Counted from the stretch's first letter, positions 1-64,000 are shown. The stretch: 64,000 bases of DNA from Pyrinomonadaceae bacterium (GCA_026129865.1 JAHCHG010000005.1:62001-126000), one strand, 5' to 3'. The notes: generated from the letters alone by a model not told the origin. A program made the numbers and translations.

Positions 1-9
1 GAGTTTGAA

Positions 10-384
10 ATGAAGATAAGTTTAAAAAATTTAATGGCGATCTTATTCGTCTTTGGCGTGATGGCAATTTCCGCCCGGCAGGCATCAGCACAGGGAGCGC
101 AGGATTTTGTGCTTGTTAACAAAACCGGTGTCGAGATCTACGCGCTCTATGTTACCCCGCATAATGCCGACGATTGGGGCGACGATATTCTCGGCGTTGA
201 CACGCTCTTATCAGATGAATCTGCGGACATAACTTTTTCCAGAAAAGAACGCGCCAAGCTATGGGACCTGCGCATTGAGGACGAAGAAGGCAACTTTATC
301 GAATGGGAACGCCTGAACCTTTTAGAAATTTCGCAAGTCACTCTTTATTACAAGAACGGCAAGGCGACCGCGATCGTTGAGTAA
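10..384 (+). CDS. Small secreted protein of unknown function
   Basis: A 124-residue protein with a clean Sec signal peptide: basic start, hydrophobic stretch at about residues 8-20 and an AxA-type cleavage site near residues 26-28. The mature part of about 96 residues is acidic and beta-rich, with recognisable segments FVLVNKTG near its start and WGDDILG in the middle, as in small exported beta-sandwich proteins of Acidobacteriota and cyanobacteria that have no assigned role. There is no lipobox and no TM segment after the signal. The start codon is 9 bases from the window edge, so its promoter is not visible. Family likeness is from memory; no function is claimed. Confidence 0.75.
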   Translation: MKISLKNLMAILFVFGVMAISARQASAQGAQDFVLVNKTGVEIYALYVTPHNADDWGDDILGVDTLLSDESADITFSRKERAKLWDLRIEDEEGNFIEWERLNLLEISQVTLYYKNGKATAIVE

Positions 385-478
385 TTTAATGCAAATTCGG
401 CAGCTTGATCGCCAGATTAAGCTGCTGATCAGCAAGTACAAAAGAAACTTTAAAAAAATCAAAAACAGGAGAAAATTT

Positions 479-1174
479 ATGATCAAAACCCTTTTAGCGC
501 TGACCGCTTTTTCAATGGTCGTAATGACGGGCTGCACGGCGTCTTTTTCGACCGGCAACGATGCGAATTCCGGAAACGCGACCAGCGCTTCAAACAAGAA
601 TTCGAACAAACCCGCTTCCAACACAGAAACCGCAAAAGATGACGGAAAATCGAAACCGGCTTTGAAAAACGAAAAGAAACCGGAAGGCACGGCGAAAACC
701 GCTAAAAAAGACAATCCGGTCCCGGAAAACTGGATATATGTTTACGACGAAGCTAAGGGCTACGGCTTTTACGTTCCGGACGGAACCACCGGTGCTTCGG
801 AAACCGTGGACGGCGTTGATACTTTCGTCGGCTCGACACCGTCGCCGTCCGAGATCGCAATAGTTGTCATTGCGTTCAAAGATAAAGAAATGACGAAAGA
901 CGACCTGCTCGATGTCGCGGTGAAATTCCTTGAGCAAATGGGTGAAAAGGTCACGCCGGGAGATCTTACCGCGGAAAGCGACGAATATGCCGTTGCCGAA
1001 GCCACAACGACTTCGCAGGACGGCACAAAAGGCAAAGCTAAAATTCTGGTCGGCACCGACATAACGGATAATTATGTAATGCTGCTCGGCACGGAAGAAT
1101 CGAAATTTGCCGCTAACGAAAAGATCATCGACGAGATCTGGGGCAGTTTTGAAATGTGGAGCCAGGCAAATTAG
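479..1174 (+). CDS. Putative lipoprotein of unknown function
   Basis: I chose the ATG at 479 because an AGGAG-like site lies just upstream and the protein then opens with a lipoprotein signal: MIKTLLALTAF, a hydrophobic run, and the lipobox VMTGC (Cys18). The frame is open back to 377, but that extension is highly basic and would bury the signal. Residues about 20-75 form a low-complexity Asn/Ser/Lys-rich linker, followed by a globular domain of about 150 residues with a YDEAKGYGFYVPDG motif. Other Blastocatellia lipoproteins have similar layouts; no enzyme motif is visible. An intrinsic terminator follows at 1194. Confidence 0.75.
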   Translation: MIKTLLALTAFSMVVMTGCTASFSTGNDANSGNATSASNKNSNKPASNTETAKDDGKSKPALKNEKKPEGTAKTAKKDNPVPENWIYVYDEAKGYGFYVPDGTTGASETVDGVDTFVGSTPSPSEIAIVVIAFKDKEMTKDDLLDVAVKFLEQMGEKVTPGDLTAESDEYAVAEATTTSQDGTKGKAKILVGTDITDNYVMLLGTEESKFAANEKIIDEIWGSFEMWSQAN

Positions 1175-1193
1175 CAAAAACATTCCCAAATTC

Positions 1194-1241
1194 GATGCGG
1201 TCTTATTTGTCCTTTCGACAAAGACGATCGCATCTTTTTTT
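1194..1241 (+). terminator. Intrinsic terminator after the lipoprotein gene
   Basis: GATGCG with GTCTT pairs with AAGAC and CGCATC across a loop, and seven T residues follow directly. It lies 20 bases after the stop codon of the lipoprotein gene. Confidence 0.7.
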
Positions 1242-1364
1242 AGCTCGTAGGCGGAGATTTTTTCCCGAGAAAAGAGGGACGGATTCCTCATGATTCGTTT
1301 AACGGGTACCGTTTGAATCGGATGACCGGCGTTGAGCCAATTCAAAGATCAAATTTAATAAACG

Positions 1365-1476
1365 ATGGGAAAAAGTATGAGCCAAAGCATCGAAAACGGA
1401 AAACGGTTGAACGGAAAGGTCGCAATTATCACCGGCGCTACGGGCGGAATTGGTGAAGCGACCTCGAATGGACAAG
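1365..1476 (+). pseudogene. Short-chain dehydrogenase N-terminal remnant
   Basis: From the ATG at 1365 the frame gives an SDR amino terminus with the Rossmann motif of classical SDRs: LNGKVAIITGATGGIGEAT, including TGxxxGxG. After about 34 residues the homology stops abruptly in mid-domain and the reading frame continues as unrelated sequence for about 35 residues. A working SDR needs about 250 residues and a YxxxK site, so this is a truncated remnant. The break falls at about 1470, where kinase-linker sequence begins in another frame, which points to an illegitimate deletion or joining event. Confidence 0.6.
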
Positions 1477-1761
1477 GAGAAGCGTTATCAAAAGGCGAAA
1501 TATTTACTGCACGACCTCAAAGAAGCCAAGCAAGAATTGGAGACAAAAAGCCGTTTGGAGCGAACTTCGCAACCTGATCTGGAAGAATCGAAAACACAGA
1601 TTCTCAAAGCAGTTGCGGATGAAAATCCTGCCAATATCACAAACGATACTACGAATTCAATCGCTGATCTGCCAAGTTTGAAAGTTGATCCTATAATTAA
1701 TTCCTTGCACGATGACCCACGATCTAATGATTTGCTGAAAAGAATGAATATGCAAGAATAA
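1450..1761 (+). pseudogene. Internally deleted Ser/Thr kinase-TPR protein remnant
   Basis: The reading frame contains KEKRYQKAKYLLHDLK followed by a QELE...ERT segment. That is the stretch just after the kinase domain in Acidobacteriota PknB-type kinases (usual form: KxxxERYQTxKDLLxDLK). It ends in DDPRSNDLLKRMNM, like the C-terminus of kinase-TPR/TolB signalling proteins (usual form: DPRFxxLLRRMGL). The catalytic kinase domain and the several hundred residues normally lying between these two segments are absent. It overlaps the SDR remnant in another frame. A small recruited protein cannot be excluded, but a deletion derivative fits best. Confidence 0.5.
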
Positions 1762-1772
1762 CTTTGAGAAAA

Positions 1773-2012
1773 GACTCAGGCAGAGTGAACTTAATCTTCC
1801 CGGCGGATGATGCTAACGCCGACCGTCAAATTGCGTTGAACGCACTTTTTAGTGAAGCTGCTGAAGATTTCGACAGAATGAGCCGTTGAGTTCCGCCGCA
1901 CAAAACGAAATCCGTTTATGACTGGGATGCCAGTATCGTCCAATTTAACTTATCGCGAATTTATTTGATTCGAATGGGTTTTGATGCGAGCATTGTAAAT
2001 CTTTCAACTTGA
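1773..2012 (+). pseudogene. Decayed coding sequence, family unknown
   Basis: One frame runs from about 1773 to a stop at 2010-2012 with a single internal stop (1887-1889) and protein-like composition. The first part ends NALFSEAAEDFDRMSR; the second includes KSVYDWDASIVQFNLSRIY. There is no start codon or ribosome binding site at its beginning. I do not recognise the family. It follows directly on the kinase remnant, so the whole 1365-2012 stretch reads as a pile of gene fragments. The call rests only on open-frame structure and context. Confidence 0.3.
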
Positions 2013-2197
2013 TCGAATTTTGAGGGAATTATTCGTCGACTAATTTGTCGCTCGGGTTTTTATCTTTCATCAAGTTAAGTATTGAACCGTGGGTAAAGAA
2101 TGCGATAAGTTCAAACGGTCGTTGTTTGATCTGCCTAAATTTGAAAGATTCCTTTTGCGTTTTAGATATTCGATCACCATTTTTGGAGTGCGGCAAT

Positions 2198-2782
2198 ATG
2201 ATTGGAGACGGAGACGAAGAATCGGTTTTTGACCGGCTTTGGGGACATGTGTCGCCGCGGTTCGGCTATTTTGTTCCGCTATGGATCGTTCGGCGACCGG
2301 AGACCTTGTCGATTTTAGATTATCGACCGACATGGTTCATGTTCTTTACAATTACTGGATTTTTGGTTTTCACAATTTTGTTCATTCTTTTTTTGTTTAA
2401 TTTACTAACGGTCGATCCGTTCGTTCTTTGGGGAGTCGGAATTCTTGCCGCGGCATCGCTGATTTTGTCGTTTCGCGGCACGATTCGCGAAGTTTATTTT
2501 TTTGACAAAACGACGGAAAGTTACATGTTCGTCCGGCAATTCATTCACCGCAGAGAGATGATCGAAGGTTCGTTGAGTCAATTTACCGGAGCTCGTGTGA
2601 AAACTTTGACGAATGAAGAAGGTGAATCGTACTGCGTAGTTCTGAACCAGGAAGGAATGTTTCTAACCGGCGTTTCCGAACAAACCCTGCGCGACGAGCT
2701 GCCGATCTTCAATTCGTTTGACCGCGAAGCGCGAATTGCGAACGAGATCTCCGGATTCTTAAGCTCAAAAAAACCTGAATAG
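2198..2782 (+). CDS. Two-TM membrane protein of unknown function
   Basis: The ATG at 2198 follows a GGAG site nine bases upstream. The open frame extends back to 2045, but that part lacks a binding site and looks non-coding. The 194-residue product has a short acidic cytoplasmic start, an R-PETLSILDYR segment, two adjacent TM helices at about residues 45-70 and 76-95, and a soluble C-terminal domain of about 95 residues beginning with REVYFFDKTTESY. The tail looks like a small beta-rich domain of the kind seen in PH-like membrane-associated proteins. No family was recognised. It stands alone between the remnant patch and the kinase gene. Confidence 0.65.
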   Translation: MIGDGDEESVFDRLWGHVSPRFGYFVPLWIVRRPETLSILDYRPTWFMFFTITGFLVFTILFILFLFNLLTVDPFVLWGVGILAAASLILSFRGTIREVYFFDKTTESYMFVRQFIHRREMIEGSLSQFTGARVKTLTNEEGESYCVVLNQEGMFLTGVSEQTLRDELPIFNSFDREARIANEISGFLSSKKPE

Positions 2783-2944
2783 ATTTAGAAAATTCCTGAC
2801 GAACACAAGGCGTTTGTATTTGGGGTTATAATATAGATCGAACTTCTCCGGAAACCACGCTGCCTTTTGAGATACGCGACCGCCGACGATCGTTTCGCGT
2901 AAAATTTTACAAATCGGGGCAAAAAAGATAATTAATTTCATCTT

Positions 2945-2960
2945 CGGCACTCGAGTGCCG
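2945..2960. promoter_or_regulatory. Perfect 16-bp palindrome upstream of kinase gene
   Basis: CGGCACTCGAGTGCCG is a perfect inverted repeat about 90 bases upstream of the kinase start codon. It has no T-run, so a dimeric-protein operator is as likely as an RNA hairpin. A TATAAT sequence at 2827-2832 lies upstream but has no good -35 partner. Confidence 0.35.
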
Positions 2961-3046
2961 CGGTCGGACCGGCGATTCCAATGACGGCGTGATTGCGCGT
3001 GAAAGCGTCCCGCGGTCAAAGTTTTTCCTTTGCTCAACCTTTAACT

Positions 3047-5866
3047 ATGAACTCCGACAATTGGAACAGGATCAATGAGATCTTTGACGCTGCGTCGCGT
3101 CTCGAACCGGAAAGCCGCGCGGAATTTGTGAAGTCCGCCTGCGGAGACGACGCGGAATTGCTAGCCGAGGTTGAATCTCTGCTTAAATACGCGGACGGAT
3201 CAAACTTTTTGGACGATTCGGCGGTTAGCAAAGTGGTTTCCGCAATTTTGAGTTCCGAGAACGACGAAAAGCGGTCGCCGACACAGCTGCAGAGAACGAA
3301 AACGCGGGATCAGATCAAAATAACGAAATCCGATGAGTCGATAAATTTTGTCGCAGGAACCGTTCTGGCGGAACGATATCGAATTCTCGGCTTGCTCGGC
3401 ACAGGCGGAATGGGTGAAGTTTACAAAGCCGAAGATCTAACGCTGGATCAAACCGTTGCGCTTAAATTTCTTCCGGCGAGCCTCGCTAAAAACAAAGATG
3501 CCTTGAAAAGATTTCGCGCAGAAGTGCGAACGGCACGGCAGGTTTCTCACGAAAATGTTTGCCGAGTTTTCGACATCGGTGAAGTTGACGGTAGACAATT
3601 TCTTTCGATGGAATTTATCGACGGAGACGACCTGTCGCAGCTTTTGCGCAGGATCGGAAGATTGCCTTCCGATAAAGCCGTCGAGATAACCAGACAGATC
3701 TGTATGGGTCTGCATGCCATTCACAAAGCCGGAATTTTGCACCGCGATCTGAAGCCGGCGAACATTATTATCGATTCGAAGGGACGAGCAAGAATTACCG
3801 ATTTCGGGATCGCAGGTTTTGAAGCCGATGTTCAGGGGGTCGAAGCGCGCGCCGGAACTCCGGCTTATATGTCGCCCGAACAGATCGCCGGAAAGAACAT
3901 TACGCAGCGCAGCGACATTTATGCGCTCGGTCTTCTCATTTATAAGATATTCACCGGCAAACAAGCGATTCAAGCCGCCTCTTTTGACGAGTTTCTGAGT
4001 TTTCATGAAACGACATCGCCGACGGATCCAACGGAATTCGTCGAAAATCTCGACCCGGCGATCGATGAGCTGATCAGAAATTGCCTGGCGAAAGATCCGG
4101 CTGACAGACCCGGTTCCGTTCTACAGGTTGCCGCGGCGCTTCCCGGCGGAAATCCCATTCAAGTCGCACTCGAAGCCGGCGAAACTCCGAGCCCGGAAAT
4201 GGTCGCAGCTTCGCCGAAAAAAGGTGTTCTGAAACTTCCGGTCGCCGTATCGCTTCTTGTTGCATTCTTCGGATTATTTGCCGCTGCGTTGTATCTTGCA
4301 TCGCAATATCAATATCATGCATTCACACCGCTTCAAAAATCGCCTGAAGTTTTGCGCGAACGGGCGAAAAACATTCTCTCAAGCGCCGGATACTCGGAAG
4401 CTCCGAACGATTCCGTAGATAGTTTCGGATATGAAGATTATTTCGTTCGTTTCGCGCGAAAGAACGACGACCGCTCGGTTTACGATTTTGAAAAATTGAG
4501 AAGCGGACAGCCGTTCGTCGTGTATTTTTGGTACCGGCAAAGCGCTGACCGTTTAATGCCGTTCTCGATAATCCGAAACGTTGTAACGGAATTTGATCCG
4601 CCGTTGAACGACCCGGCAAGCGAATACGTAAAGCTCGACACCCGTGGACGACTTGTGAAACTGGTCGCCGTTCCGCCGCAGATCAAACCGCAGATGACGA
4701 GCGGCGAAACAAGCTGGGAAGCATTATTTGACCAAGCAGGACTCAGCTTGGATCGATTTTCCGAAGCACAAGTCCAGGTTTCACCGCCGGTTTACGCCGA
4801 TCAACAAGGCGCCTGGCAAGGTACTTTGGCGGATTTTGACGATATTCCGACCCGAATTGAAGCCGCATCGGCAAACGGAAAACCGGTATATTTCGAGGTT
4901 TTCACGCCGTGGCAGGATGAGCGGATCAAAAACGACCGTCCGCGCGAAAGTGCGCTTCAAATTCGCGAAATAGTTCTTTTCCTTTTCAATTTTCTCGCCT
5001 TTTTCGGCGCGATCGTGATCAGCTATATGAATTTAAAAGCCGGTCGCGGCGACCTTAATGGGGCGGCAAAGCTTTCAGTTTTTTTCTTTGTTTTGATCTT
5101 GATCCACCGGCTGATCTCTTATGATTACGATTCTCTTTTAAATCACTGGCTGACCGTATTTTTTATAATCTGCGGACAAACGGTAATTCTTTTTCTGCTG
5201 TATGTGGCGATCGAACCGTTTGTGCGCCGTTGGTGGACAGAGATCCTCATATCCTGGAACCGGCTTCTCGCCGGCGATTTTACAAATCCTCTGATCGGAC
5301 GCGACATTCTGGTTGGCGGGGTTTTAGGATGTGTACTTGTCCTTTCCGAGTATTTTGGCGGATTTCTAAGAGATTTCATTGCATCCCGCCCGTCAACGAT
5401 CATTTCGTTTCAAACCGGAACGCTTAACGGAACACAGGGAGTCGCCACAACACTTTTGCTTTCTGTTTTGATCGCTATTATCAGGGCGCTGCTGATCTTG
5501 ATGATGTCAGTAATACTTTATCTTGTCTTCAAACGTAAATGGCTCGCGACGCTGGGTGTCGGGTTGTTCGCGGTCGGAATGTTCGGCTTTCAGCAAATAC
5601 CTTCGAGAGGCTGGCTGTACATAGTGTTTCTGCTTTTTGTTTATGTTCCGGTCGTCTTTTTGTTCCTCCGCTTTGGTTTAGTGACGATCATTACAAGTCT
5701 TGCGTGTTATGAAATTCTAAATATCGCCATTACGTTCGACGCTTCGCGGTTTTACTTTTCAAACACGATAATCGTCGCCGCCATCGGTCTGTCGATCGCA
5801 CTTTACGCTTTCTATATATCTATTGGCGATCAGAAGGTTTTTGAGGGAAGTATTTTAAAGGAATAA
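3047..5866 (+). CDS. Membrane Ser/Thr protein kinase with large C-terminal membrane domain
   Basis: A Hanks-type kinase of 939 residues, starting at the ATG before NSDNWNRINEIF. Residues 1-60 are the W-RI-EIF...EVESLL region that precedes the kinase domain in many Acidobacteriota kinases. The kinase domain (about 110-370) has the glycine loop GTGGMGEVY at 118, lysine 140 in VALK, HRDLKPAN with catalytic Asp234, DFG with Asp252, and SPEQ, so all catalytic residues are present. A TM helix at about 395-420 leads to an extracytoplasmic region of about 220 residues. From about 640 to the end there are many hydrophobic helices. It probably phosphorylates cytoplasmic targets in response to an envelope signal; the signal is unknown. 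Confidence 0.9.
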   Translation: MNSDNWNRINEIFDAASRLEPESRAEFVKSACGDDAELLAEVESLLKYADGSNFLDDSAVSKVVSAILSSENDEKRSPTQLQRTKTRDQIKITKSDESINFVAGTVLAERYRILGLLGTGGMGEVYKAEDLTLDQTVALKFLPASLAKNKDALKRFRAEVRTARQVSHENVCRVFDIGEVDGRQFLSMEFIDGDDLSQLLRRIGRLPSDKAVEITRQICMGLHAIHKAGILHRDLKPANIIIDSKGRARITDFGIAGFEADVQGVEARAGTPAYMSPEQIAGKNITQRSDIYALGLLIYKIFTGKQAIQAASFDEFLSFHETTSPTDPTEFVENLDPAIDELIRNCLAKDPADRPGSVLQVAAALPGGNPIQVALEAGETPSPEMVAASPKKGVLKLPVAVSLLVAFFGLFAAALYLASQYQYHAFTPLQKSPEVLRERAKNILSSAGYSEAPNDSVDSFGYEDYFVRFARKNDDRSVYDFEKLRSGQPFVVYFWYRQSADRLMPFSIIRNVVTEFDPPLNDPASEYVKLDTRGRLVKLVAVPPQIKPQMTSGETSWEALFDQAGLSLDRFSEAQVQVSPPVYADQQGAWQGTLADFDDIPTRIEAASANGKPVYFEVFTPWQDERIKNDRPRESALQIREIVLFLFNFLAFFGAIVISYMNLKAGRGDLNGAAKLSVFFFVLILIHRLISYDYDSLLNHWLTVFFIICGQTVILFLLYVAIEPFVRRWWTEILISWNRLLAGDFTNPLIGRDILVGGVLGCVLVLSEYFGGFLRDFIASRPSTIISFQTGTLNGTQGVATTLLLSVLIAIIRALLILMMSVILYLVFKRKWLATLGVGLFAVGMFGFQQIPSRGWLYIVFLLFVYVPVVFLFLRFGLVTIITSLACYEILNIAITFDASRFYFSNTIIVAAIGLSIALYAFYISIGDQKVFEGSILKE

Positions 5867-6018
5867 GGATCTAATGGTTCGTTACCGCTGTTTTGCGACT
5901 TACCTGTCAATAGCGAATTTTAAAATTCTGGTTTTAACTAAGTAACTTTTTTCCCGCAGAATGACAGTTTTTGCCGAGGTTTGTCGTTTAACGCAAATAG
6001 AGGAATAAAACCAAAATT

Positions 6019-7098
6019 ATGAACGATTTACTATCTGTTCTATCTGTAATAGCTCTTTTTGCGTCAATTGGTTTTTCGCAATCCAAAACAACTTGCCAAT
6101 CTGCTGTTTTTCCAAACCTAATATTTAGCGAATCGCAAGTTTTTCCAAAGGACGGAACGCTTAAACATCCCGAGGATGGAAGAGCTTTGCCGGACGGACG
6201 GATCATTGTCGGGGACGAAGGATCTGGGCTGCGAATTATCGAAACGGACGGAAAGAGCAGTGCTTTCGGGAAATTTAAAGAACTCGGCTGGGTTCACGAT
6301 CCGCCAAAAACGACTGCCGGTCCGAACGGTGTTTTCATGGAAAATGACGGACGTCATTTGCTTTTAGCCGATGTCTACGCGGGAACGATTTACCGAATCG
6401 ACACAAAAACCGAGGCGACAAAGCTTATCTACAAACATCCTTTTGGAATCAACAGCCTCGTTCGCGACAGCAACGGGACGATCTGGTTTACGCAATCGGC
6501 ACGAAATGTTCAGGAAAAAGGCGCCGGCGATCTGTTTGCTGCGGTTAATATTCCGGTTAATTCCGGTGCGGTCTTTTATTTGAACGGTTCTGGCGATGAA
6601 TTCGAATCTACGGGGGTCGAAGCGGCTGGAAACATTTATTTTGCCAATGGGATCGCGCTTGATGCTGAGGAAAAATATCTGTACGTCGCCGAAACGATGA
6701 TGGATCGAGTATTACGTTTTAAAATAGACACCGCGAAAAATACTCTGACAAAGCGGGAAACATATCAATCTGTCTTCGTGCCGGATAATCTCGCTTTTGA
6801 TAAAGCCGGAAATCTCTTGATAGCTTCGCCCGGCAGCAATAAAGTCTTTGCAGTTGATAAAAAATGCCGGAGCCTTCACACGATATTTTCCGCTCCGTCC
6901 GAGAGTAACTCAAAGGCTGCGGACGAATGGATGACGCGAAGCCGCCTTGGCAAACCTCTGCTCGAATTATTTACGCCTGACTTATGGAAACCGCTTCCCG
7001 GCGGACTGACCGGAATGTTCTGGTCGCAGGATTTTAAGACTTTGTACGTTACCGGACTCGGAAATGCAATTTTAAAAGTGGAGATAGCACAAAATTAG
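6019..7098 (+). CDS. Secreted SMP-30/strictosidine-synthase-like beta-propeller protein
   Basis: 359 residues with a signal peptide (hydrophobic 5-18, cleavage near FSQS). The body shows repeated propeller blades with motifs typical of the SMP-30/gluconolactonase/LRE and strictosidine-synthase-like superfamily: EDGRALPDGRIIVGDEGSG, PNGVF, GTIWFT, FANGIALD, and YVAETMMDRVLRF. Enzymes of this fold bind a divalent metal in the central channel and hydrolyse lactones or related esters, but many exported members are unassigned. It is probably periplasmic. It sits 23 bases upstream of the ABM monooxygenase gene and may share its transcript. The superfamily is fairly sure, the substrate is not. Confidence 0.8.
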   Translation: MNDLLSVLSVIALFASIGFSQSKTTCQSAVFPNLIFSESQVFPKDGTLKHPEDGRALPDGRIIVGDEGSGLRIIETDGKSSAFGKFKELGWVHDPPKTTAGPNGVFMENDGRHLLLADVYAGTIYRIDTKTEATKLIYKHPFGINSLVRDSNGTIWFTQSARNVQEKGAGDLFAAVNIPVNSGAVFYLNGSGDEFESTGVEAAGNIYFANGIALDAEEKYLYVAETMMDRVLRFKIDTAKNTLTKRETYQSVFVPDNLAFDKAGNLLIASPGSNKVFAVDKKCRSLHTIFSAPSESNSKAADEWMTRSRLGKPLLELFTPDLWKPLPGGLTGMFWSQDFKTLYVTGLGNAILKVEIAQN

Positions 7099-7121
7099 GA
7101 AAAATAGAGGAGAAAAATAAA

Positions 7122-7424
7122 ATGAACGATGAAAAGATAGTGTTGATCGCGCGGCTCAAGGTGAAAGACGACAAGGTTGAAGAATTGAAATCTGCGGCGT
7201 TAAAAATTGTCCGGGATTCGCGCGACGAAGAAGGAAATTTGAACTACGATGTTCATCAATCGATCGAAGACGAAACGGTATTTTTCTGGCATGAAACCTG
7301 GAAAAACAGAGCCGCGATAGACGAGCATTTTTCAACTCCGTTCTTTCAGGAATTCTTTCAAGTCGTCAGTGGTATTGCGGCTGAACCGCCGCAAATAAAT
7401 CTGACGAAAAAGTTAACCGATTAG
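7122..7424 (+). CDS. ABM-domain quinol monooxygenase-like protein
   Basis: 100 residues covering exactly one antibiotic-biosynthesis-monooxygenase (ABM, YgiN-like) ferredoxin-like domain. Seen are the opening strand IVLIARLKVKDDKVEELK, the central NLNYDVHQSIEDE, and FFWHETWKNRAAIDEHFSTP, which is the hallmark E-W-x-x-x-A-xx-H-xx-x-F region. Such small cofactor-free enzymes act as dimers on quinols or similar aromatics. A purine-rich AGAGGAG site precedes the ATG. The gene follows the propeller gene with a short gap. The substrate cannot be read from sequence. Confidence 0.85.
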   Translation: MNDEKIVLIARLKVKDDKVEELKSAALKIVRDSRDEEGNLNYDVHQSIEDETVFFWHETWKNRAAIDEHFSTPFFQEFFQVVSGIAAEPPQINLTKKLTD

Positions 7425-7480
7425 GAAAAATCTCGCCGATAGCAAAGGTCGATAGAAATAAAACTCCGCTTTTCGTATAT

Positions 7481-7677
7481 AGTTACGGCTTCAGCCGTGC
7501 CAGTTCAGAGTTACGGCTTCAGCCGTGCAAGTTCAGAGTTACGGCTTTAGCCGTGCAAGTTCAGAGTTACGGCTTTAGCCGTGAGAACCCTGCGCATCGT
7601 GATATCTCGTACTGGAAGATTGTTCGTTTGAAGGCGAACTTTTTCACGGCTGAAGCCGTAACTCTGAACTGGCACGG
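7481..7677. repeat. 28-bp palindromic repeat array with an inverted copy
   Basis: Four contiguous units start at 7481, 7509, 7537 and 7565 (the last partial), each built on AGTTACGGCTTCAGCCGTGC plus AAGTTCAG with one or two substitutions. The core ACGGC-TTCA-GCCGT is itself a hairpin. A fifth copy lies in opposite orientation at 7645-7677, so the array can also fold back on itself. It fills the gap between two convergent genes and could end transcription from both sides. There are no spacers, so this is not CRISPR. Confidence 0.85.
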
Positions 7678-7699
7678 TTGAAGGCGAAACTTTGACTTT

Positions 7700-8794
7700 T
7701 TAGCGCGAAAGTCGCACATCGATGGGTGTTGAATTATTAGATTCGCGCGCTGCGTCGAGGATCTTCTGGACTTGCAGACCGTCTTCGAAAGTCGCCGCGT
7801 TTTTGACAAATTTCTCTCCCGAAACGATCGCGTCGATTATTTCTCTGGAAAAATTAATGAAGCCGAGCGACCAGCCGGTTTCCTGCATTCCCTCAAAGAC
7901 CTCGCCTCTTTCGACATCGATCTTTTTCCATTCGTTTTCCCTGATGTCTGCAAAAAAGATCTCTCCCTGATCTTCAATGCGCAGCGCGCCTTTCGAACCG
8001 AAAAATTCGACCGCGTTCCGGTAATTTCCCGCTTCTACCATCGATAAAGAAACGAGTCCGGTCGCATTTTCGACAAGTTCGGAATCTTCAAAATCTAAGA
8101 TCATTAGAACTTCATCGTCCGAAGTAACCTCGCGAATTTTCCCAGTCCTGCGATCAAGCCGTTCCGGCACGTTCGTTTTCAGCCGGCAGTAAACCCCTGA
8201 GATCTCGGTACCGAGAAACCACCGAAAAGAATCGACGACATGAGATCCGATAGCGCCGAGCGCGCCGCCGCCGCTTTTTTCGTCCGACCACCAATTCCAT
8301 GGAAGACCTGGATTTCCGCGCGAAGCGTTGCTGAAAAAATATTTGGCGCTGCGAACCTGACCGATCTTTCCGTCTCTCAACAATTCATACGCCTTCCGGC
8401 GACCGTTTACGAATCTAAGTTCGTGGTCGATCAATGCAAGGACGCCTTTTTCCGCAGCAAACTTGGTCATTTCAGCCGCTTCGGCGGAATTCATCGCCAT
8501 CGGCTTTTCGCACAAAACATGCTTTCCCCGTTCTATCGCGCGCATCGCCATTTCGAAATGCGTATCGGGCGGAGTTGTTATGCAGACAAGATCGACATCT
8601 TCGCGGTCGACGGTTTCGCGCCAATCTACGGTGAAATGACCGATATTAAAGTCGTCTGCCGCGCTTTCGGCGTTTTCCAGATGACCGCTCGCGATCGAAA
8701 CTATCTTTGCCTCCGGGATCTCACGAAAAGCCGGAATCTGTGTCTTTCGCGCAAAACCGGTTCCGATAATTCCAATTTTAATTTTTGTATCCAT
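7700..8794 (-). CDS. Gfo/Idh/MocA-family NAD(P)-dependent oxidoreductase
   Basis: 364 residues. The Rossmann start is KIKIGIIGTGFARKTQIPAF, and the family signature EKPMAMN lies at about residues 95-101; the lysine is the conserved catalytic one. The C-terminal alpha/beta domain contains GGGALGAIGSHVVDSFRWF with the usual histidine. Members oxidise or reduce sugars, inositols or related polyols with NAD(P). The gene stands alone, convergent with the ABM gene across the repeat array. A paralogue with the same layout lies in the glycan locus at 28732. Family assignment is secure, substrate unknown. Confidence 0.92.
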   Translation of the reverse strand: MDTKIKIGIIGTGFARKTQIPAFREIPEAKIVSIASGHLENAESAADDFNIGHFTVDWRETVDREDVDLVCITTPPDTHFEMAMRAIERGKHVLCEKPMAMNSAEAAEMTKFAAEKGVLALIDHELRFVNGRRKAYELLRDGKIGQVRSAKYFFSNASRGNPGLPWNWWSDEKSGGGALGAIGSHVVDSFRWFLGTEISGVYCRLKTNVPERLDRRTGKIREVTSDDEVLMILDFEDSELVENATGLVSLSMVEAGNYRNAVEFFGSKGALRIEDQGEIFFADIRENEWKKIDVERGEVFEGMQETGWSLGFINFSREIIDAIVSGEKFVKNAATFEDGLQVQKILDAARESNNSTPIDVRLSR

Positions 8795-8842
8795 TCAAAA
8801 AGTTAATCATGATTTCAGTTCAATTAACAAAAGTCCGCGCAC

Positions 8843-8870
8843 AAAAAAACCGTCCGAAACCCGAACGGTT
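8843..8870 (-). terminator. Intrinsic terminator after PilZ gene
   Basis: Read on the minus strand, CCGTTCG and CGGACGG form a stem with one G-U pair and a five-base loop, followed by seven T residues. It lies about 25 bases beyond the stop codon of the PilZ gene. Confidence 0.7.
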
Positions 8871-8894
8871 CGATCGATCAAATTTTAGTAACGT

Positions 8895-9368
8895 TCAGCT
8901 TTCGTCTATACCAAGCTGCAAGGTTCCGCCTGAGCGTTTCGAACGTTTTCTGCCAAAGCGCACGAAATGAGCGTAGGCTTCCCGGTTGTCGTCGGTCATT
9001 GCAACGATCTTTGCGCCGATAAGATATCTGGAAACCGAAATATGTTCGCCAACCTGTTCGTATCGTCGTCCAACGAGCTGCATTCGAACCTTTCCCGTCG
9101 GCAGATCGACTTCGGCATTTAACACGCGATCTTCGCCAACCAGATAATATTCGCGAAGCCGAATAGCGGAAACGATGAACGCAATGCCCGTTTGGCTCAG
9201 ATCTTTTGTTTCGCCCGAGATAGAAAGCGTTTCGGCAGGCATTGTTAATCTGCCCGTTGAGCGGTCCGGTTCAAACCATAAACGGATCGGCACAGAATGC
9301 TCGCGGCGCGGCGCGACGACCTGTTTAGATACTGATCGATTTAGTTTTGAAAAAAGATCTCGAAGCAT
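8895..9368 (-). CDS. PilZ-domain protein
   Basis: 157 residues with one PilZ domain. The c-di-GMP-binding elements are visible: the RREHSVP box near residues 20-27 (form R-R-x-x-R/H) and the second motif SQTGIAFIV at about 58-66, matching D/SxSxxG. The ligand-binding Arg pair is present, but the fourth position of the first box is His instead of the usual Arg, so binding strength is uncertain. Such single-domain proteins act as cytoplasmic c-di-GMP effectors for motility, pili or polysaccharide export. It is monocistronic with its own terminator. With a large exopolysaccharide-type locus 8 kb away, a link to surface glycan control is possible but not shown. Confidence 0.8.
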   Translation of the reverse strand: MLRDLFSKLNRSVSKQVVAPRREHSVPIRLWFEPDRSTGRLTMPAETLSISGETKDLSQTGIAFIVSAIRLREYYLVGEDRVLNAEVDLPTGKVRMQLVGRRYEQVGEHISVSRYLIGAKIVAMTDDNREAYAHFVRFGRKRSKRSGGTLQLGIDES

Positions 9369-9485
9369 TTTTCCGGGAAGCTAAAGCTGTTGAACGGGTT
9401 AATTCAAAGTATAACAATACTTTCGTGGAATTATAAACCCATCTTTTAACAAATTTCAACAGTTATTTCGCCGAAAATGCTGATT

Positions 9486-10352
9486 TTACTTGTTTTTTAA
9501 CCGATTTCCGCCGCTATCGTCGCTTTTTATCGAAGATTTGCGGTTCGAATCTACGTTTAACACGAACGAGAGTTTGCCGGTTTTACCGTAAACCGCGGGT
9601 TCGGCGAAGGCGCTGTAACTTTTTTTGTCGGCGCTGACGATGATTTCGAATTTATAACCGGTGGATTCTGTCGATCGGATATCCTCGGGCAAAAATTCGT
9701 TTTCAATGAGCGTCGGAATTTCCGCGTAAGTATCTGCATTGACCGAAGAATAAACCAGTTGAGCTTTGTAAATACGTTCGAGCATCGCCTTGGCTTCTTC
9801 CTGATGGGTTTCAATTTTGAGAGCAAAGAAATAATTTTTGCCTTCTTTTTTAACGACCGCTTCCGCTTCTTCATCGACAGTCAATATTACCCAAACGCCA
9901 TTTTCGCGGCGTAGTTTTATTTCCTGAAGCTTTATCTCGTCGGTGTCGTTATCGGGCAATTTTGCGGTAACAGTTGCGCTGTTTTCGACAATGATCTCGC
10001 CGTTTATGGCGATATCTGCCGGAATTTGCCCGGCGAGCGCGTCGAAATCAACTTGAAGATCTTTGAGTTCGCTTTCGGTCAGTCCTTCGATCGCCGGACG
10101 GAGATTCGTTAACACAAGCGCGTCGCGAACTTTTTTTTCGCGAAGACGCTGATAGAAAACACGAACAGTGTCCGCGGGCGAATTTGGCTGAATATCGATG
10201 GCGGTTTTTGGTGCCGAACTGATCAAAACATCTGCCGGAACTTTTACCGGCGGCGGTTCGTTTGCCGCTTTTACCGAGCAGCCGAAGCTGAAAAGTCCGG
10301 AAATCACGATCGCTGCGGCGAGAAGTCCGGTTGTCGAAAGCCTGAAAAACAT
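9486..10352 (-). CDS. Putative lipoprotein with pilin-like C-terminal segment
   Basis: 288 residues with a lipoprotein signal and the lipobox SFGC (Cys25). After a Pro-rich linker, residues about 57-165 contain SPADTVRVFYQRLREKKVRDAL and a strand-rich section resembling NTF2-like/DUF4878 lipoprotein domains. The C-terminal third (about 180-270, with AKAMLERIYKAQ and later AFAEPAVYGKTGKLSF) resembles the globular head of type IV pilin-like proteins but without their N-terminal helix. No catalytic motif is visible. A likely promoter with an operator-like dyad lies 85-110 bases upstream. Confidence 0.65.
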   Translation of the reverse strand: MFFRLSTTGLLAAAIVISGLFSFGCSVKAANEPPPVKVPADVLISSAPKTAIDIQPNSPADTVRVFYQRLREKKVRDALVLTNLRPAIEGLTESELKDLQVDFDALAGQIPADIAINGEIIVENSATVTAKLPDNDTDEIKLQEIKLRRENGVWVILTVDEEAEAVVKKEGKNYFFALKIETHQEEAKAMLERIYKAQLVYSSVNADTYAEIPTLIENEFLPEDIRSTESTGYKFEIIVSADKKSYSAFAEPAVYGKTGKLSFVLNVDSNRKSSIKSDDSGGNRLKNK

Positions 10353-10435
10353 TAGATCTTTGCTCCCAAAATGAAAGATTGTGAATTTGAGATCAGAGGC
10401 AAAGGCGATGAAAACGGCGCCTTATCAAAAAAGAG

Positions 10436-10480
10436 TATATACGATGAGTTTTAACTTTGTAAAACATTATTTACAAAGTT
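10436..10480 (-). promoter_or_regulatory. Promoter with 11-bp dyad overlapping -35
   Basis: On the minus strand TTTACA and TATATA are 16 bases apart (plus-strand 10458-10463 and 10436-10441), facing the lipoprotein gene at 10352. The -35 box lies inside a perfect inverted repeat: AACTTTGTAAA at 10453-10463 and TTTACAAAGTT at 10470-10480 with a six-base spacer. A repressor bound there would block polymerase. Read on the plus strand the dyad is followed by a T-run, but no plus-strand gene precedes it. Confidence 0.45.
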
Positions 10481-10550
10481 TTGCATTTTTTTCTGGAATG
10501 TTGTTTGGATTGCGACTATAACGCCGAACTTTTGAACCTCGACAAACGTG

Positions 10551-10578
10551 AAAAGACACCGCGAATACGGCGTCTTTT
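10551..10578 (-). terminator. Intrinsic terminator after OPT transporter gene
   Basis: Minus-strand stem AAAAGACGCCG with CGGTGTCTTTT (one G-U pair) and a six-base loop, ending in a T-rich tract, about 20 bases past the stop codon. Confidence 0.7.
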
Positions 10579-10597
10579 CTTGTCTATTGTTCGTTGA

Positions 10598-12928
10598 TTA
10601 TTCTTCCGGCTCAGCCTTTTTGCCGAATATCTTTTCGCTTCCGACAAAGAAAAGAATCGCAGCAAGAATCAGGAACGGCAGTAAGCCGAGCATGTCCGAC
10701 TTATAGAACGGGTTGAAAACAGCCGCCCATTCTTCGAACGAGGCAAGCGTATCCGCAAGTGAAACAGACGCGATCGCGAGCAAAATTCCCGCCAGAGCGC
10801 CGCCGGCAATATAGCCCGAAGCCAGCAAGACACCGGAGCTTTTATCCGTTTCCGCGGTCATTTCTTCTTCGCTTAAATTTTTATGCGCAAGACGTTTTCG
10901 CAAACCTCCGTCGACAAAATACCGGACCATTCCGCCGATAAAGATCGGAGACGAAGCCGAGATCGGCAGGTAAACCCCGACCGCAAATGCAAGCGACGAA
11001 AGACCGCACATTTCCAACGTAACGGCGATCATAACGCCGAGCAGGACCAAGCCCCACGGCAGCTGCTGGCTCAAAATTCCTTTAATGATATAGCTCATCA
11101 AAGTTGCCTTCGGGGCGCTGTATTTTGTTACATTTTGCTCGATCGGCGTTCCGTCCGCGTGCGTACCGACCTGAATTTTATCGACCACGCCGTTGATGCC
11201 CGGATCGACCAGGTACGCCGGTTTTCCCTGCATATCGACGAGATATCTTCCGACCGGACCGTTATTCGGATCGGTATTGTGCCACACGCGATAGTTTTTT
11301 GTATCGACGGCATTGTTCGCGCCTTGCGGCTGTTCGCTTTTCAGCTCGCCGTTGTCGCGAAGAAGTTCCTGTTCTTTCACCGTAAACGATTCGGCAAACG
11401 CCGTTGCCGCAACCGGTTGATAAACGGTCGATGAATTATTGAGCTGCAAGAGGATCGGTCCCAGAAGCAGTGCGGCGACCAAAGCGCCGACGAGAATAGC
11501 GATCTGCTGTTTCCACGGAGTTCCGCCGACAAGAAACCCGGTTTTCAGATCCTGCGACGTCGTGCCGCCGTTTGATGCGGCGATGCAGACGATTCCGCCG
11601 ACGCTCAGCGCGGTTACAAAATATGGGTCGGGCGCCGTCCATCCGAGCAGCAAAAAAACGAGTGATGTTAATAGAAGCGTCGCGACCGTCATTCCCGAGA
11701 TCGGGTTTGACGAAGAACCGATCTCACCGGTCAAACGCGATGAAACGGTAACGAAAAGAAATCCGAAAATTATGATCAGAATTGCGCCGAGCAAGTTCAT
11801 CTTCAGCGAAGGCGCGAACGTTATGACAATGATCAACAATAAAATTCCGCCGACGACCCATTTGATCGAAAGATCCTGTTCGGTACGCGGCTGCGCGGCG
11901 CCGTCGGCAAGTTCCGAACCGCCGCGAAGATCGGCGAGACCGCCTTTTAAACCGTGCCAGATAACCGGCAGTGAGCGCACAAGACTAATTATTCCACCCG
12001 CCGCGACGGCGCCCGCGCCGATATAAAGAATGTATGCCTTTTGAATTTCACCGATCGACATTTCGCCGATCGTTTTCGCGGTTTCCGGTGCGAGCGGTTC
12101 GAGCAGACCGCTGCCGAAAAATTTGATCATCGGGATCAGAACAAGATAAGCCAAAACTCCGCCTGCGCACATGACGCCTGCGATCTTCGGTCCGATGATG
12201 TAACCGACACCCAAAAGCGCCGGATTATTTTCCAGGGACACGGAACCGCCCTGAAACGGTGCACCAAATTCTTTGGTCGGATATTCCTTCCACCCTTTGA
12301 AAACCTGCATTATCGAGTTGTAAAGAAACCCGATCGCAAATCCCGCGGAAATTATCAAACCGCCTTTCGTCGCCGCGTTCGAATCGTCCTGAGTAACTTT
12401 CGTATCCGCATGGCTTTTTGATTCGTCGCTGGCACCGGCTTTTAAAACTTCCGCGCATGCCGTTCCTTCCGGGTATTTCAGATATCCATGCTGATCGCGG
12501 ATCAAAGCGCGGCGCAGCGGAATCATCATCAAAATTCCCAGCAGACCGCCGAGAACGGCGACGAGCATCACGCGCGAAAGCTCCAGATCGAATCCCAGAA
12601 TGAGTATCGCCGGCATCGTAACGCCGATACCGAACGCAATGGATTCGCCCGCGCTTCCGGCGGTTTGCACGATGTTATGTTCGAGTATGGTCGCGTCGCG
12701 CATCCCGGCTTTCGATAAAAGGCGGAAAAGCGTTATCGAAATAACCGCGACCGGGATCGACGCAGAAACCGTAAGTCCAACCTTCAGAACAAGGTAAAGG
12801 GAAGACGCACCAAAAATGACGCCGAGAATAGTTCCGACGATCAGCGGAAAGATCGAAAGCTCGCGCAGGTCGGTAACGCTTGCGGGAATGTACGGGCGGA
12901 AAACTGCCAGAAACGGATTATCTTTCAT
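10598..12928 (-). CDS. OPT-family oligopeptide transporter
   Basis: About 776 residues, almost entirely hydrophobic helices. It begins with FRPYIPASVTDLRELS, the conserved cytoplasmic start of prokaryotic OPT proteins, and has the repeated Gly-rich TM segments of the family, including LGGLLGILMMIPLRRALI and the following YPEGTACAEVLKAG motif. OPT proteins import small peptides or metal chelates by proton symport across the inner membrane. The ATG at 12928 was preferred; a GGAGG lies 14 bases upstream, whereas extension to 12964 needs a TTG. A hydrophilic loop of about 90 residues lies in the C-terminal half. The gene is monocistronic and divergent from the M14 peptidase, so peptide uptake linked to that protease is plausible. 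Confidence 0.92.
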   Translation of the reverse strand: MKDNPFLAVFRPYIPASVTDLRELSIFPLIVGTILGVIFGASSLYLVLKVGLTVSASIPVAVISITLFRLLSKAGMRDATILEHNIVQTAGSAGESIAFGIGVTMPAILILGFDLELSRVMLVAVLGGLLGILMMIPLRRALIRDQHGYLKYPEGTACAEVLKAGASDESKSHADTKVTQDDSNAATKGGLIISAGFAIGFLYNSIMQVFKGWKEYPTKEFGAPFQGGSVSLENNPALLGVGYIIGPKIAGVMCAGGVLAYLVLIPMIKFFGSGLLEPLAPETAKTIGEMSIGEIQKAYILYIGAGAVAAGGIISLVRSLPVIWHGLKGGLADLRGGSELADGAAQPRTEQDLSIKWVVGGILLLIIVITFAPSLKMNLLGAILIIIFGFLFVTVSSRLTGEIGSSSNPISGMTVATLLLTSLVFLLLGWTAPDPYFVTALSVGGIVCIAASNGGTTSQDLKTGFLVGGTPWKQQIAILVGALVAALLLGPILLQLNNSSTVYQPVAATAFAESFTVKEQELLRDNGELKSEQPQGANNAVDTKNYRVWHNTDPNNGPVGRYLVDMQGKPAYLVDPGINGVVDKIQVGTHADGTPIEQNVTKYSAPKATLMSYIIKGILSQQLPWGLVLLGVMIAVTLEMCGLSSLAFAVGVYLPISASSPIFIGGMVRYFVDGGLRKRLAHKNLSEEEMTAETDKSSGVLLASGYIAGGALAGILLAIASVSLADTLASFEEWAAVFNPFYKSDMLGLLPFLILAAILFFVGSEKIFGKKAEPEE

Positions 12929-12992
12929 AAATGAACACAATGCCTCCGAAGGTAACTTTTTCAATTGGAAGAGTTTTGCGTGTTAGGAAACC

Positions 12993-13011
12993 TGCGATAA
13001 TTTACATCGCA
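12993..13011. promoter_or_regulatory. Short inverted repeat between divergent OPT and M14 genes
   Basis: TGCGAT and ATCGCA flank a seven-base spacer, with CC and GG further out, in the 170-base gap between the divergent transporter and peptidase genes. A shared operator is possible. The arms are short, so chance is a real alternative. Confidence 0.25.
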
Positions 13012-13099
13012 TCAGGTAAATTAGCAAGAAAACAATTTCCCCAGGCGCGGTAAAATGAATTACTATCAAGGAAAATCAAAGCGAGGTTTTCATCAAACA

Positions 13100-15460
13100 A
13101 TGGATTTCAAAAAATTCTCTGCTCTCTTGCGTCTTTGCGGTTTAATTCTGCTCTTATGCTTTTCAGCATTCGCGCAAAAAACTATTCCCGCGCCGAAGGA
13201 TGTCATCGGTTTTACGCCCGGTGAGGATAAAAAACTCGCAAGTTGGGCGAGCGTGGTTGATTATTTTCAAAAACTCGACGCGGCATCGGACCGTGTGAAT
13301 TTTCAGGAGATCGGTAAAACAACGGAAGGAAAGCCTTTTGTTTACGCGACGATCTCAACGCCGGAAAATCTTAAAAATTTGCAAAAATACATTGAGATAA
13401 ATAACAAACTCGCCGATCCGCGAATTATTAAACGCAATGATAAAACGGCGCAAGATTTGATAAAGCAAGGCAAAACATTTGTTCTTATAACCTGTGGAAT
13501 TCATTCAACGGAAGTCGGTTCGACGCTATCAAGCATGCTGATCGCCGAAAAACTTGCGAAAGCGGAAGATGCGGAAACTAAGCGGATTTTGGAAAATACG
13601 ATCATCGTTTTAGTTCCTTCCTTGAATCCCGACGGCGTTGATATTGTTAAAAATTGGTATGACAAAACTTTGGGGACGAAGTTTGAAGGAACATCGCCGC
13701 CGGAGCTTTATCAGAAATATGTCGGACACGACAACAACCGCGATTGGTATGCTTTTACGCAGGTTGAAACTCAGCTCACGGTGGACAAAATCCACAACGT
13801 ATTTCACCCGCAGATCGTCCACGACATTCATCAGCAAGGCGCAAACGGCGCGAGACTTTTTCTGCCGCCGTATGAACCGCCCGTCGAACCGAACGTGCCG
13901 AAAGAATTGGTCGAAGGCTACACAGAACTCGGTCTATCTATGGCGAAGAACCTGCGAGAACAAGGGTTCGAAGGCATCACGACCGGCACGACCTACGACG
14001 CATGGACGCCGGCGCGGGCGTATTCGCATTATCACGGCGGCGTGCGGATCTTGTCGGAAACCGCGTCGGCAAATCTCGCTTCGCCGATCGAGATAAAACT
14101 TGAAGACCTGCGCGGCAGACGCGGTTTTGACGCACAAAAAGAATCCGAAAATTTCGGTCCCGTCTGGAAAGGCGGCAAATGGGGAATGGGCGATATTACA
14201 AAATATATGACAAGCGCCGCGTTCAGTTTGCTAGAACACGCTTCCGACAACCGCGCTTCTTGGCTTGAAAGATTTTATGCGATTGGGAAAGAAGCGACTC
14301 GACCACGAAAAGATGGTGAATTAAATGCCTTTGCTGTCGAAATCGGTCAAGGAAATTTAGAATCAATTTTAGAAAGAGCAGGCGTTGAAGCGGAAAGAGT
14401 TCAAATTCTAAATGCCGGAATTAACGGCGAGCCAATTTTGCTCGTTAAAATGGCACAACCTTATGGAAGTTTCGCCAAGGCGATTTTGGAAAATCAAAAA
14501 TATCCCAATTTAAAGGACGAAAAAGGAAATCCAATTTCGCCTTATGATGTAACGGCTCACACAATTTCACTTTTAGAAGGAGTTAAAGTAACTCCAATTT
14601 ATGAAACTATTCGTTATCCAAAAGCGGCGGGTTTCAGTATAGATAATGGACCCGGTTGCGGAACAGGAAAAGACGGACCAAAAATAATTTCTGCACAAAT
14701 TTATCGGTCTGAAATTCCTTCGATGGATGAAGGTTGGACGCGGTTTATTATGAATAACGGAAACTGGATTCTTTTTGGAAGACGCGGAAGAGAATGTGAA
14801 GAACTTAAAGTTTCTGAATTGAGAAATGAAAATATTTTACAAAACGCTTTCGATTCAAAAACAGTAATCTTCCCCGATCAATCGCCGAGACAAATCTTAA
14901 ACGGCTATCCGAAAGGCTCAATGCCCGACGAATACACGGGCGGCGTTGGCGCAGAAGGCGTTGAAAATCTCAAAAAATTCGTTGAAGTCGGCGGCACACT
15001 CGTTTTTCTCAACCGCGCTTCGGATTTTGCCATCGAACAATTCGATCTGCCCGTCCGCGATGTGACAAAAGGTTTGTCGAACAAAGATTTTTACATTCCC
15101 GGCTCGATCCTTCGCACCGAATTAGACACAAAACACCCGATCGCCAAAGGAATGCCCGCGCAGTCGATCGCGTGGTTTGAAGATTCGCCCGCGTTTGAAA
15201 TCATGTCAGTACCGCCTGCGGTAGCGGGCGGCGCGAAGATCGAAGCAAAAGATGTTGATTTAATTGCAAAATATCCGCAAAAGACAGAAGACATTCTGCT
15301 TTCCGGCTGGGCGTTGGGCGCGGAAAAATTAGCCGGAAAAGCCGCGCTCGTTTCAATAAAAATGGGCAAAGGCAAGATCGTTCTTTTCGGTTTCCGTCCG
15401 CAATATCGCGGACAAAGTTTGGCGACGTTTCCGCTCCTTTTTAATGCTATCTCGGAGTGA
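13100..15460 (+). CDS. Secreted M14-family zinc metallopeptidase
   Basis: 786 residues from the ATG preceding DFKKFSALL, which gives a standard signal peptide ending FSAFAQ. The frame is open to 13055, but that would place 15 polar residues before the signal. The M14 zinc motif HxxE is in GIHSTEVGS (about His135 and Glu138), a third His lies in the IVHDIHQQG region, and the catalytic Glu is probably in GGVRILSETAS (about 320). The remaining 450 residues include a class-I-glutamine-amidotransferase-like C-terminal part. Such exported carboxypeptidase-fold enzymes of Bacteroidetes and Acidobacteriota degrade peptides in the periplasm. The family is secure, the specificity is not. Confidence 0.9.
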   Translation: MDFKKFSALLRLCGLILLLCFSAFAQKTIPAPKDVIGFTPGEDKKLASWASVVDYFQKLDAASDRVNFQEIGKTTEGKPFVYATISTPENLKNLQKYIEINNKLADPRIIKRNDKTAQDLIKQGKTFVLITCGIHSTEVGSTLSSMLIAEKLAKAEDAETKRILENTIIVLVPSLNPDGVDIVKNWYDKTLGTKFEGTSPPELYQKYVGHDNNRDWYAFTQVETQLTVDKIHNVFHPQIVHDIHQQGANGARLFLPPYEPPVEPNVPKELVEGYTELGLSMAKNLREQGFEGITTGTTYDAWTPARAYSHYHGGVRILSETASANLASPIEIKLEDLRGRRGFDAQKESENFGPVWKGGKWGMGDITKYMTSAAFSLLEHASDNRASWLERFYAIGKEATRPRKDGELNAFAVEIGQGNLESILERAGVEAERVQILNAGINGEPILLVKMAQPYGSFAKAILENQKYPNLKDEKGNPISPYDVTAHTISLLEGVKVTPIYETIRYPKAAGFSIDNGPGCGTGKDGPKIISAQIYRSEIPSMDEGWTRFIMNNGNWILFGRRGRECEELKVSELRNENILQNAFDSKTVIFPDQSPRQILNGYPKGSMPDEYTGGVGAEGVENLKKFVEVGGTLVFLNRASDFAIEQFDLPVRDVTKGLSNKDFYIPGSILRTELDTKHPIAKGMPAQSIAWFEDSPAFEIMSVPPAVAGGAKIEAKDVDLIAKYPQKTEDILLSGWALGAEKLAGKAALVSIKMGKGKIVLFGFRPQYRGQSLATFPLLFNAISE

Positions 15461-15465
15461 TTAAA

Positions 15466-15547
15466 CACATAGGAACATAGGAAACATAGCTTCTTCTCAA
15501 AAATCACAGACTATTTACTCCCCCTATGATATCTATGTACCTATGTG
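15466..15547. repeat. Imperfect inverted repeat of ACATAGG-type units
   Basis: CACATAGGAACATAGGAAAC at 15466-15485 and a related complementary stretch ending CTATGTACCTATGTG at 15547 form a long imperfect stem across a 34-base loop. It lies just after the peptidase gene and could act as a transcript end or an RNA stability element. The left arm has three ACATAG units. Confidence 0.5.
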
Positions 15548-15627
15548 GTTAAGAAAATTGCAAAAAGGACGCATTTAAATTGACAATAATTCAATGATCC
15601 GGTATTCCTAATAACGACAATTTGAAA

Positions 15628-15768
15628 CAAGGGGAGTAGATAGCCCTTTTCGGTTCGGTGAAACCGTCAATACGACCGCTCGGCAGCGGTTCGGTTCACC
15701 GGAGAAAATATCGAGACCTTGTGCGAAATACAAAATTTTTTACGATTTTGTCCGCGCAAGGTCTTTTT
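15628..15768 (+). promoter_or_regulatory. yybP-ykoY (manganese) riboswitch with terminator platform
   Basis: The leader carries the conserved pieces of the yybP-ykoY aptamer in order: AAGGGGAGTAG at 15629-15639, TCAATACG at 15667-15674, a GC-rich stem with GGTTCACCGG, and CGAGACCTT at 15712-15720. The last piece is also the left arm of an intrinsic terminator: GACCTTGTGCG pairs with CGCGCAAGGTC and is followed by TTTTT (to 15768). In this RNA family Mn2+ binding sequesters the P1 strand and allows readthrough. The regulated gene, TerC/Alx, is the textbook partner. The aptamer and gene partner agree, which makes this one of the firmest regulatory calls here. Confidence 0.93.
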
Positions 15769-15804
15769 CTATGCGCGGATCGATACGAGGAGTTGATTCA
15801 AAAC

Positions 15805-16788
15805 ATGGATACGATATTTTTTCCCTTTGCGGAATTTTGGTGGTTTTATCTTGCCTTTACGGCGTTTGTTCTTTTAATGCTGGGCTTGGACCTCGGCGTT
15901 TTTCATCGTGAAGCTCACAAAGTTTCATTCAAAGAAGCTACGGCTTGGAGCATTGTCTGGATCTCACTTGCGCTTATTTTCAACGCGCTATTCTACTATT
16001 ACACCACGGATAAATTCGGGTCGGTCGAGGGAACTCGGCTGTCGCTCGAATTCCTTACCGGATATGTCGTCGAAAAAACGCTTTCCGTCGATAACATCTT
16101 CATTTTTGTAATGGTGTTCAGCTATTTCGCGATCCCTGCGAAATACCAGCATCGAGTCTTGTTTTACGGCATCATCGGCGCTCTTATCTTTCGTGCGATC
16201 TTCATCGCTGGCGGCGCATATTTGATGCAGTTTCACTGGGTCATATACATTTTCGGTGCGTTTTTGATCTTTACTGGAATCAAAATGATGTTCGTTCCGG
16301 AGAAAGAACTAGACCCGGAAAAGAATTTCTTAATAAAACTCTTCAAACGGTTCGTGCCCGTAACGCATGACCTTCACGGGCAGAATTTTTTCGTCAAGAT
16401 CGGAAAAAGACTTCATGCGACGCCGCTTTTCATTGCGCTGTTATTTTTAGAACTTACCGACGTTATATTTGCCGTCGACAGCGTTCCCGCGATCTTTGCG
16501 TTGACCAAAGAACCGATGATCGTGTTCACATCGAATATTTTCGCGATCCTCGGTCTGCGGGCGATGTATTTCATGCTTGCCGGTGCGGTAGATAAGTTTC
16601 ATTTTCTGAAATACGGTTTGTCTGTTGTGTTGATCTTTGTCGGTTTGAAAATGGCATTCCTGAACGATTGGTTCGGCGGCAAATTCCCGATCCATTACTC
16701 GCTCGGGATCATTTTAAGCGTAATTCTCATTTCGGTCGTCGCATCGCTCACATTTCCAAAGAAACTCGAAGACGCCGCGGGCGCTTAA
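15805..16788 (+). CDS. alx: TerC/Alx-family membrane protein, predicted Mn2+ exporter
   Basis: 327 residues from the ATG at 15805, preceded by GAGGAG; the earlier open frame lies inside the riboswitch. The protein has about eight or nine TM helices with the family's acidic intramembrane motifs: LDLGVFHR in the first part, EKTLSVDNIFIFVMVFSYF in the middle and ELTDVIFAVDSVPAIFA in the second half. Alx/TerC proteins move Mn2+ out of the cytoplasm or supply it to exported enzymes. The upstream yybP-ykoY riboswitch supports a role in Mn homeostasis. An intrinsic terminator follows. Confidence 0.93.
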   Translation: MDTIFFPFAEFWWFYLAFTAFVLLMLGLDLGVFHREAHKVSFKEATAWSIVWISLALIFNALFYYYTTDKFGSVEGTRLSLEFLTGYVVEKTLSVDNIFIFVMVFSYFAIPAKYQHRVLFYGIIGALIFRAIFIAGGAYLMQFHWVIYIFGAFLIFTGIKMMFVPEKELDPEKNFLIKLFKRFVPVTHDLHGQNFFVKIGKRLHATPLFIALLFLELTDVIFAVDSVPAIFALTKEPMIVFTSNIFAILGLRAMYFMLAGAVDKFHFLKYGLSVVLIFVGLKMAFLNDWFGGKFPIHYSLGIILSVILISVVASLTFPKKLEDAAGA

Positions 16789-16803
16789 CGACGGAAATAA
16801 AAA

Positions 16804-16846
16804 AATCGGGAAACCGCATCAGTTTTGCAGTTTCCCGATAAATATT
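16804..16846. terminator. Bidirectional terminator between alx and tRNA-Leu
   Basis: AATCGGGAAAC and GTTTCCCGAT form an almost perfect ten-base stem. T-rich sequence follows on both strands (AAATATTTTT to the right, a run of A to the left), so it can end both the rightward transporter gene and the leftward tRNA transcript. Confidence 0.8.
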
Positions 16847-16874
16847 TTTAGGAATATGTCTTAAAAGGCGAATA

Positions 16875-16959
16875 TGCCGGGGGTCGGACTCGAACCGACA
16901 TGGGCGTAAAGCCCGCTAGATTTTGAGTCTAGTGCGTATACCAATTTCGCCACCCCGGC
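16875..16959 (-). tRNA. tRNA-Leu (CAA)
   Basis: Read on the minus strand the acceptor arms GCCGGGG and CCCCGGC pair with discriminator A. The anticodon stem is CTAGA/TCTAG with loop CTCAAAA, so the anticodon is CAA (reads UUG). The T-arm contains GGTTCGAGTCC. The long variable arm (GCGGGC...GCCC) is that of a class II tRNA, as expected for leucine. CCA is not encoded. Confidence 0.95.
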
Positions 16960-17031
16960 GTGAATAAAAAACTATAGAACTCTTTAGTTTTTCCGTCAAG
17001 ATTGGCGCGGTAAAAATAATCGCGGGAATAA

Positions 17032-17850
17032 TCAGGATTTCTTCCGGTTACCATTTGCTAAAATTAGCTCGAGCCGCATTTGAACCATAGTGCGATAAGC
17101 GGCAGAAACTGGAGCCGTGACGATTCGACCGGCGAATTTACGCAGTTTGCCGGACATCGATTCCTTAAAATGACCGAGCTTTACACCGGTGTGATCGAAA
17201 ACCGCTTGAAGCTCGCGGTTGTTCTTTTCGATCAGACGGCTGTGCGGAATCTTTTTCAAATATGCATAAACCGCAGGACATGGCGACAATATTTTCCAGC
17301 CCTTTTTCAGCACATCGAGCGACCAGATCTTTTCTTCTGCAGCTGCAACGGCTTCGTTAAATTGCGTCTCCTGCCAGGTTGATCTTCTGACGGCGCAGCC
17401 ATTTGCCAGCGGAGCTTTTGAAATCACCTCGTTAACGTCCGAACTGGAATCGAGCATTTGGGGTTCAATCCATCGTTTTGCGTCAAAATTCTTTCCGGAA
17501 TGAAGAAATCGCGCAGCGGCAACGCGTTCATCGGCGAAAGCCGAAAGACACGATAAAAGCGCGTAGGGACCTAAAAGCATCGAATGCGCGCTAAGCAAAA
17601 CGCAGATCTCGCCGGCTGCGGCTTCCATTCCGAGGTTCAAAGCTTTTCCATAGGTGAATTCGTCCTTTGCCAGATGCACAATTTTGCAGTCGAACTCGCG
17701 AGCGATGGCGAGGCTGTCGTCGGTCGAATCGTTGTCGACGAGGACGATCTCGGTTTCGACCTTAAGTTGAGACACAACCGATGAAAAGCAAAACCTAAGA
17801 AATTCTGCTTCGTTGCGGTTTCGCACCACAATTGAAACGAGTTGAGTCAT
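17032..17850 (-). CDS. GT2-family glycosyltransferase
   Basis: 272 residues, GT-A fold. The start is the ATG at 17850, overlapping the upstream stop as ATGA. The nucleotide-binding half shows VSIVVRNRNEAEFL, the first acidic motif LVDNDSTDDSLAIA, and YGKALNLGMEAAAGEICVLLSAHS, where the usual DxD is replaced by SAHS, a variant seen in some rhamnosyltransferase-like GT2 members. No TM helix is evident, so it probably works at the inner face of the membrane on a lipid-linked glycan. It is the last gene of the leftward operon. Donor and acceptor are not predictable. Confidence 0.85.
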   Translation of the reverse strand: MTQLVSIVVRNRNEAEFLRFCFSSVVSQLKVETEIVLVDNDSTDDSLAIAREFDCKIVHLAKDEFTYGKALNLGMEAAAGEICVLLSAHSMLLGPYALLSCLSAFADERVAAARFLHSGKNFDAKRWIEPQMLDSSSDVNEVISKAPLANGCAVRRSTWQETQFNEAVAAAEEKIWSLDVLKKGWKILSPCPAVYAYLKKIPHSRLIEKNNRELQAVFDHTGVKLGHFKESMSGKLRKFAGRIVTAPVSAAYRTMVQMRLELILANGNRKKS

Positions 17851-19391
17851 TGCCCGGCGCTCCCGTTGCGGCAATTTAGCACACGAAATATCGAAACCTC
17901 GGTTTTTGTTCCGGAATTCTTCTCATAAACGGACTCAAAAATTGGAGAGCCTTTCAAAACTTCAGAGAAATTTTCCATAAATCGATTTCTAGGAATCGAT
18001 CGGGCAGATGTTACAACAAAATCGGGACATTGAGTTCTGATAACATCGATCATTCCCTCGTGCGTTTTTACTTTTGGAAAGATCTGTTCGCCGTCTGCGT
18101 AAAATACGGGAAGTTTCGAAACGGAGAAGATCCGCGGTTTCGGCGGACCGTTCGATTTCATCCAGATCCCCGCGTCTTTAATCTCAGTCGGCAGATCGCG
18201 GGCGTTTATGAAGTAATTCGCCGGAAGTACGTAAACAAAGATCGCGGCAAGACAAACGCCAACGAAAGCTCGCGAATTTTTTTCGCTTTGCGGGCTCGCA
18301 GTCGAAAACGAACGAAAGAACCAGGCTTCGAGTTCGACAATTCCTTTAGCTATCCAACCGAAAAATATCGGCAAAAGTACATAGAAATAGCGCGTTTGCA
18401 CGACCGTCGCGGCGTATCCCAGAAATGTAACGAGGCAAAATGAGATCATGTAAATTTCGCGCTCCGTGCGAAGCCGGGTCCAGGGACTTCCAAATAATCC
18501 GAGACCGATAAGAAGCAGAAGAAAGACGGGTATAAGGTACGGAATATTCTTGTGGATCTCATTCAAGCTGTACGGAATTTCCTTTAGTATCGCAACAATC
18601 GGGCTGCCGGGAGGTTCGTCGGCGGCGAGCGCGTCATCGGAGAGCGCTCCGGACGCGACGTTTGCCTTGGCTTTGGCGCTGATCGTCCATTCGGACGTTT
18701 CGCCGCGGAGGTAGATCAAATAAGGTGCTGAAAGAATAAAGAATCCCAAAAATAAAACGGACAAATTGACACCGATCTTTTTTCCGAGCTTGCGATCCGA
18801 CTTGATCGTTTTGATTATTGCTAATGCCGCGAAATAGAACGGATACGCAAAAGCTTCCGGACGCGTTAGGTATGCAAGTGCAAAGAATATTCCCGCGCCC
18901 AAATATGCCGCGCGCGAATCCTGCTGAAGCGCTCTCCAACCGATGAACAGACTCGCTGTTATCAGGAGCAGATAAAGGCTTTCGGAACCTACATCAAAAA
19001 CTGATGTGTTTAGCAAATGCGGGTAGAAAACAGCCAGAACGGCTGCTATCAATGCGATCCGGCGATCATACGATTGTCTGACAAAGAAATAGATTGCGGG
19101 CGGCGCAAGTGAACCTGCGATAATCGATATGATAACGGCGGGAACAGTCAGTGAATCAATAAACACGGACGGAATTGCGATCAGCAAAGGATATAGCGGT
19201 GACCAGTAAGGATGGAGAAAACCTGAAAAATCTCCGTTCGCAAGATTTCGCGCGAGCGAAACGTAATGCATCTGGTCGCCGTCAACCAAAAGCTGGTTCG
19301 AAAACAAAAAAAGATCTAAGAGCCGCAAAACCGCGGCGGCGGCGAAAAGACTGACGACTGTCTTGTACTCGTTGTTTGAGATCTTCAGCAT
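17847..19391 (-). CDS. GT-C/GT39 (PMT/ArnT-like) membrane glycosyltransferase
   Basis: 514 residues with roughly ten or more TM helices and a soluble C-terminal tail. The first extracytoplasmic loop carries the acidic motif of this fold in LLVDGDQMHYVSLARNL, followed by LHPYWSPLYPLL, as in ArnT/PMT relatives. Enzymes of this type transfer one sugar from a polyprenyl-phosphate donor outside the cytoplasmic membrane. The preceding gene end lies 38 bases upstream and the downstream GT2 overlaps by four bases, so they are cotranslated. The acceptor may be the glycan made by this locus or an envelope protein or lipid. Confidence 0.85.
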   Translation of the reverse strand: MLKISNNEYKTVVSLFAAAAVLRLLDLFLFSNQLLVDGDQMHYVSLARNLANGDFSGFLHPYWSPLYPLLIAIPSVFIDSLTVPAVIISIIAGSLAPPAIYFFVRQSYDRRIALIAAVLAVFYPHLLNTSVFDVGSESLYLLLITASLFIGWRALQQDSRAAYLGAGIFFALAYLTRPEAFAYPFYFAALAIIKTIKSDRKLGKKIGVNLSVLFLGFFILSAPYLIYLRGETSEWTISAKAKANVASGALSDDALAADEPPGSPIVAILKEIPYSLNEIHKNIPYLIPVFLLLLIGLGLFGSPWTRLRTEREIYMISFCLVTFLGYAATVVQTRYFYVLLPIFFGWIAKGIVELEAWFFRSFSTASPQSEKNSRAFVGVCLAAIFVYVLPANYFINARDLPTEIKDAGIWMKSNGPPKPRIFSVSKLPVFYADGEQIFPKVKTHEGMIDVIRTQCPDFVVTSARSIPRNRFMENFSEVLKGSPIFESVYEKNSGTKTEVSIFRVLNCRNGSAGQ

Positions 19392-19429
19392 AAGAGGTCA
19401 AAAACTTCCCGGCGACACTGAGAGAAAAA

Positions 19430-20491
19430 CTATCTGTTCGCAGGTGGTTCCGCCGCGACGGAAGTCGTTGCGGCATCCTTTTCTAAGAATCCGAAAAATC
19501 GCGGGACTGAATAGATCAATACGCAATATGCAAAGGCGGCACCGCTGTACAAAAAATAGAGAAACTGCCACGGGATCGTCATCGCTGCAAACAAAACTCC
19601 TTTTTCCCGGGCGAAAAAAAGGAAGATCTGTCTATTGAGCAGAACGATCGCGAAAATGCTCAACGCCGGAACTATCAGCAGCCACGGAAAAAGGAACGAG
19701 CAGGGTAACGAAAGAATCGTCAGCGCAACAAATACCGCACAGGCGCGGTCGGTTGATTTGAGATTCATATCGTTGACCAACCCCTGCGATGTCAGGATCA
19801 ATTTCGACCAAGGCAGCGCGCGGCAAAATATCTCTGTTTTCAGCATTTGAATCGTGCGCCATTCTTTTAAATGCTTTGCCTGAATTTCACGGTCGAGCAT
19901 TATCCTGTGTCCTTTTTGGCGGAGGCGCACGCCGAGATCAATGTCTTCGATCGACGGAACTTCAAATTTTTCTTCATCAAAACCGCCGAAATCTAAAAAA
20001 ACCGTCCGCTTCACAGCGCCCAATCCCGACCAGAATGTCGATGCTTCGGGATTTGAAGTCTGGTGAACAAAATGATGCTGAAGATTCTTATACTGCGACA
20101 AGAAATTTGTTTTAGCCGGACGGTTGTCATAAGAACCAAAAACGGCAGATATTTCGGGGCTGGAAGTGAATCGTTCGGCAAATTTACGCAAAGTATCCGG
20201 TTTGACAACTACGTCCGCGTCGACGAAGACCAGGATCTCAGCCGCTGAAATCTTCGCAGCCAGATTTCTTGCGTGCGCCGGACCCGATTGTTGCCGCTCG
20301 GTTTCAATGACCTTTGCGCCGAACGAGCGGCAAATTTCTGCGCTTTCGTCGGTCGATCCGTCGTCGACAGCGATCACTTCAAAATCGCGAAAATCGGAAG
20401 AAAATATGGCTTCCAAACACGCCGGAAGAAACTCCGCACCGTTATAAACAGGGACGATCACCGAAAGCGTTTTCGAAATAGAATTGTTCAT
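19430..20491 (-). CDS. GT2-family glycosyltransferase with C-terminal TM helices
   Basis: 353 residues from the ATG at 20491 (a GTG six bases earlier is possible). The GT-A domain has LSVIVPVYNGAEFLP, VDDGSTDES with the first acidic pair, and FVDADVVVKPDTL, the DxD metal site. Residues about 255-335 hold two or three TM helices that anchor it in the inner membrane. This arrangement is common in exopolysaccharide chain-extension enzymes. It lies 35 bases after the deacetylase gene, in the same leftward operon. Confidence 0.88.
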   Translation of the reverse strand: MNNSISKTLSVIVPVYNGAEFLPACLEAIFSSDFRDFEVIAVDDGSTDESAEICRSFGAKVIETERQQSGPAHARNLAAKISAAEILVFVDADVVVKPDTLRKFAERFTSSPEISAVFGSYDNRPAKTNFLSQYKNLQHHFVHQTSNPEASTFWSGLGAVKRTVFLDFGGFDEEKFEVPSIEDIDLGVRLRQKGHRIMLDREIQAKHLKEWRTIQMLKTEIFCRALPWSKLILTSQGLVNDMNLKSTDRACAVFVALTILSLPCSFLFPWLLIVPALSIFAIVLLNRQIFLFFAREKGVLFAAMTIPWQFLYFLYSGAAFAYCVLIYSVPRFFGFLEKDAATTSVAAEPPANR

Positions 20492-20526
20492 TTCCACAGA
20501 GTTAGTTGAGTGTTAGTTTTTCGCCA

Positions 20527-21291
20527 TCAAGCGATCGCCGCTCGAAATTTTCTGAGAACGTTTCTGCAGCCGATATAACCGTCGAAGATCGAAGATTCGA
20601 TCATTCCGAGGATCTTGCGGTTAGAAAGATAATAGGCATCGAGCCTTTCAAGCGCATAAATATCACTTTTCCGGGAAACTTTTCCGAGCAAGGTGGAACA
20701 GGCAGCGTCGTATTGTTCCGACGCGGATCTTTTGACGAAATCGTTATATTCGCCGAACGGATAAGCAAACGTTGATACCTTTTTACCGAGCTTGTCTTCG
20801 ATCATTTTTTTTGAATCGATCAGCTCAGCTTTAACCTCGCCGGGCTTCAAACGCGCAAGGCTGCGGTGCGTCATCGTATGCGATCCAAATTCGATCCCGG
20901 CATTTGCCGCTTCGCGAATCTCGTTCCACGACATAAGTTGGCTGCGCGGAAGTTCAGGCGGATTGCCTTCCCAATCGTTGTGCTTTCCGCAGAAAGCCGC
21001 GACAAGAAATACGGTCGCGCCGAAACCGCAGTTACTCAGAATCGGAAGCGCATCTTCGTAAAAGTTTCTGAATCCGTCGTCGAACGTCAGTACAACAGTT
21101 TTCTCCGCGGGTTTTCCATTTTCCCGAAGCTCGTTCAAGAACGTGTCCAACGACACCGCGCGAAACCCGATCTCGCGCAGAAGTTCCATTTCGGTCTTAA
21201 ATTCCGAGCGTGATTTGGAAATTACAGAACCGCTCGGGTCTATCGAATGATATGTGAGCACCGGAAACTTTAGATCGTTTGAATAGAGCAT
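20527..21291 (-). CDS. NodB-type polysaccharide deacetylase
   Basis: 254 residues with the carbohydrate esterase family 4 motifs in place: TFDDGF (Asp71, Asp72), GSHTMTH (His138, His142 metal ligands) and FAYPFG at about 175-180. These metal-dependent enzymes remove N- or O-acetyl groups from glycans. There is no signal peptide or TM segment, so it probably acts on a cytoplasmic lipid-linked intermediate, as in clusters making partly deacetylated amino-sugar polymers. The start codon shares one base with the upstream GT4 stop, which indicates translational coupling. Confidence 0.92.
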   Translation of the reverse strand: MLYSNDLKFPVLTYHSIDPSGSVISKSRSEFKTEMELLREIGFRAVSLDTFLNELRENGKPAEKTVVLTFDDGFRNFYEDALPILSNCGFGATVFLVAAFCGKHNDWEGNPPELPRSQLMSWNEIREAANAGIEFGSHTMTHRSLARLKPGEVKAELIDSKKMIEDKLGKKVSTFAYPFGEYNDFVKRSASEQYDAACSTLLGKVSRKSDIYALERLDAYYLSNRKILGMIESSIFDGYIGCRNVLRKFRAAIA

Positions 21292-22565
21292 TAATTAAAA
21301 GATCCGACCGCGCTCACTGCCTTTTTGCGGGCAGCATTTGTCGATTTCCGCTTTTGAGGCTTGATCGCCAGTTGTCGCTCGACAATTCCGAGATATTTTT
21401 CCAAATGTGCGGTTTCGTTCCAGTTGCGCAAAAATGCGTCGAAACCCTTGTTGCCTAGTTCCGTCCGCAGCTCCGGATATGAGCCGAGTTTGTCCATCGC
21501 GGCAATTAGTTCGCGGTCGCTGCCGTAAATAAATCCGCCGCCGCTTTCTTTGACGGTTTCGGGCAGGGCGCCGAGATCGTTTACAATGACGGGCGTTTTG
21601 CGTGAAAACGCTTCGATCACAATAATTCCGAAAGTCTCGTAGCAGATCGACGGCACAACGACCGCCACGGCTGAAGCGTAAAGGTCCTGTAGATCGCTCT
21701 GCGCCAAACGCCCGAGAAAATGAACATTCGAAACGCCGTTTGCTTGTATCTCGAGCTCGGTTCGATAATCACCGTCGCCTGCGATCAAAAGATCAAAGTT
21801 CGGACGGTTTTTAAAGATCGGGATCAAATTTTGAACTCCCTTGATCTTTTCCAACCTGCCGACAAAAAGAAAATACGGACGCTCGCGCCTGGTCGATTTA
21901 ACCGGTTCCGATTTCGGTGTCGGCAGAAAATAAGGAAGATGTTCGATCGGAATATCGAGTCCGGCGTCGAGATGTTTCGTTAATGTAAAACGGCTCGGCG
22001 ACAGAAATTTGTCCACATGCTTTACCATCGCTTTTAGCTTTCCGGAGTATCGCCACAATTGCGGCGGTCGTTTGCCGCGGATCTGACATTTAAGACAGTC
22101 TTTCGTCCGGCAAACTTCGCGGTCATATTTCCATAGCACATGCATCGGGCAGATCAGCCAATGTTCGTGGGTTGTGTAAAGTTTTACGGCATTGCCCAGC
22201 GCCAGTGCCGACAAGCCGATCAGCGACATGTTGTTGTAATGAATTACGTCGTAATCGTTATTTTTCAGCGCGTCGACGAGTTCGGGTTTGAATAAGACCG
22301 ACCCGGTTTGCTGCGTCGCAAGCGGAGAAAAGAAACCCTTTCCGCTTCTAAGTCCGCGAACATTAACATTTTCATTCAGCGGAAAATCCCCCGACGGTTC
22401 TTTTCCGTTCATTAAAACGAAGGCGTCTTCGCAATGGAAAACATCGACCGAATGACCGCGCTTGCCCAGTTCGTTGCTCAAACGATAAATATGCATGGCG
22501 TCGCCGCCGAAGCTATAGGGCGGAAAAAAGGTCGACACCATGCAAAATTTTAGCTTTCTCTTCAT
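21291..22565 (-). CDS. GT4-family glycosyltransferase
   Basis: 424 residues of GT-B fold. The N-terminal domain starts FCMVSTFFPPYSFGGDAMHIYRL, with the glycine-rich loop for the acceptor side. The donor domain has FVGRLEKIKGVQNLI and the EX7E-type region around YETFGIIVIEAFSRKTP. A C-x2-H-like cluster with CxxxxCLKCQ at about 150-165 suggests a small metal-binding insert seen in some GT4 members. It retains the sugar configuration and uses an NDP- or GDP-sugar in the cytoplasm. It overlaps both neighbours by one to four bases. Confidence 0.9.
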   Translation of the reverse strand: MKRKLKFCMVSTFFPPYSFGGDAMHIYRLSNELGKRGHSVDVFHCEDAFVLMNGKEPSGDFPLNENVNVRGLRSGKGFFSPLATQQTGSVLFKPELVDALKNNDYDVIHYNNMSLIGLSALALGNAVKLYTTHEHWLICPMHVLWKYDREVCRTKDCLKCQIRGKRPPQLWRYSGKLKAMVKHVDKFLSPSRFTLTKHLDAGLDIPIEHLPYFLPTPKSEPVKSTRRERPYFLFVGRLEKIKGVQNLIPIFKNRPNFDLLIAGDGDYRTELEIQANGVSNVHFLGRLAQSDLQDLYASAVAVVVPSICYETFGIIVIEAFSRKTPVIVNDLGALPETVKESGGGFIYGSDRELIAAMDKLGSYPELRTELGNKGFDAFLRNWNETAHLEKYLGIVERQLAIKPQKRKSTNAARKKAVSAVGSFN

Positions 22566-23767
22566 TTGCGCGCCGCATGCAGGGCGATTCCCACCGGAGA
22601 TTCGTCCGCCAGTTCGCTAAAAACGTCGATCGTTTCGCGGGCGGCGCGGTCCCATGAATATAAAGCGGCGCGTCGTTTTCCCTCGGCAGCCATTTTTCTT
22701 CGTTGTTCGGGATTTCGCAGAACTGTTTCGATAATCTTTGCCATCTCCTCAATATCCAAGGGATCAAAAAACATTCCGGCGTTCCCGACAACTTCCGGAA
22801 GCGATCCTCTGCTGCTAGCCGCGACCGGCAAACCGCACGACATCGCTTCTATTGCCGGCAATCCAAAACCTTCTTCAAGAGAAGGAAAAACAAGCAGCGC
22901 GGCAGTGTTGTAAAGGATCGCAAGATCTTTATCCGCGACAAATCCGGTAAAAACGACCTTTTCCTCGAGCCCGAGTTCGGCGATCTGTTTTTTCAATGCG
23001 GGATAAGCCGAATAGAACGGATCGTCCTTGTAATCGCCAACGAGGACGAGTTTCAACTTCGGATTGCCCTTTTGCAGATGATCAAAAGCCGATATGAGAG
23101 AGTCCAGATTCTTATGCGGGCTGATCCCGCCGACCGATAAGAGAAACTTGCTGTCAGCAGAAAGCCCGAATCGCGCAAGGGATTTCGCCATGTCTGTATC
23201 AAGAGTCATTTCTTGAAAAACGGGATCCGTTCCTTCACTGACAACGCGAATTTTTTCTTGCGGAATTCGAAAATAATTTGAGATCTCGGATCGCGAGTGA
23301 TTTGAAACTGTTAAGAATAGTTCTGCCCGGCTGACCGCCGCTTTCTGTTTAAGTTTCCATGCGATCTTCGCTTTGAGATTTGGAAAGATCAGATCGGGAT
23401 TGTGGTCCGCGATTACATCATGGATGGTTACAATGACCTTTGACCGGTTCAAAATAGGAAAATACGAATAAACGGCAGGAAAAAAGAATACGTCAATTTC
23501 GCGGCGAAAAACTTCGCGGGACATCGCCCAAATATCTTTTAGCGACCTGCTCGAATCAGCCGAAACATTTACCTGTGAAGCCGACGTACGTACTGAAACA
23601 GTCTCAACGCCGGTCGGCAGCGAAACCTCATTTGCCGTCATTTCGTCGATAAAAAAGATGTAATCATTTGAACGGTCGGTCTTCAGGATGCTTTTCATCA
23701 GCTCGCGCGTAAATCTTCCGAAACCGCGCGTGTTTCCCCAACAGCTTGCATCGACACCAATCCGCAT
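22562..23767 (-). CDS. GT4-family glycosyltransferase
   Basis: 401 residues, GT-B fold. The start MRIGVDASCWGNTRGFGRFTREL is typical of the WbaZ/mannosyltransferase-like branch of GT4. The donor site motifs are FLLSVGGISPHKNLDSLI and FPSLEEGFGLPAIEAMSCG (EX7E with Glu at both ends), followed by SRGSLPEVVG. It probably adds a hexose such as mannose or glucose to the growing lipid-linked chain; the exact donor is a guess. It overlaps the next gene by four bases and lies six bases after the upstream GT2. Confidence 0.9.
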   Translation of the reverse strand: MRIGVDASCWGNTRGFGRFTRELMKSILKTDRSNDYIFFIDEMTANEVSLPTGVETVSVRTSASQVNVSADSSRSLKDIWAMSREVFRREIDVFFFPAVYSYFPILNRSKVIVTIHDVIADHNPDLIFPNLKAKIAWKLKQKAAVSRAELFLTVSNHSRSEISNYFRIPQEKIRVVSEGTDPVFQEMTLDTDMAKSLARFGLSADSKFLLSVGGISPHKNLDSLISAFDHLQKGNPKLKLVLVGDYKDDPFYSAYPALKKQIAELGLEEKVVFTGFVADKDLAILYNTAALLVFPSLEEGFGLPAIEAMSCGLPVAASSRGSLPEVVGNAGMFFDPLDIEEMAKIIETVLRNPEQRRKMAAEGKRRAALYSWDRAARETIDVFSELADESPVGIALHAARK

Positions 23768-23773
23768 ATTTTC

Positions 23774-24667
23774 TCAACGCCAACGGCGCGAACTGCCTCC
23801 ATCGCCCCGCAGATAACCGGAAAATTCGCCGAACGACCAAAAGAACATCAAAAATATCAGGACCGGCAGCGAACGGATCAGCTCCTTGTAGTGTCGACCT
23901 TTCTGAACCGTCGTTCGGATGATGCGGGCAGGCAAGACGATCGGAAGAGCGAGCGAAGCGGCTGTGTAAAAAGATCGCCCGATAATGTCCGACCGGTCGC
24001 AGCGCCGCGCGGCGAATGCGCGGGCATGAAAGTAGCAGTGTCCGGCAGCCCGGTTAAATCCGTATTCTTTGTTGAAATAAACGATCGCTTCGGGCGACAT
24101 CGCAAGCTTGTGCCCGCTTTTCTTAAGAGCATTGTTTACAAAGGTTTCGTAAAATCCGCGACTAAAATGTTCGCGAACTTCTGCGAGAGCATTTTGTTTA
24201 TATGATAAATTCAGCCCCGAAAGTGTTTCGATCGCGCCTTCCGAGTTAGGCGGCATAAACTTGCCGTAATCGTAAAAATAGACAGCCCAATCGAGCGTAT
24301 TTTCGACCGCGGCGTTCTCGACTGAGCCGCCGACCGCAGAAAATTCGGAATCGTGAGCTTTTTTTATCTTCTCAGCCCAACCCGGATCAAGAAAACAGAT
24401 GTCTTCGATCAAAGCGACGACCGCGCCGGCTGCCAGCTGTATTCCGGCAGTTCGCAATTCGGGAACGGTTTTTTGAGTTTCAAATTGAACAAAAGTTGCG
24501 GGGATCGGAAGTTTGATCTCGATAAAAGGAAAATTAGCCGCAACGATCACTTCGACATCTTCGAGATCGGTTTGATGCTTGATCGAATCGAGGCATTTCG
24601 CAAGTGCAGCCTCGCCGTTCCATGCCGCGACGACAATTGAAAGTGTTGTGTTCTTTCTTTTAATCAT
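23774..24667 (-). CDS. GT2-family glycosyltransferase, ED-x-C subtype
   Basis: 297 residues. The GT-A start is LSIVVAAWNGEAALAKCLDSI. The acidic metal site region reads ALIEDICFLDPGW, and VGGSVEN follows. The C-terminal part (about 230-290) has two hydrophobic segments. The same layout (EDHC, VGGAVEN, similar tail) occurs in the GT2 at 27764 on the other side of the divergent promoter, so the two are paralogues. Neither has a classical DxD, but both keep ED in its place. Activity is likely, substrates unknown. Confidence 0.82.
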   Translation of the reverse strand: MIKRKNTTLSIVVAAWNGEAALAKCLDSIKHQTDLEDVEVIVAANFPFIEIKLPIPATFVQFETQKTVPELRTAGIQLAAGAVVALIEDICFLDPGWAEKIKKAHDSEFSAVGGSVENAAVENTLDWAVYFYDYGKFMPPNSEGAIETLSGLNLSYKQNALAEVREHFSRGFYETFVNNALKKSGHKLAMSPEAIVYFNKEYGFNRAAGHCYFHARAFAARRCDRSDIIGRSFYTAASLALPIVLPARIIRTTVQKGRHYKELIRSLPVLIFLMFFWSFGEFSGYLRGDGGSSRRWR

Positions 24668-25032
24668 TAGCGCGAGCCTTTCAGCCAGACAACGGCATTG
24701 TAAATAGAACCGATTATCAAACCGCCGACGTATCCGCAGACAAATGCATACGCGGCGCCGATCAGACTTCCCAGAAAAGTAACGTCATACCAAATGAAAA
24801 AATTTGAAAGCAGACCAAGATGCGGTCCGACTTCTTCGCCGCCCTTGAGAACCAGCCAATTTGTCGCAACAAACAGCGCAATTGCGCAAAGAATGCCGAT
24901 AACAAATCCAAGGATATGACCATTAAGTTTGATTACCGCATTCTTTAAAAGCTTTTCTTCGGTAGATCGTGCGCTTTGCATTTTTAATTGATTTCCGTAC
25001 ATTTCTCCGGCGTTTTGATCAGTTGTAGTCAT
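24667..25032 (-). CDS. Small two-TM membrane protein, paralogue of the 26540 protein
   Basis: 121 residues: a polar N-terminal tail of about 40, then two TM helices. The first contains ALFVATNWLVLKGGEEVGPHLGLL and the second GSLIGAAYAFVCGYVGG. The core motif FVATN-LVLKGG-VGP-L-LL-FF-Y--TF-GSLIG is shared almost word for word with the 140-residue product at 26540, on the other side of the flavoenzyme gene. I know of no assigned function. Both ends overlap neighbouring genes by one to four bases, so it is made in step with the flavoenzyme and the GT2. Confidence 0.8.
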   Translation of the reverse strand: MTTTDQNAGEMYGNQLKMQSARSTEEKLLKNAVIKLNGHILGFVIGILCAIALFVATNWLVLKGGEEVGPHLGLLSNFFIWYDVTFLGSLIGAAYAFVCGYVGGLIIGSIYNAVVWLKGSR

Positions 25033-26525
25033 ACGATCCTCTTCGGTACAAGCGGCTGGGTTGCGGCTACGTTCCGGGCGTCGCTTTCCTCAGCGCGTGT
25101 AACTTCTTCGTGATATTCCTTGTCCTCGTTAACGCTCCAAATGTCGTAATTGGCACCGAGAATGTTTTTCACCGCGAGCATTGCGGTCAGCATTGAGTGA
25201 TCCTGGTTGTTGTATTTATGCATCCCATTTCTGCCGACAAGATAAAGATTTTTGAAATCTGCGAGAAAGCTTTTGATAGTTTCAAGCGCTTCGGCATAAA
25301 CGGAATCGTAAACAGGATAGGCTTTCGGCATTCGAACGACCGCGCCGTCTTCGATATCCTTTTTCTTAACGAGTCCGAGCGTCTCAAGTTCGTTCGACGC
25401 AAGTTCGATCAGTTCATCGTCGGGCGTATTCCAAAGTCCATCGCCCTTGAAGCAAAAATACTCGAGTCCCAGACATGTTTTGTTCGGATCCGGAACCATT
25501 TCCGGACTCCAATTTTTGAAGTTCTGTATCCTGCCGACCTTGACGGCGGAATCGTGAATATAAATCCAGTTATCCTTAAAAAGATCGGCTTGATTGATGA
25601 TCAGTGAAACCGTCAGAAAGTCCCGGTACGCAAGAAGCTCGGCGGCTCTGATAACGTCTTTCGGCGGTTTAGGCGACATTTTTCGCACCAATTCGCGGAT
25701 CGGCATGCTGCTGATAAAGTCCGACCCCGGAACAAGCTCGCGGTTGCCGTTCGTGCCGATCTCGAGCGCGGTGATACGGTTCGTTTTCCATTCGATCTTT
25801 TCGACGCAGGATTCCATTTTTAAAGTACTGCCGCGGGCTTGAATCTTGTCGGCGACCATTTCCCACATTTGTCCGGGACCTTTTTCCGGATAATCAAATG
25901 CGTCGATCAAGGTTTTTATCACCTCGCCGTCATTATCTTTTTGCGATGCGAGAATGGCGTTCTTTATGGTCGATAACAGCGAAAGACCTTTTATCCGCTG
26001 CGCCGCCCAGTCTGCGGATATTTCGCTGCAGGGAATTCCCCAGACCTTTTCCGTGTAGGTTTTGAAAAACGTATTAAAGAGACGTTTGCCAAACCTGTTG
26101 CTGACCCAATCTTCAAACGTCGATTCGTTTTTGGTCGGCAGAACCTGAGCCTTCATATAACTGCAAAGCAGTAAAAAACTGTTGAATATCCCGAGCCCGA
26201 GCAAAGCGTTCGTCGCTTTCAGCGGATAGAAAAAGAATTTCCGGTTGTAATATATCCGCGACAGCCGCGAGCGGCGAAGAAATTTCTTTTCACCGAGAAC
26301 TTCGCGCCACATTTCGTCAACCGCTTTCACTTTTGTGAAAAACCGGTGTCCGCCGATGTCGAAAAGATAACCTTTGTAATTTACCGTCCGCGAAATTCCG
26401 CCGACGACGTTGTCTTTTTCAAGTACGACCGAAGGGACTTTTTCTTTGCATAATTGGTAAGCGGCTGTAAGTCCGGCTGGTCCGGCACCGATTATGACCA
26501 CATTTTTCTTAGATTTATCAGGCAT
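25029..26525 (-). CDS. UDP-galactopyranose-mutase-like FAD oxidoreductase
   Basis: 498 residues from the ATG at 26525 (a TTG at 26543 would overlap the upstream stop). The N-terminal dinucleotide fold has VVIIGAGPAGLTAAYQL, then EKDNVVGGISRTV and FDIGGHRFFTK, all typical of the amine-oxidase/UGM-like superfamily. EKVWGIPCSEISADWAAQRIKG is a signature of the glycan-locus branch often annotated as protoporphyrinogen-oxidase-like or UGM-like. True UGM interconverts UDP-Galp and UDP-Galf; this branch is uncharacterised as far as I know. Flanked by two paralogous small membrane proteins. A second member lies at 36024. Confidence 0.88.
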   Translation of the reverse strand: MPDKSKKNVVIIGAGPAGLTAAYQLCKEKVPSVVLEKDNVVGGISRTVNYKGYLFDIGGHRFFTKVKAVDEMWREVLGEKKFLRRSRLSRIYYNRKFFFYPLKATNALLGLGIFNSFLLLCSYMKAQVLPTKNESTFEDWVSNRFGKRLFNTFFKTYTEKVWGIPCSEISADWAAQRIKGLSLLSTIKNAILASQKDNDGEVIKTLIDAFDYPEKGPGQMWEMVADKIQARGSTLKMESCVEKIEWKTNRITALEIGTNGNRELVPGSDFISSMPIRELVRKMSPKPPKDVIRAAELLAYRDFLTVSLIINQADLFKDNWIYIHDSAVKVGRIQNFKNWSPEMVPDPNKTCLGLEYFCFKGDGLWNTPDDELIELASNELETLGLVKKKDIEDGAVVRMPKAYPVYDSVYAEALETIKSFLADFKNLYLVGRNGMHKYNNQDHSMLTAMLAVKNILGANYDIWSVNEDKEYHEEVTRAEESDARNVAATQPLVPKRIV

Positions 26526-26539
26526 TTTGTTGTAGCGGA

Positions 26540-26962
26540 TCAAGGATTGTCAATAAAATCGTTAACTGTTGAAACTGAGCTTTTAAATTTTAAAATTGCT
26601 ATGTAAAGGGCGATGATCGAGTTCCGCAAAAAGGCGATCGTCCAGCCGGCAGCAAATCCGGTAATGAGACCGTAAAAGAAACCGATCAAACTTCCGGTAA
26701 AGGTGATCTCGTATCCGCCGAAAAATTGTTCGAGTAGAATCAAATTCGGTCCGACCACATCGCCGCCTTTTAAGACAAGAAGATTCGTAGCGACAAATAG
26801 TGCGGTTCCGAAAAAAGTGCCGACGGCAATTCCGAGAGCGGTTTTGTCGAGCCGGGAAAGCGAGCTTAGCAACAAAATTTCCGTCGCTTCCTGATCGTCG
26901 GAAATGTCCCCGGTTACAGGCGGGTTTTTTTCGGGAATGCTTTCAACGTTTTTGGATATCAT
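26540..26962 (-). CDS. Small two-TM membrane protein, first gene of leftward operon
   Basis: 140 residues: an acidic N-terminal tail of about 42, then two TM helices carrying ALFVATNLLVLKGGDVVGP and TFTGSLIGFFYG, the same core as the 121-residue product at 24667. The C-terminus adds about 25 residues with a further hydrophobic stretch. There is no known function. It opens the leftward glycan operon behind an attenuator-like leader (26985-27047). Being the first gene, next to a flavoenzyme and duplicated on its other side, it may anchor or regulate that enzyme; this is inference only. Confidence 0.8.
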   Translation of the reverse strand: MISKNVESIPEKNPPVTGDISDDQEATEILLLSSLSRLDKTALGIAVGTFFGTALFVATNLLVLKGGDVVGPNLILLEQFFGGYEITFTGSLIGFFYGLITGFAAGWTIAFLRNSIIALYIAILKFKSSVSTVNDFIDNP

Positions 26963-26984
26963 GGTCGGAAAATCATTGAGACAG

Positions 26985-27047
26985 AAAAAAAGGGATTGGC
27001 GAAGTAATCGCCCAAACCCTTTAGGGAAGCCGCGCTATGCGGCGGAC
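26985..27047 (-). promoter_or_regulatory. Attenuator-like leader of leftward glycan operon
   Basis: Minus-strand order: a GC-rich hairpin (CCGC...GCGG, plus 27032-27047), then CTTCC, then CCCTAAAGGG, then an intrinsic terminator built from the same GGG (AAAGGG at the left arm, CCCTTT at the right arm) ending in seven T, only 23 bases before the start codon at 26962. The GGG can pair with the upstream CCC or the downstream CCC, so antiterminator and terminator exclude each other. No known riboswitch class was recognised. Two other leaders in this locus look similar. Confidence 0.5.
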
Positions 27048-27505
27048 AAATCTATTTCAGTTGAGATCGCTCCGGATCAAATTAAAAGTAAGTTTTGGTT
27101 AACTTATGTAACCTGTGTTTTCGCCCCGAAATTGCGGTTAAGAACTTGATACAGCACTTTCAAGTCGTAATTACGTTTGCTTTTGATTTGCGTAATCAAT
27201 ATATGAGGATCGTGCGGCGGCATCATCGGTTAAACCGACTGTTCCGTTTGGGAGGTTTGTAGCAATGGATGATCCAGCCGGATGATTGAGCCAAACGAAC
27301 TGCAGCAAACGTGGAGAGCGGCGGCAAGATCGGCTATGTTTTAGACATTACCGCAGACGGGCAATTCAGGCTAAGCTTTCGTTTCTTCAGCGAACTAACA
27401 AATAGGCTAAATAATATTGTCGGTTTCTCCGATGTTCGTATGGGACGTTCGAGATTACCTTAAATACTCAATTGCACGAAACATAAATATTGCGTGAAAT
27501 TCAAC
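27048..27505. other. Divergent intergenic region, promoters presumed
   Basis: No convincing gene. It separates the two opposed halves of the glycan locus, so both promoters should lie here. Seen: an inverted repeat GGTTA/TAACC at 27097-27113, another ATTACG/CGTAAT at 27170-27196, and a plus-strand frame of about 58 codons without a start (ending near 27463, containing KIGYVLDITADGQF) that could be a gene remnant or chance. Confidence 0.4.
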
Positions 27506-27578
27506 GCTGCACGAATGCAGCTTCCTTTCGGGGTAGCAAAGTCAACACCTTTGGCTTAGCGGAAGAATTGTTTTCCGC
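27506..27578 (+). promoter_or_regulatory. Structured leader of rightward glycan operon
   Basis: GCTGCA-CGAA-TGCAGC is a perfect six-base-pair hairpin at 27506-27521, followed by TTCC, a small CC/GG hairpin, and GCGGAA/TTCCGC at 27559-27578. The GGAAG here can pair either with the upstream CTTCC or the downstream TTCC, again giving two exclusive folds. No T-run follows, so control would be by translation or another route. The layout resembles the leaders at 26985 and 45681. Confidence 0.4.
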
Positions 27579-27763
27579 CTTATCGCCGACCTGCCTGTCG
27601 CAAAATTCGTGCTGCGAATAATTTGAAGACAAAATACTCAAAAGACCACTGGGCGGCGGTTGCAATAAATTCGAAATTCAGCATTTGGAATATCGAAAAC
27701 TTACCCGCACAGAACTTGCGAGATCTAACTGAATTGAAAACTGCAGCGAATAAATTTACCAAC

Positions 27764-28732
27764 ATGGAAAGCGGCGAAAAAAAGTCCGGCGATTTCGCCG
27801 AATTGTCCGAAAATACGAAAGGAACTGCCGATTGCAAAATTTCCGTTGTTATCGCCTGGGTAAATTCATTTGACCTTTTAACCGCCGGGCTCGACGCGCT
27901 TCTTTCGAACACAACACGAAAGGCGGACGAGATAATCGTCGTGACGAGACACGGAAATCATGCGCAAATGCGGTTCGTTCAGGAATATCCCGACGTCCAT
28001 CTGGTGGCAGCGCTGCGCGGAACGCCGATCACAAAGCTTCGCAGTATCGGGATAAAGCACGCAACCGGCGACGTGATAGTCGTTACCGAAGACCACTGCG
28101 TGCCTTCGGAAAACTGGCTTAAAGCGGTTGAACTGAGAATGAGCGATGGGTATCAAATGGTTGGCGGTGCTGTAGAGAACGGCTGGGATGCGCGTTTGCG
28201 GGACACCGCCGCCTTTCTAACCGAATATTCATTCGCCATTAAAAGCAAGAACGGCGCACAAGTTCAGGATCAGATCGGTCTGATTCCCGGAAACAACGCG
28301 GCGTATAGCCGGGCGATCGTCGATGGCGTTTGTAAGACGTTAGAGGAAGATCGATGGGAATCGTTTCACTACGCCGATCTTGAACGTTCCGGAACCCGCG
28401 CTGTTTACGATTCCGAAATGCTCCTTTATCACCGCCGTCCTTTTAATTTCTTTTACTTTATTTCGCAGCGATTCCATTTTTGCCGCTCATTTGCCGAGAT
28501 GCGGTCAAAATCGCTGAGCGGAACGGGTCGGATCAAATACGGGATCGGCTGCGCGGTTTTGCCGCCGCTGCTTTGGCTTCGCGGGTTGAAAACGCTGGTC
28601 GGCAAACAAAGGATGATCGGAACTTATTTTCTATGTTCGCCGCTGATCGCATTTTATCTCTGCGCCGGTGCGATGGGCGAAATGTACGGGTACTTTTTTG
28701 GCGGCGGAAACAGTTTGGCAAAGGTAGAATAA
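27764..28732 (+). CDS. GT2-family glycosyltransferase, ED-x-C subtype
   Basis: 322 residues from the ATG at 27764; the frame is open to a TTG at 27623, which is less likely. The GT-A domain begins ISVVIAWVNSFDLLTAGLDAL, with VVTEDHCVPSENW in the metal-site position, MVGGAVENGWDA, and IGLIPGNNAAYSRA. Hydrophobic segments near the C-terminus (about 260-310) suggest membrane attachment. It is the paralogue of the 23774 product. The next gene starts on the last base of its stop codon. Confidence 0.82.
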   Translation: MESGEKKSGDFAELSENTKGTADCKISVVIAWVNSFDLLTAGLDALLSNTTRKADEIIVVTRHGNHAQMRFVQEYPDVHLVAALRGTPITKLRSIGIKHATGDVIVVTEDHCVPSENWLKAVELRMSDGYQMVGGAVENGWDARLRDTAAFLTEYSFAIKSKNGAQVQDQIGLIPGNNAAYSRAIVDGVCKTLEEDRWESFHYADLERSGTRAVYDSEMLLYHRRPFNFFYFISQRFHFCRSFAEMRSKSLSGTGRIKYGIGCAVLPPLLWLRGLKTLVGKQRMIGTYFLCSPLIAFYLCAGAMGEMYGYFFGGGNSLAKVE

Positions 28733-29805
28733 TGAAATTTGGATTAATAGGCTGCGGAGCGATCGGAGCTTCGCGAGCGAGCAGTTTACAAAATACGGAT
28801 AAAGCATCTCTGCTTTCGGTTTTCGACAGCGACGCGTCGCGACGCAACGAATTTGCTGCAAAGTACTCAGCGAAGGCGCCGTCGTCGTACATCGAAATGC
28901 TCGAGGACGACGATCTGGACACAGTCATCGTTTCGACACCGCCAAATCTTCACCGCGAACATTGTATTGCGGCGTTCGAAGCCGGAAAGCATGTATTGTG
29001 CGAAAAACCGCTTGCATCTTCGGTCGAAGATTGCCGCGCGATCGTTGACGCCGCGAACGCTTCCGGAAAGGTATTGGGAACCGGATACAACTACAGATTT
29101 TATCCGGCAGTCGCTAAGGCGCGCGAGTTAATCTCCGAAGGAGCGATCGGCGAGATCGTCAATGTAAAAAGTTTTGCCGGGCATCCGGGCGGCAAGGAAT
29201 TTACCCATCAATGGGTTCACGACCCGGAAATAATGGGCGGCGGCGCGCTTATGGACAACGGAATTCATCTTGCCGATCTGCTTTTACATTTTCTCGGAAG
29301 CGCTGACGAAACGCACGGATTTTCATCGGACATGATCTGGAACTTCGGCGACAGCGAAGACAACGGCTTTATTCTTGCAAAAACTCCCGAAGGGCGCATC
29401 GGCACGCTTCAAGCAAGCTGGAGCGATTGGACCGGTTACAAATTTCATCTTGAAATTACCGGAACGAATGGCGGCATAAAGATCCATTATCCGCCGATGA
29501 TGACCGTCCATATCACGCGCCCGACCGGGACGGCTAAAAAAGGCAAACGGAGGATCTACATTTTTCCATTGTTTCAATTCAAAGAACGTCTGCGGTCGTA
29601 TCTCTGGACCATCGAACAGAGCTTTATAGCGGAGCAGACTGACTTTATGCAGCGTGCTCGAGGTCTTGGCGGAGTAGGAGCGACTGGCATCGACGGCTTG
29701 AAGGCGGTGGAACTGGTTAATGCTGCTTATCGCCAGCGGTGCACACACGAAAAAGCCGCTAAAGTTGCTGCCGCCGAGACGTCATCGAGAGCTGCGATCG
29801 GATGA
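28732..29805 (+). CDS. Gfo/Idh/MocA-family NAD(P)-dependent oxidoreductase
   Basis: 357 residues; the start ATG at 28732 shares a base with the upstream stop. Rossmann motif MKFGLIGCGAIGASRA, signature EKPLASSVEDC at about 95-105, and the GGGALMDNGIHLADLLLHFLG region of the C-terminal domain are all present. In glycan loci such enzymes oxidise C3 or reduce keto positions of NDP-sugars to make rare sugars (for example WbpB-like). The link to a specific sugar is open. It overlaps the flippase gene by four bases. Confidence 0.9.
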   Translation: MKFGLIGCGAIGASRASSLQNTDKASLLSVFDSDASRRNEFAAKYSAKAPSSYIEMLEDDDLDTVIVSTPPNLHREHCIAAFEAGKHVLCEKPLASSVEDCRAIVDAANASGKVLGTGYNYRFYPAVAKARELISEGAIGEIVNVKSFAGHPGGKEFTHQWVHDPEIMGGGALMDNGIHLADLLLHFLGSADETHGFSSDMIWNFGDSEDNGFILAKTPEGRIGTLQASWSDWTGYKFHLEITGTNGGIKIHYPPMMTVHITRPTGTAKKGKRRIYIFPLFQFKERLRSYLWTIEQSFIAEQTDFMQRARGLGGVGATGIDGLKAVELVNAAYRQRCTHEKAAKVAAAETSSRAAIG

Positions 29806-31076
29806 AACTTGTTTCAAACTTTATTTCGCTGGCAGCGGCGGAGATCGTGAGCAAGATAGTCACTTTTGCCGCGTTTGCCTACCTGGCACGTCTTTTTGGT
29901 CCGGCAGGATACGGTTACATCGAATGGGCTGGAGCGGCATTGATGTGTGCCGGTTTGATCGTCGATCAGGGATTTAATTCATATGGCGCGCGTGAGATAG
30001 CGAAAGATCCATCTCGAACTGCCCCACTTGTTGCGGAGATCATAACGGCGCGATTCGCCTTTGCAGTTGTCGGGTACGCCGTACTCTTCGCTGTTGCAAT
30101 GAGCTTTGAAGACGGAAATCCGCTTCGCCAGCTTTTGCTGATCTACGGTCTAAGCCTTTTCATTCTTCCGTTTTTGCTCCAATGGGTTTTTCAGGGACAC
30201 GACCGAATGCATATCGTCGCGATAACGCAGACGATTCGTCAGGTGGTTTTTTTTGGTGTGATCTTTTTGTTTGTGCGCGAACCGGACGACCTTCTTATTG
30301 TCGGTTATGCAGAGGTTGCAGCGGTGTTCGCCGCAGCTGCCTTTACGATCTTTTCATACCGAAACTTTGATCTTAATAATCGAAAAAGCTTTCGCCCGGC
30401 GCTTTCGGCAAAGCTTTTTCGAGAAGGAATTCCGATCGGGTTTAGCCAGATATTTTGGGTAGTTCGATCGTTTGGCGCCATTTTGATAATAGGGCTTATC
30501 GCGACCGCCGCCGAAGCCGGATACTTCGCCGGCGCGATGCGGATATTTATCGCGCTCCATGCTTTTGTTTTTCTCTATTTTGCTAACTTATTGCCGTCGT
30601 TTTCGAGAGCCTGGGAATCTGGACGGCTAGAATTAAACAAAATTACAAAAAATTCGCTGAAGGTGGTTCTGATACTCGGAACAGTTGCGGGAATCTGCTG
30701 GATCATTGTCGCACCTTACGCGATCACGATCTCATTTGGACAAGAATTTACTGCCGCAGCCGCCGCATTACAATGGCTCGGCGCAACATGTGTTGCGGCG
30801 GCGATCGGCGGACATTTTCGATTTGGGTTGATAGCTGCCGGAGAGCAAACGATTGAAATGGTGATCGCAGCAGTCGGCGCAGGCGCCGCGGTTATTCTCC
30901 TGCCGCTTGGCTACTGGAATTTTGGAATCAGCGGAGCCGGTGCTGCGCTCTTTTTCACTGAAATTTTAATGCTGGTTCTGGCGGGATACACGGCTTTTTC
31001 CCGACTTTACGATCTGCAGAAAAATACCGGAACTCAACCATTCTTAAAAGACCTTTCAAAAGAGACGAGATGCTGA
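29802..31076 (+). CDS. Wzx-like oligosaccharide flippase
   Basis: 424 residues, about 12 to 14 TM helices in the MATE/MVF-like pattern. The start MKLVSNFISLAAAEIVSKIVTFAAFAYLARLFGPAGYG is typical of the polysaccharide_synt/Wzx family. It would flip the undecaprenyl-PP-linked repeat unit to the outer face of the inner membrane. It is the only flippase seen in the window. It overlaps both neighbours by a few bases. No clear Wzy, Wzz/Wzc or Wza was found nearby; Wzy could be one of the unassigned polytopic proteins. Confidence 0.88.
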   Translation: MKLVSNFISLAAAEIVSKIVTFAAFAYLARLFGPAGYGYIEWAGAALMCAGLIVDQGFNSYGAREIAKDPSRTAPLVAEIITARFAFAVVGYAVLFAVAMSFEDGNPLRQLLLIYGLSLFILPFLLQWVFQGHDRMHIVAITQTIRQVVFFGVIFLFVREPDDLLIVGYAEVAAVFAAAAFTIFSYRNFDLNNRKSFRPALSAKLFREGIPIGFSQIFWVVRSFGAILIIGLIATAAEAGYFAGAMRIFIALHAFVFLYFANLLPSFSRAWESGRLELNKITKNSLKVVLILGTVAGICWIIVAPYAITISFGQEFTAAAAALQWLGATCVAAAIGGHFRFGLIAAGEQTIEMVIAAVGAGAAVILLPLGYWNFGISGAGAALFFTEILMLVLAGYTAFSRLYDLQKNTGTQPFLKDLSKETRC

Positions 31077-32650
31077 CCGACATTGATACAACCGGCAAAG
31101 TTTATAATGCCGCAAAGAGCAACAGCGCGATTGAAACTGAAAACCGATCGTTTTCTTTATTATCGGATCGAAGCGTCGCATTTCGGTTGTTCCTCACTTG
31201 CTGGCTGATCTTTGGACTTCATTTCGCCACCAACACGGTGCGCGAGATCTATCCGGCGATAAGTTTAGCGGAGCATTTCAGTTTTGATGTTTTTGAGTAC
31301 GCTGGGCTTCATCCGGACATTTTTACAATGGATGGACGCGGGACGTTCATCAATAACAATCCCGGCGCGTCGATCATGGGAGCCGTTCCGTACTTATTGC
31401 TGCGACCTTTGACCGACACCGTCACATCGAGGGTTCAGGCAGCCAGGGCGAATGCTCCGCGCCCGGAAAATGCCGAATACGACACGATCTATCCGATGGC
31501 GCAGGAATTTTACCGGAAAGCCCGGGAAAAAGGACTCGATGTAAAATTTGGGCTCGCAGCCGGAATCACTCAGTCGCTGATGATGGCGCCGGTTTCAGCG
31601 CTCGGAGTAGTGGTAATGTTCTTTGTTTTGCTTCGGCTGACAGATAGCAGAAACACCGCGCTCTTTCTGGCTCTGCTTTACGCTTTTGCGACGCCGGTTT
31701 TATATCGAACGGCACAGCTAAACCAAAACATTTTAGCCGCGCATTTTGCCTTTTTTGCGTTCGTGTTGCTTTGGCGACCGAGTTGCTGGCAATCGAAGAT
31801 CGACGAAAATCGACCGTTTTATCTTCTCGCCGGACTTTGCGCGGGTTGGACCGTTGTGCTCGATTACAGCGGTGTGGTTTCGGTGGCTGTACTTAGCGTC
31901 TACGCATTGTTCCGATGGATCGGGCAGCGATCTAGAAATTATTCAGATCTCTTAAAATACGGATCAGGCGTCGCCGTGTCGCTCGCGGTTCTTCTGGCTT
32001 ATCAATGGTCGAGCTTTGGGAATCCGTTCTTTCCGGCGCAAACCTATATGCCGCCGGCTAATTTTACCGAGATCGGATACCGGGGATTCGGACTTCCGAA
32101 TTTATCTTTGCTGGCGCAAACTGCGTTTTCAATTAGATACGGACTTTTCGCTGCATCGCCGATACTGCTTTTTGCGCTCGCCGCTCCCGTTTGGATTCGC
32201 CGGTCAACCAGCTTTCTGCCGCGCCACGCGATGACCGCTATCGTCGGCTTTACCGCCGCGTTCTTTCTGTTTTGCTCGGCTAATCAATACGGCTGGATGC
32301 AGTTCAACACGGGCGTCCGGCATATCGTTCCGGTTGTTCCGTTTGTCTTTTTGCTCGCCGCAAACGTCCTGTGGAAGATGCCTAGAACAGTCAGCTGGCT
32401 GATTGGCGGCGCTGCGGTTTTTTGGTCGTGGAGCCAGGCGATGTTTCGTGATGTCGAACAGGGCTCCGGCATATTCGAATCGGTTCGTCACGTGCTGTTT
32501 GAAGGATTTTCGCTTCCATGGCTGACAACGCTCGAACGCATGGGATATTTCGAAAGCGCACCTGTTTTACCGGTGTTGGCTGTTTCGGCGGTTGTCGTGT
32601 GGGCGATCTGGACCTTCAAGCGATCCGCGGTCAGGGAGCGTGTGATATGA
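31070..32650 (+). CDS. Polytopic membrane protein, GT-C-like
   Basis: 526 residues. After a polar start of about 40 there are roughly ten TM helices with a long first outer loop that holds HPDIFTMDGRGTFINNNPG, followed by MGAVPYLLLRP. That layout (a large acidic first periplasmic loop and later short loops) matches GT-C-fold proteins using polyprenyl-P-sugars, but a canonical DE or DxD pair is not clear. A Wzy-type polymerase is the main alternative. It overlaps the flippase and the next GT-C gene. Confidence 0.65.
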   Translation: MLTDIDTTGKVYNAAKSNSAIETENRSFSLLSDRSVAFRLFLTCWLIFGLHFATNTVREIYPAISLAEHFSFDVFEYAGLHPDIFTMDGRGTFINNNPGASIMGAVPYLLLRPLTDTVTSRVQAARANAPRPENAEYDTIYPMAQEFYRKAREKGLDVKFGLAAGITQSLMMAPVSALGVVVMFFVLLRLTDSRNTALFLALLYAFATPVLYRTAQLNQNILAAHFAFFAFVLLWRPSCWQSKIDENRPFYLLAGLCAGWTVVLDYSGVVSVAVLSVYALFRWIGQRSRNYSDLLKYGSGVAVSLAVLLAYQWSSFGNPFFPAQTYMPPANFTEIGYRGFGLPNLSLLAQTAFSIRYGLFAASPILLFALAAPVWIRRSTSFLPRHAMTAIVGFTAAFFLFCSANQYGWMQFNTGVRHIVPVVPFVFLLAANVLWKMPRTVSWLIGGAAVFWSWSQAMFRDVEQGSGIFESVRHVLFEGFSLPWLTTLERMGYFESAPVLPVLAVSAVVVWAIWTFKRSAVRERVI

Positions 32651-34413
32651 GATCATCAAATCGTTCCGGCGTACCGCTAATGATCTTGACGGGCGCAGTT
32701 TTCGTTTCGCTTGGGCTACTGATTCCTTCTTCACAATACGAACAAATTTTAACAGGTAGTGTTTCCGGAAAACTGGGCTGGGGACCGCTGCTGTTTCGCG
32801 TTTTATTGGTTTTTCACGGGTTAGTTCTGATTCTTGCCGGACGGTTTTGGGACCGGATTCAAGTTTCAATTCCGGAAAAGCGAGCGCTTAACCTACGAAT
32901 TCCGCGCGGAATTGTCTGGGGTATGATCGGGCTGACCGCTGCGGCGTTTGTGCTGCGTTTTATCAATCTCAATTCCGATCTATGGGTCGATGAAGTGTAT
33001 ACACTGATCGATTTTGTCAGGGAGTCACCCGGCGAGATCATTACTAATTTTTCAAGCCAGAATCAGCATATGCTCTTTTCGCTTCTTGCCCATGCGTCGA
33101 TCAGCACGTTCGGCGAAAGCGCTTGGGCAATGCGGCTGCCGTCCGTGTTGTTCGGCGCAGCGAGCCTCTGGGCGCTCTTTTTTCTAGCAAGATCGATCTT
33201 TGATCTGCGAACGGCGTTTCTTTCTGCTGCATTAATGACGGTGTCTTACCATCATATCTGGTTTTCACAGAACGCCCGCGGCTATATGGGGCTGCTGTTC
33301 TTTACGCTTTTAGCGACGCTTTTCTGGCAGCAGGCGCTGAAATATGACGAACTGAAATTCTGGTTTGGTTATGCGCTGGCTGTCGTTCTCGGTATGTGGA
33401 TACATATGACGATGGCGTTCGTCGTTGCGGCGCACGGTCTCGTTTATCTTGTATGTCTGGCACTGCCGAAATTCGGCGTAAGCATTGAGCCTTTAGAAAA
33501 ACGCGCAGGTCTGCGTCCGATATTGGTTTGGACCCTTTGCGTCACCGTTACTCTTCAGCTTTACGCTTTAGCGTTGCCGGAATTTCTCGCGACGGCGCTG
33601 CATGAAGAATCGAAAGATTCGATCTGGACCAATCCGCTTTGGGTGATACGTGAAAGTCTGCAGAACCTCCGCATCGGATTTGCAGGCTTTTCTGTGGTTG
33701 CCGCTGCCGGTGGCGTTGTCGCGTTCGGCTGGTGGAATTTGCTTCGCAAAAATCCGCGAATGGTGATGTGGATGACGCTTCCGCCATTGCTGGCAGGTGC
33801 TTTTATGATCTCCACCGCGCACAACCTGTTCCCGCGCTTTTTCTTTTTTGCAATGGGATTCGGCATTTTGTTCGCCGTCAGCGGAGCCGTGGAACTGCCG
33901 GATTTTCTTGTCGAAAAACTAGAAATTCTAAAAAGTTGGAAAAAACTTTTTCATTTTGCGGGCGGTGCGGCGGCAATTTTGATGATAGTCGTATCGCTGT
34001 TCACGCTGCCGCGCAACTATTTACTGCCGAAACAAGATTTTTCAGGCGCGCGGCAGTTTGTCGAGACCAACCGGAAATCGGGCGACGACGTCGTTGCAGT
34101 GAGCATCGCCGGCGAAATGTACCGGAATTATTATGCTCCGCAATGGAAGAACGCTGAAAATTATTCCGATCTGATCCGATCGGAGAAATCCTTTGGCGAT
34201 CAATGGCTTGTTTACACTCTTGCGCCCGAGATCAAGGCTTTTCATCCGCAAATGTGGGAATTGATAAAAAGGGAGTACGCGACCGTCAAGATCTTTCCCG
34301 GCACCTTAAACGGCGGTGAGATCTATGTAAGCAGAAGACAGAATAAATTGGAGAACAACAATGAACCAATCCGAAACGAGGACCAACTCGAAAAGGCGTC
34401 CGTTCAAAGGTAA
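32647..34413 (+). CDS. GT39/ArnT-like membrane glycosyltransferase
   Basis: 588 residues starting at the ATG that overlaps the previous stop (ATGA). Many TM helices. The first big outer loop carries NLNSDLWVDEVYTLIDF with the catalytic-type Asp-Glu, then RLPSVLFGAASLWALFFLAR, the most recognisable stretch of the PMT/ArnT family. It would transfer a sugar from a polyprenyl-monophosphate donor outside the membrane; the DPMS-like gene that starts inside its 3' end could supply that donor. Confidence 0.88.
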   Translation: MRSSNRSGVPLMILTGAVFVSLGLLIPSSQYEQILTGSVSGKLGWGPLLFRVLLVFHGLVLILAGRFWDRIQVSIPEKRALNLRIPRGIVWGMIGLTAAAFVLRFINLNSDLWVDEVYTLIDFVRESPGEIITNFSSQNQHMLFSLLAHASISTFGESAWAMRLPSVLFGAASLWALFFLARSIFDLRTAFLSAALMTVSYHHIWFSQNARGYMGLLFFTLLATLFWQQALKYDELKFWFGYALAVVLGMWIHMTMAFVVAAHGLVYLVCLALPKFGVSIEPLEKRAGLRPILVWTLCVTVTLQLYALALPEFLATALHEESKDSIWTNPLWVIRESLQNLRIGFAGFSVVAAAGGVVAFGWWNLLRKNPRMVMWMTLPPLLAGAFMISTAHNLFPRFFFFAMGFGILFAVSGAVELPDFLVEKLEILKSWKKLFHFAGGAAAILMIVVSLFTLPRNYLLPKQDFSGARQFVETNRKSGDDVVAVSIAGEMYRNYYAPQWKNAENYSDLIRSEKSFGDQWLVYTLAPEIKAFHPQMWELIKREYATVKIFPGTLNGGEIYVSRRQNKLENNNEPIRNEDQLEKASVQR

Positions 34414-35422
34414 TCGCGATAAGATCAGCACTGACGCCGAAATAAATTCAGTCAATTCCACCGGGAAGATTCGCTCAGTAAGCGTTATCATTCCGGCATT
34501 TAATGAAGAATTGGCGGTAAGTGAGAGCATCCGCGAACTTCGCAAAATGTTCGACGCTTCGACAATCGAAGCGGAAATTCTTGTGGTCGATGACGGTTCG
34601 TCCGATGCCACAGCACATAACGCGAAAAGCGCAGGCGCACGCGTAATTCAGCACCGGAGCAACCGCGGATACGGCGCGTCGCTGAAAACCGGAATTTTGG
34701 CGGCTGAAAACGATATCATTGCGATCACCGACGCAGACGGAACTTATCCGGCAGAGTTCATTCCGGAAATGCTTATCGAACTTGAACACGCCGATATGGT
34801 CGTCGGCGCCCGCACCGGCGCTGAGGTAAATATTCCGCTGTCGCGAAAGCCTGCAAAATGGTTTTTGCGAATGATGGCAAATTACGTCGCCAATCGAAAA
34901 ATTCCCGATCTGAACAGTGGTTTACGGGTTTTTCGAAGGGATGTCGCCGTTCAATATTTCGCGATCCTTTCCGATCAATTCAGTTTTACGACGACGATCA
35001 CCCTGGCAATGCTCTGCGACAAATATGCGGTCAGATATGTTCCGATCAACTACCGGAAAAGACAGGGAAAATCAAAGATAATGCCGTGGGACGCAGGCAG
35101 TTTCGCCGTGCTGATAATGCGCGTGGCGATGCTTTTCCGCCCGCTCAGGGTTTTTCTTCCGATCGCACTTGTCTGCATTCTTTACGGTGTCGTGAAAACG
35201 ACGTTCGATCTAACGCGCGATCCGAATATCTCGGCTTCGGCAATTTTCGCATTCGCGAGCGCGCTAATGATGGTTCTTGTCGGAATGCTCGGAGACGCGG
35301 TTGCCACGAGGCTCGGCAGATTTAATCAAAACGCCGCCGCCGGCGCTCGACCGAAAGAATATATCGAGGTTTCTGAAGATGTGAAACCGGCATTCAAAGT
35401 TTATTCCGGCGCTCGAAACTAA
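34361..35422 (+). CDS. DPMS-like GT2 (polyprenyl-phosphate sugar synthase) with TM tail
   Basis: 353 residues. A GGAG site seven bases before the ATG supports this start although it overlaps the upstream gene by 53 bases. After a basic tail of about 40 residues come VSVIIPAFNEELAVSESI, VVDDGSSDAT, GYGASLKTGI and ITDADGTYP, the dolichol-phosphate-mannose-synthase-like set. The C-terminal third has two or more TM helices. These enzymes make polyprenyl-P-hexose at the inner face, which is then used by GT-C proteins such as the preceding gene product. Confidence 0.9.
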   Translation: MNQSETRTNSKRRPFKGNRDKISTDAEINSVNSTGKIRSVSVIIPAFNEELAVSESIRELRKMFDASTIEAEILVVDDGSSDATAHNAKSAGARVIQHRSNRGYGASLKTGILAAENDIIAITDADGTYPAEFIPEMLIELEHADMVVGARTGAEVNIPLSRKPAKWFLRMMANYVANRKIPDLNSGLRVFRRDVAVQYFAILSDQFSFTTTITLAMLCDKYAVRYVPINYRKRQGKSKIMPWDAGSFAVLIMRVAMLFRPLRVFLPIALVCILYGVVKTTFDLTRDPNISASAIFAFASALMMVLVGMLGDAVATRLGRFNQNAAAGARPKEYIEVSEDVKPAFKVYSGARN

Positions 35423-35463
35423 GCAATAGATCAGCATCGACTAAAAATTTTACGAGACTAAAT

Positions 35464-36027
35464 ATGATCCTGCTTCGATTTTATCTACTCTTCGGACTTA
35501 TCGCTCACAAAGTTATCTGGGAACAACTGCGTCCCGCGAATGACGATCGTCCGGCGGAGAAACCGTCGGCAAAACTGCTTTTTATAAAAGCGGTAAAGGT
35601 CGCGATACTCCTGGCGATTATTGTTCAAACAATGGTCCCGGAAATTTTACCGATCTCGTCGGAACCGCTATTGTTGCGAGTCGCAGGAACAGCGATATAT
35701 ACGATCGGATTGCTTACGGCGATCGCGGCGCGGGTCCAGCTTGGAAAGAATTGGTCGAATATCGAAACCGGTCGCGTGCTCGACGATCAAGAAGTCGTTT
35801 CGAAAGGCGTTTACCGATTTATCCGCCATCCGATCTATACCGGCGATCTGCTTTTACTGCTCGGTTTACAGCTTTCGCTAAATTCCTGGCTGTTTTTGGG
35901 AGTCTTCGTTTTGGCACCGGTCGTAATGCTGAAAGCGATTCGCGAGGAACAAATGCTTGCCGAAGAGCTGTCTGGTTATGAGTCGTACCGGGCTAAAACT
36001 AAAAGATTTATCCCCTATTTGATATGA
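35464..36027 (+). CDS. Isoprenylcysteine carboxyl methyltransferase-like membrane protein
   Basis: 187 residues, about four TM helices. The C-terminal half has the ICMT/PEMT-type SAM site: [20 protein letters not shown] and, near the end, [24 protein letters not shown]. Bacterial members methylate small or lipid substrates; most are unassigned. Placed between the DPMS-like gene and a flavoenzyme gene, it may modify a polyprenyl or glycan carrier, but this is only positional inference. It overlaps the next gene by four bases. Confidence 0.85.
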
Positions 36028-37454
36028 GCAGGCAAAACGCGCCTCACATTGTGATTCTCGGAGCAGGACCCGGCGGGCTCGGCGCGGCGTGGCGGCTGCG
36101 CGAATCGGGAAAGGCGGCAGTAACGGTTCTGGAGCAGAACGCGGATGTCGGCGGAAATGCGGGGAGCTTTGAACTTGCTGGAATTCCTGTAGATTACGGG
36201 AGCCATCGGCTGCATCCGGCGACGAATCCTGACATTCTTCGCGATCTGCAGACGCTTTTGGGTGATGAACTTCTAGATCGTCCGCGCCATGGGCGGATTC
36301 GACTGCAAGGCAGATGGATACATTTTCCGCTCAAAGCTCAGGATCTTGCATTACGGCTCCCGCTTCCGTTCACTGCCGGAGTCGCGGCGGACGCGGTCAA
36401 AAAACTGCTGCCGAAAATTTCGTCGAAAAACGGTAAAGAATCATTCGCAAGTGTATTAGAGAAAGGTTTGGGAAAAACCATCTGCCGCGATTTTTATTTT
36501 CCGTACGCCGAAAAGATCTGGGGGATCTCGCCGCGGGATCTGTCTGCGATTCAAGCGCGCCGGAGGGTTTCAGCCGGAAGTCTCGGGAAAATGATAAAAA
36601 AAGTACTGTCGATAATACCGGGATTTAAAGCTCCCGGTGCCGGAAGATTTTATTACCCAAAACAAGGTTATGGACAAATTAGCCGGGCGATAGCCAAACG
36701 CGCAAACATCCTCGGAGCCGAGATCAAACTTAACAGTAAGGTTACCGGCATTGATCAAGGAAGCGAAAAACACACGGTGCATTTCGAAGGAAGAGACGGG
36801 AAGGGAACAATTGAAGCAGATCATATCTGGTCGACGATACCGCTCACGGTTCTCGCGCGGCTGACTGATAAGGTTCCTGCAGATGTGATCGGCGAAAGCA
36901 GAAAACTTTCGTACCGCGCAATGGTTTTGATCTATCTCGTTATCGGGCAGGATCAATGGACGGAGTTTGACGCGCATTATTTTCCGGAACGCGAGATCAA
37001 ACTGACCCGCCTTTCGGAACCCAAAAACTATGCCGCTCGAACCGACATAAAAGGAAGAACGGTTCTTTGCGGAGAATTGCCGTGCGACGTTGGTGACCAT
37101 GTTTGGACAGCTTCGGACGAAGAACTTGGAAAACTTGTCGCCCGATCACTGGAAGAATGCGGGCTCGGCATTCGATCGCCGATCAAGCAAGTCGTAACAA
37201 AACGTCTGCCTTTTGCCTATCCGATCTATCTGGAAGGATACGAAAAACATTTTAAGGTTCAGGATGAATGGGCTGAAGGACTCGATCGTGTTTTAACGTT
37301 CGGGAGGCAGGGACTTTTTGCACACGACAATACGCATCACGCTCTGGCGATGGCATATGCGGCGGTCGATTGTCTGGACAGTGGCGGCAATTTCGACAAA
37401 GCGCATTGGAAGGAATATCGGACAGAATTCGAAAAGCATGTTGTTGAAGACTAA
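36024..37454 (+). CDS. UDP-galactopyranose-mutase-like FAD oxidoreductase
   Basis: 476 residues. The N-terminus [20 protein letters not shown] binds FAD, then [13 protein letters not shown] and [14 protein letters not shown] follow, and the branch signature [19 protein letters not shown] corresponds to EKVWGIPCSEIS in the 25029 product. The C-terminus has the usual second FAD contact ([19 protein letters not shown]). The two flavoenzymes share the superfamily but differ clearly in motif details, so they probably handle different substrates. It lies in the rightward operon with no small two-TM partner beside it. Confidence 0.88.
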
Positions 37455-37499
37455 GCTTGCTAACTTAATCTCCCAGCGATAAAGAACCGATAGATAAAC

Positions 37500-39758
37500 G
37501 TGAGATCACCATTTCAAGAACCGTTCCCGGCGCCCGCACCTAGCGCCGGCGAACTGCGTTCGACGGAAGATTTCGGTCAAATAAACATTCTTGCTCCGGT
37601 TGTTTCACTTGCCGCCGGTTTTTGTGTCCTGGTTTGGATCGTTCTCGATTACGGCTTTTGGACAAGTGACGGAGCTTTTCCGACCAATCGGGCGATCCTG
37701 CCGTTTGCCGCCGCTTTGTCGATAATTTTTGGGGGCTGTCTTTTTTTAAGTAACTGGCGGAAATTCGGCGGATGGTTGGCGCTTTTGCTCATCGGGCAAG
37801 CCGCGTCGCTGCAGCTGATCAACGCGGGCAATTTAATTCACTTTCAGCATTTTCGATCGTTTACGGAGATGCTCACGGAATATCCGGTCGCATTTTCGAT
37901 CACGGTTCTTCAGCTCATTATTGTCGCCGCATCGCTTTTGCTCCGACGGAAGAAAGTCGGTCGTTTTATAGAAAAACGATTCAACAAACTGCAGATCGCG
38001 ATCGCACTGGGAGCGATGCTCGTTTTCGGTGCGGCTGCGACGCCGGACGCGAACATCTATCTTCGGAGCCTCGCTTCAGCCTTTATTATTCAATTGGGCG
38101 GGATCGGAACGATCGTTTTCGCAGTTAGCGCCATTCCGAAAAGCTCGACCGATAATTTACGCATTAGGCTGAACAGTCTTTTTGAACCGCACGACCGAAA
38201 TGTTGAACCGGCTGTCGACAGATTTTCCATCGTCTGCGCCGTCTGGATCATTTCAATAACTGCTTTTTTGGGAGCGGTAGTTTACCAAACTTACCCGCAT
38301 GTGCCCGATGAAACGCAATATATTTTTCAGGCGAAGAACATCGCCGCGGGTCAGATGACATCGGCGGCGCCGCGCGTTCCCGAAGCATTTTCGATGTATA
38401 TGGTTCCGTTTCGGGAATCGCGCTGGTTTGGAATATTTCCGCCCGCATATCCGGCAATGCTCGCCGTCGGATTAAAAGCGGGAGCAGTTTGGCTGGTGAA
38501 CCCGCTATTAGCCGGAGGCTGCGTCATTCTTGCGTATTTGTTTTTTCAGGAGGTTTATTCTCGTCGTTTTGCGCGGATCGGCATTTTTCTGCTGAGCTGT
38601 TCTCCTTGGTTCATTTTCATGGCGATGAGTCTGATGAGTCATATTTTCGCGCTTTTTTGCGCATTGTCGGCGGCGTGTCTCGTCGCCCGGGCGATTCGCA
38701 AACGGTCGATGGTTGCTGGATTGGCAGCGGGATTGTTCACAGGCATCGAGAGCATGATTCGCCCGTTAGACGGATTAATTCTCGCAGGACTCTTAGGAAT
38801 CTGGCTGCTAAGCGGACATCTCAAAATCGTCGAGAAAATTAAGCTCGGAGCACTGTACGCGTTGGGAACCACAGCCGCGGGGGCGGTCAATTTTCTTTAC
38901 AATTTCAAGGTTACCGGCAGCGCGTTCCTACTCCCGATGGACAACTATTATACGAAGTATTTTTGGGCTGGCGTGATGTCGCTCGGGTTTGGAGCGAACC
39001 GCGGAATGGATTGGGGGTTAGACGCATTTCCCGGACATTCGCCGATAGAAGCGGCAGTAAACGCGCTGCTTAATTTTTATCTGATCAATACAGAACTTTT
39101 TGGATGGACGGCGGGTTCGCTCTTACTCGCCGTTTTATTTTTCTTTTCCGGCAAATTTGCCCGAAGGGACATTTGGATACTGCTCACGGGATTTCTTGTC
39201 GTTGGCGGATACAGCTTTTACTGGTACAGCGGAGGTCCCGATTTTGGTGCCCGCTACTGGTTCTTGCTGATAATTCCCCTGATCGCCGCAACGGTCAGAT
39301 CGATTGAAAATTTAGAACAGCGCGACGAAAGCGATCCGGCAAAATCGAACGACTTTGATCCGCGATTTCTGCTTGCTGCTGTAATTCTTTCGCTCGCAGC
39401 GGTGATGGTCTTTATTCCGTGGCGCGCGGTCGACAAATATTTTCGCTATCTCGAGATCCGACCCGGGATCGCATCTTTGGCAGAAGAACATAATTTTGGA
39501 AAAAGCCTCGTTCTGATTCGCGGAAACGAATCGCCTGATTATCAAGCCGCCTGGTCACAAAACCCGCTGAACTTCGAAGGAGAATCACCGATCTTTGCGC
39601 ATGATAAAGAAAAAGAGATCAGCGCAAAGGTCGTTGCGGCGTACGAAGACAGAATGATCTGGATCGTCGAAGGACCGAGCCTTACCGGTGAAGGCTTTCG
39701 CGTTGTCAGCGGTCCGTTGCGTTCGGACGAATATCTAGCGAATAACGGGAATTTTTGA
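37500..39758 (+). CDS. Large GT-C-like membrane glycosyltransferase
   Basis: 752 residues starting at a GTG, with no strong binding site, so the start is uncertain. About five N-terminal TM helices precede a GT39-like core: the outer loop has YPHVPDETQYIFQAKNIAAG with an Asp-Glu pair, then FGIFPPAYPAMLAVGL, and more TM helices. The last about 120 residues are soluble. The extra N-terminal TM block makes it longer than usual. It would use polyprenyl-P-sugar donors on the outer face. Four bases separate it from the FkbH-like gene. Confidence 0.8.
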   Translation: MRSPFQEPFPAPAPSAGELRSTEDFGQINILAPVVSLAAGFCVLVWIVLDYGFWTSDGAFPTNRAILPFAAALSIIFGGCLFLSNWRKFGGWLALLLIGQAASLQLINAGNLIHFQHFRSFTEMLTEYPVAFSITVLQLIIVAASLLLRRKKVGRFIEKRFNKLQIAIALGAMLVFGAAATPDANIYLRSLASAFIIQLGGIGTIVFAVSAIPKSSTDNLRIRLNSLFEPHDRNVEPAVDRFSIVCAVWIISITAFLGAVVYQTYPHVPDETQYIFQAKNIAAGQMTSAAPRVPEAFSMYMVPFRESRWFGIFPPAYPAMLAVGLKAGAVWLVNPLLAGGCVILAYLFFQEVYSRRFARIGIFLLSCSPWFIFMAMSLMSHIFALFCALSAACLVARAIRKRSMVAGLAAGLFTGIESMIRPLDGLILAGLLGIWLLSGHLKIVEKIKLGALYALGTTAAGAVNFLYNFKVTGSAFLLPMDNYYTKYFWAGVMSLGFGANRGMDWGLDAFPGHSPIEAAVNALLNFYLINTELFGWTAGSLLLAVLFFFSGKFARRDIWILLTGFLVVGGYSFYWYSGGPDFGARYWFLLIIPLIAATVRSIENLEQRDESDPAKSNDFDPRFLLAAVILSLAAVMVFIPWRAVDKYFRYLEIRPGIASLAEEHNFGKSLVLIRGNESPDYQAAWSQNPLNFEGESPIFAHDKEKEISAKVVAAYEDRMIWIVEGPSLTGEGFRVVSGPLRSDEYLANNGNF

Positions 39759-39761
39759 GAA

Positions 39762-41702
39762 ATGAATCAAAATGGAAGCGGAAAAATTGTACGAAAGAAC
39801 GACGATCTGAAATCCCTTTTGCGCGACAGGGACGAACATTTCTGGCAGTTGCTCGCGGATCGTTCGGCTGATGCACAGAGTTTTACAGAGATCATCGCGC
39901 TCGCATCGTTAAGAAAGAAGGCGGAAAAGCTTGGAGTTAAGAACGAAACGGTTTTGCACGACCATCCGCTGCGAATTGCGCTTATCGGCGGCAGCACGCT
40001 TTACCCGTTTTCCGAACTGATCGAACATCTTACGTTTACGGCGGTCGGACCGGTTGAAGTTAAAAGCGGCGATTTTAACAATTACCGGGCAGAGATAACC
40101 GAAGAGACAAGCTTTCTTTACGATCTCAAACCGGACGTTGTGATCATTATTCCCGATGCTCAAAACTGCCGGTACACAGGCGGACTGACCGATCCTAAAG
40201 ATGAAATCGAGAGCGCCGCGTCATCAGTTTGCGATGAGATCCTGCAGCTCGCCGCATTAATTCGCGAGAATCTTAAGGCAGAGGTAATAATTTCAAATTT
40301 TATTTTGCCGCCGTTCACGGATCCCGGACCGCTTCGAACAAGAAGCGCTTCGTCCGACTGGAATTTTAAGAAAACGGTCAATTTAATGCTCGGCACCCGC
40401 GCTCCGAATTATTTGCATATTTGCGATCTCGAATTTTTGTCGTACCGGCACGGCGGGTTGAACTCGATCGACGAGAATGCCTGGTTCGAAAGCAAGCAGC
40501 TTTGTTCGCCCTCGCTTATGGCGTTCGCGGCTCATGAGATCGCGCATCTCATCCGCGGGCTTCGCGAAACGCCGAAAAAGGTTGTGGTTCTCGATCTCGA
40601 CAACACGCTCTGGGGCGGAGTTATCGGCGACGACGGAATGACGGGCATTGAGATCGGCGATACTTCGCCGCGAGGCGAGGCGTTTAAGGCGTTTCAGCAA
40701 TTTATTAAAACGCTCATTTCACGCGGAATACTTCTCGGCGTATGCAGCAAAAATGATTTTGAGAACGCGGTGGAGCCGTTTCGAAGACATCCTGAGATGG
40801 TTTTAAAGGAAACGGATTTTGTTTCGTTCAAGGCAAACTGGGAACCAAAAGCGCAGAATCTGATCGAAATGGCTGACGAGCTGAATCTCGGGTTAGACAG
40901 CTTTGTTTTTATCGACGACAATCCAGCCGAGATCGAGATCGTTAAGCAATTCGCTCCCGACGTGACGACAATTTTACTCGGACCCGACCCCGCGCTCTAT
41001 GTTCGCCAGCTGAAGGAATCGCGCTTGTTCGAGCGGTTCGCTCTGACGGAAGAAGACGCTGAAAGAACCGAGCAATATAGAAAGGAAAAACAGCGAAAAT
41101 CGCTTTTAGAAACCGCCGTCGATATGGATTCTTATCTTTCTTCGCTTGAGATGACAGGGAGTTTCAAGCGTTTTGACGAGCTCGATCTGCCGCGAATCGC
41201 TCAGCTTATCAATAAAAGCAACCAGTTTAACCTGACGACCCGCCGGCGGACACAGGCGGAAATTGAACAGTTGATGAGAGATCCGAATTATGTCGGGTTT
41301 ACGATGCGTCTTTCCGATAAATTCGGCGATCACGGGTTGATATCTATAGTTATCTTGCGGTCGACCGGAACGTCGAATATGGAGATCGACACCTGGCTGA
41401 TGAGCTGCCGAGTGCTAAAACGTCAAGTTGAAGAAGAAGTTGTGAACGAATTCGTCCGAATAGCGCGTTTGAAAAATGTAAGAACGATCAAAGGCATATT
41501 TAAGCCGACGGCGAAAAATTCGATGGTAAAAGACCTTTACCCGGCGATGGGATTCACGCCGGTGAAAATTGATGAGAACCGTTCCGAATTTGAACTTGAA
41601 ACCGAACGTTTTCAAAACAAGGAGTCGTTCATCACAATAGACCGGAGGACAAAACTAAATGAACAAGGAAGAAGCTTTAGCCGAACTGCAGAATATATTT
41701 GA
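39762..41702 (+). CDS. FkbH-like HAD-IIIC/GNAT acyl-loading protein
   Basis: 646 residues in the three-part FkbH layout: an N-terminal SGNH-like part of about 260 residues (IALIGGSTLYPF, SNFILPPFTDPG), a HAD phosphatase-like domain with VVVLDLDNTLWGGVIGDDG (nucleophile Asp about 277, second Asp 279) and IDDNPAEIE, and a GNAT-like C-terminal domain. FkbH proteins take glyceryl from 1,3-bisphosphoglycerate, dephosphorylate it and load it on an acyl carrier protein; other members load related C3 acids. The ACP gene starts inside its 3' end, which fits that job. The acyl group here is not proven. Confidence 0.9.
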   Translation: MNQNGSGKIVRKNDDLKSLLRDRDEHFWQLLADRSADAQSFTEIIALASLRKKAEKLGVKNETVLHDHPLRIALIGGSTLYPFSELIEHLTFTAVGPVEVKSGDFNNYRAEITEETSFLYDLKPDVVIIIPDAQNCRYTGGLTDPKDEIESAASSVCDEILQLAALIRENLKAEVIISNFILPPFTDPGPLRTRSASSDWNFKKTVNLMLGTRAPNYLHICDLEFLSYRHGGLNSIDENAWFESKQLCSPSLMAFAAHEIAHLIRGLRETPKKVVVLDLDNTLWGGVIGDDGMTGIEIGDTSPRGEAFKAFQQFIKTLISRGILLGVCSKNDFENAVEPFRRHPEMVLKETDFVSFKANWEPKAQNLIEMADELNLGLDSFVFIDDNPAEIEIVKQFAPDVTTILLGPDPALYVRQLKESRLFERFALTEEDAERTEQYRKEKQRKSLLETAVDMDSYLSSLEMTGSFKRFDELDLPRIAQLINKSNQFNLTTRRRTQAEIEQLMRDPNYVGFTMRLSDKFGDHGLISIVILRSTGTSNMEIDTWLMSCRVLKRQVEEEVVNEFVRIARLKNVRTIKGIFKPTAKNSMVKDLYPAMGFTPVKIDENRSEFELETERFQNKESFITIDRRTKLNEQGRSFSRTAEYI

Positions 41703-41910
41703 TGACATCTTTTTGGACGAAGTGACGGTAACGCCTGAACTCTCGGCAAATGACGTTGAAGAATGGGATTCGCTGCTGCATATATCGTTAGTCGTTTCGG
41801 TCGAAGAACGTTTTAAGATCAAATTTCGTGTCGGCGAGGTTGAAGCGACCAACAACGTCGGCGAATTTATCGACATAATTCTCGACCGTGTGAACGCCGC
41901 GTATGTCTAA
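41659..41910 (+). CDS. Acyl carrier protein
   Basis: 83 residues, acidic, one ACP four-helix fold. The phosphopantetheine site is EEWDSLLHISLV with Ser38, in the position of the usual DSL. A GGAGGAC binding site lies ten bases before the ATG, inside the FkbH-like gene, with which it overlaps by 44 bases, so the two are made together. It would carry the acyl group loaded by that protein and hand it to the MBOAT enzyme downstream. A dedicated carrier, distinct from the fatty-acid ACP, is the natural reading. Confidence 0.93.
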   Translation: MNKEEALAELQNIFDDIFLDEVTVTPELSANDVEEWDSLLHISLVVSVEERFKIKFRVGEVEATNNVGEFIDIILDRVNAAYV

Positions 41911-43000
41911 CGCCGGTTCCGATAAAATCAAAACAACCGAGTTTGTTCGTCCCGCTTTCGATTCATATGCGCAGGCGGGATTTTTCTTGCTGCTCGTGCT
42001 GGTCCCGCTGATCGTACCCGCGCTGCTGGACCGGCGAAATGCCGGTTTGGAAAAAGCCGCCTATGAGATGGTGCCCGAAGATCTCGGCGCGTTTTCGTTC
42101 GTAAAGAACGAGATATTTGAGAAGAACGACGATCTCGATATTCTCTTTTTGGGCAGTTCCGTGATGTTTGCCGGGATCGACGCAGCGGAAGTCCGCGATT
42201 CTCTAAATCGCGAACTCGGACGTCCGGCGAAGATCGCCGTTTTCGGACATTATTTTAATAGCATTGATGTTTCCTATGTCCAGTTGCGCGATCTTCTCGA
42301 ACACCGGCGTGTCAAAATGATCGTGTATTCAATTCCGAGGTCGCAGTTTACCGAAGGACCCAGCCCGAGCGGTGTCAGATTTATCCGATACAACGATGTT
42401 CCAGAGCTCACGCCCGAACTTCCGCTCCAGGGAAAACTCTCGCTTTATGCTTCGAGCGTTCTCAATTTACCGAAAGATCTGCTTTCGCTGACGCGCAGGA
42501 ACCTTGAACCGCCTTCGCCGTTTGCAGAAGATCTCGGCGCTGACGTTCAGCAAATGGCGATGGGACGCGATGTCGGGAAATTCGTTCGGATCGAGCCGCC
42601 GCCGCCCGGTTTCGAGGCTTCCGAACTGGTAGGATCAACCGACGATCGTTCAAAGTTTCGTTTTTCAAAAGAAACGGTCAGCGATTATCAAAAAGTATTT
42701 CTGATCCGGCTTTTCAAGCTCGCCAGCGACAAAAAGATACCGTTAGTTCTGCTCAATATTCCTCAACTCCATGAAAAACGCAGCCCAAAGATAATCGGAC
42801 TCGATGATTGGGCGCGCGAGTACGGAGTAGAGACTGAGATCATAGGAATCGCTCCGGCGGAGCTGTTTGAGGGACTAGCAGACAGCGAAATTGAAAAGCT
42901 GTATTTCGATGAACGACATTTTAATCAAAACGGAAACGAATTTTTTACGCGAGCCGTGCTGCCGGGCATCTTGGAGGTCTTCAGACAAAATGAAAAGTAA
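41903..43000 (+). CDS. Membrane-anchored SGNH-fold protein (AlgJ/AlgX/DltD-like partner)
   Basis: 365 residues: an N-terminal TM helix at about 25-48, then an extracytoplasmic domain. Motifs of the SGNH fold are visible: FLGSSVMFAGID near residue 87 (block I, Ser nucleophile) and YFDERHFNQNGNEFF near 333-346 (block V Asp and His). Such proteins pair with MBOAT enzymes in polysaccharide O-acylation (for example AlgX/AlgJ with AlgI, DltD with DltB), completing transfer outside the membrane. The ACP and MBOAT neighbours support this; acceptor unknown. Confidence 0.78.
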   Translation: MSNAGSDKIKTTEFVRPAFDSYAQAGFFLLLVLVPLIVPALLDRRNAGLEKAAYEMVPEDLGAFSFVKNEIFEKNDDLDILFLGSSVMFAGIDAAEVRDSLNRELGRPAKIAVFGHYFNSIDVSYVQLRDLLEHRRVKMIVYSIPRSQFTEGPSPSGVRFIRYNDVPELTPELPLQGKLSLYASSVLNLPKDLLSLTRRNLEPPSPFAEDLGADVQQMAMGRDVGKFVRIEPPPPGFEASELVGSTDDRSKFRFSKETVSDYQKVFLIRLFKLASDKKIPLVLLNIPQLHEKRSPKIIGLDDWAREYGVETEIIGIAPAELFEGLADSEIEKLYFDERHFNQNGNEFFTRAVLPGILEVFRQNEK

Positions 43001-43118
43001 GATATTTGCCCGAGTTTTCTACGCTTTCCTCACAGCTGCATGCATTGCGGCATGCACGATATTTTTATATTTGCCTTTTCGCGCCGTTGATTCCGGTCTC
43101 GTTTACAAAGGCTTTTGA
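42990..43118 (+). CDS. 42-residue single-TM protein between SGNH and MBOAT genes
   Basis: ATG at 42990 with GGAGG upstream at 42972-42977, overlapping the SGNH stop codon. The product opens MKSKIFARVFYAFLTAA, has one TM helix of about 20 residues with Cys-Ala repeats, and ends LVYKGF. Its stop at 43116-43118 is one base before the MBOAT start, so translation is probably coupled. DltX, a small single-TM protein with a functional C-terminus, is encoded next to the DltB MBOAT gene in D-alanylation operons; this could be an analogue. Size makes the call tentative. Confidence 0.5.
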   Translation: MKSKIFARVFYAFLTAACIAACTIFLYLPFRAVDSGLVYKGF

Positions 43119-43119
43119 G

Positions 43120-44397
43120 ATGTTAAACTTTCCCGTTTACGCCTTAACTCTGATTGTTTACGTTGTTTGTTCCAGATTGTCTTTAGCGCACAGCGGTCCC
43201 CGGACAAGTATGCGGCTATTTGCCGCCGGCAACGTTTTGACCTTTGGATGGCTGACCTTGCTGACGCAGGTTGACCCGTGGAGCGAGACGACGATTCGCG
43301 ATCTGGGAAGCTCTGCTATTTTAAGGCATATCGCGCTCGTCGGAAGTTACGTTGCGTTGATCGCCTTCGGCTACGTTCTCGTCAGAAGATTTGCCCGGAG
43401 CGACGGCGGTGCCTCGTGGATCGCGTTTTTTTACCCACTGCTTCTCTTAATCGTTTTCAAATACCTTTATTTTCTATGGCAGCCGATCGTCAAGATCGCA
43501 AACTGGGAACCGTGGGTGCTCGGGGCGGCGATAATTGGGCTGTCGTATATGGCATTTCGGTTGAGCTATCTGGTTCTCGAAGTTCGAAACGAAACTGTCG
43601 AAATGCCGACTTTGAGTGAGTATCTCGGATTCGCGTTTTTCTTGCCGACAATGCTGGTCGGACCGATAAACCCGTTTCGCGAGCATCAAAGTTCGATCCG
43701 CGCGATCGAAGACCGCGAGATCCCGTACGGACGGTGTTTGATGCGCGTTCTTGTCGGTCTTACGAAATTTTTGTTTCTCGCGAACCTGGCGAACCAGCTT
43801 ACTTACAGCGGAATATTTCTCGACGGAAAACCGCATTTGCTGATCGATCTTGGAATTGCTGCAGTTTTTTATTATTTCTTTCTTTACCTGAACTTTTCAG
43901 GCTTTTGCGATATTGCGATCGGTATTGCCGGGCTAATGGGAATCAAGGTTAGGGAGAATTTCAACAATCCTTTTGCCGCACGAAATGTTAAAGAATTTTG
44001 GAACCGCTGGCACATTACACTTTCCGAATATACAAAGGACGTTATATTCACTCCGCTCTCAAAAGTGCTGATCGGAAAACTCGGTGTGCGGCACGCCAAT
44101 TCGGCGATCGCTTTAAGCATTTTCACGGTTTTCCTCGTGATAGGGATCTGGCACGGCGTCGGGTGGAATTTTGTCCTATTCGGATTGGTCCATGCCGCGG
44201 GGGTCGTCTCAAATCATCTCTATACCGTATTTCTAAAACGCCGGCTGGGACGCGAAGGTTACAAAAGCTACAACAATAATCGGCTTGTGAACGCGTTCGC
44301 ATTGCTTATCACTTTCGCGTATGTAGCGTTCAGTTTTTCCGTATTCGCCAACGACCGTGCAATGATGGGAATTATCAAAAATGCAATCTTTTCCTGA
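43120..44397 (+). CDS. MBOAT-family membrane O-acyltransferase
   Basis: 425 residues from the ATG at 43120, one base after the small ORF's stop. About ten TM helices. Family motifs: FLPTMLVGPINPFREHQ, FSGFCDIAIGIAGLMG, RNVKEFWNRWHITLSEYTKD and GIWHGVGWNFVLFGLVHA with the conserved catalytic His at about 345. MBOAT proteins in such clusters (AlgI, DltB, PatA) move acyl groups from a cytoplasmic thioester across the membrane to a glycan. With its own ACP, this one most resembles the DltB arrangement in logic. Confidence 0.93.
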   Translation: MLNFPVYALTLIVYVVCSRLSLAHSGPRTSMRLFAAGNVLTFGWLTLLTQVDPWSETTIRDLGSSAILRHIALVGSYVALIAFGYVLVRRFARSDGGASWIAFFYPLLLLIVFKYLYFLWQPIVKIANWEPWVLGAAIIGLSYMAFRLSYLVLEVRNETVEMPTLSEYLGFAFFLPTMLVGPINPFREHQSSIRAIEDREIPYGRCLMRVLVGLTKFLFLANLANQLTYSGIFLDGKPHLLIDLGIAAVFYYFFLYLNFSGFCDIAIGIAGLMGIKVRENFNNPFAARNVKEFWNRWHITLSEYTKDVIFTPLSKVLIGKLGVRHANSAIALSIFTVFLVIGIWHGVGWNFVLFGLVHAAGVVSNHLYTVFLKRRLGREGYKSYNNNRLVNAFALLITFAYVAFSFSVFANDRAMMGIIKNAIFS

Positions 44398-44812
44398 CCA
44401 CAGTTTTTCGGAAATAGCTGAGAATGCGGAGTATTCGCGAAAATATACGATCGGAGATTCAGAATACACGGCATTGACGGATGTTTTCGGCGACCGCAGC
44501 CCGCTTCATGTCGACGAAGGATACGCGATCAGATCAGGATTCAACGAGCGCGTTATGCACGGCGCCATACTTCAAGGATTTTTGTCGCATTTCATCGGCT
44601 GCCATTTTCCGGGAAAGAGGTCTTTGATCCTTTCTGTTTCGGTCGATTACCGGCTGCCGAACTATCTTGGAGATGAAATAGAAATATTGGCGCGAGTTCG
44701 TCAAAAGGTAGAAACAGGAAAAGTTGTCGTTTTGGGGCTAAAGTTCAACAATCTGACGACCGGGAAATTGTCGGCTTCGGGTAAGATCTTAGTTTCAATT
44801 AGAGATGAATAA
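44381..44812 (+). CDS. MaoC-like (R)-hydratase/hot-dog protein
   Basis: 143 residues, a single hot-dog domain. The hydratase-2 motif is FGDRSPLHVDEGYA with the Asp and His pair typical of (R)-specific enoyl-CoA/ACP hydratases, then NERVMHGAILQGFLS. The enzyme adds water to enoyl thioesters or acts in reverse. It overlaps the MBOAT gene by 17 bases and the SDR gene by 8. With the ketoreductase-like SDR it could shape the acyl chain on the ACP, giving a hydroxyacyl group. Confidence 0.85.
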   Translation: MQSFPDHSFSEIAENAEYSRKYTIGDSEYTALTDVFGDRSPLHVDEGYAIRSGFNERVMHGAILQGFLSHFIGCHFPGKRSLILSVSVDYRLPNYLGDEIEILARVRQKVETGKVVVLGLKFNNLTTGKLSASGKILVSIRDE

Positions 44813-45536
44813 GTCGAAAAGATTAAAACGAGCGGTCGTTATCACCGGCGCGACGGGCGGATTAGGCAGCGCATTGTGCCGTGTTTTTGCCAATGCGGGA
44901 TATTTTGTCATCGGAATTTATAATTCAAATGACGCCGCCGGAGCCGCGCTTGAAAGTGAACTCGACGGTTTATCGACAAAATTTATCAAGCAGGATCTGA
45001 CCGTCGAAGGAAAATGGTTCGAGTTTGAAGCAGCGATAAGCAATTTGGATTGCGACCGGTTGACGCTGATCGCGAACGCATGCGCGCCGCTGTTTCCAAA
45101 ATCTCTTCAGCTTGTCGATTGGCAAGAAGTAGAATCTCAGCTCGACGTTACGGTAAAAGGTTCATTCCTGTCATTCAAAAAGGTTTTACCGGCGATGGCA
45201 AGATCGAAGAACGGGATATTTGTCAGCATTCTTTCAACCGCCGTTGATCCGCCGGCGAAAGGTTTTGCAGCTTACGCGATGGCAAAATCGGCTCTCGGTT
45301 CGTTTACGAAATCAATAAACGCAGAGTTTTCTCAGCGCGGGATCCGCGCCTTTTCCTTTTCGCCCGGTTTTATGGAGACAGCGTTAACAGATGCGTGGAG
45401 CGAACATTTTAAGGATCTGATCACCAAAGACGAACAGATCATAGCTCCTGAGAAATACGCCGAACAAATCTTAAAACTGTGTCTTGAAGAAGAAAGATCC
45501 GACGCTTTGCAAAACCATTCAATTTTCACGGCATAG
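44805..45536 (+). CDS. SDR-family reductase, 3-oxoacyl-ACP-reductase-like
   Basis: 243 residues. RAVVITGATGGLGSALCRVFANAG is the cofactor loop (TGxxxGxG); ILST and YAMAKSALGSFTKS give the catalytic Ser and YxxxK. The usual NNAG motif is altered to ANACAP, so the cofactor region is somewhat divergent. Size and context suggest reduction of a keto-acyl thioester in the acylation cassette. It is the last gene of the block before a likely terminator. Sugar reduction is the alternative. Confidence 0.82.
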   Translation: MNKSKRLKRAVVITGATGGLGSALCRVFANAGYFVIGIYNSNDAAGAALESELDGLSTKFIKQDLTVEGKWFEFEAAISNLDCDRLTLIANACAPLFPKSLQLVDWQEVESQLDVTVKGSFLSFKKVLPAMARSKNGIFVSILSTAVDPPAKGFAAYAMAKSALGSFTKSINAEFSQRGIRAFSFSPGFMETALTDAWSEHFKDLITKDEQIIAPEKYAEQILKLCLEEERSDALQNHSIFTA

Positions 45537-45571
45537 CAGGTTGTTCTCACCTGCGGCGAAACATATCGGAC

Positions 45572-45600
45572 AAAGCGCTCACAACATTTATCGCTTTTTC
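45572..45600 (+). terminator. Probable terminator after the acylation cassette
   Basis: AAAGCG and CGCTTT form a six-base stem around a 14-base loop, with T-rich sequence beginning in the right arm. The loop is long, so strength is uncertain. Another hairpin (GCAGG/CCTGC at 45536-45554) precedes it. Confidence 0.4.
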
Positions 45601-45680
45601 TGATGCCGCAATTACCGTACGAAAAATATAATTCAAAAATCGAGTAGAACTTTTAGATTATTTCTTTAATTTCCTCCGCG

Positions 45681-45750
45681 CCGCGCGTGAATGCGGTTTC
45701 CCGTAATGGGTTCTTACGTTTCTAGCACTAGGAATGCCAAGGTCGTACCG
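45681..45750 (+). promoter_or_regulatory. Structured leader upstream of second rightward block
   Basis: Consecutive hairpins: CCGC/GCGG at 45681-45696, then TTTCC, CGTAA/TTACG, and TTTCTAG/CTAGGAA. They lie between the end of the acylation cassette and the GTG at 45816. The first hairpin followed by (C/T)TTCC and a small CCC/GGG hairpin repeats the order seen at 26985-27047 and 27506-27578. The similarity is judged by eye only. Confidence 0.35.
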
Positions 45751-45815
45751 CGCTCGCCGCAGCATTTTCGCAGCTTTCATTTTACATCGAGTTAGCCGCA
45801 TATTTCCTCGAATTC

Positions 45816-47576
45816 GTGAATCAATCGCACCAAAATTTGTTGGTCGCCTTAATGTCTTTAGCCTTGGCGCTTCCGGTCGCGTTCTTGCTTCGCGAGATAA
45901 ACACAGCGTCGTCCGGGCAGCCGGAACGGGCGGCGATGATCTCCGGCATTTTTCTTTTAACTGTGATTTTGGTTGCGCCGGCGATTTATCTGGTCAAGTC
46001 GCGCGGACAATTTAGTCCGGCAATGTTCGGGTCAATAGTCATCGCTTGCTGCACGATCGTACTTGCAGGCGTTTATCTATTTTCCGCGAGTCATTATCTG
46101 TTTTTACGCGGCGATTTTGCGATCTGGTCTGAAAGCGATTTTGTCAACGACATCATTAAGTTCCGCACCGGATATCCGCTCTTTAGCGCAGAGGTAAACA
46201 ATGAATCGTTCGCATATACGCCCGGAAGCCAGCTTTTGACCTATTTCTTGTCCGGATTCAGCAATTGGCTGCCGCGTTACAGGCTGGTGCAGATCTTATA
46301 CACGGTCATCGCGGCAATGTTCGCTTACTCATGTTCGCGAAAGCTTCTAACGATCGCGCAGCCTGATTCGGGAAATAACGTATTTACGCCGGTTTGGTCG
46401 ATCATTGTTCTTTCCGGATTGTTTTTGATAGCGACAAACTCGTTGACGAATCCGTTTTCGCATCTTCTTCACAACGATGCGCTGGCGCAGCTTGTTACGA
46501 TCGCCGCGTTTCGGCTTCTGATCGAATACGAAGACACGAACGACGCCCGGTTGATCTGGCTCATGGCATTGCTGCCCGCGTTCGGTTTTTGGGTAAAACA
46601 GAGCCTGGTAATTTGGGCGGTAATCTTCGCCTTTTACCTTCTCGTTTTTTCGCGACCGCGGTCGTTTAAGCGATTCGGCATTTTTAGCGCTGCTGCATTT
46701 ATACCGATCGCCGTTTCTTTGGCTTTGGGGCATTACCTCTGGGCAGACGATTTTCGCTACTGGGTCTTTACCGTGCTCGGGTCGCACGGCGTTTCGCCGC
46801 TCCGCAGCTTAAAACATTTGTTCGATGTCTGGATCTACGTCGCGATCGGTATCATTGGCGGCGCCGTTTTGATGAATGTAAACGGACTTCGCAAGTTCTT
46901 TGGCTTATGGCTCGTCTGGCTGGGATTGATCTTGTTGGAGATCTATACAAGTGGAGTCGCATGGATGCTGAACCACATCGGTCCGGGATCTCTCATTGCC
47001 GGAACATGGTTCTTTGCATCAGCTGCATGGTTTTATTCAAAGCTGTCCGCCAACGAAATTGGGTCGGACAAAGGCGCGAGTTTGATGCGGGCGTCTGCCT
47101 TTGCGGCAGTGATCTGTCTTTTATTCAGCGGTTTGGGAGTGGTCAGAATTCCTGTTCAACCCTTTGCCGAAGCGGATGCTGAGCGATACGTCAGCGAGAT
47201 CGAAACGGAGTTTAAAAATTCAGATCCAGGATCGGTACTGCTTGATTTCGGAAGCTGGGTGTATTTCGAAAATGAAGTCGTGATGAAAGATCGTGCTCCG
47301 TCGATCGGCGAACGCGGCTATTCCGCAACCGGCGATTTTTCGGGAATTTTAGCGCGGATCACCGAAAAGAAATACAGCAAGATCTTATTACGAAATTTCC
47401 ATTCGGGCGATTTTTGGTACGACCACGAGATGTGGAAAAAGCCGAGCGGAATTCGCGAAGCACTTCGAGAGAATTACAGGGAAGTCAAACAAATCGAGCC
47501 GATCGAAATGACCGATCCAAAGGAAATGCCGTACGGATTTTCCAAGATAAGCATTTTGGTTCCTGTGGAAAACTAA
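45816..47576 (+). CDS. Polytopic GT-C-like membrane protein
   Basis: 586 residues from a GTG; an internal ATG at 45852 is possible. About 12 TM helices. The outer loop after helix 3 carries GDFAIWSESDFVNDIIKF and YTPGSQLLTYFLSG, matching the acidic first-loop pattern of GT-C enzymes, followed later by a soluble C-terminal domain of about 130 residues. Function is probably transfer of a sugar from a lipid-P donor on the outer face; a Wzy-like polymerase is the main alternative. Confidence 0.65.
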   Translation: MNQSHQNLLVALMSLALALPVAFLLREINTASSGQPERAAMISGIFLLTVILVAPAIYLVKSRGQFSPAMFGSIVIACCTIVLAGVYLFSASHYLFLRGDFAIWSESDFVNDIIKFRTGYPLFSAEVNNESFAYTPGSQLLTYFLSGFSNWLPRYRLVQILYTVIAAMFAYSCSRKLLTIAQPDSGNNVFTPVWSIIVLSGLFLIATNSLTNPFSHLLHNDALAQLVTIAAFRLLIEYEDTNDARLIWLMALLPAFGFWVKQSLVIWAVIFAFYLLVFSRPRSFKRFGIFSAAAFIPIAVSLALGHYLWADDFRYWVFTVLGSHGVSPLRSLKHLFDVWIYVAIGIIGGAVLMNVNGLRKFFGLWLVWLGLILLEIYTSGVAWMLNHIGPGSLIAGTWFFASAAWFYSKLSANEIGSDKGASLMRASAFAAVICLLFSGLGVVRIPVQPFAEADAERYVSEIETEFKNSDPGSVLLDFGSWVYFENEVVMKDRAPSIGERGYSATGDFSGILARITEKKYSKILLRNFHSGDFWYDHEMWKKPSGIREALRENYREVKQIEPIEMTDPKEMPYGFSKISILVPVEN

Positions 47577-47610
47577 AACGACCATTTAGACCCAAGTAAA
47601 AAAGTTAATT

Positions 47611-48666
47611 ATGCAAAATTATCTGATCACAGGAGGCGCCGGTTTCATCGGCACGAACCTCGCCGAACATTACCTAGAACGCGGAAAAAACGTCACGATC
47701 TTTGATAATTTCAGCCGAAACGGTTCACGCGCGAACGTCAATTGGTTAAAGAAAAAGCATAACGGCAAACTCAGCGTGATCGAAGGCGACGTTCGTCATC
47801 CCGGACGAAGTTTTTCCGAAGCCGTCGAAAGATCGGATGCGATATTTCATCTTGCGGCGCAGGTCGCGGTAACGACTTCCGTTACCGATCCTGACGAAGA
47901 TTTCGAGATAAACGCGCGCGGAACATTCAATCTTTTGGAGTGTGTCCGCAGCTCCGTTTCTAAACCCGTCGTTCTATACAGCTCAACCAACAAGGTTTAC
48001 GGGAAAATGGACGATGTTGCGATTCGAGAGCGGGGAAACAGGTACGAGTATGCGAATCTGCCGACGGGAATTCCGGTCGACCGACCGCTCGAATTTTACT
48101 CGCCATACGGTTGTTCAAAAGGCTGCGGGGATCAATACGTTCTCGATTATGCGCGAATTTACGATCTAAAAACCATCGTCTTTCGCCAATCGTGCATTTA
48201 CGGACCTCATCAATTCGGCATAGAAGATCAGGGATGGGTCGCATGGTTCGCTATTCGGGCAATGCAGAATCTGCCGTTTACGATATTCGGCGACGGAAAA
48301 CAGGTTCGCGATGTTCTTTATGTTCAGGATCTCATCGACGCTTACGACTCAGCCGTAGAAAATATCGACCGCACTAGCGGAAAGGCTTACAACATCGGCG
48401 GCGGACCGAACAACACCGTATCGCTCCTTGAACTAGTTTCGCTGCTCGAAGAACAGTATGGAAGAAAGCTCAATTATTCCTTCGACGACTGGCGACCCGG
48501 CGACCAGCGCGTTTACATCAGCGATATCAGCCGCGCAATAGAAGATTTTGACTGGTGCCCGAAAGTTTCAAATGTCGAAGGGATCGTCAACCTCATCGAT
48601 TGGCTCGGCACAAACCGCGAGTTGTTTGAGGTCGTTGAACGAAGAACCCAGCTTGCCGCCGCCTAA
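47611..48666 (+). CDS. CDP-paratose 2-epimerase-like extended SDR
   Basis: 351 residues. Cofactor loop YLITGGAGFIGTNLAEHYL, then LYSSTNKVYGKMDD and YSPYGCSKGCGDQYVLDYAR with intact catalytic Tyr and Lys, then FRQSCIYGPHQFGIEDQGW. These stretches are characteristic of the CDP-tyvelose/paratose 2-epimerase (RfbE) branch. That enzyme converts CDP-paratose to CDP-tyvelose; relatives act on other NDP-sugars, and no other CDP-dideoxyhexose gene is in the window, so the natural substrate may differ. Followed closely by a methyltransferase. Confidence 0.85.
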   Translation: MQNYLITGGAGFIGTNLAEHYLERGKNVTIFDNFSRNGSRANVNWLKKKHNGKLSVIEGDVRHPGRSFSEAVERSDAIFHLAAQVAVTTSVTDPDEDFEINARGTFNLLECVRSSVSKPVVLYSSTNKVYGKMDDVAIRERGNRYEYANLPTGIPVDRPLEFYSPYGCSKGCGDQYVLDYARIYDLKTIVFRQSCIYGPHQFGIEDQGWVAWFAIRAMQNLPFTIFGDGKQVRDVLYVQDLIDAYDSAVENIDRTSGKAYNIGGGPNNTVSLLELVSLLEEQYGRKLNYSFDDWRPGDQRVYISDISRAIEDFDWCPKVSNVEGIVNLIDWLGTNRELFEVVERRTQLAAA

Positions 48667-48674
48667 TTATTGAA

Positions 48675-49388
48675 ATGAGAGATCAGTTTTCAGCAGTTAC
48701 CGCGATCAAAGAACCGGCAATTTCCGAACGTCCGCGAGAAATTTGGGGAGAGCATTGGGATTCCGACAATCAAACCTCGGTTTCGCAGCGGTTTTTCAGC
48801 TTTTACAGGAAAGCCGTTTTTGCCCGCACCGTTAGTTATTTCACAAACAAATATTTTTCGAAAAAAGGAAACTTCGTAGAGGCAGGGTGCGGGACCGCGG
48901 AAACCTCGATGAGGATCAATAAACTTGGCGGAGACCGAACGCTAATTGCCGCGGACATTGTTCAGCCGATCTTAAAGAATTGCCATCCGGTGATGGATGA
49001 AAAGTTATGCTGCGACATATTCTCAATTCCCCTAAAAGATGATTCGATCGAAGGGATCTGGAACGTCGGCGTGATGGAACATTTCACGCAGGAAAACAAC
49101 GACCGCATACTGAGCGAATTTTACAGGATCCTCAAACCGGGACATCGAATAATTTTGCTGATTCCCGGCACTGATTCACCTCCGCAAAAGATCCTGCGTG
49201 TTTTTGAAAAGATCATAAATTTCAAAAATGGCGGAGAATTTCGGTTTCATCCTCCAGAGATCTCGCAAATGTGGTCAAAGACCGCCGCACGCGAGCTGCT
49301 CGAAAGAAACGGGTTCAAGCTACACCGATACGACCCCGGATGGCGCAGTCTTTTCGCGTTCAAAACTTTGGTCGGAATTAAAGATTGA
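48675..49388 (+). CDS. Class I SAM-dependent methyltransferase
   Basis: 237 residues. SAM motif I is FVEAGCGTAETS, then IEGIWNVGVMEHFTQ (motif post-II) and EFYRILKPGHRIILLIPG (motif III), the order of class I methyltransferases of the Methyltransf_11/UbiE-like group. An N-terminal stretch REIWGEHWDSDNQ resembles sugar or lipid carrier methylases in glycan loci. The substrate is unknown; it may cap or modify a sugar. It lies eight bases after the epimerase gene. Confidence 0.88.
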   Translation: MRDQFSAVTAIKEPAISERPREIWGEHWDSDNQTSVSQRFFSFYRKAVFARTVSYFTNKYFSKKGNFVEAGCGTAETSMRINKLGGDRTLIAADIVQPILKNCHPVMDEKLCCDIFSIPLKDDSIEGIWNVGVMEHFTQENNDRILSEFYRILKPGHRIILLIPGTDSPPQKILRVFEKIINFKNGGEFRFHPPEISQMWSKTAARELLERNGFKLHRYDPGWRSLFAFKTLVGIKD

Positions 49389-49447
49389 AAAGAGAAGCGA
49401 AGAACTCAACGGTAATACAACTGAAAATTAGGAGTTAAAAATAAACA

Positions 49448-50212
49448 ATGAAAAACGTCAGCATCATCATTCCGGCACAAAACGAGGAAGAAACTCTGGG
49501 TCTCGTTCTTGAAGATCTCAATAAAGTCATCGACGAAATGCCGAATTACCGGTTTGAAGTGATCTGCGTAGACGATCATTCAACGGATGGAACTGCAAAC
49601 ATCGCCCGGTCTTATGGTGCGAAAGTGGTTGAAAATCTTCGAAAACCGGGTAAAGGCACAGCACTTCGAACCGGGTTTGAAGCGTCGCAGTACGAAACTC
49701 TCGTTATGCTCGACGCCGATTACTCGCATCGCGCGGAAGAGCTGCCGCGGATGCTCAATGCGCTGACAGACGGCGTCGGTCTAGTGATCGGTTCCCGCGT
49801 TGTCGGCGGAAGTGAGGAATATACGCATGTTCGTGCGCTGGGGAATGTTTTCTTAAGCGCCACGCTCGGAGTTTGCACGCGCCGTTATCTTTCGGACGCG
49901 CTAAACGGATTCAAAGTCTTTCGACGCGAAGTCTTTACCGGCTTTAAATACACGTCAAACGCGTTCGAGATTGAGATCGAGATCATTGCCAATGCATTGC
50001 GCGGCGGTTTCAGAGTAGTTGAAGTAAGCAGCAGCGAGCGCGCCCGCGCAGGCGGCGAAATGAAGTCGAGTGTCGTTAAGCACGGGACACGGTTTCTCCT
50101 TCGAATATTTTGGGAAGGACTAAGAGGTGTTAAACCGGTAAATCTCGAGGAAAAGAAGCCATCCATAAAACTGCGGAAGATTCCCGTGGCGGAGACCCGA
50201 TCGCGAAAATAA
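49448..50212 (+). CDS. DPMS-like GT2 without TM tail
   Basis: 254 residues. VSIIIPAQNEEETLGLVLED, VDDHSTDGTANIA, GKGTALRTGFEAS and LDADYSHRAEELP (DxD) define a dolichol-phosphate-mannose-synthase-like enzyme. Unlike the 34361 product it has no TM tail, so it is of the DPM1 type that needs a partner or peripheral binding. It would make a second polyprenyl-P-sugar for the GT-C proteins. An AGGAG lies 13 bases before the ATG. Confidence 0.88.
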   Translation: MKNVSIIIPAQNEEETLGLVLEDLNKVIDEMPNYRFEVICVDDHSTDGTANIARSYGAKVVENLRKPGKGTALRTGFEASQYETLVMLDADYSHRAEELPRMLNALTDGVGLVIGSRVVGGSEEYTHVRALGNVFLSATLGVCTRRYLSDALNGFKVFRREVFTGFKYTSNAFEIEIEIIANALRGGFRVVEVSSSERARAGGEMKSSVVKHGTRFLLRIFWEGLRGVKPVNLEEKKPSIKLRKIPVAETRSRK

Positions 50213-50281
50213 ATTGGGGCATTTCAAAAGAAAGAACGCCACCCATATCAGTTAATTTGATTTGAAAGTTTAGAGGGCAAA

Positions 50282-53200
50282 ATGTGTATTTTATTAAATA
50301 GTCTCCAAAAATCGATCCAGTTGTTGAAAGTTGTTTTTGTCGCAGCCGCTTTACTCTTTGTTTCACAAACAGCAGCCGGCGCAAAGCCGGAAAAACTTCT
50401 TGCTGCCAGCGAAGGCAAGGCGTTTACGGTCGAACAAACATCGTCCGGCATCATCAAGACCCCGATCAAAACAAGTTCTCCGGTGTTTGAGGTTTTCGGA
50501 ATTAGTCAGGATTCACGAAGCATTTTATATTCACCTTTGAAACACGGAAATCCTTCGGGCGAATTGTATCTCGAGGATATCGTCTCCGGCATCTCACATC
50601 GGATCAATGTACCGACGGTGATCGCTGCTTCGCTTTCACCGGACGGCAGCCGCGCCGCATTCACATATGTTTCTGGTACAGGTTTTGGGCTGGGAGTAAC
50701 GGACTTTGCGACCGGAAATACACAGTTTGTGCGTTCGGGAGATGTTTTTCCGGATCTGATCGAGTGGGAAAGATCAGGCTCGGGCATTAAATTTTTCGTG
50801 ATCGACCGTAACGAGCAGGACTTCAAGCTGGATTCGCAGATTGTTCAGCTCGTGGAAACCGGGAAGTCTTTAACCGCAGACGAAAACAGCTTTCCGGTGA
50901 TCGAACAAAAAATGGGATTTGGATTCACTCCTCTGACAAATCGACCGGGAAGAAGTTTCGTTGTTTCTTCGAATGACGGATATTCGCAGGTGATCGGGGC
51001 TGACCTTGCCGGTGCAGGGGAACTTCGGATATTAAATAATCTGACCGGAGAAGTTCGTGAAGTCTCATCGGGCAAATTTCTCCGAATGTCTGACGATGGA
51101 TTTCTGACGCGACAGTTTACTAAAAGCGGCTCAAAACTCGTCTTCACCGATTGGAACGGTTTGCAGACCGAACTTGGCACGATAACCGTGAATTTCAATT
51201 TCCCGGAAGCGGATTCACAGATGATCCAAGGCGGATTCGGCTATACGAGTCCCGGAAATTGCGGGATCATTTCTCATGGTCCGGGCATAATGGAGTTCGC
51301 TTATGATTTTAAGGATCCGACTGTTAACGAGCATATCATTGCAGCTGCGGATGGACTCGTCGTGTACAATTCGTCTAATCCTGACTGCTCCGGCTGCGGC
51401 GGAACATTTTTCGGTGAGACGGTAATTCTTCAGCACACGGACGGGTCATATACAAAATACGCACACCTTGAATCGGGTTCGCCACAGGCTTTAAACGGAA
51501 CCGATGTTTGTCAGGGACTTTACATCGCCAATCAGGGATCGACCGGGTCGGCGAACGGAAATGCTCATCTTCATTTTCAGCGCCAATCTTCTGCGGATCT
51601 TTTTGGACAGTCGATCGCAGTAGATTTTTCCGACGCCGGTTCAAATCCGCTCTCATGCAGCACTAATTATACTTCAGCAAGCACCGAACTATTTCATTCG
51701 ATTTCGCCGTCCTCGCATAACGCTGTAATTACAGGCGATTCAGGAAATTCGATAACGGTTACATCAACGGGCTGCAACTGGAGCGCCGTTTCGAACAAAC
51801 CGTGGATTACCATCACAAACCCCGGGAGCGGAATCGGAAACGATTCCGTAATTTTTTCCGTTGCGGACAACTCCGGAGGAGCGCCGCGCAGCGGTTCGAT
51901 AAATGTTGCCGGAAAAACGTTTACAGTAACGCAGGACGGGACAGCGCCGGTCAACCAGCCACCCACGGTAAATGCGGGAACAGACCAGACCATTACGCTT
52001 CCTTCGTTAGCTAATTTAACCGGTTCGGCAAATGACGACGGTCTTCCCGCACCTCCGGGAGCATTAACCATAAACTGGAGCCAAATTAGCGGTGGCGGAA
52101 GCGTTGTGTTTGGGAATGCGAACGCGCTTACTACTACCGCTGATTTTTCGCTTGCGGGCATTTACGTGCTTAGATTAACGGTTGATGACGGTGAATTTAC
52201 GGTTTCCGACGATATTAAGGTAATTGTAAATGTATCGGGCGGCGGCGGTTCGCTTTCGGGCAGCAGAAACGCACATCCGGCAAATGTTAATCTTACGACT
52301 CAAGGGACTGCAGACTGGGCGCATTGGGGTCTTGTTGATGCGAGCAGCTTCAATCACAAGAACGGAGTTGTTCAGCAGATAAGTAACGTAACGCCGATCG
52401 GATCAACTAGTACTCTTCGGTATGCAAATAATCTAAATTCTTATAATTGGAGCGATGGAACACCGACAGCATCAAACGGCGGTACTTCATCGGGAATTTA
52501 CATGGTCGGCGTTGGCGAAGGATTACAAATTTCAGTTCCGGCTTCAACCGATGTAAGGACTTTGAGAGTTTATACAGGAGTGTACCGCGCGCGCGGTCGG
52601 TTGGAAGTTACAATTAGCGACGGCAGCGCGTCGCCTTTCATCGACACATCGCTGGAACATACAACCGGTTCGGCTAATACAGTCTTTCTTCTAAATTTTC
52701 AGGCTGCATCATCGGGACAAACTCTTTATATCCGGTGGGTGGTCGATGCGATCTATGACCCATTTGGAAATGCAACACTTCAGGCAGCGGCGTATCAGAC
52801 GCCTTCTGCACCTGTAAATACTGCACCGACGGCTGATGCAGGAACCGATCAAACGATCACACTTCCGGCAATGGCAGTTATGAACGGTTCTGCGAGCGAT
52901 GACGGTTACCCGATCCCTCCGGGAACGCTTACGACAACCTGGAGCAAGATCAGCGGGGAAGGAAACGTAACGTTTATCGATCCGAACGACCCGACAACCA
53001 ATGTCTCATTTTCTAGTGCGGGCATTTACAACCTCCGGTTAACGGCGAGCGACGGACAACTGATTCATACGGATGATGTTCGGGTCGTGGTAAACACAAA
53101 CAGCGGCGGCGGACTTTTGGCAACAACATTTTCGGCAACTCCATCGACAGTTGACCTGACAAACAGAGGCACGGGCGATTGGGCACACTGGGGTCACACA

Positions 53201-54676
53201 GCCGTCGGCAGTTTCAATCATAAATCGGGCGTAACCCAAAAGATCTCAAATTACAATTTAATAGGAACGAATCCGCCAAATCGATACACTGACAATCCTA
53301 CGTCTTACATTTGGTCGGACGGCACTCCTTCGGCAGTTACGGGCGGCTCGACTACTGGGATTTGGGTTGGAGGATTAGGAAACGGGTTCACTTTCACCGT
53401 AGCGGCAGACACAATGCCGAAAACGCTCGAGCTTTACGTCGGTCTATGGGCTGCAGGCGGACGTTTAGAAGCAACGTTGAGCGACGGCGCGGGATCGCCG
53501 ATCATCGACAATAGTTTCTCTTCGGCAAATGTTGCAAACGGCAAATTCAGAATCTCATTCCAGGCTAACTCGAGCGGTCAAACGCTTACGATCCGCTGGG
53601 TTGTCGATAACCTGGTCAACCCGTTTGGAAACATTACGCTTCAGGCGGCTGTACTTGACGATACGTTTGAAGGCGATATCGCGACTAGACCGTACGGATC
53701 ACGTAACGGGTCTATAGACCTGGTAGATTTGATCCAGCTTAGACGCTTTCTCGGGGGGCTGGACATGCCGTATCAGTCCAATGAATTCGAACGCGCCGAT
53801 TGCGCACCTCTTTCATCATTCGGCGATGGAAACGTGGATCTAGTTGATATTATTCAAATCAGACGGTTTATGGCAGGGTTAGACAGTACTACGAAAACCG
53901 GCGGACTTTTCGAATTTAGCGCTCCGTCCGGATTTAAGCTTGAGCCGCCTCCCCGAAAAGCCTTGCTGGCTAATGCGTTATCGGTTCAGCGGGTGAGCTT
54001 ATCAGGAAATGTAGTAAAGATCGAAGTTCGATACGATTCCGGTGGTACCGAGGTCGGTGTCAGTTTCTCAATTGACTGGGACACGGCTGTTTTGAGTAAT
54101 CCAACTAATATTACCCTCGGAAGCGGTGTGACCGGTACGGGTCTAACGACTAATTCCACCCAAGTGGGTTCGGGTAGATTAGGGATAGCACTGGATCGGA
54201 ATAGTTTGAGCGATCCGTTCCCGGCAGGTGACACTCAACTTGTTACAGTCGAGTTTACATTGGTGCCTGTTCCGCCTGCTCCAACAACAACTATCAACTT
54301 CGGCGATCAACCTTTAACTCGTCTTGTGGTTTACGCGAACACCAGCACCCTTACGCCAATGAGTTCGTCCGGAACTATTGGTGTTCTTGGTCCTTCGGCA
54401 GCATCTGTAACCGTCGGCGGGCGCGTACGAGACCTGAAAGGACGCGGACTTTCGCGGGTTCTGGTTACCATGTCCGACCAATTCGGCGCAACCCGATCGG
54501 CTATAACAAACACGTTTGGCTATTATCGGTTCGACGGCGTACTCGTCGGCGAAAGCTATTTCGTTTCCGCCTTTGGAAAAGGAAAACAGTTCGAGCCTCC
54601 GTTCCATTTTCTGACCGTGTCCGATGCTCGCGATGACGTCAATTTTGTCGTCGTCTCTGACCGGAGCGGAAGGTAG
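50282..54676 (+). CDS. Secreted multidomain protein with M23, BACON, dockerin- and cohesin-like domains
   Basis: 1464 residues with a signal peptide (cleavage near residue 34). By position: TolB-like propeller segment (about 60-300); M23-like peptidase region (about 325-455) with AYDF, AAADGLVVY and NAHLHF; BACON domain (about 475-555) with WSAVSNKPWITI and ending TVTQDG; PKD-like domain; a 180-residue unit containing DWAHWG and SFNHK; a second PKD-like domain and a second copy of that unit; a dockerin-like pair (about 1134-1203: IDLVDLIQLRRFLGG, VDLVDIIQIRRFMAG); a cohesin-like domain (about 1230-1335); and a CarboxypepD-regulatory-like end. It probably acts at the cell surface, maybe binding peptidoglycan or the locus glycan. 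Confidence 0.88.
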   Translation: MCILLNSLQKSIQLLKVVFVAAALLFVSQTAAGAKPEKLLAASEGKAFTVEQTSSGIIKTPIKTSSPVFEVFGISQDSRSILYSPLKHGNPSGELYLEDIVSGISHRINVPTVIAASLSPDGSRAAFTYVSGTGFGLGVTDFATGNTQFVRSGDVFPDLIEWERSGSGIKFFVIDRNEQDFKLDSQIVQLVETGKSLTADENSFPVIEQKMGFGFTPLTNRPGRSFVVSSNDGYSQVIGADLAGAGELRILNNLTGEVREVSSGKFLRMSDDGFLTRQFTKSGSKLVFTDWNGLQTELGTITVNFNFPEADSQMIQGGFGYTSPGNCGIISHGPGIMEFAYDFKDPTVNEHIIAAADGLVVYNSSNPDCSGCGGTFFGETVILQHTDGSYTKYAHLESGSPQALNGTDVCQGLYIANQGSTGSANGNAHLHFQRQSSADLFGQSIAVDFSDAGSNPLSCSTNYTSASTELFHSISPSSHNAVITGDSGNSITVTSTGCNWSAVSNKPWITITNPGSGIGNDSVIFSVADNSGGAPRSGSINVAGKTFTVTQDGTAPVNQPPTVNAGTDQTITLPSLANLTGSANDDGLPAPPGALTINWSQISGGGSVVFGNANALTTTADFSLAGIYVLRLTVDDGEFTVSDDIKVIVNVSGGGGSLSGSRNAHPANVNLTTQGTADWAHWGLVDASSFNHKNGVVQQISNVTPIGSTSTLRYANNLNSYNWSDGTPTASNGGTSSGIYMVGVGEGLQISVPASTDVRTLRVYTGVYRARGRLEVTISDGSASPFIDTSLEHTTGSANTVFLLNFQAASSGQTLYIRWVVDAIYDPFGNATLQAAAYQTPSAPVNTAPTADAGTDQTITLPAMAVMNGSASDDGYPIPPGTLTTTWSKISGEGNVTFIDPNDPTTNVSFSSAGIYNLRLTASDGQLIHTDDVRVVVNTNSGGGLLATTFSATPSTVDLTNRGTGDWAHWGHTAVGSFNHKSGVTQKISNYNLIGTNPPNRYTDNPTSYIWSDGTPSAVTGGSTTGIWVGGLGNGFTFTVAADTMPKTLELYVGLWAAGGRLEATLSDGAGSPIIDNSFSSANVANGKFRISFQANSSGQTLTIRWVVDNLVNPFGNITLQAAVLDDTFEGDIATRPYGSRNGSIDLVDLIQLRRFLGGLDMPYQSNEFERADCAPLSSFGDGNVDLVDIIQIRRFMAGLDSTTKTGGLFEFSAPSGFKLEPPPRKALLANALSVQRVSLSGNVVKIEVRYDSGGTEVGVSFSIDWDTAVLSNPTNITLGSGVTGTGLTTNSTQVGSGRLGIALDRNSLSDPFPAGDTQLVTVEFTLVPVPPAPTTTINFGDQPLTRLVVYANTSTLTPMSSSGTIGVLGPSAASVTVGGRVRDLKGRGLSRVLVTMSDQFGATRSAITNTFGYYRFDGVLVGESYFVSAFGKGKQFEPPFHFLTVSDARDDVNFVVVSDRSGR

Positions 54677-54709
54677 GAACATTCGCCGAATCAAACGGTG
54701 CAAAAAGAA

Positions 54710-55678
54710 ATGTCCGAAAGATTAATTGTTCAAACAGCTGCCCGCAAGGCGCCGGCGGTTGTTGAGAGCAGAGGATTGATCCGCTTGATCTGGGCGGAAA
54801 TGCGCCCGCATCAATGGGTTAAAAATCTGTTCATTTTTGCTCCGCTTTTGTTTGGAAGAAAACTCGCCGATCCGTCCGCGGTGGCAAATTCTGCGCTTGC
54901 ATTCGCGGTATTCTGCTGTATCGCCAGCGGGCTTTACATCATAAACGACATAATCGACGCTGAAGACGACCGCTCGCACCCGGAAAAACGTCTTCGCCCG
55001 ATAAGTTCCGGTGCGCTGCCGATACCGGTCGCAATTCTTGCCAGTATCAGCCTGACCGCCGCAGGTTTTTGGATCGCTGCTTCCATAAGATGGAGTGTAT
55101 TCCTCGTCGCAGCGGCGTATTTTCTACTGACGCTTACATATTGCCTCGTCCTGAAAAAAATTATGATCCTGGACGGAATGACGATATCCGCCGGTTTTGT
55201 ATTGAGGATAATCGGCGGCGCGTTTGCGATCGGAGTTTTACCGACTCATTGGCTGATCGCCTGCGCATTTCTTTTGGCGCTCTTTCTGGCATTTACTAAG
55301 CGCCGGCAAGAGATCCTTATGCTCGACAAAACCGCAGGCGAACATCGAAAAACGCTCGAAGAATATTCCGTTGGATATCTCGATCAGGTAAACACTATTC
55401 TCATCAGCGCCGTGTTAGTTTGCTACGCACTTTATACGGTGGCGCCGGAAACGGTTTCAAGGTTTGAAACGACAAGTCTTATCTACGGAACCGTTTTCGT
55501 AATTTACGGAATGCTCCGCTATATGGTCCTGATAAAATCGCCGGACTACGGCGGCAATCCGAGCCGAATGCTTCTCAAGGATAAACCTCTGCTTCTTACC
55601 GTTGCAGGCTGGGCTATTTATAACGCATTTGTTATTTATCATTTGGACATCACAGATCTCTTTGAACTATTCCATTGA
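54710..55678 (+). CDS. Decaprenyl-phosphate phosphoribosyltransferase-like UbiA protein
   Basis: 322 residues from the ATG at 54710. UbiA fold with about nine TM helices: RPHQWVKNLFIFAPLLFG, NDIIDAEDDRSHPEKRLRP (first Asp-rich motif), KRRQEILML and YSVGYLDQVN (second motif area). These are the marks of the DPPR-synthase branch, which joins PRPP to decaprenyl phosphate in the pathway to decaprenyl-P-arabinose. DprE1/DprE2 partners were not found in the window. It sits just after the secreted protein gene and 33 bases before a GT-C gene that may use such a lipid-P-pentose. Confidence 0.9.
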   Translation: MSERLIVQTAARKAPAVVESRGLIRLIWAEMRPHQWVKNLFIFAPLLFGRKLADPSAVANSALAFAVFCCIASGLYIINDIIDAEDDRSHPEKRLRPISSGALPIPVAILASISLTAAGFWIAASIRWSVFLVAAAYFLLTLTYCLVLKKIMILDGMTISAGFVLRIIGGAFAIGVLPTHWLIACAFLLALFLAFTKRRQEILMLDKTAGEHRKTLEEYSVGYLDQVNTILISAVLVCYALYTVAPETVSRFETTSLIYGTVFVIYGMLRYMVLIKSPDYGGNPSRMLLKDKPLLLTVAGWAIYNAFVIYHLDITDLFELFH

Positions 55679-55711
55679 TCTCTCAGGCGAACAACCTCGA
55701 CTTTCAGCTTA

Positions 55712-57580
55712 ATGATTCAATATTTAGGATTATTTCTTCTCGCTTCCGGGTTTTTCGCGGGAGCGATATATGCAGCGGTTTACCTCGTTAAAGAATCGAG
55801 GGTCGACAGCGAACCGGTCTTCCGATCCGATCGAAGCTCTGCATTTTTATCGAAAGGGAATCTTGGGCTGATGATCGTTCTGGTATGCGTTATCACGCTC
55901 GGCGCATTTTTGCGTTTTGATTCGCTTGATTCGAAAACTCTTAGTCATCCGGAAGTTTACGTTCCCGGAATCGAACTGCCGGAAAACATTTCCGAACCCC
56001 CGCCTCGAAATACAACAGTCCCGTTGATCTGGTTTCATTTTCACGGCGAACCGCATCCGCCGGCGTATTACTTCGTGATGTTCGTATGGACAAAGGTTGC
56101 GGGAACCAGCCTATCTGCGCTTCGTCTTCCTTCCGTTTTATTCGGCATTCTTTCAATTATTTTTACATTCCTTGTCGCCTGTGAGCTGTTTAACAAGACG
56201 ACCGGCGTAGTTGCTGCCGGATTGATAGCATTTCACGGGCACCATATTTATTGGAGTCAGAATGCGCGAATGTACGCGATGACGTGCTTTCTCGGGTTGC
56301 TGGCTACTTGGTTCTTGGTAAAGGCGCTTAAGGAGCCGCGCGGAGCAAGGCGTGCGATCCTCGGCGCCGGTTATGTCGCTGCCGCATGTTTAGGCGTTTA
56401 TACGGAAATTCTGTTCTGGGTATTACTTGCATCGCAAATGATCTTCACGCTGTTTTGCCAGCAGAAAAGAGTACTTGAAAACATGAAAGAAGCGTCGCCG
56501 GGAATGGTCTTTCGGCTGCAATTTCTGATCGTGATGCTCGGCGCGCCGATGTGGGCACATGCCGTTTATACAGGAAGACAGTCGCCTTTTGAACCGGTTT
56601 CGGGACCATTTTTTACGGAATACGCCGCATTCGGCTTCATTTTTGAGCGCGATATTTTTTCCGTTCCCGCACGTTTTGTCAGCGAACCGATTTTGATCGG
56701 CGCTGCAATGCTCGCGATATTGCTTGCTGCCGGCGCATTTTTTCCGGGAAAGCTGATTTCCGGTCGTCTTCCAAACGACAATCGTTCTCCAATTGATCTA
56801 AATCTGATTCCGGCAGCGCTCTTTTCGATCGTTAGTTTGATCGGATTCAGTCTCGTCGCACGCCGCGATCGAGGGCTTTTACTTGCGGTTTGCATTGTTC
56901 CCGCGGCTGCGGCGCTGCTTCCGAAGGTGGTTGTTTCGATCGCCAATTATTGGCGTTCGAATTTCCAGGCACTCTCAAATTCCAGCATTCTTTGTCAGGG
57001 AAGGATGCTGATCGTCGTTCAGGCGTTTTTTCCGGTCGGATTGATCGCGTTTCTCTCGCTTTTTAACAGCTTGCTCGCGAGCCGCCTTTTTCTGGTGTTT
57101 ACACCGTATTTTTTAATTCTGATCGGCGGCGGATTGGTAAACCTTTCGCGAAGCAAACTGATGCTGTCGATCGCAGTCGTTCTGACCGGCTCGATCTATT
57201 TTTACGGATTTGAGTTTTACCGCGATTATCCGACCGAGGCGGTTGATTACAAATTCGTTTCTTCACAATTGCTAGAAAAAGCTGAGAATGGAGACGCGGT
57301 TTTTGTGCATAGACGAAGCTGGATCACATCGCCGATCTTTTATTTTCTCCATAACAAAGATCTGAAATTGGTCGCTGAAGACTTTTATGAAACAACCCAA
57401 AACTGCGCATCGCGCCGCGTTTGGCTGATAAATTTCGAAGGTCAGCCGCCTAAAAAAGAGATGATAGAAGCATTAAGAAACTACCGGCAGATCCTGACGC
57501 AAAAATCCCGAAATGCGGAAGCGGTGCTTTTTGAATGTGATGCCAGAATTTCACAAGTTAGGGAAGGACCGGAACGCTAA
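55712..57580 (+). CDS. GT39-like membrane protein with altered acidic motif
   Basis: 622 residues, many TM helices. RLPSVLFGILSIIFTFLVA and HHIYWSQNARMYAM match the GT39/PMT family and the 32647 product closely. Where that protein has WVDEVYT, this one has SHPEVYV, so the first conserved acidic residue is Pro and only Glu remains. HGEPHPPAYYFVMF follows and is family-like. It may still be active through other acidic residues or may have another role. It directly follows the UbiA gene. Confidence 0.82.
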   Translation: MIQYLGLFLLASGFFAGAIYAAVYLVKESRVDSEPVFRSDRSSAFLSKGNLGLMIVLVCVITLGAFLRFDSLDSKTLSHPEVYVPGIELPENISEPPPRNTTVPLIWFHFHGEPHPPAYYFVMFVWTKVAGTSLSALRLPSVLFGILSIIFTFLVACELFNKTTGVVAAGLIAFHGHHIYWSQNARMYAMTCFLGLLATWFLVKALKEPRGARRAILGAGYVAAACLGVYTEILFWVLLASQMIFTLFCQQKRVLENMKEASPGMVFRLQFLIVMLGAPMWAHAVYTGRQSPFEPVSGPFFTEYAAFGFIFERDIFSVPARFVSEPILIGAAMLAILLAAGAFFPGKLISGRLPNDNRSPIDLNLIPAALFSIVSLIGFSLVARRDRGLLLAVCIVPAAAALLPKVVVSIANYWRSNFQALSNSSILCQGRMLIVVQAFFPVGLIAFLSLFNSLLASRLFLVFTPYFLILIGGGLVNLSRSKLMLSIAVVLTGSIYFYGFEFYRDYPTEAVDYKFVSSQLLEKAENGDAVFVHRRSWITSPIFYFLHNKDLKLVAEDFYETTQNCASRRVWLINFEGQPPKKEMIEALRNYRQILTQKSRNAEAVLFECDARISQVREGPER

Positions 57581-57581
57581 A

Positions 57582-59588
57582 ATGTATTTCTTGATCTATG
57601 AAATTCCGGCTTTTTTATCCGAGGTACTTGGACTTTTAGGCTGGCTCTCAATAATTCTATTGCCCGGAACTTGGATCACTTTCGGACTCAATCTCAAAGG
57701 CTTTTCGTTTTCCGCAAAAGCAGCCATCGCGATAGCCTTGTCGCCGCTTGTCATCTTTTTTGAGTTCTATTTTTTGCGAGCGTTTCTCGCCGTATCTTTT
57801 GCACGCACTGTTTCCTGGCTCGCCGTCGTCAACTTGCCCGCTTTATTCCTCATTGTTCGAAAATCGCAACGCCCGAAACTCCCTAAGCGTTCGACCGCTG
57901 CTGCGGTGGTTGTCATTCTCGCCTTCACAATCCTTCTTCTTTCCCCCCAAATATTTCAGCAAAGCGAGCGGATCTTTTCGGGGCATTCGTGGATGCATTC
58001 CGACATCGTTTACGAGATCGCAAACGGACAGCTCGTTCCCGATGAACCTGAAATGGCGGGAATGCGGCTCGGGTATCCTTCGTCGGGGCATGTGTTTCAA
58101 GCGTGCCTCAGTTTCCTGCTCAATTCGGCACCGATGTCGAGTTATATCTGGACGAACCTGATCTGGATAATCTGCCTTTATGCCTTCTCATTTCTTATCA
58201 CCAAAGAACTCGGCGGTAACCGGTTCGCTAGCGTGACTTCGTTTGTCTGGCTTTCGCTGGGCTTAAACTTCATCGGATTTCTCCTGCAGGCGATTCTTCC
58301 CGAAAGTATTTCGCATCCTTTGTGGATCGGCGGCGATTACCGCTACACACCCTGGCTTCTTAAATTCTTCTTTTTCGAACAGATAATGTACGGTTTGGCG
58401 CTTTTTTCCGCTTTGCTTTTTCTTTCGATAGAAAAGGAATCTACGGAAGACAGCGGACAAAGATTTACCCTTCTGATACTAATTCTTCTCGGAATCGGAA
58501 TTCTGTACCCGATCTTGCTGCCGAGCGCGGCGGTTCTTGTCGGCGCAAAAGCATTTGCACCATTTTGTGATAGGACACGGTCTGTCTCGAGTTCAGACAT
58601 TTCTAATTTTTGGAAACTAGCATTAGCCGGGGCATTCTGCACGCTTATCGCCTTCTTTTACTTGAATTTCCTCACACAGGCACGAGTTACCGGATCAGTT
58701 GAACCTCCATCGTTTTCCGGAGGCTTTTTAAAAGAATTGGTTTTGAAATTTCAATCAGCTTTGACAGCTATTTCGATCTATTTGGTTCCCATTCTGCTGG
58801 CATCCGAAAGAGTTCTAAAGATCAAACGTGCGTCGCTTATCGTCATCGCGGCGGCAGCTGCCGGATCGCTTCTGCTCAATATCGTTTTAAAGCTGCCGTT
58901 TTGGGGCAATGAATATAAATTCGTTTTTCCCGCAGCGATCTGTCTTGCGCCATTGGCAGCGATCGCATCTGAAAAATTTTTCAAGCGGCTGGGCGCGCGC
59001 GCGATACCTGTTTTCATATGCTTTTCGGCTGTGTTGTCGCTTCCGCTCGTCGATAAAATTTACAACGAATTTCCATGGATACCTGTGCCGCATCCGGCAG
59101 CCGATGTTTCGAGTTTTAACATTAAACTTGCCGATGAAAACGAGGCGCGGATGTTTGAAGAGATCCGGCGAAAGACAGACCGATCCGCAATAGTCGTTGC
59201 AAAACGGACGAGTCTCCATTTCCCGACATTGATGCAGCGGCGGATGTACGCTCCGCCGAGACAAAAAGATCCGCATCCGGGCATCAATGTCGACAGCGTC
59301 GATATGGTCGGAAACGTCCGCGGACTCGGGATGGATCAAATCGCATCACGCCGAAAAACGGTTGAAACGCTGGTTGATGCCAACGATGAAGCAAGTTGGC
59401 TGCGCGCACGGCGCGAAGTTTTGCAATTTGGCACACAGATAGTTTTGATCGTTCCGAGAGCGCAAACCGTGCCGGAATGGATCTCGCGACCGAAGCAGAA
59501 CGAACTATTGTTTCAGGACGATAAGTTCAGTGTCTGGATTTTGAAAGGCTCGGACGAAATATTATCCGATCCGTCTGCGGAAGAATAA
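57582..59588 (+). CDS. Large polytopic membrane protein, GT-C-like or unknown
   Basis: 668 residues; I chose the ATG at 57582, preceded by GGGAAGGAC and one base after the upstream stop. About 12 TM helices. A long first outer loop has SWMHSDIVYEIANGQLVPDE and MRLGYPSSGHVFQACLSFLL, then a soluble C-terminal tail of about 160 residues. That layout fits GT-C proteins of polysaccharide loci without a named subfamily. It ends the second rightward block, convergent with pgpA. Confidence 0.6.
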   Translation: MYFLIYEIPAFLSEVLGLLGWLSIILLPGTWITFGLNLKGFSFSAKAAIAIALSPLVIFFEFYFLRAFLAVSFARTVSWLAVVNLPALFLIVRKSQRPKLPKRSTAAAVVVILAFTILLLSPQIFQQSERIFSGHSWMHSDIVYEIANGQLVPDEPEMAGMRLGYPSSGHVFQACLSFLLNSAPMSSYIWTNLIWIICLYAFSFLITKELGGNRFASVTSFVWLSLGLNFIGFLLQAILPESISHPLWIGGDYRYTPWLLKFFFFEQIMYGLALFSALLFLSIEKESTEDSGQRFTLLILILLGIGILYPILLPSAAVLVGAKAFAPFCDRTRSVSSSDISNFWKLALAGAFCTLIAFFYLNFLTQARVTGSVEPPSFSGGFLKELVLKFQSALTAISIYLVPILLASERVLKIKRASLIVIAAAAAGSLLLNIVLKLPFWGNEYKFVFPAAICLAPLAAIASEKFFKRLGARAIPVFICFSAVLSLPLVDKIYNEFPWIPVPHPAADVSSFNIKLADENEARMFEEIRRKTDRSAIVVAKRTSLHFPTLMQRRMYAPPRQKDPHPGINVDSVDMVGNVRGLGMDQIASRRKTVETLVDANDEASWLRARREVLQFGTQIVLIVPRAQTVPEWISRPKQNELLFQDDKFSVWILKGSDEILSDPSAEE

Positions 59589-59596
59589 CGCAATTT

Positions 59597-60169
59597 TTAA
59601 GCGAAAAAATAAGCAAGGAAACTCAAAACTGCAGCTGCGTAAACGCCGGAAACGACGTCGTCAAGCATTATCCCGAAACCGTGCGGAAGCCGTTCGAGTT
59701 TGTTTGCCGGAAAAAATTTGAACACGTCAAAAAATCTAAACAGCAGAAATCCCGCAAAGAGTTCGAACCAACCGATCGTTCCCGCAACAAAAACAAATGT
59801 GATCCATTGACCCGCGACTTCGTCTATTACGACAATCGACGGATCTTTCGATCCGGTCATTTCCGCAATCCTTTTTGACGCCCAAACTCCGCTCACAACC
59901 GCGGCGGCTATCATCAAGGGAAAAACGGATCCGTTGCGCAAAAGCGGAAAGAAACCTGCCAGAATCTGTCCGGCTGCGATCGCCCCGATCGCCGCGGCAG
60001 AGCCGAACGTTGCCGGAATTACCGGCAGATACCCCGAAAATCCGAATGTTCCGATGAAATGTGCTAAATGCGCCGGAATTGAATCGGGAAGCGGAAGAAC
60101 CGCCGGTCGCCTGCGAATTTTCTTCGAAAGCAAACCAGTAAGGAAATTACTTTTGATTGTTTCGAGCAT
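59597..60169 (-). CDS. pgpA: Phosphatidylglycerophosphatase A
   Basis: 190 residues, about four TM helices. The family signature is clear: GTFGFSGYLPVIPATFGS near the start, DPSIVVIDEVAGQWITF, and RFFDVFKFFPANKLERLPHGFGIMLDDV. PgpA removes phosphate from phosphatidylglycerophosphate to give phosphatidylglycerol in the inner membrane. A housekeeping phospholipid gene at the end of a glycan operon is unusual; it starts directly after the epimerase-like gene's stop. It may serve only general lipid synthesis or recycle polyprenyl-like phosphates, which is speculative. Confidence 0.93.
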   Translation of the reverse strand: MLETIKSNFLTGLLSKKIRRRPAVLPLPDSIPAHLAHFIGTFGFSGYLPVIPATFGSAAAIGAIAAGQILAGFFPLLRNGSVFPLMIAAAVVSGVWASKRIAEMTGSKDPSIVVIDEVAGQWITFVFVAGTIGWFELFAGFLLFRFFDVFKFFPANKLERLPHGFGIMLDDVVSGVYAAAVLSFLAYFFA

Positions 60170-61192
60170 CTATTTTGAACTTCCCGACACCGTTGCCTTT
60201 TCCCGCGGATCATCAGGAAAATCCTGATATTTTTCCCACATTCTGTCGGTTTGGAACCAATCGACAAAACTTCGAATTCCATCTTCGATCGATACTTTCG
60301 GTTCGAAACCGAGCATAGTTCGGGCTTTTTCGATCTGCGCGAAAAGCGTCGTACGTTTCTCAGCCGGAAAAAGAGCTTTCGTGAACTTTGCCGGTCTTTT
60401 CATAATGCTTTCCAAATGTTCGATAATAAGCCGGATACTGACGCAACTTCCGGAACCAAGATTAAATATTTCAAAACTCGTCCGGTCGTAATCGATCGAC
60501 GCTTTGATACCATCAACGATATCTGAAACGAATACATAATCGAATTGGGAGTCCGAATCGCATCTGAGCGAAATAGGCGTGCCGTTCTCGATCGCCCGCG
60601 CGAGACCAAAAAGAAGTGTGTGCGGATCCTGCCGCGGACCGTAGACGTTGAAGAAACGCAGGCAAACACATCGCATTTTGTGAAGCTGCGTATATGAATG
60701 ACAAAGCGATTCTCCGATGGATTTGGTCAGCGCAAATGGTGATTCGTTTTCTTCGATCGGAAGCGTTTCGCTTAACGGCGAAGTGTTTTTTGTTCCGTAA
60801 ACTTCGGCAGATGATCCGAAGATAAAACTTTCAACATTACTTTTCCGCGCTGCGTTCAGAAGGTTCAGAGTTCCCTGAATATTTATGGCTTCGAAAGTCC
60901 GTCCGTTTCGCGCGTCTTCCGGATAACGCTTATCGGCAAGATGAATGATGCAGTGAAATTTCCTGTGTTCGAAAAGTCCTTCGACAACAGCTTCCGAAGA
61001 AATATCTCCGCCGAACAGTGACAGACGCGGATCCTTCGTGAACGGTGCTAAATTATGATATTTCAAAACAGGCGAGTAAGAATTGTTGAAATCATCCAGG
61101 ACGCAGACTTTCCAGTCTGTTTCCGCCAGAAATGAACTAACTAATTGCGAGCCGATGAAACCGGCTCCGCCTGTTATTAGGACATTTTTCAT
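60170..61192 (-). CDS. Extended SDR epimerase-like protein lacking the catalytic Tyr
   Basis: 340 residues. The NAD loop VLITGGAGFIGSQLVSSFL and SSAEVYGTKNTSPL are those of GalE/WbpP-type epimerase-dehydratases, and FFNVYGPRQDP is present. The active site reads SPFALTKSIGESL where the family has SPYxxTK: the catalytic Tyr is Phe, Lys is kept. The usual HLAAxAGVRxS region is also changed to HLADKRYPED. Normal oxidation at C4 would therefore be impaired. It lies between the PglC-like gene and pgpA in one leftward operon. See the finding on this residue. Confidence 0.82.
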   Translation of the reverse strand: MKNVLITGGAGFIGSQLVSSFLAETDWKVCVLDDFNNSYSPVLKYHNLAPFTKDPRLSLFGGDISSEAVVEGLFEHRKFHCIIHLADKRYPEDARNGRTFEAINIQGTLNLLNAARKSNVESFIFGSSAEVYGTKNTSPLSETLPIEENESPFALTKSIGESLCHSYTQLHKMRCVCLRFFNVYGPRQDPHTLLFGLARAIENGTPISLRCDSDSQFDYVFVSDIVDGIKASIDYDRTSFEIFNLGSGSCVSIRLIIEHLESIMKRPAKFTKALFPAEKRTTLFAQIEKARTMLGFEPKVSIEDGIRSFVDWFQTDRMWEKYQDFPDDPREKATVSGSSK

Positions 61193-61204
61193 TAAGCATT
61201 CCGT

Positions 61205-61864
61205 TTAGTCCAAATAGGATAAGCGGATATCTTCAGCTTTGGGCGCAGCCTGCGGGAGCAGTATCGTCTTGGCTGTAAGCAATATCAATTTACAATCATT
61301 TGCGACGCTTTTGTCTTCCAGATACTTTAGATATCCTCTCAATTTGAACGGTTGAATAACCTCGCGATAGAACTTTATCTTGTCCTCGGCTTGAGCAAGA
61401 CAAACTTCCTCGTTGCGAAGCTGCAGAGTAACCGGGTCCGTAATTCCCGGTCGAGCTTTTAAGATCTCGATCCATGAAGGATCGTGCAAGTCAACGAACT
61501 CCGGAACTTCAGGTCGCGGACCTGCGATCGCCATGTCTCCGCGCAGGACGTTGAACAGCTGTGGAAGTTCGTCCAGCTTATATCGTCTAAGGAAATATCC
61601 GACCGGTGTGATCCGGCGGTCCGTCGACGCAGTTATTCGAAGACCTTTCGTTTTGTCGTACATCGTACGAAACTTATAAAGAGTAAAAGGTTCGCCGCCG
61701 CGACCAATGCGTTTTTGTCTGAAAAAGATCTGTCCCGGCGAAGTCGTCCACACCATTAGAGCGCAAATCGCCAACACGGGGGAAAGCAGCGCGAATCCAA
61801 CTAACACAAAAAGGTATTCGCACGCTCGTCGGAAAATTCTTTCTGAAAGCCCTCGTTGTTTCAA
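61205..61864 (-). CDS. PglC-like monotopic phosphoglycosyl transferase
   Basis: 219 residues. I chose the TTG at 61864, which overlaps the aminotransferase stop as TTGA; the longer open frame runs inside that gene. After a basic start comes a hydrophobic helix at about 15-38, then IFFRQKRIGRGGEPFTLYKFRTM, RYKLDELPQLFNVLRGDMAIAGPRPE with catalytic Asp-Glu, and a short tail. Such proteins move a sugar-1-phosphate from UDP-sugar to undecaprenyl phosphate, starting glycan synthesis. Its size fits the PglC class. Confidence 0.9.
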   Translation of the reverse strand: MKQRGLSERIFRRACEYLFVLVGFALLSPVLAICALMVWTTSPGQIFFRQKRIGRGGEPFTLYKFRTMYDKTKGLRITASTDRRITPVGYFLRRYKLDELPQLFNVLRGDMAIAGPRPEVPEFVDLHDPSWIEILKARPGITDPVTLQLRNEEVCLAQAEDKIKFYREVIQPFKLRGYLKYLEDKSVANDCKLILLTAKTILLPQAAPKAEDIRLSYLD

Positions 61865-63183
61865 ACAACCACCATTAATTTGCGCTTCGCATTCGCGCGG
61901 CAAATTTCCTTTACTGAATTGATCACATGGTCGATCTCGCGTTCCCGCATTGAAGGAAAGATCGGCAAACTTACTATCTGCTTCCACAAACGCGAGGCAG
62001 CCGGCAGATGCTCTTTCATCCATCCAAACTTTTCCATGTAATACTGATGCAGATGAAGCGGTCGCCAATGAACCGAAAAGCCGACGCCATGTTTTTTAAG
62101 CTGTTCAATGAACTGCGACCGGTCTATGGACAGACCTTCGAGCGAAAGCCTTAGCGGGTATAAATGCCACGAATTTAATCGGTTTGGATCGTCGGGCGGG
62201 AGTTCGATCTCCGGCAGCGAGGCTAATTTGCTTTGATATTCATGCGCGATTATTTCACGTTCGCGGCGCATCGATTCGGCACGCGCCAACTGGTGAATTC
62301 CGATGGCGGCTGCGATGTCCGTAAGATTGTATTTATATCCCGGCGAAAGTATCTGGTAATCCCAGCTGCCGTCGCTCGAATACCGTTTCCACGCATCGCG
62401 GGACAATCCATGGAGCGACATCAGGCGAATTTCTTCTGCCAGCTCCTCATTCGAAGTCGTTGCCATGCCGCCTTCGCCGGTCGTTATCGTCTTGTTTGCG
62501 TAAAATGAAAAACACGTTACGTCCGCCGTGTTGTTGCCGCAATATTGCCATTCGTCCTGATCGTTCCTGCGCCAGGCGGATGGAAATGAATGTGCCGCAT
62601 CTTCAACGATCCAAAGCCCGAATTCATCGGCAAACTTACGCAATTCGCTAATATCCATCATATAACCGCCGACGTGGACGGGAATAACTCCGACAACCTC
62701 GGTGTCGCGGTCGGCGATCTGCGTGAGTTTTCCGGCGCGAAGCATTTCTATTTTTCGGCGCGCGTCGCTAAGATCCATGTTTCCCGTCACCGGATCGCAA
62801 TCAACTAAAATGGGAATCGCTTTGCAGTAAAGAACGACCTCGGCAGTCGCTGCAAATGTCATCGTCGGGACAAGAACGGCTTGCCCGGGACCAAGCCCAA
62901 GCGCCGCGATCGCAAGATGAAGCGCAGCGGTGCACGAGTTGACCGCAACAGCATGTTCGGCGTTGACCGCTGCTGCAAAATCGCTTTCAAATCTCTTAAC
63001 TTTTGGACCGGTTGTAAGCCATCCTGATCTAAGAGTGTCGACAACTTCGGCGATCTCGATCTCGTTAAGCGCCGGACGCATGAACGGTACGTCCATGATC
63101 GGTCCCGATTTTACGCGCCGTTTCGGAACGTACACCGGATACCTGAGCTTCTTTGCCCGAGCCCGTGAAGTGTTTGTTTTCAT
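61861..63183 (-). CDS. DegT/DnrJ/EryC1 sugar aminotransferase (PglE-like)
   Basis: 440 residues from the ATG at 63183. PLP-fold motifs: VPFMRPALNEIEIAEVVDTL and SGWLTTGPKVKRFE at the start, FYANKTITTGEGGM with the PLP Lys, and VEDAAHSFPS. This family aminates 4-keto sugars in making bacillosamine, perosamine or pseudaminic-type precursors. With a PglF-like dehydratase divergent and a PglC-like transferase downstream, a 4-amino-4,6-dideoxyhexose derivative as first sugar is the simplest reading. The N-terminal 30 residues are an unusual basic extension. Confidence 0.92.
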   Translation of the reverse strand: MKTNTSRARAKKLRYPVYVPKRRVKSGPIMDVPFMRPALNEIEIAEVVDTLRSGWLTTGPKVKRFESDFAAAVNAEHAVAVNSCTAALHLAIAALGLGPGQAVLVPTMTFAATAEVVLYCKAIPILVDCDPVTGNMDLSDARRKIEMLRAGKLTQIADRDTEVVGVIPVHVGGYMMDISELRKFADEFGLWIVEDAAHSFPSAWRRNDQDEWQYCGNNTADVTCFSFYANKTITTGEGGMATTSNEELAEEIRLMSLHGLSRDAWKRYSSDGSWDYQILSPGYKYNLTDIAAAIGIHQLARAESMRREREIIAHEYQSKLASLPEIELPPDDPNRLNSWHLYPLRLSLEGLSIDRSQFIEQLKKHGVGFSVHWRPLHLHQYYMEKFGWMKEHLPAASRLWKQIVSLPIFPSMREREIDHVINSVKEICRANAKRKLMVVV

Positions 63184-63580
63184 ATTTTGCAAGCTGTCCC
63201 TCGCTGATTCGGAATTTGTAGAATTTGTTTGTAACTGCTTCGAAAATGAAGCCTTGTTAAAGCAAGTACATTTTTATCAAACCGGAGACGCCCGCGAATC
63301 ATTAATTGAGATAAGATTTCATAGCCTATATGGGTGATGCCGGACCAGAAAAATAGGGCAGATGTATGAGATTTATGTTAGACGAAAAGTGTTGAATGCA
63401 GCGGTTTGTGCCGTACGGATGAACAAACGGATCATATGCGTTTTCATTATCGAACCGGATTTCCGACAACCAGATTGAGCGGTTCGGCGGATGAGGAATT
63501 TGGTCGTCTGTTCTAACCTGAACTTGAAATGGCAGGAACGCTCAAAAGATATAAGTAGCCCGGCAAACTTCTCGTGCAAT
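63184..63580. other. Divergent intergenic region
   Basis: About 400 bases between the divergent aminotransferase and FlaA1-like genes. GAGGGA lies 10-17 bases before the aminotransferase start. I saw no convincing gene, promoter pair, or hairpin with a T-run. A minus-strand open frame (63373-63579) is probably not real. Confidence 0.4.
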
Positions 63581-64000
63581 ATGACGACGATCGAAGCTTT
63601 AGAAAACCGAATTCGCGCTTTTAGAAAATTTCCGATCAGGACTGTTCAGATCGGTTTGGATATAGGATTGATCTGTGCCGCTTTTCTCCTCGCTTATGTG
63701 CTGCGGTTTGATTTTTCTTTAGATTCTTCGATCCTTGCGCGGGCAATTTCGCAGCTTCTCTGGGTGGCGCCATTGCAGTTCATCCTTCTTCGGTCATTTA
63801 ACGTTCATAAATTCATCTGGCGATACATTAGTTTACCGGAAGTGCGTTCGATCGCGCTTGCACTAACCGTTTCGGCGATTCCGATGGCGCTTTTGCGCAC
63901 CGCGCCGGTGAGCAAGCCGGAATGGCTGGCGGTTCCGCTGAGCATCATTATCCTGGATATTTTCCTGGCTACGTTTTTTATTCTCGGAGCGAGACTTTTG
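63581..64000 (+). CDS. FlaA1/PglF/CapD-like membrane NDP-sugar dehydratase, 3' truncated by window
   Basis: ATG at 63581; 140 codons are open to the window edge. The residues form the N-terminal membrane part of the family: basic start, TM helices, and the phrases LAYVLRFDFSLD and NVHKFIWRYISLPEVRSIA, which are typical of PglF/WbpM/CapD proteins ahead of their Rossmann catalytic domain. These convert UDP-GlcNAc to the 4-keto-6-deoxy sugar that the neighbouring aminotransferase would use. The catalytic half is not in view. No strong ribosome binding site was seen. Confidence 0.85.
   Translation, partial: MTTIEALENRIRAFRKFPIRTVQIGLDIGLICAAFLLAYVLRFDFSLDSSILARAISQLLWVAPLQFILLRSFNVHKFIWRYISLPEVRSIALALTVSAIPMALLRTAPVSKPEWLAVPLSIIILDIFLATFFILGARLL

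Follow-up and report, generated by a model that had tools for sequence, protein, structure and literature searches.

This locus raises the question of what an FkbH-type protein and an acyl carrier protein (ACP) may do when they are encoded together with an MBOAT and an SGNH protein among genes for a surface glycan. The window analysed here comprises 64,000 nucleotides of a Pyrinomonadaceae bacterium (contig C17 of a 4.4 Mb genome in 21 contigs, phylum Acidobacteriota as judged from its closest named relative, Chloracidobacterium sp. UBA7659). A sequence-only reading had described a cassette of seven overlapping or abutting genes at positions 39762–45536, encoding, in this order, FkbH, ACP, SGNH protein, a 42-amino-acid membrane protein (hereafter microprotein X), MBOAT, MaoC and SDR, and all seven were located where it had placed them, on the plus strand. 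Our preferred reading, which we regard as probable, is that the cassette encodes machinery for Dlt-like acyl export in which FkbH acts as the loader. A relay of carrier protein and microprotein is well supported by the sequences; the acyl group and its acceptor are predictions.

Gene order and conservation of the core

Neighbouring genes of the cassette overlap by 44 bases (FkbH/ACP), 8 bases (ACP/SGNH), 11 bases (SGNH/X), 17 bases (MBOAT/MaoC) and 8 bases (MaoC/SDR), and the X gene is preceded by GGAGG. The MBOAT start proposed by the ORF finder, TTG at 43006, falls within the X gene, and ATG at 43120 is the likely start; as it lies one base past the X stop codon, the X and MBOAT genes abut. 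The surroundings of the cassette are a surface-glycan locus, with genes for glycosyltransferases, GT-C-type membrane transferases, a polysaccharide flippase-type protein, a polysaccharide deacetylase, sugar epimerases, sugar nucleotide enzymes, an aminotransferase and a UbiA prenyltransferase.

The core order FkbH-ACP-SGNH-X-MBOAT was found in five other Acidobacteriota loci (L032, L112, L113, L114 and L151) and in a Verrucomicrobiota locus (L033), a contig of 3 kb in which the FkbH and MBOAT genes are cut by the contig ends. Conservation of the order in related genomes had been put forward as a check on the cassette idea, and the same order of the first five genes at six other loci indicates an arrangement beyond chance. 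The proteins encoded in Chloracidobacterium sp. UBA7659 (L032) were 62% (FkbH), 68% (ACP), 43% (SGNH) and 58% (MBOAT) identical to those of the window. Catalytic residues were kept in all cassette enzymes.

Loader, carrier and accessory enzymes

The first gene (39762..41702) encodes an FkbH-type HAD/GNAT protein of 646 amino acids, assigned to the FkbH family by a score of 314.6 bits against TIGR01686 (cut-off 146.65; E-value 7e-94) and matching PDB entry 3slr over residues 57–430 (8e-53). Its invariant HAD motifs are intact (DLDNT at 278–282, DDNP at 385–388), Cys549 is conserved and the run TWLMSCRVLKRQVE is also kept. The second gene (41659..41910) encodes a dedicated ACP of 83 amino acids with a weak match to PF00550 (0.0057), in which Ser38, within D37-S38-L39, is the predicted phosphopantetheine site. 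Identity to the ACPs of the six other cassettes was about 41–67%, with EWDSL invariant. The cassette thus shares with Dlt a stand-alone carrier protein with a phosphopantetheine serine, the DSL of residues 37–39 being invariant in the homologues; no AMP-binding protein is encoded in the cassette, and FkbH occupies the place of a DltA-type adenylating ligase.

In published polyketide and peptide clusters, FkbH proteins and ACPs have been assigned the formation of glyceryl-ACP from 1,3-bisphosphoglycerate, and judged by its family the FkbH protein of the window is predicted to load a glyceryl unit from the same donor onto the ACP. The likeness to known FkbH/ACP glycerate loading (methoxymalonyl-ACP, tetronates, suomilide) consists of an FkbH-family protein with an ACP partner. 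Here, unlike in those pathways, there is no polyketide or peptide assembly line, and the acyl-ACP appears to serve as donor for a membrane acyltransferase.

Downstream of the core, a MaoC-like hydratase/dehydratase of 143 amino acids (44381..44812; PF01575, 4.6e-7) keeps the catalytic motif GDRSPLH at 37–43, and an SDR of 243 amino acids resembling FabG-like ketoreductases (44805..45536; PF00106, 1.5e-28) keeps TGATGGLG and YAMAK and is otherwise a generic SDR. Both are absent from the six other core loci. One further locus (L161) encodes an AlgI-type MBOAT followed in order by FkbH, ACP, MaoC and SDR, the last two being just 32% and 24% identical to their counterparts in the window. A search of 297 Acidobacteriota genomes identified three MaoC relatives, none beside FkbH, ACP or MBOAT genes, and no MaoC relatives were found on plasmids. 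MaoC and SDR had been counted as members of the cassette; this holds for their place in the operon and finds a parallel behind FkbH-ACP in L161, but they are accessory and lie outside the conserved core.

As a 3-hydroxyacyl thioester, glyceryl-ACP could lose its C3 hydroxyl through the action of a MaoC dehydratase. The loading module of bryostatin biosynthesis reportedly joins dehydratase and ketoreductase functions to an FkbH-type domain, a combination for which conversion of glyceryl to D-lactyl is said to have been proposed; those are covalent domains of a polyketide synthase, whereas here separate MaoC and SDR proteins would feed export. A lactyl step through MaoC and SDR, suggested by two loci and this chemical logic, is a tentative proposal that we ourselves hold to be doubtful. 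The same relay might instead carry unmodified glyceryl, MaoC and SDR serving another reaction, for instance a step of the locus that concerns a sugar or a fatty acyl group, as would suit six core cassettes that do without the pair and an SDR of generic type. Against this stand the single operon, in which MaoC overlaps the end of the MBOAT gene and SDR overlaps MaoC, the preserved catalytic motifs of both enzymes and the recurrence of the pair after FkbH-ACP in L161, and an unmodified cargo seems to us possible but somewhat unlikely. A cargo that is not derived from glycerate is improbable. It would require FkbH to load another acid, or MaoC and SDR to feed a 3-hydroxyacyl group such as hydroxybutyryl on the ACP; MaoC/FabG-like pairs do make 3-hydroxyacyl thioesters, and both proteins match these families. 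Nevertheless, the operon has neither a ketosynthase nor a ligase, and the core without MaoC and SDR retains FkbH and ACP, so that FkbH must supply the cargo there.

Membrane acyltransferase, SGNH protein and microprotein X

The MBOAT acyltransferase of 425 amino acids (43120..44397) matched PF03062 (1e-17), and its closest solved relatives were DltB structures (6bug and 8jem, about 1e-37); against the DltB model TIGR04091 it scored 184 bits, below the cut-off of 375. Both His298 and His345 are kept, the latter in a column that is histidine in 39 of 40 MBOATs, as expected of the superfamily. Phylogenetic analysis, based on a modest sample with long branches, placed the MBOATs of the split cassettes and their relatives in an FkbH-associated clade (support 99/90) that is sister to Gram-positive DltB (96/84) and separated from AlgI/PatA-like MBOATs by a branch with support 100/99; an earlier, smaller tree gave the same placement. 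Between the DltB and AlgI types that the sequence-only reading had left side by side, tree and closest PDB match thus favour the DltB lineage and not AlgI. When positions were simply counted from the shared histidine, the DltB residues contacting DltC (Met302, Val305 and Ile306) corresponded to Thr, Ser and Lys in the window, so a docking site for the ACP, if present, would differ. A plasmid search with the MBOAT sequence returned Firmicutes DltB only.

The C-terminal FxYxxF motif that is fused to AlgI and PatA is absent from this MBOAT, which ends in IIKNAIFS. With few exceptions, MBOATs of the fetched loci either carry the motif fused or, as in Dlt and the window, lack it and have a motif-bearing microprotein nearby. 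This held for all split MBOATs of the FkbH clade, which lack a C-terminal shuttle and are accompanied by a microprotein with [LA]VY[KQ][GAN]F, and the four fused members of the clade end in IVYKAF or IVYRAF (IVY[KR]AF). A profile of the clade detected a member in nine of 396 Acidobacteriota genomes, and all nine adjoin FkbH, ACP and SGNH genes, five as split and four as fused forms. The proposal of a dedicated cassette of FkbH, ACP, MBOAT and SGNH protein, following a Dlt-like logic without DltA, is supported by the recurrent cassettes and by this placement of every clade MBOAT.

A second group of FkbH-ACP cassettes has fused MBOATs on the AlgI side of the tree; on pSymB of Sinorhizobium meliloti, such a cassette encodes a VOC protein, an MBOAT ending in FLYQGF, a 409-amino-acid protein, ACP and FkbH. 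Among 20 further FkbH loci, picked regardless of their neighbours, 12 contained an MBOAT gene. With FkbH-ACP beside MBOATs of both sides and in these loci, FkbH-ACP and MBOAT genes are repeatedly linked, and the clear split-microprotein cases belong to the lineage on the DltB side. One common origin for all FkbH-linked MBOATs, a grouping named after the tree had been seen, was rejected (p-AU 0.005), and monophyly of the split MBOATs as a whole was mildly disfavoured (p-AU 0.03).

The third gene (41903..43000) encodes a predicted SGNH acyltransferase of 365 amino acids, a DltD/PatB analogue with an N-terminal hydrophobic helix as putative membrane anchor. Searches of Pfam, including its DltD family, and NCBIfam gave no match. 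The protein carries GSS at 84–86 and DxxH (DERH) at 336–339, and GSS, D and H are invariant in seven sequences, in line with the SGNH superfamily. A structural model of modest confidence (pLDDT 64) had an SGNH fold, with VIA-align Z-scores of 12.2 to the SGNH protein 2o14 and 10.7 to PatB (8tlb), and the top Foldseek match was DltD (3bma), at a weak E-value of 0.0024. Polymer acylation typically involves an SGNH partner (PMC12148441), which argues against a secreted small molecule or lipid as the acceptor, as proposed for MBOATs in some cyanobacterial peptide clusters. FkbH proteins are mostly known from natural products, and FkbH and MBOAT do co-occur in suomilide-type cyanobacterial peptide clusters, but no PKS or NRPS lies beside the cassette, where glycosyltransferases, a flippase and sugar nucleotide enzymes are encoded instead, and we consider such an acceptor quite improbable.

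Microprotein X (42990..43118) has the sequence MKSKIFARVFYAFLTAACIAACTIFLYLPFRAVDSGLVYKGF, with one predicted transmembrane helix, a positive N-terminus and the tail LVYKGF. This tail agrees at five of six positions with the FxYxxF 'acyl shuttle' found in DltX, position 1 being Leu and not Phe. The same hexapeptide is fused to the C-terminus of PatA, where it is acetylated on its tyrosine, and the acyl-tyrosine chemistry has been demonstrated in the DltX and PatA systems (PMC12148441). In the core relatives, X is encoded between SGNH and MBOAT and ends in LVYQGF (L032), LVYQAF (L112, L113, L114 and L151) or AVYQNF (L033). A separate transmembrane microprotein with an FxYxxF-like end is thus common to Dlt and the cassettes, and Tyr and the final Phe are kept in all seven X genes, with Leu or Ala at position 1. 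Each homologue contains a single segment of strong hydrophobicity, with basic residues close to the protein's N-terminus, and the positive-inside rule would place the tyrosine outside. Between the close relatives L113 and L114, the X genes differ by 11 synonymous and four replacement codons. The tail motif occurred in six of 4216 small ORFs from 30 loci, all six being MBOAT-adjacent shuttle genes of these loci or of another locus (L115).

Neither X nor its homologues matched Pfam DltX (PF12459) at E-values up to 10, with a streptococcal DltX control scoring 6.7e-15, and searches of PHROGs and Pfam assigned no family to X. X therefore looks DltX-like in anatomy, yet stands outside the Pfam DltX family. 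The sequence-only reading had recorded the tiny membrane protein without giving it a role; it is most likely a DltX-like acyl shuttle with Tyr39 as the predicted acyl acceptor. The missing Pfam DltX match and a weak similarity to DUF2798 might suggest that the ORF overlaps its neighbour by chance or encodes a membrane microprotein of general function, unrelated to acyl transfer. This is very improbable given its position, its transmembrane helix and the C-terminal VYxxF, all retained in both phyla, the zero background in the 4216 small ORFs and a partner MBOAT devoid of an otherwise near-universal fused motif.

Proposed relay and relation to known systems

In the preferred Dlt-like reading, the unit that FkbH loads onto the phosphopantetheine of the ACP would have three carbons and would most likely be D-glyceryl, with 1,3-bisphosphoglycerate as donor. 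In this genome, MaoC and SDR may then modify the acyl-ACP, the C3 hydroxyl being lost as water to give enolpyruvyl/pyruvyl-ACP, which would be reduced to lactyl-ACP. Judging by sequence and homologous mechanisms, the acyl group would then cross the membrane by way of the DltB-type MBOAT and reach Tyr39 in the C-terminal LVYKGF of X, from which it would pass to the active-site serine of the SGNH protein for esterification of a glycan whose synthesis is encoded by the glycosyltransferase locus around the cassette.

The cassette resembles Dlt in its carrier protein donor, its DltB-lineage MBOAT without a fused shuttle, a separate microprotein with a C-terminal tyrosine motif and an SGNH protein with an N-terminal membrane segment. 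It differs from Dlt in that FkbH replaces the adenylating DltA, X and the SGNH protein fall outside Pfam DltX and DltD, the X gene lies between the SGNH and MBOAT genes, the hosts are Acidobacteriota and Verrucomicrobiota, the cassette of the window is set within a glycan locus and the predicted cargo is a C3 hydroxy acid. Although it would work like Dlt, it is not a member of that system as judged by the ligase, the DltB cut-off, Pfam DltX and Pfam DltD, and is better classed with MBOAT-SGNH acylation in general. With the PatA/PatB and AlgI/AlgX O-acetylation systems it shares an MBOAT with conserved histidines, a putative acyl-tyrosine shuttle and an SGNH transferase; those systems use acyl-CoA and a shuttle fused to the MBOAT C-terminus, whereas the cassette encodes a carrier protein and a separate microprotein. 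MBOAT/SGNH pathways other than Dlt are stated to have neither a carrier protein nor a DltX-like microprotein (PMC12148441), a generalisation against which stands this cassette, which by its predicted proteins has both.

In the searchable literature, which took in few subscription papers and not the 2023 paper on the DltX mechanism, where similar microproteins may be mentioned, Dlt was the sole ACP-fed MBOAT pathway that we found; FkbH together with MBOAT was found there for cyanobacterial peptides only, and FkbH in polysaccharide loci was not found. The earlier impression that this is not a described system agrees with that part of the literature.

Taken further, the cassettes may represent a second class of carrier-protein-fed transmembrane acylation outside Gram-positives, in which FkbH forms glyceryl-ACP, MaoC and SDR optionally convert it to lactyl-ACP, and a DltB-lineage MBOAT, a DltX-like microprotein and an SGNH protein export the group onto envelope glycans, FkbH-ACP loaders having been recruited at least twice, in the DltB and AlgI lineages; we put this forward as a proposal with slightly less than an even chance of being correct. 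The pairing of carrier-protein-dependent acylation at the membrane with a separate tyrosine microprotein had previously been considered special to the D-alanylation of teichoic acids. If the proposal is true, this mechanism would extend beyond Gram-positives and be loaded from glycolysis through FkbH, which would gain a role outside natural products. Glyceryl or lactyl esters would then be predicted on envelope glycans and, being base-labile, could be missed by current analyses. The occurrence of fused and split cassettes within one clade offers a natural comparison for the origin of the DltX-type shuttle.

Probable and possible split systems with a separate shuttle microprotein

The locus L115, from another genome (G272:C6, 57–9310), encodes an AMP-ligase, a GNAT protein, an SGNH-like protein and an MBOAT without a fused shuttle motif (the FxYxxF-like C-terminal hexapeptide predicted to carry the acyl group on tyrosine), followed by a microprotein of 48 amino acids with the C-terminus FVYVNF. 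Its MBOAT was placed beside the DltB/FkbH group in the tree. L115 is a further acidobacterial split shuttle system with an adenylating ligase nearby.

Shuttle-like tails were also seen on other microproteins. At L029 (genome G192), a microprotein with the C-terminal sequence PFIYQGF is encoded 76 bases upstream of the start of an MBOAT that has a long branch and no fused motif, and the two are possibly one more split system. Three loci of Streptococcus infantis/oralis (L053, L081 and L110) contain an extra small ORF about 490 bases upstream of dltX; its product ends in EFIYSEF or DFIYSEF, and the normal DltX tail, FIYNEF, is also present. Duplication of the shuttle microprotein in these dlt operons is possible.

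Possible carrier-fed cassettes with other MBOATs

A single run on pSymB of Sinorhizobium meliloti (L171, 3573–9452) comprises genes for a VOC protein, an MBOAT ending in FLYQGF, a 409-aa protein, an ACP and FkbH; this species is amenable to laboratory work. VOC proteins repeatedly adjoin the FkbH-ACP-MBOAT cassettes of the AlgI side of the tree (L157, L159, L171 and L172); that of L157 is similar to methylmalonyl-CoA epimerase, and a possible site of action for these proteins is the alpha carbon of the acyl-ACP.

In L119 (G199:C2, 6014–10542), too, a carrier protein possibly feeds the MBOAT. The locus encodes an SGNH-like protein, an MBOAT with the motif fused to it, a protein of 564 amino acids (possibly an adenylating ligase) and an ACP.

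Neighbours in the glycan locus of the window

One gene inside the glycan locus (50282–54676) encodes a protein of 1464 amino acids that contains M23 peptidase, BACON and PKD domains. Among genes for GT-C-type transferases lies that of a UbiA-family prenyltransferase (54698–55678), which possibly makes a polyprenyl-phosphate sugar donor for the glycan of the cassette's locus.
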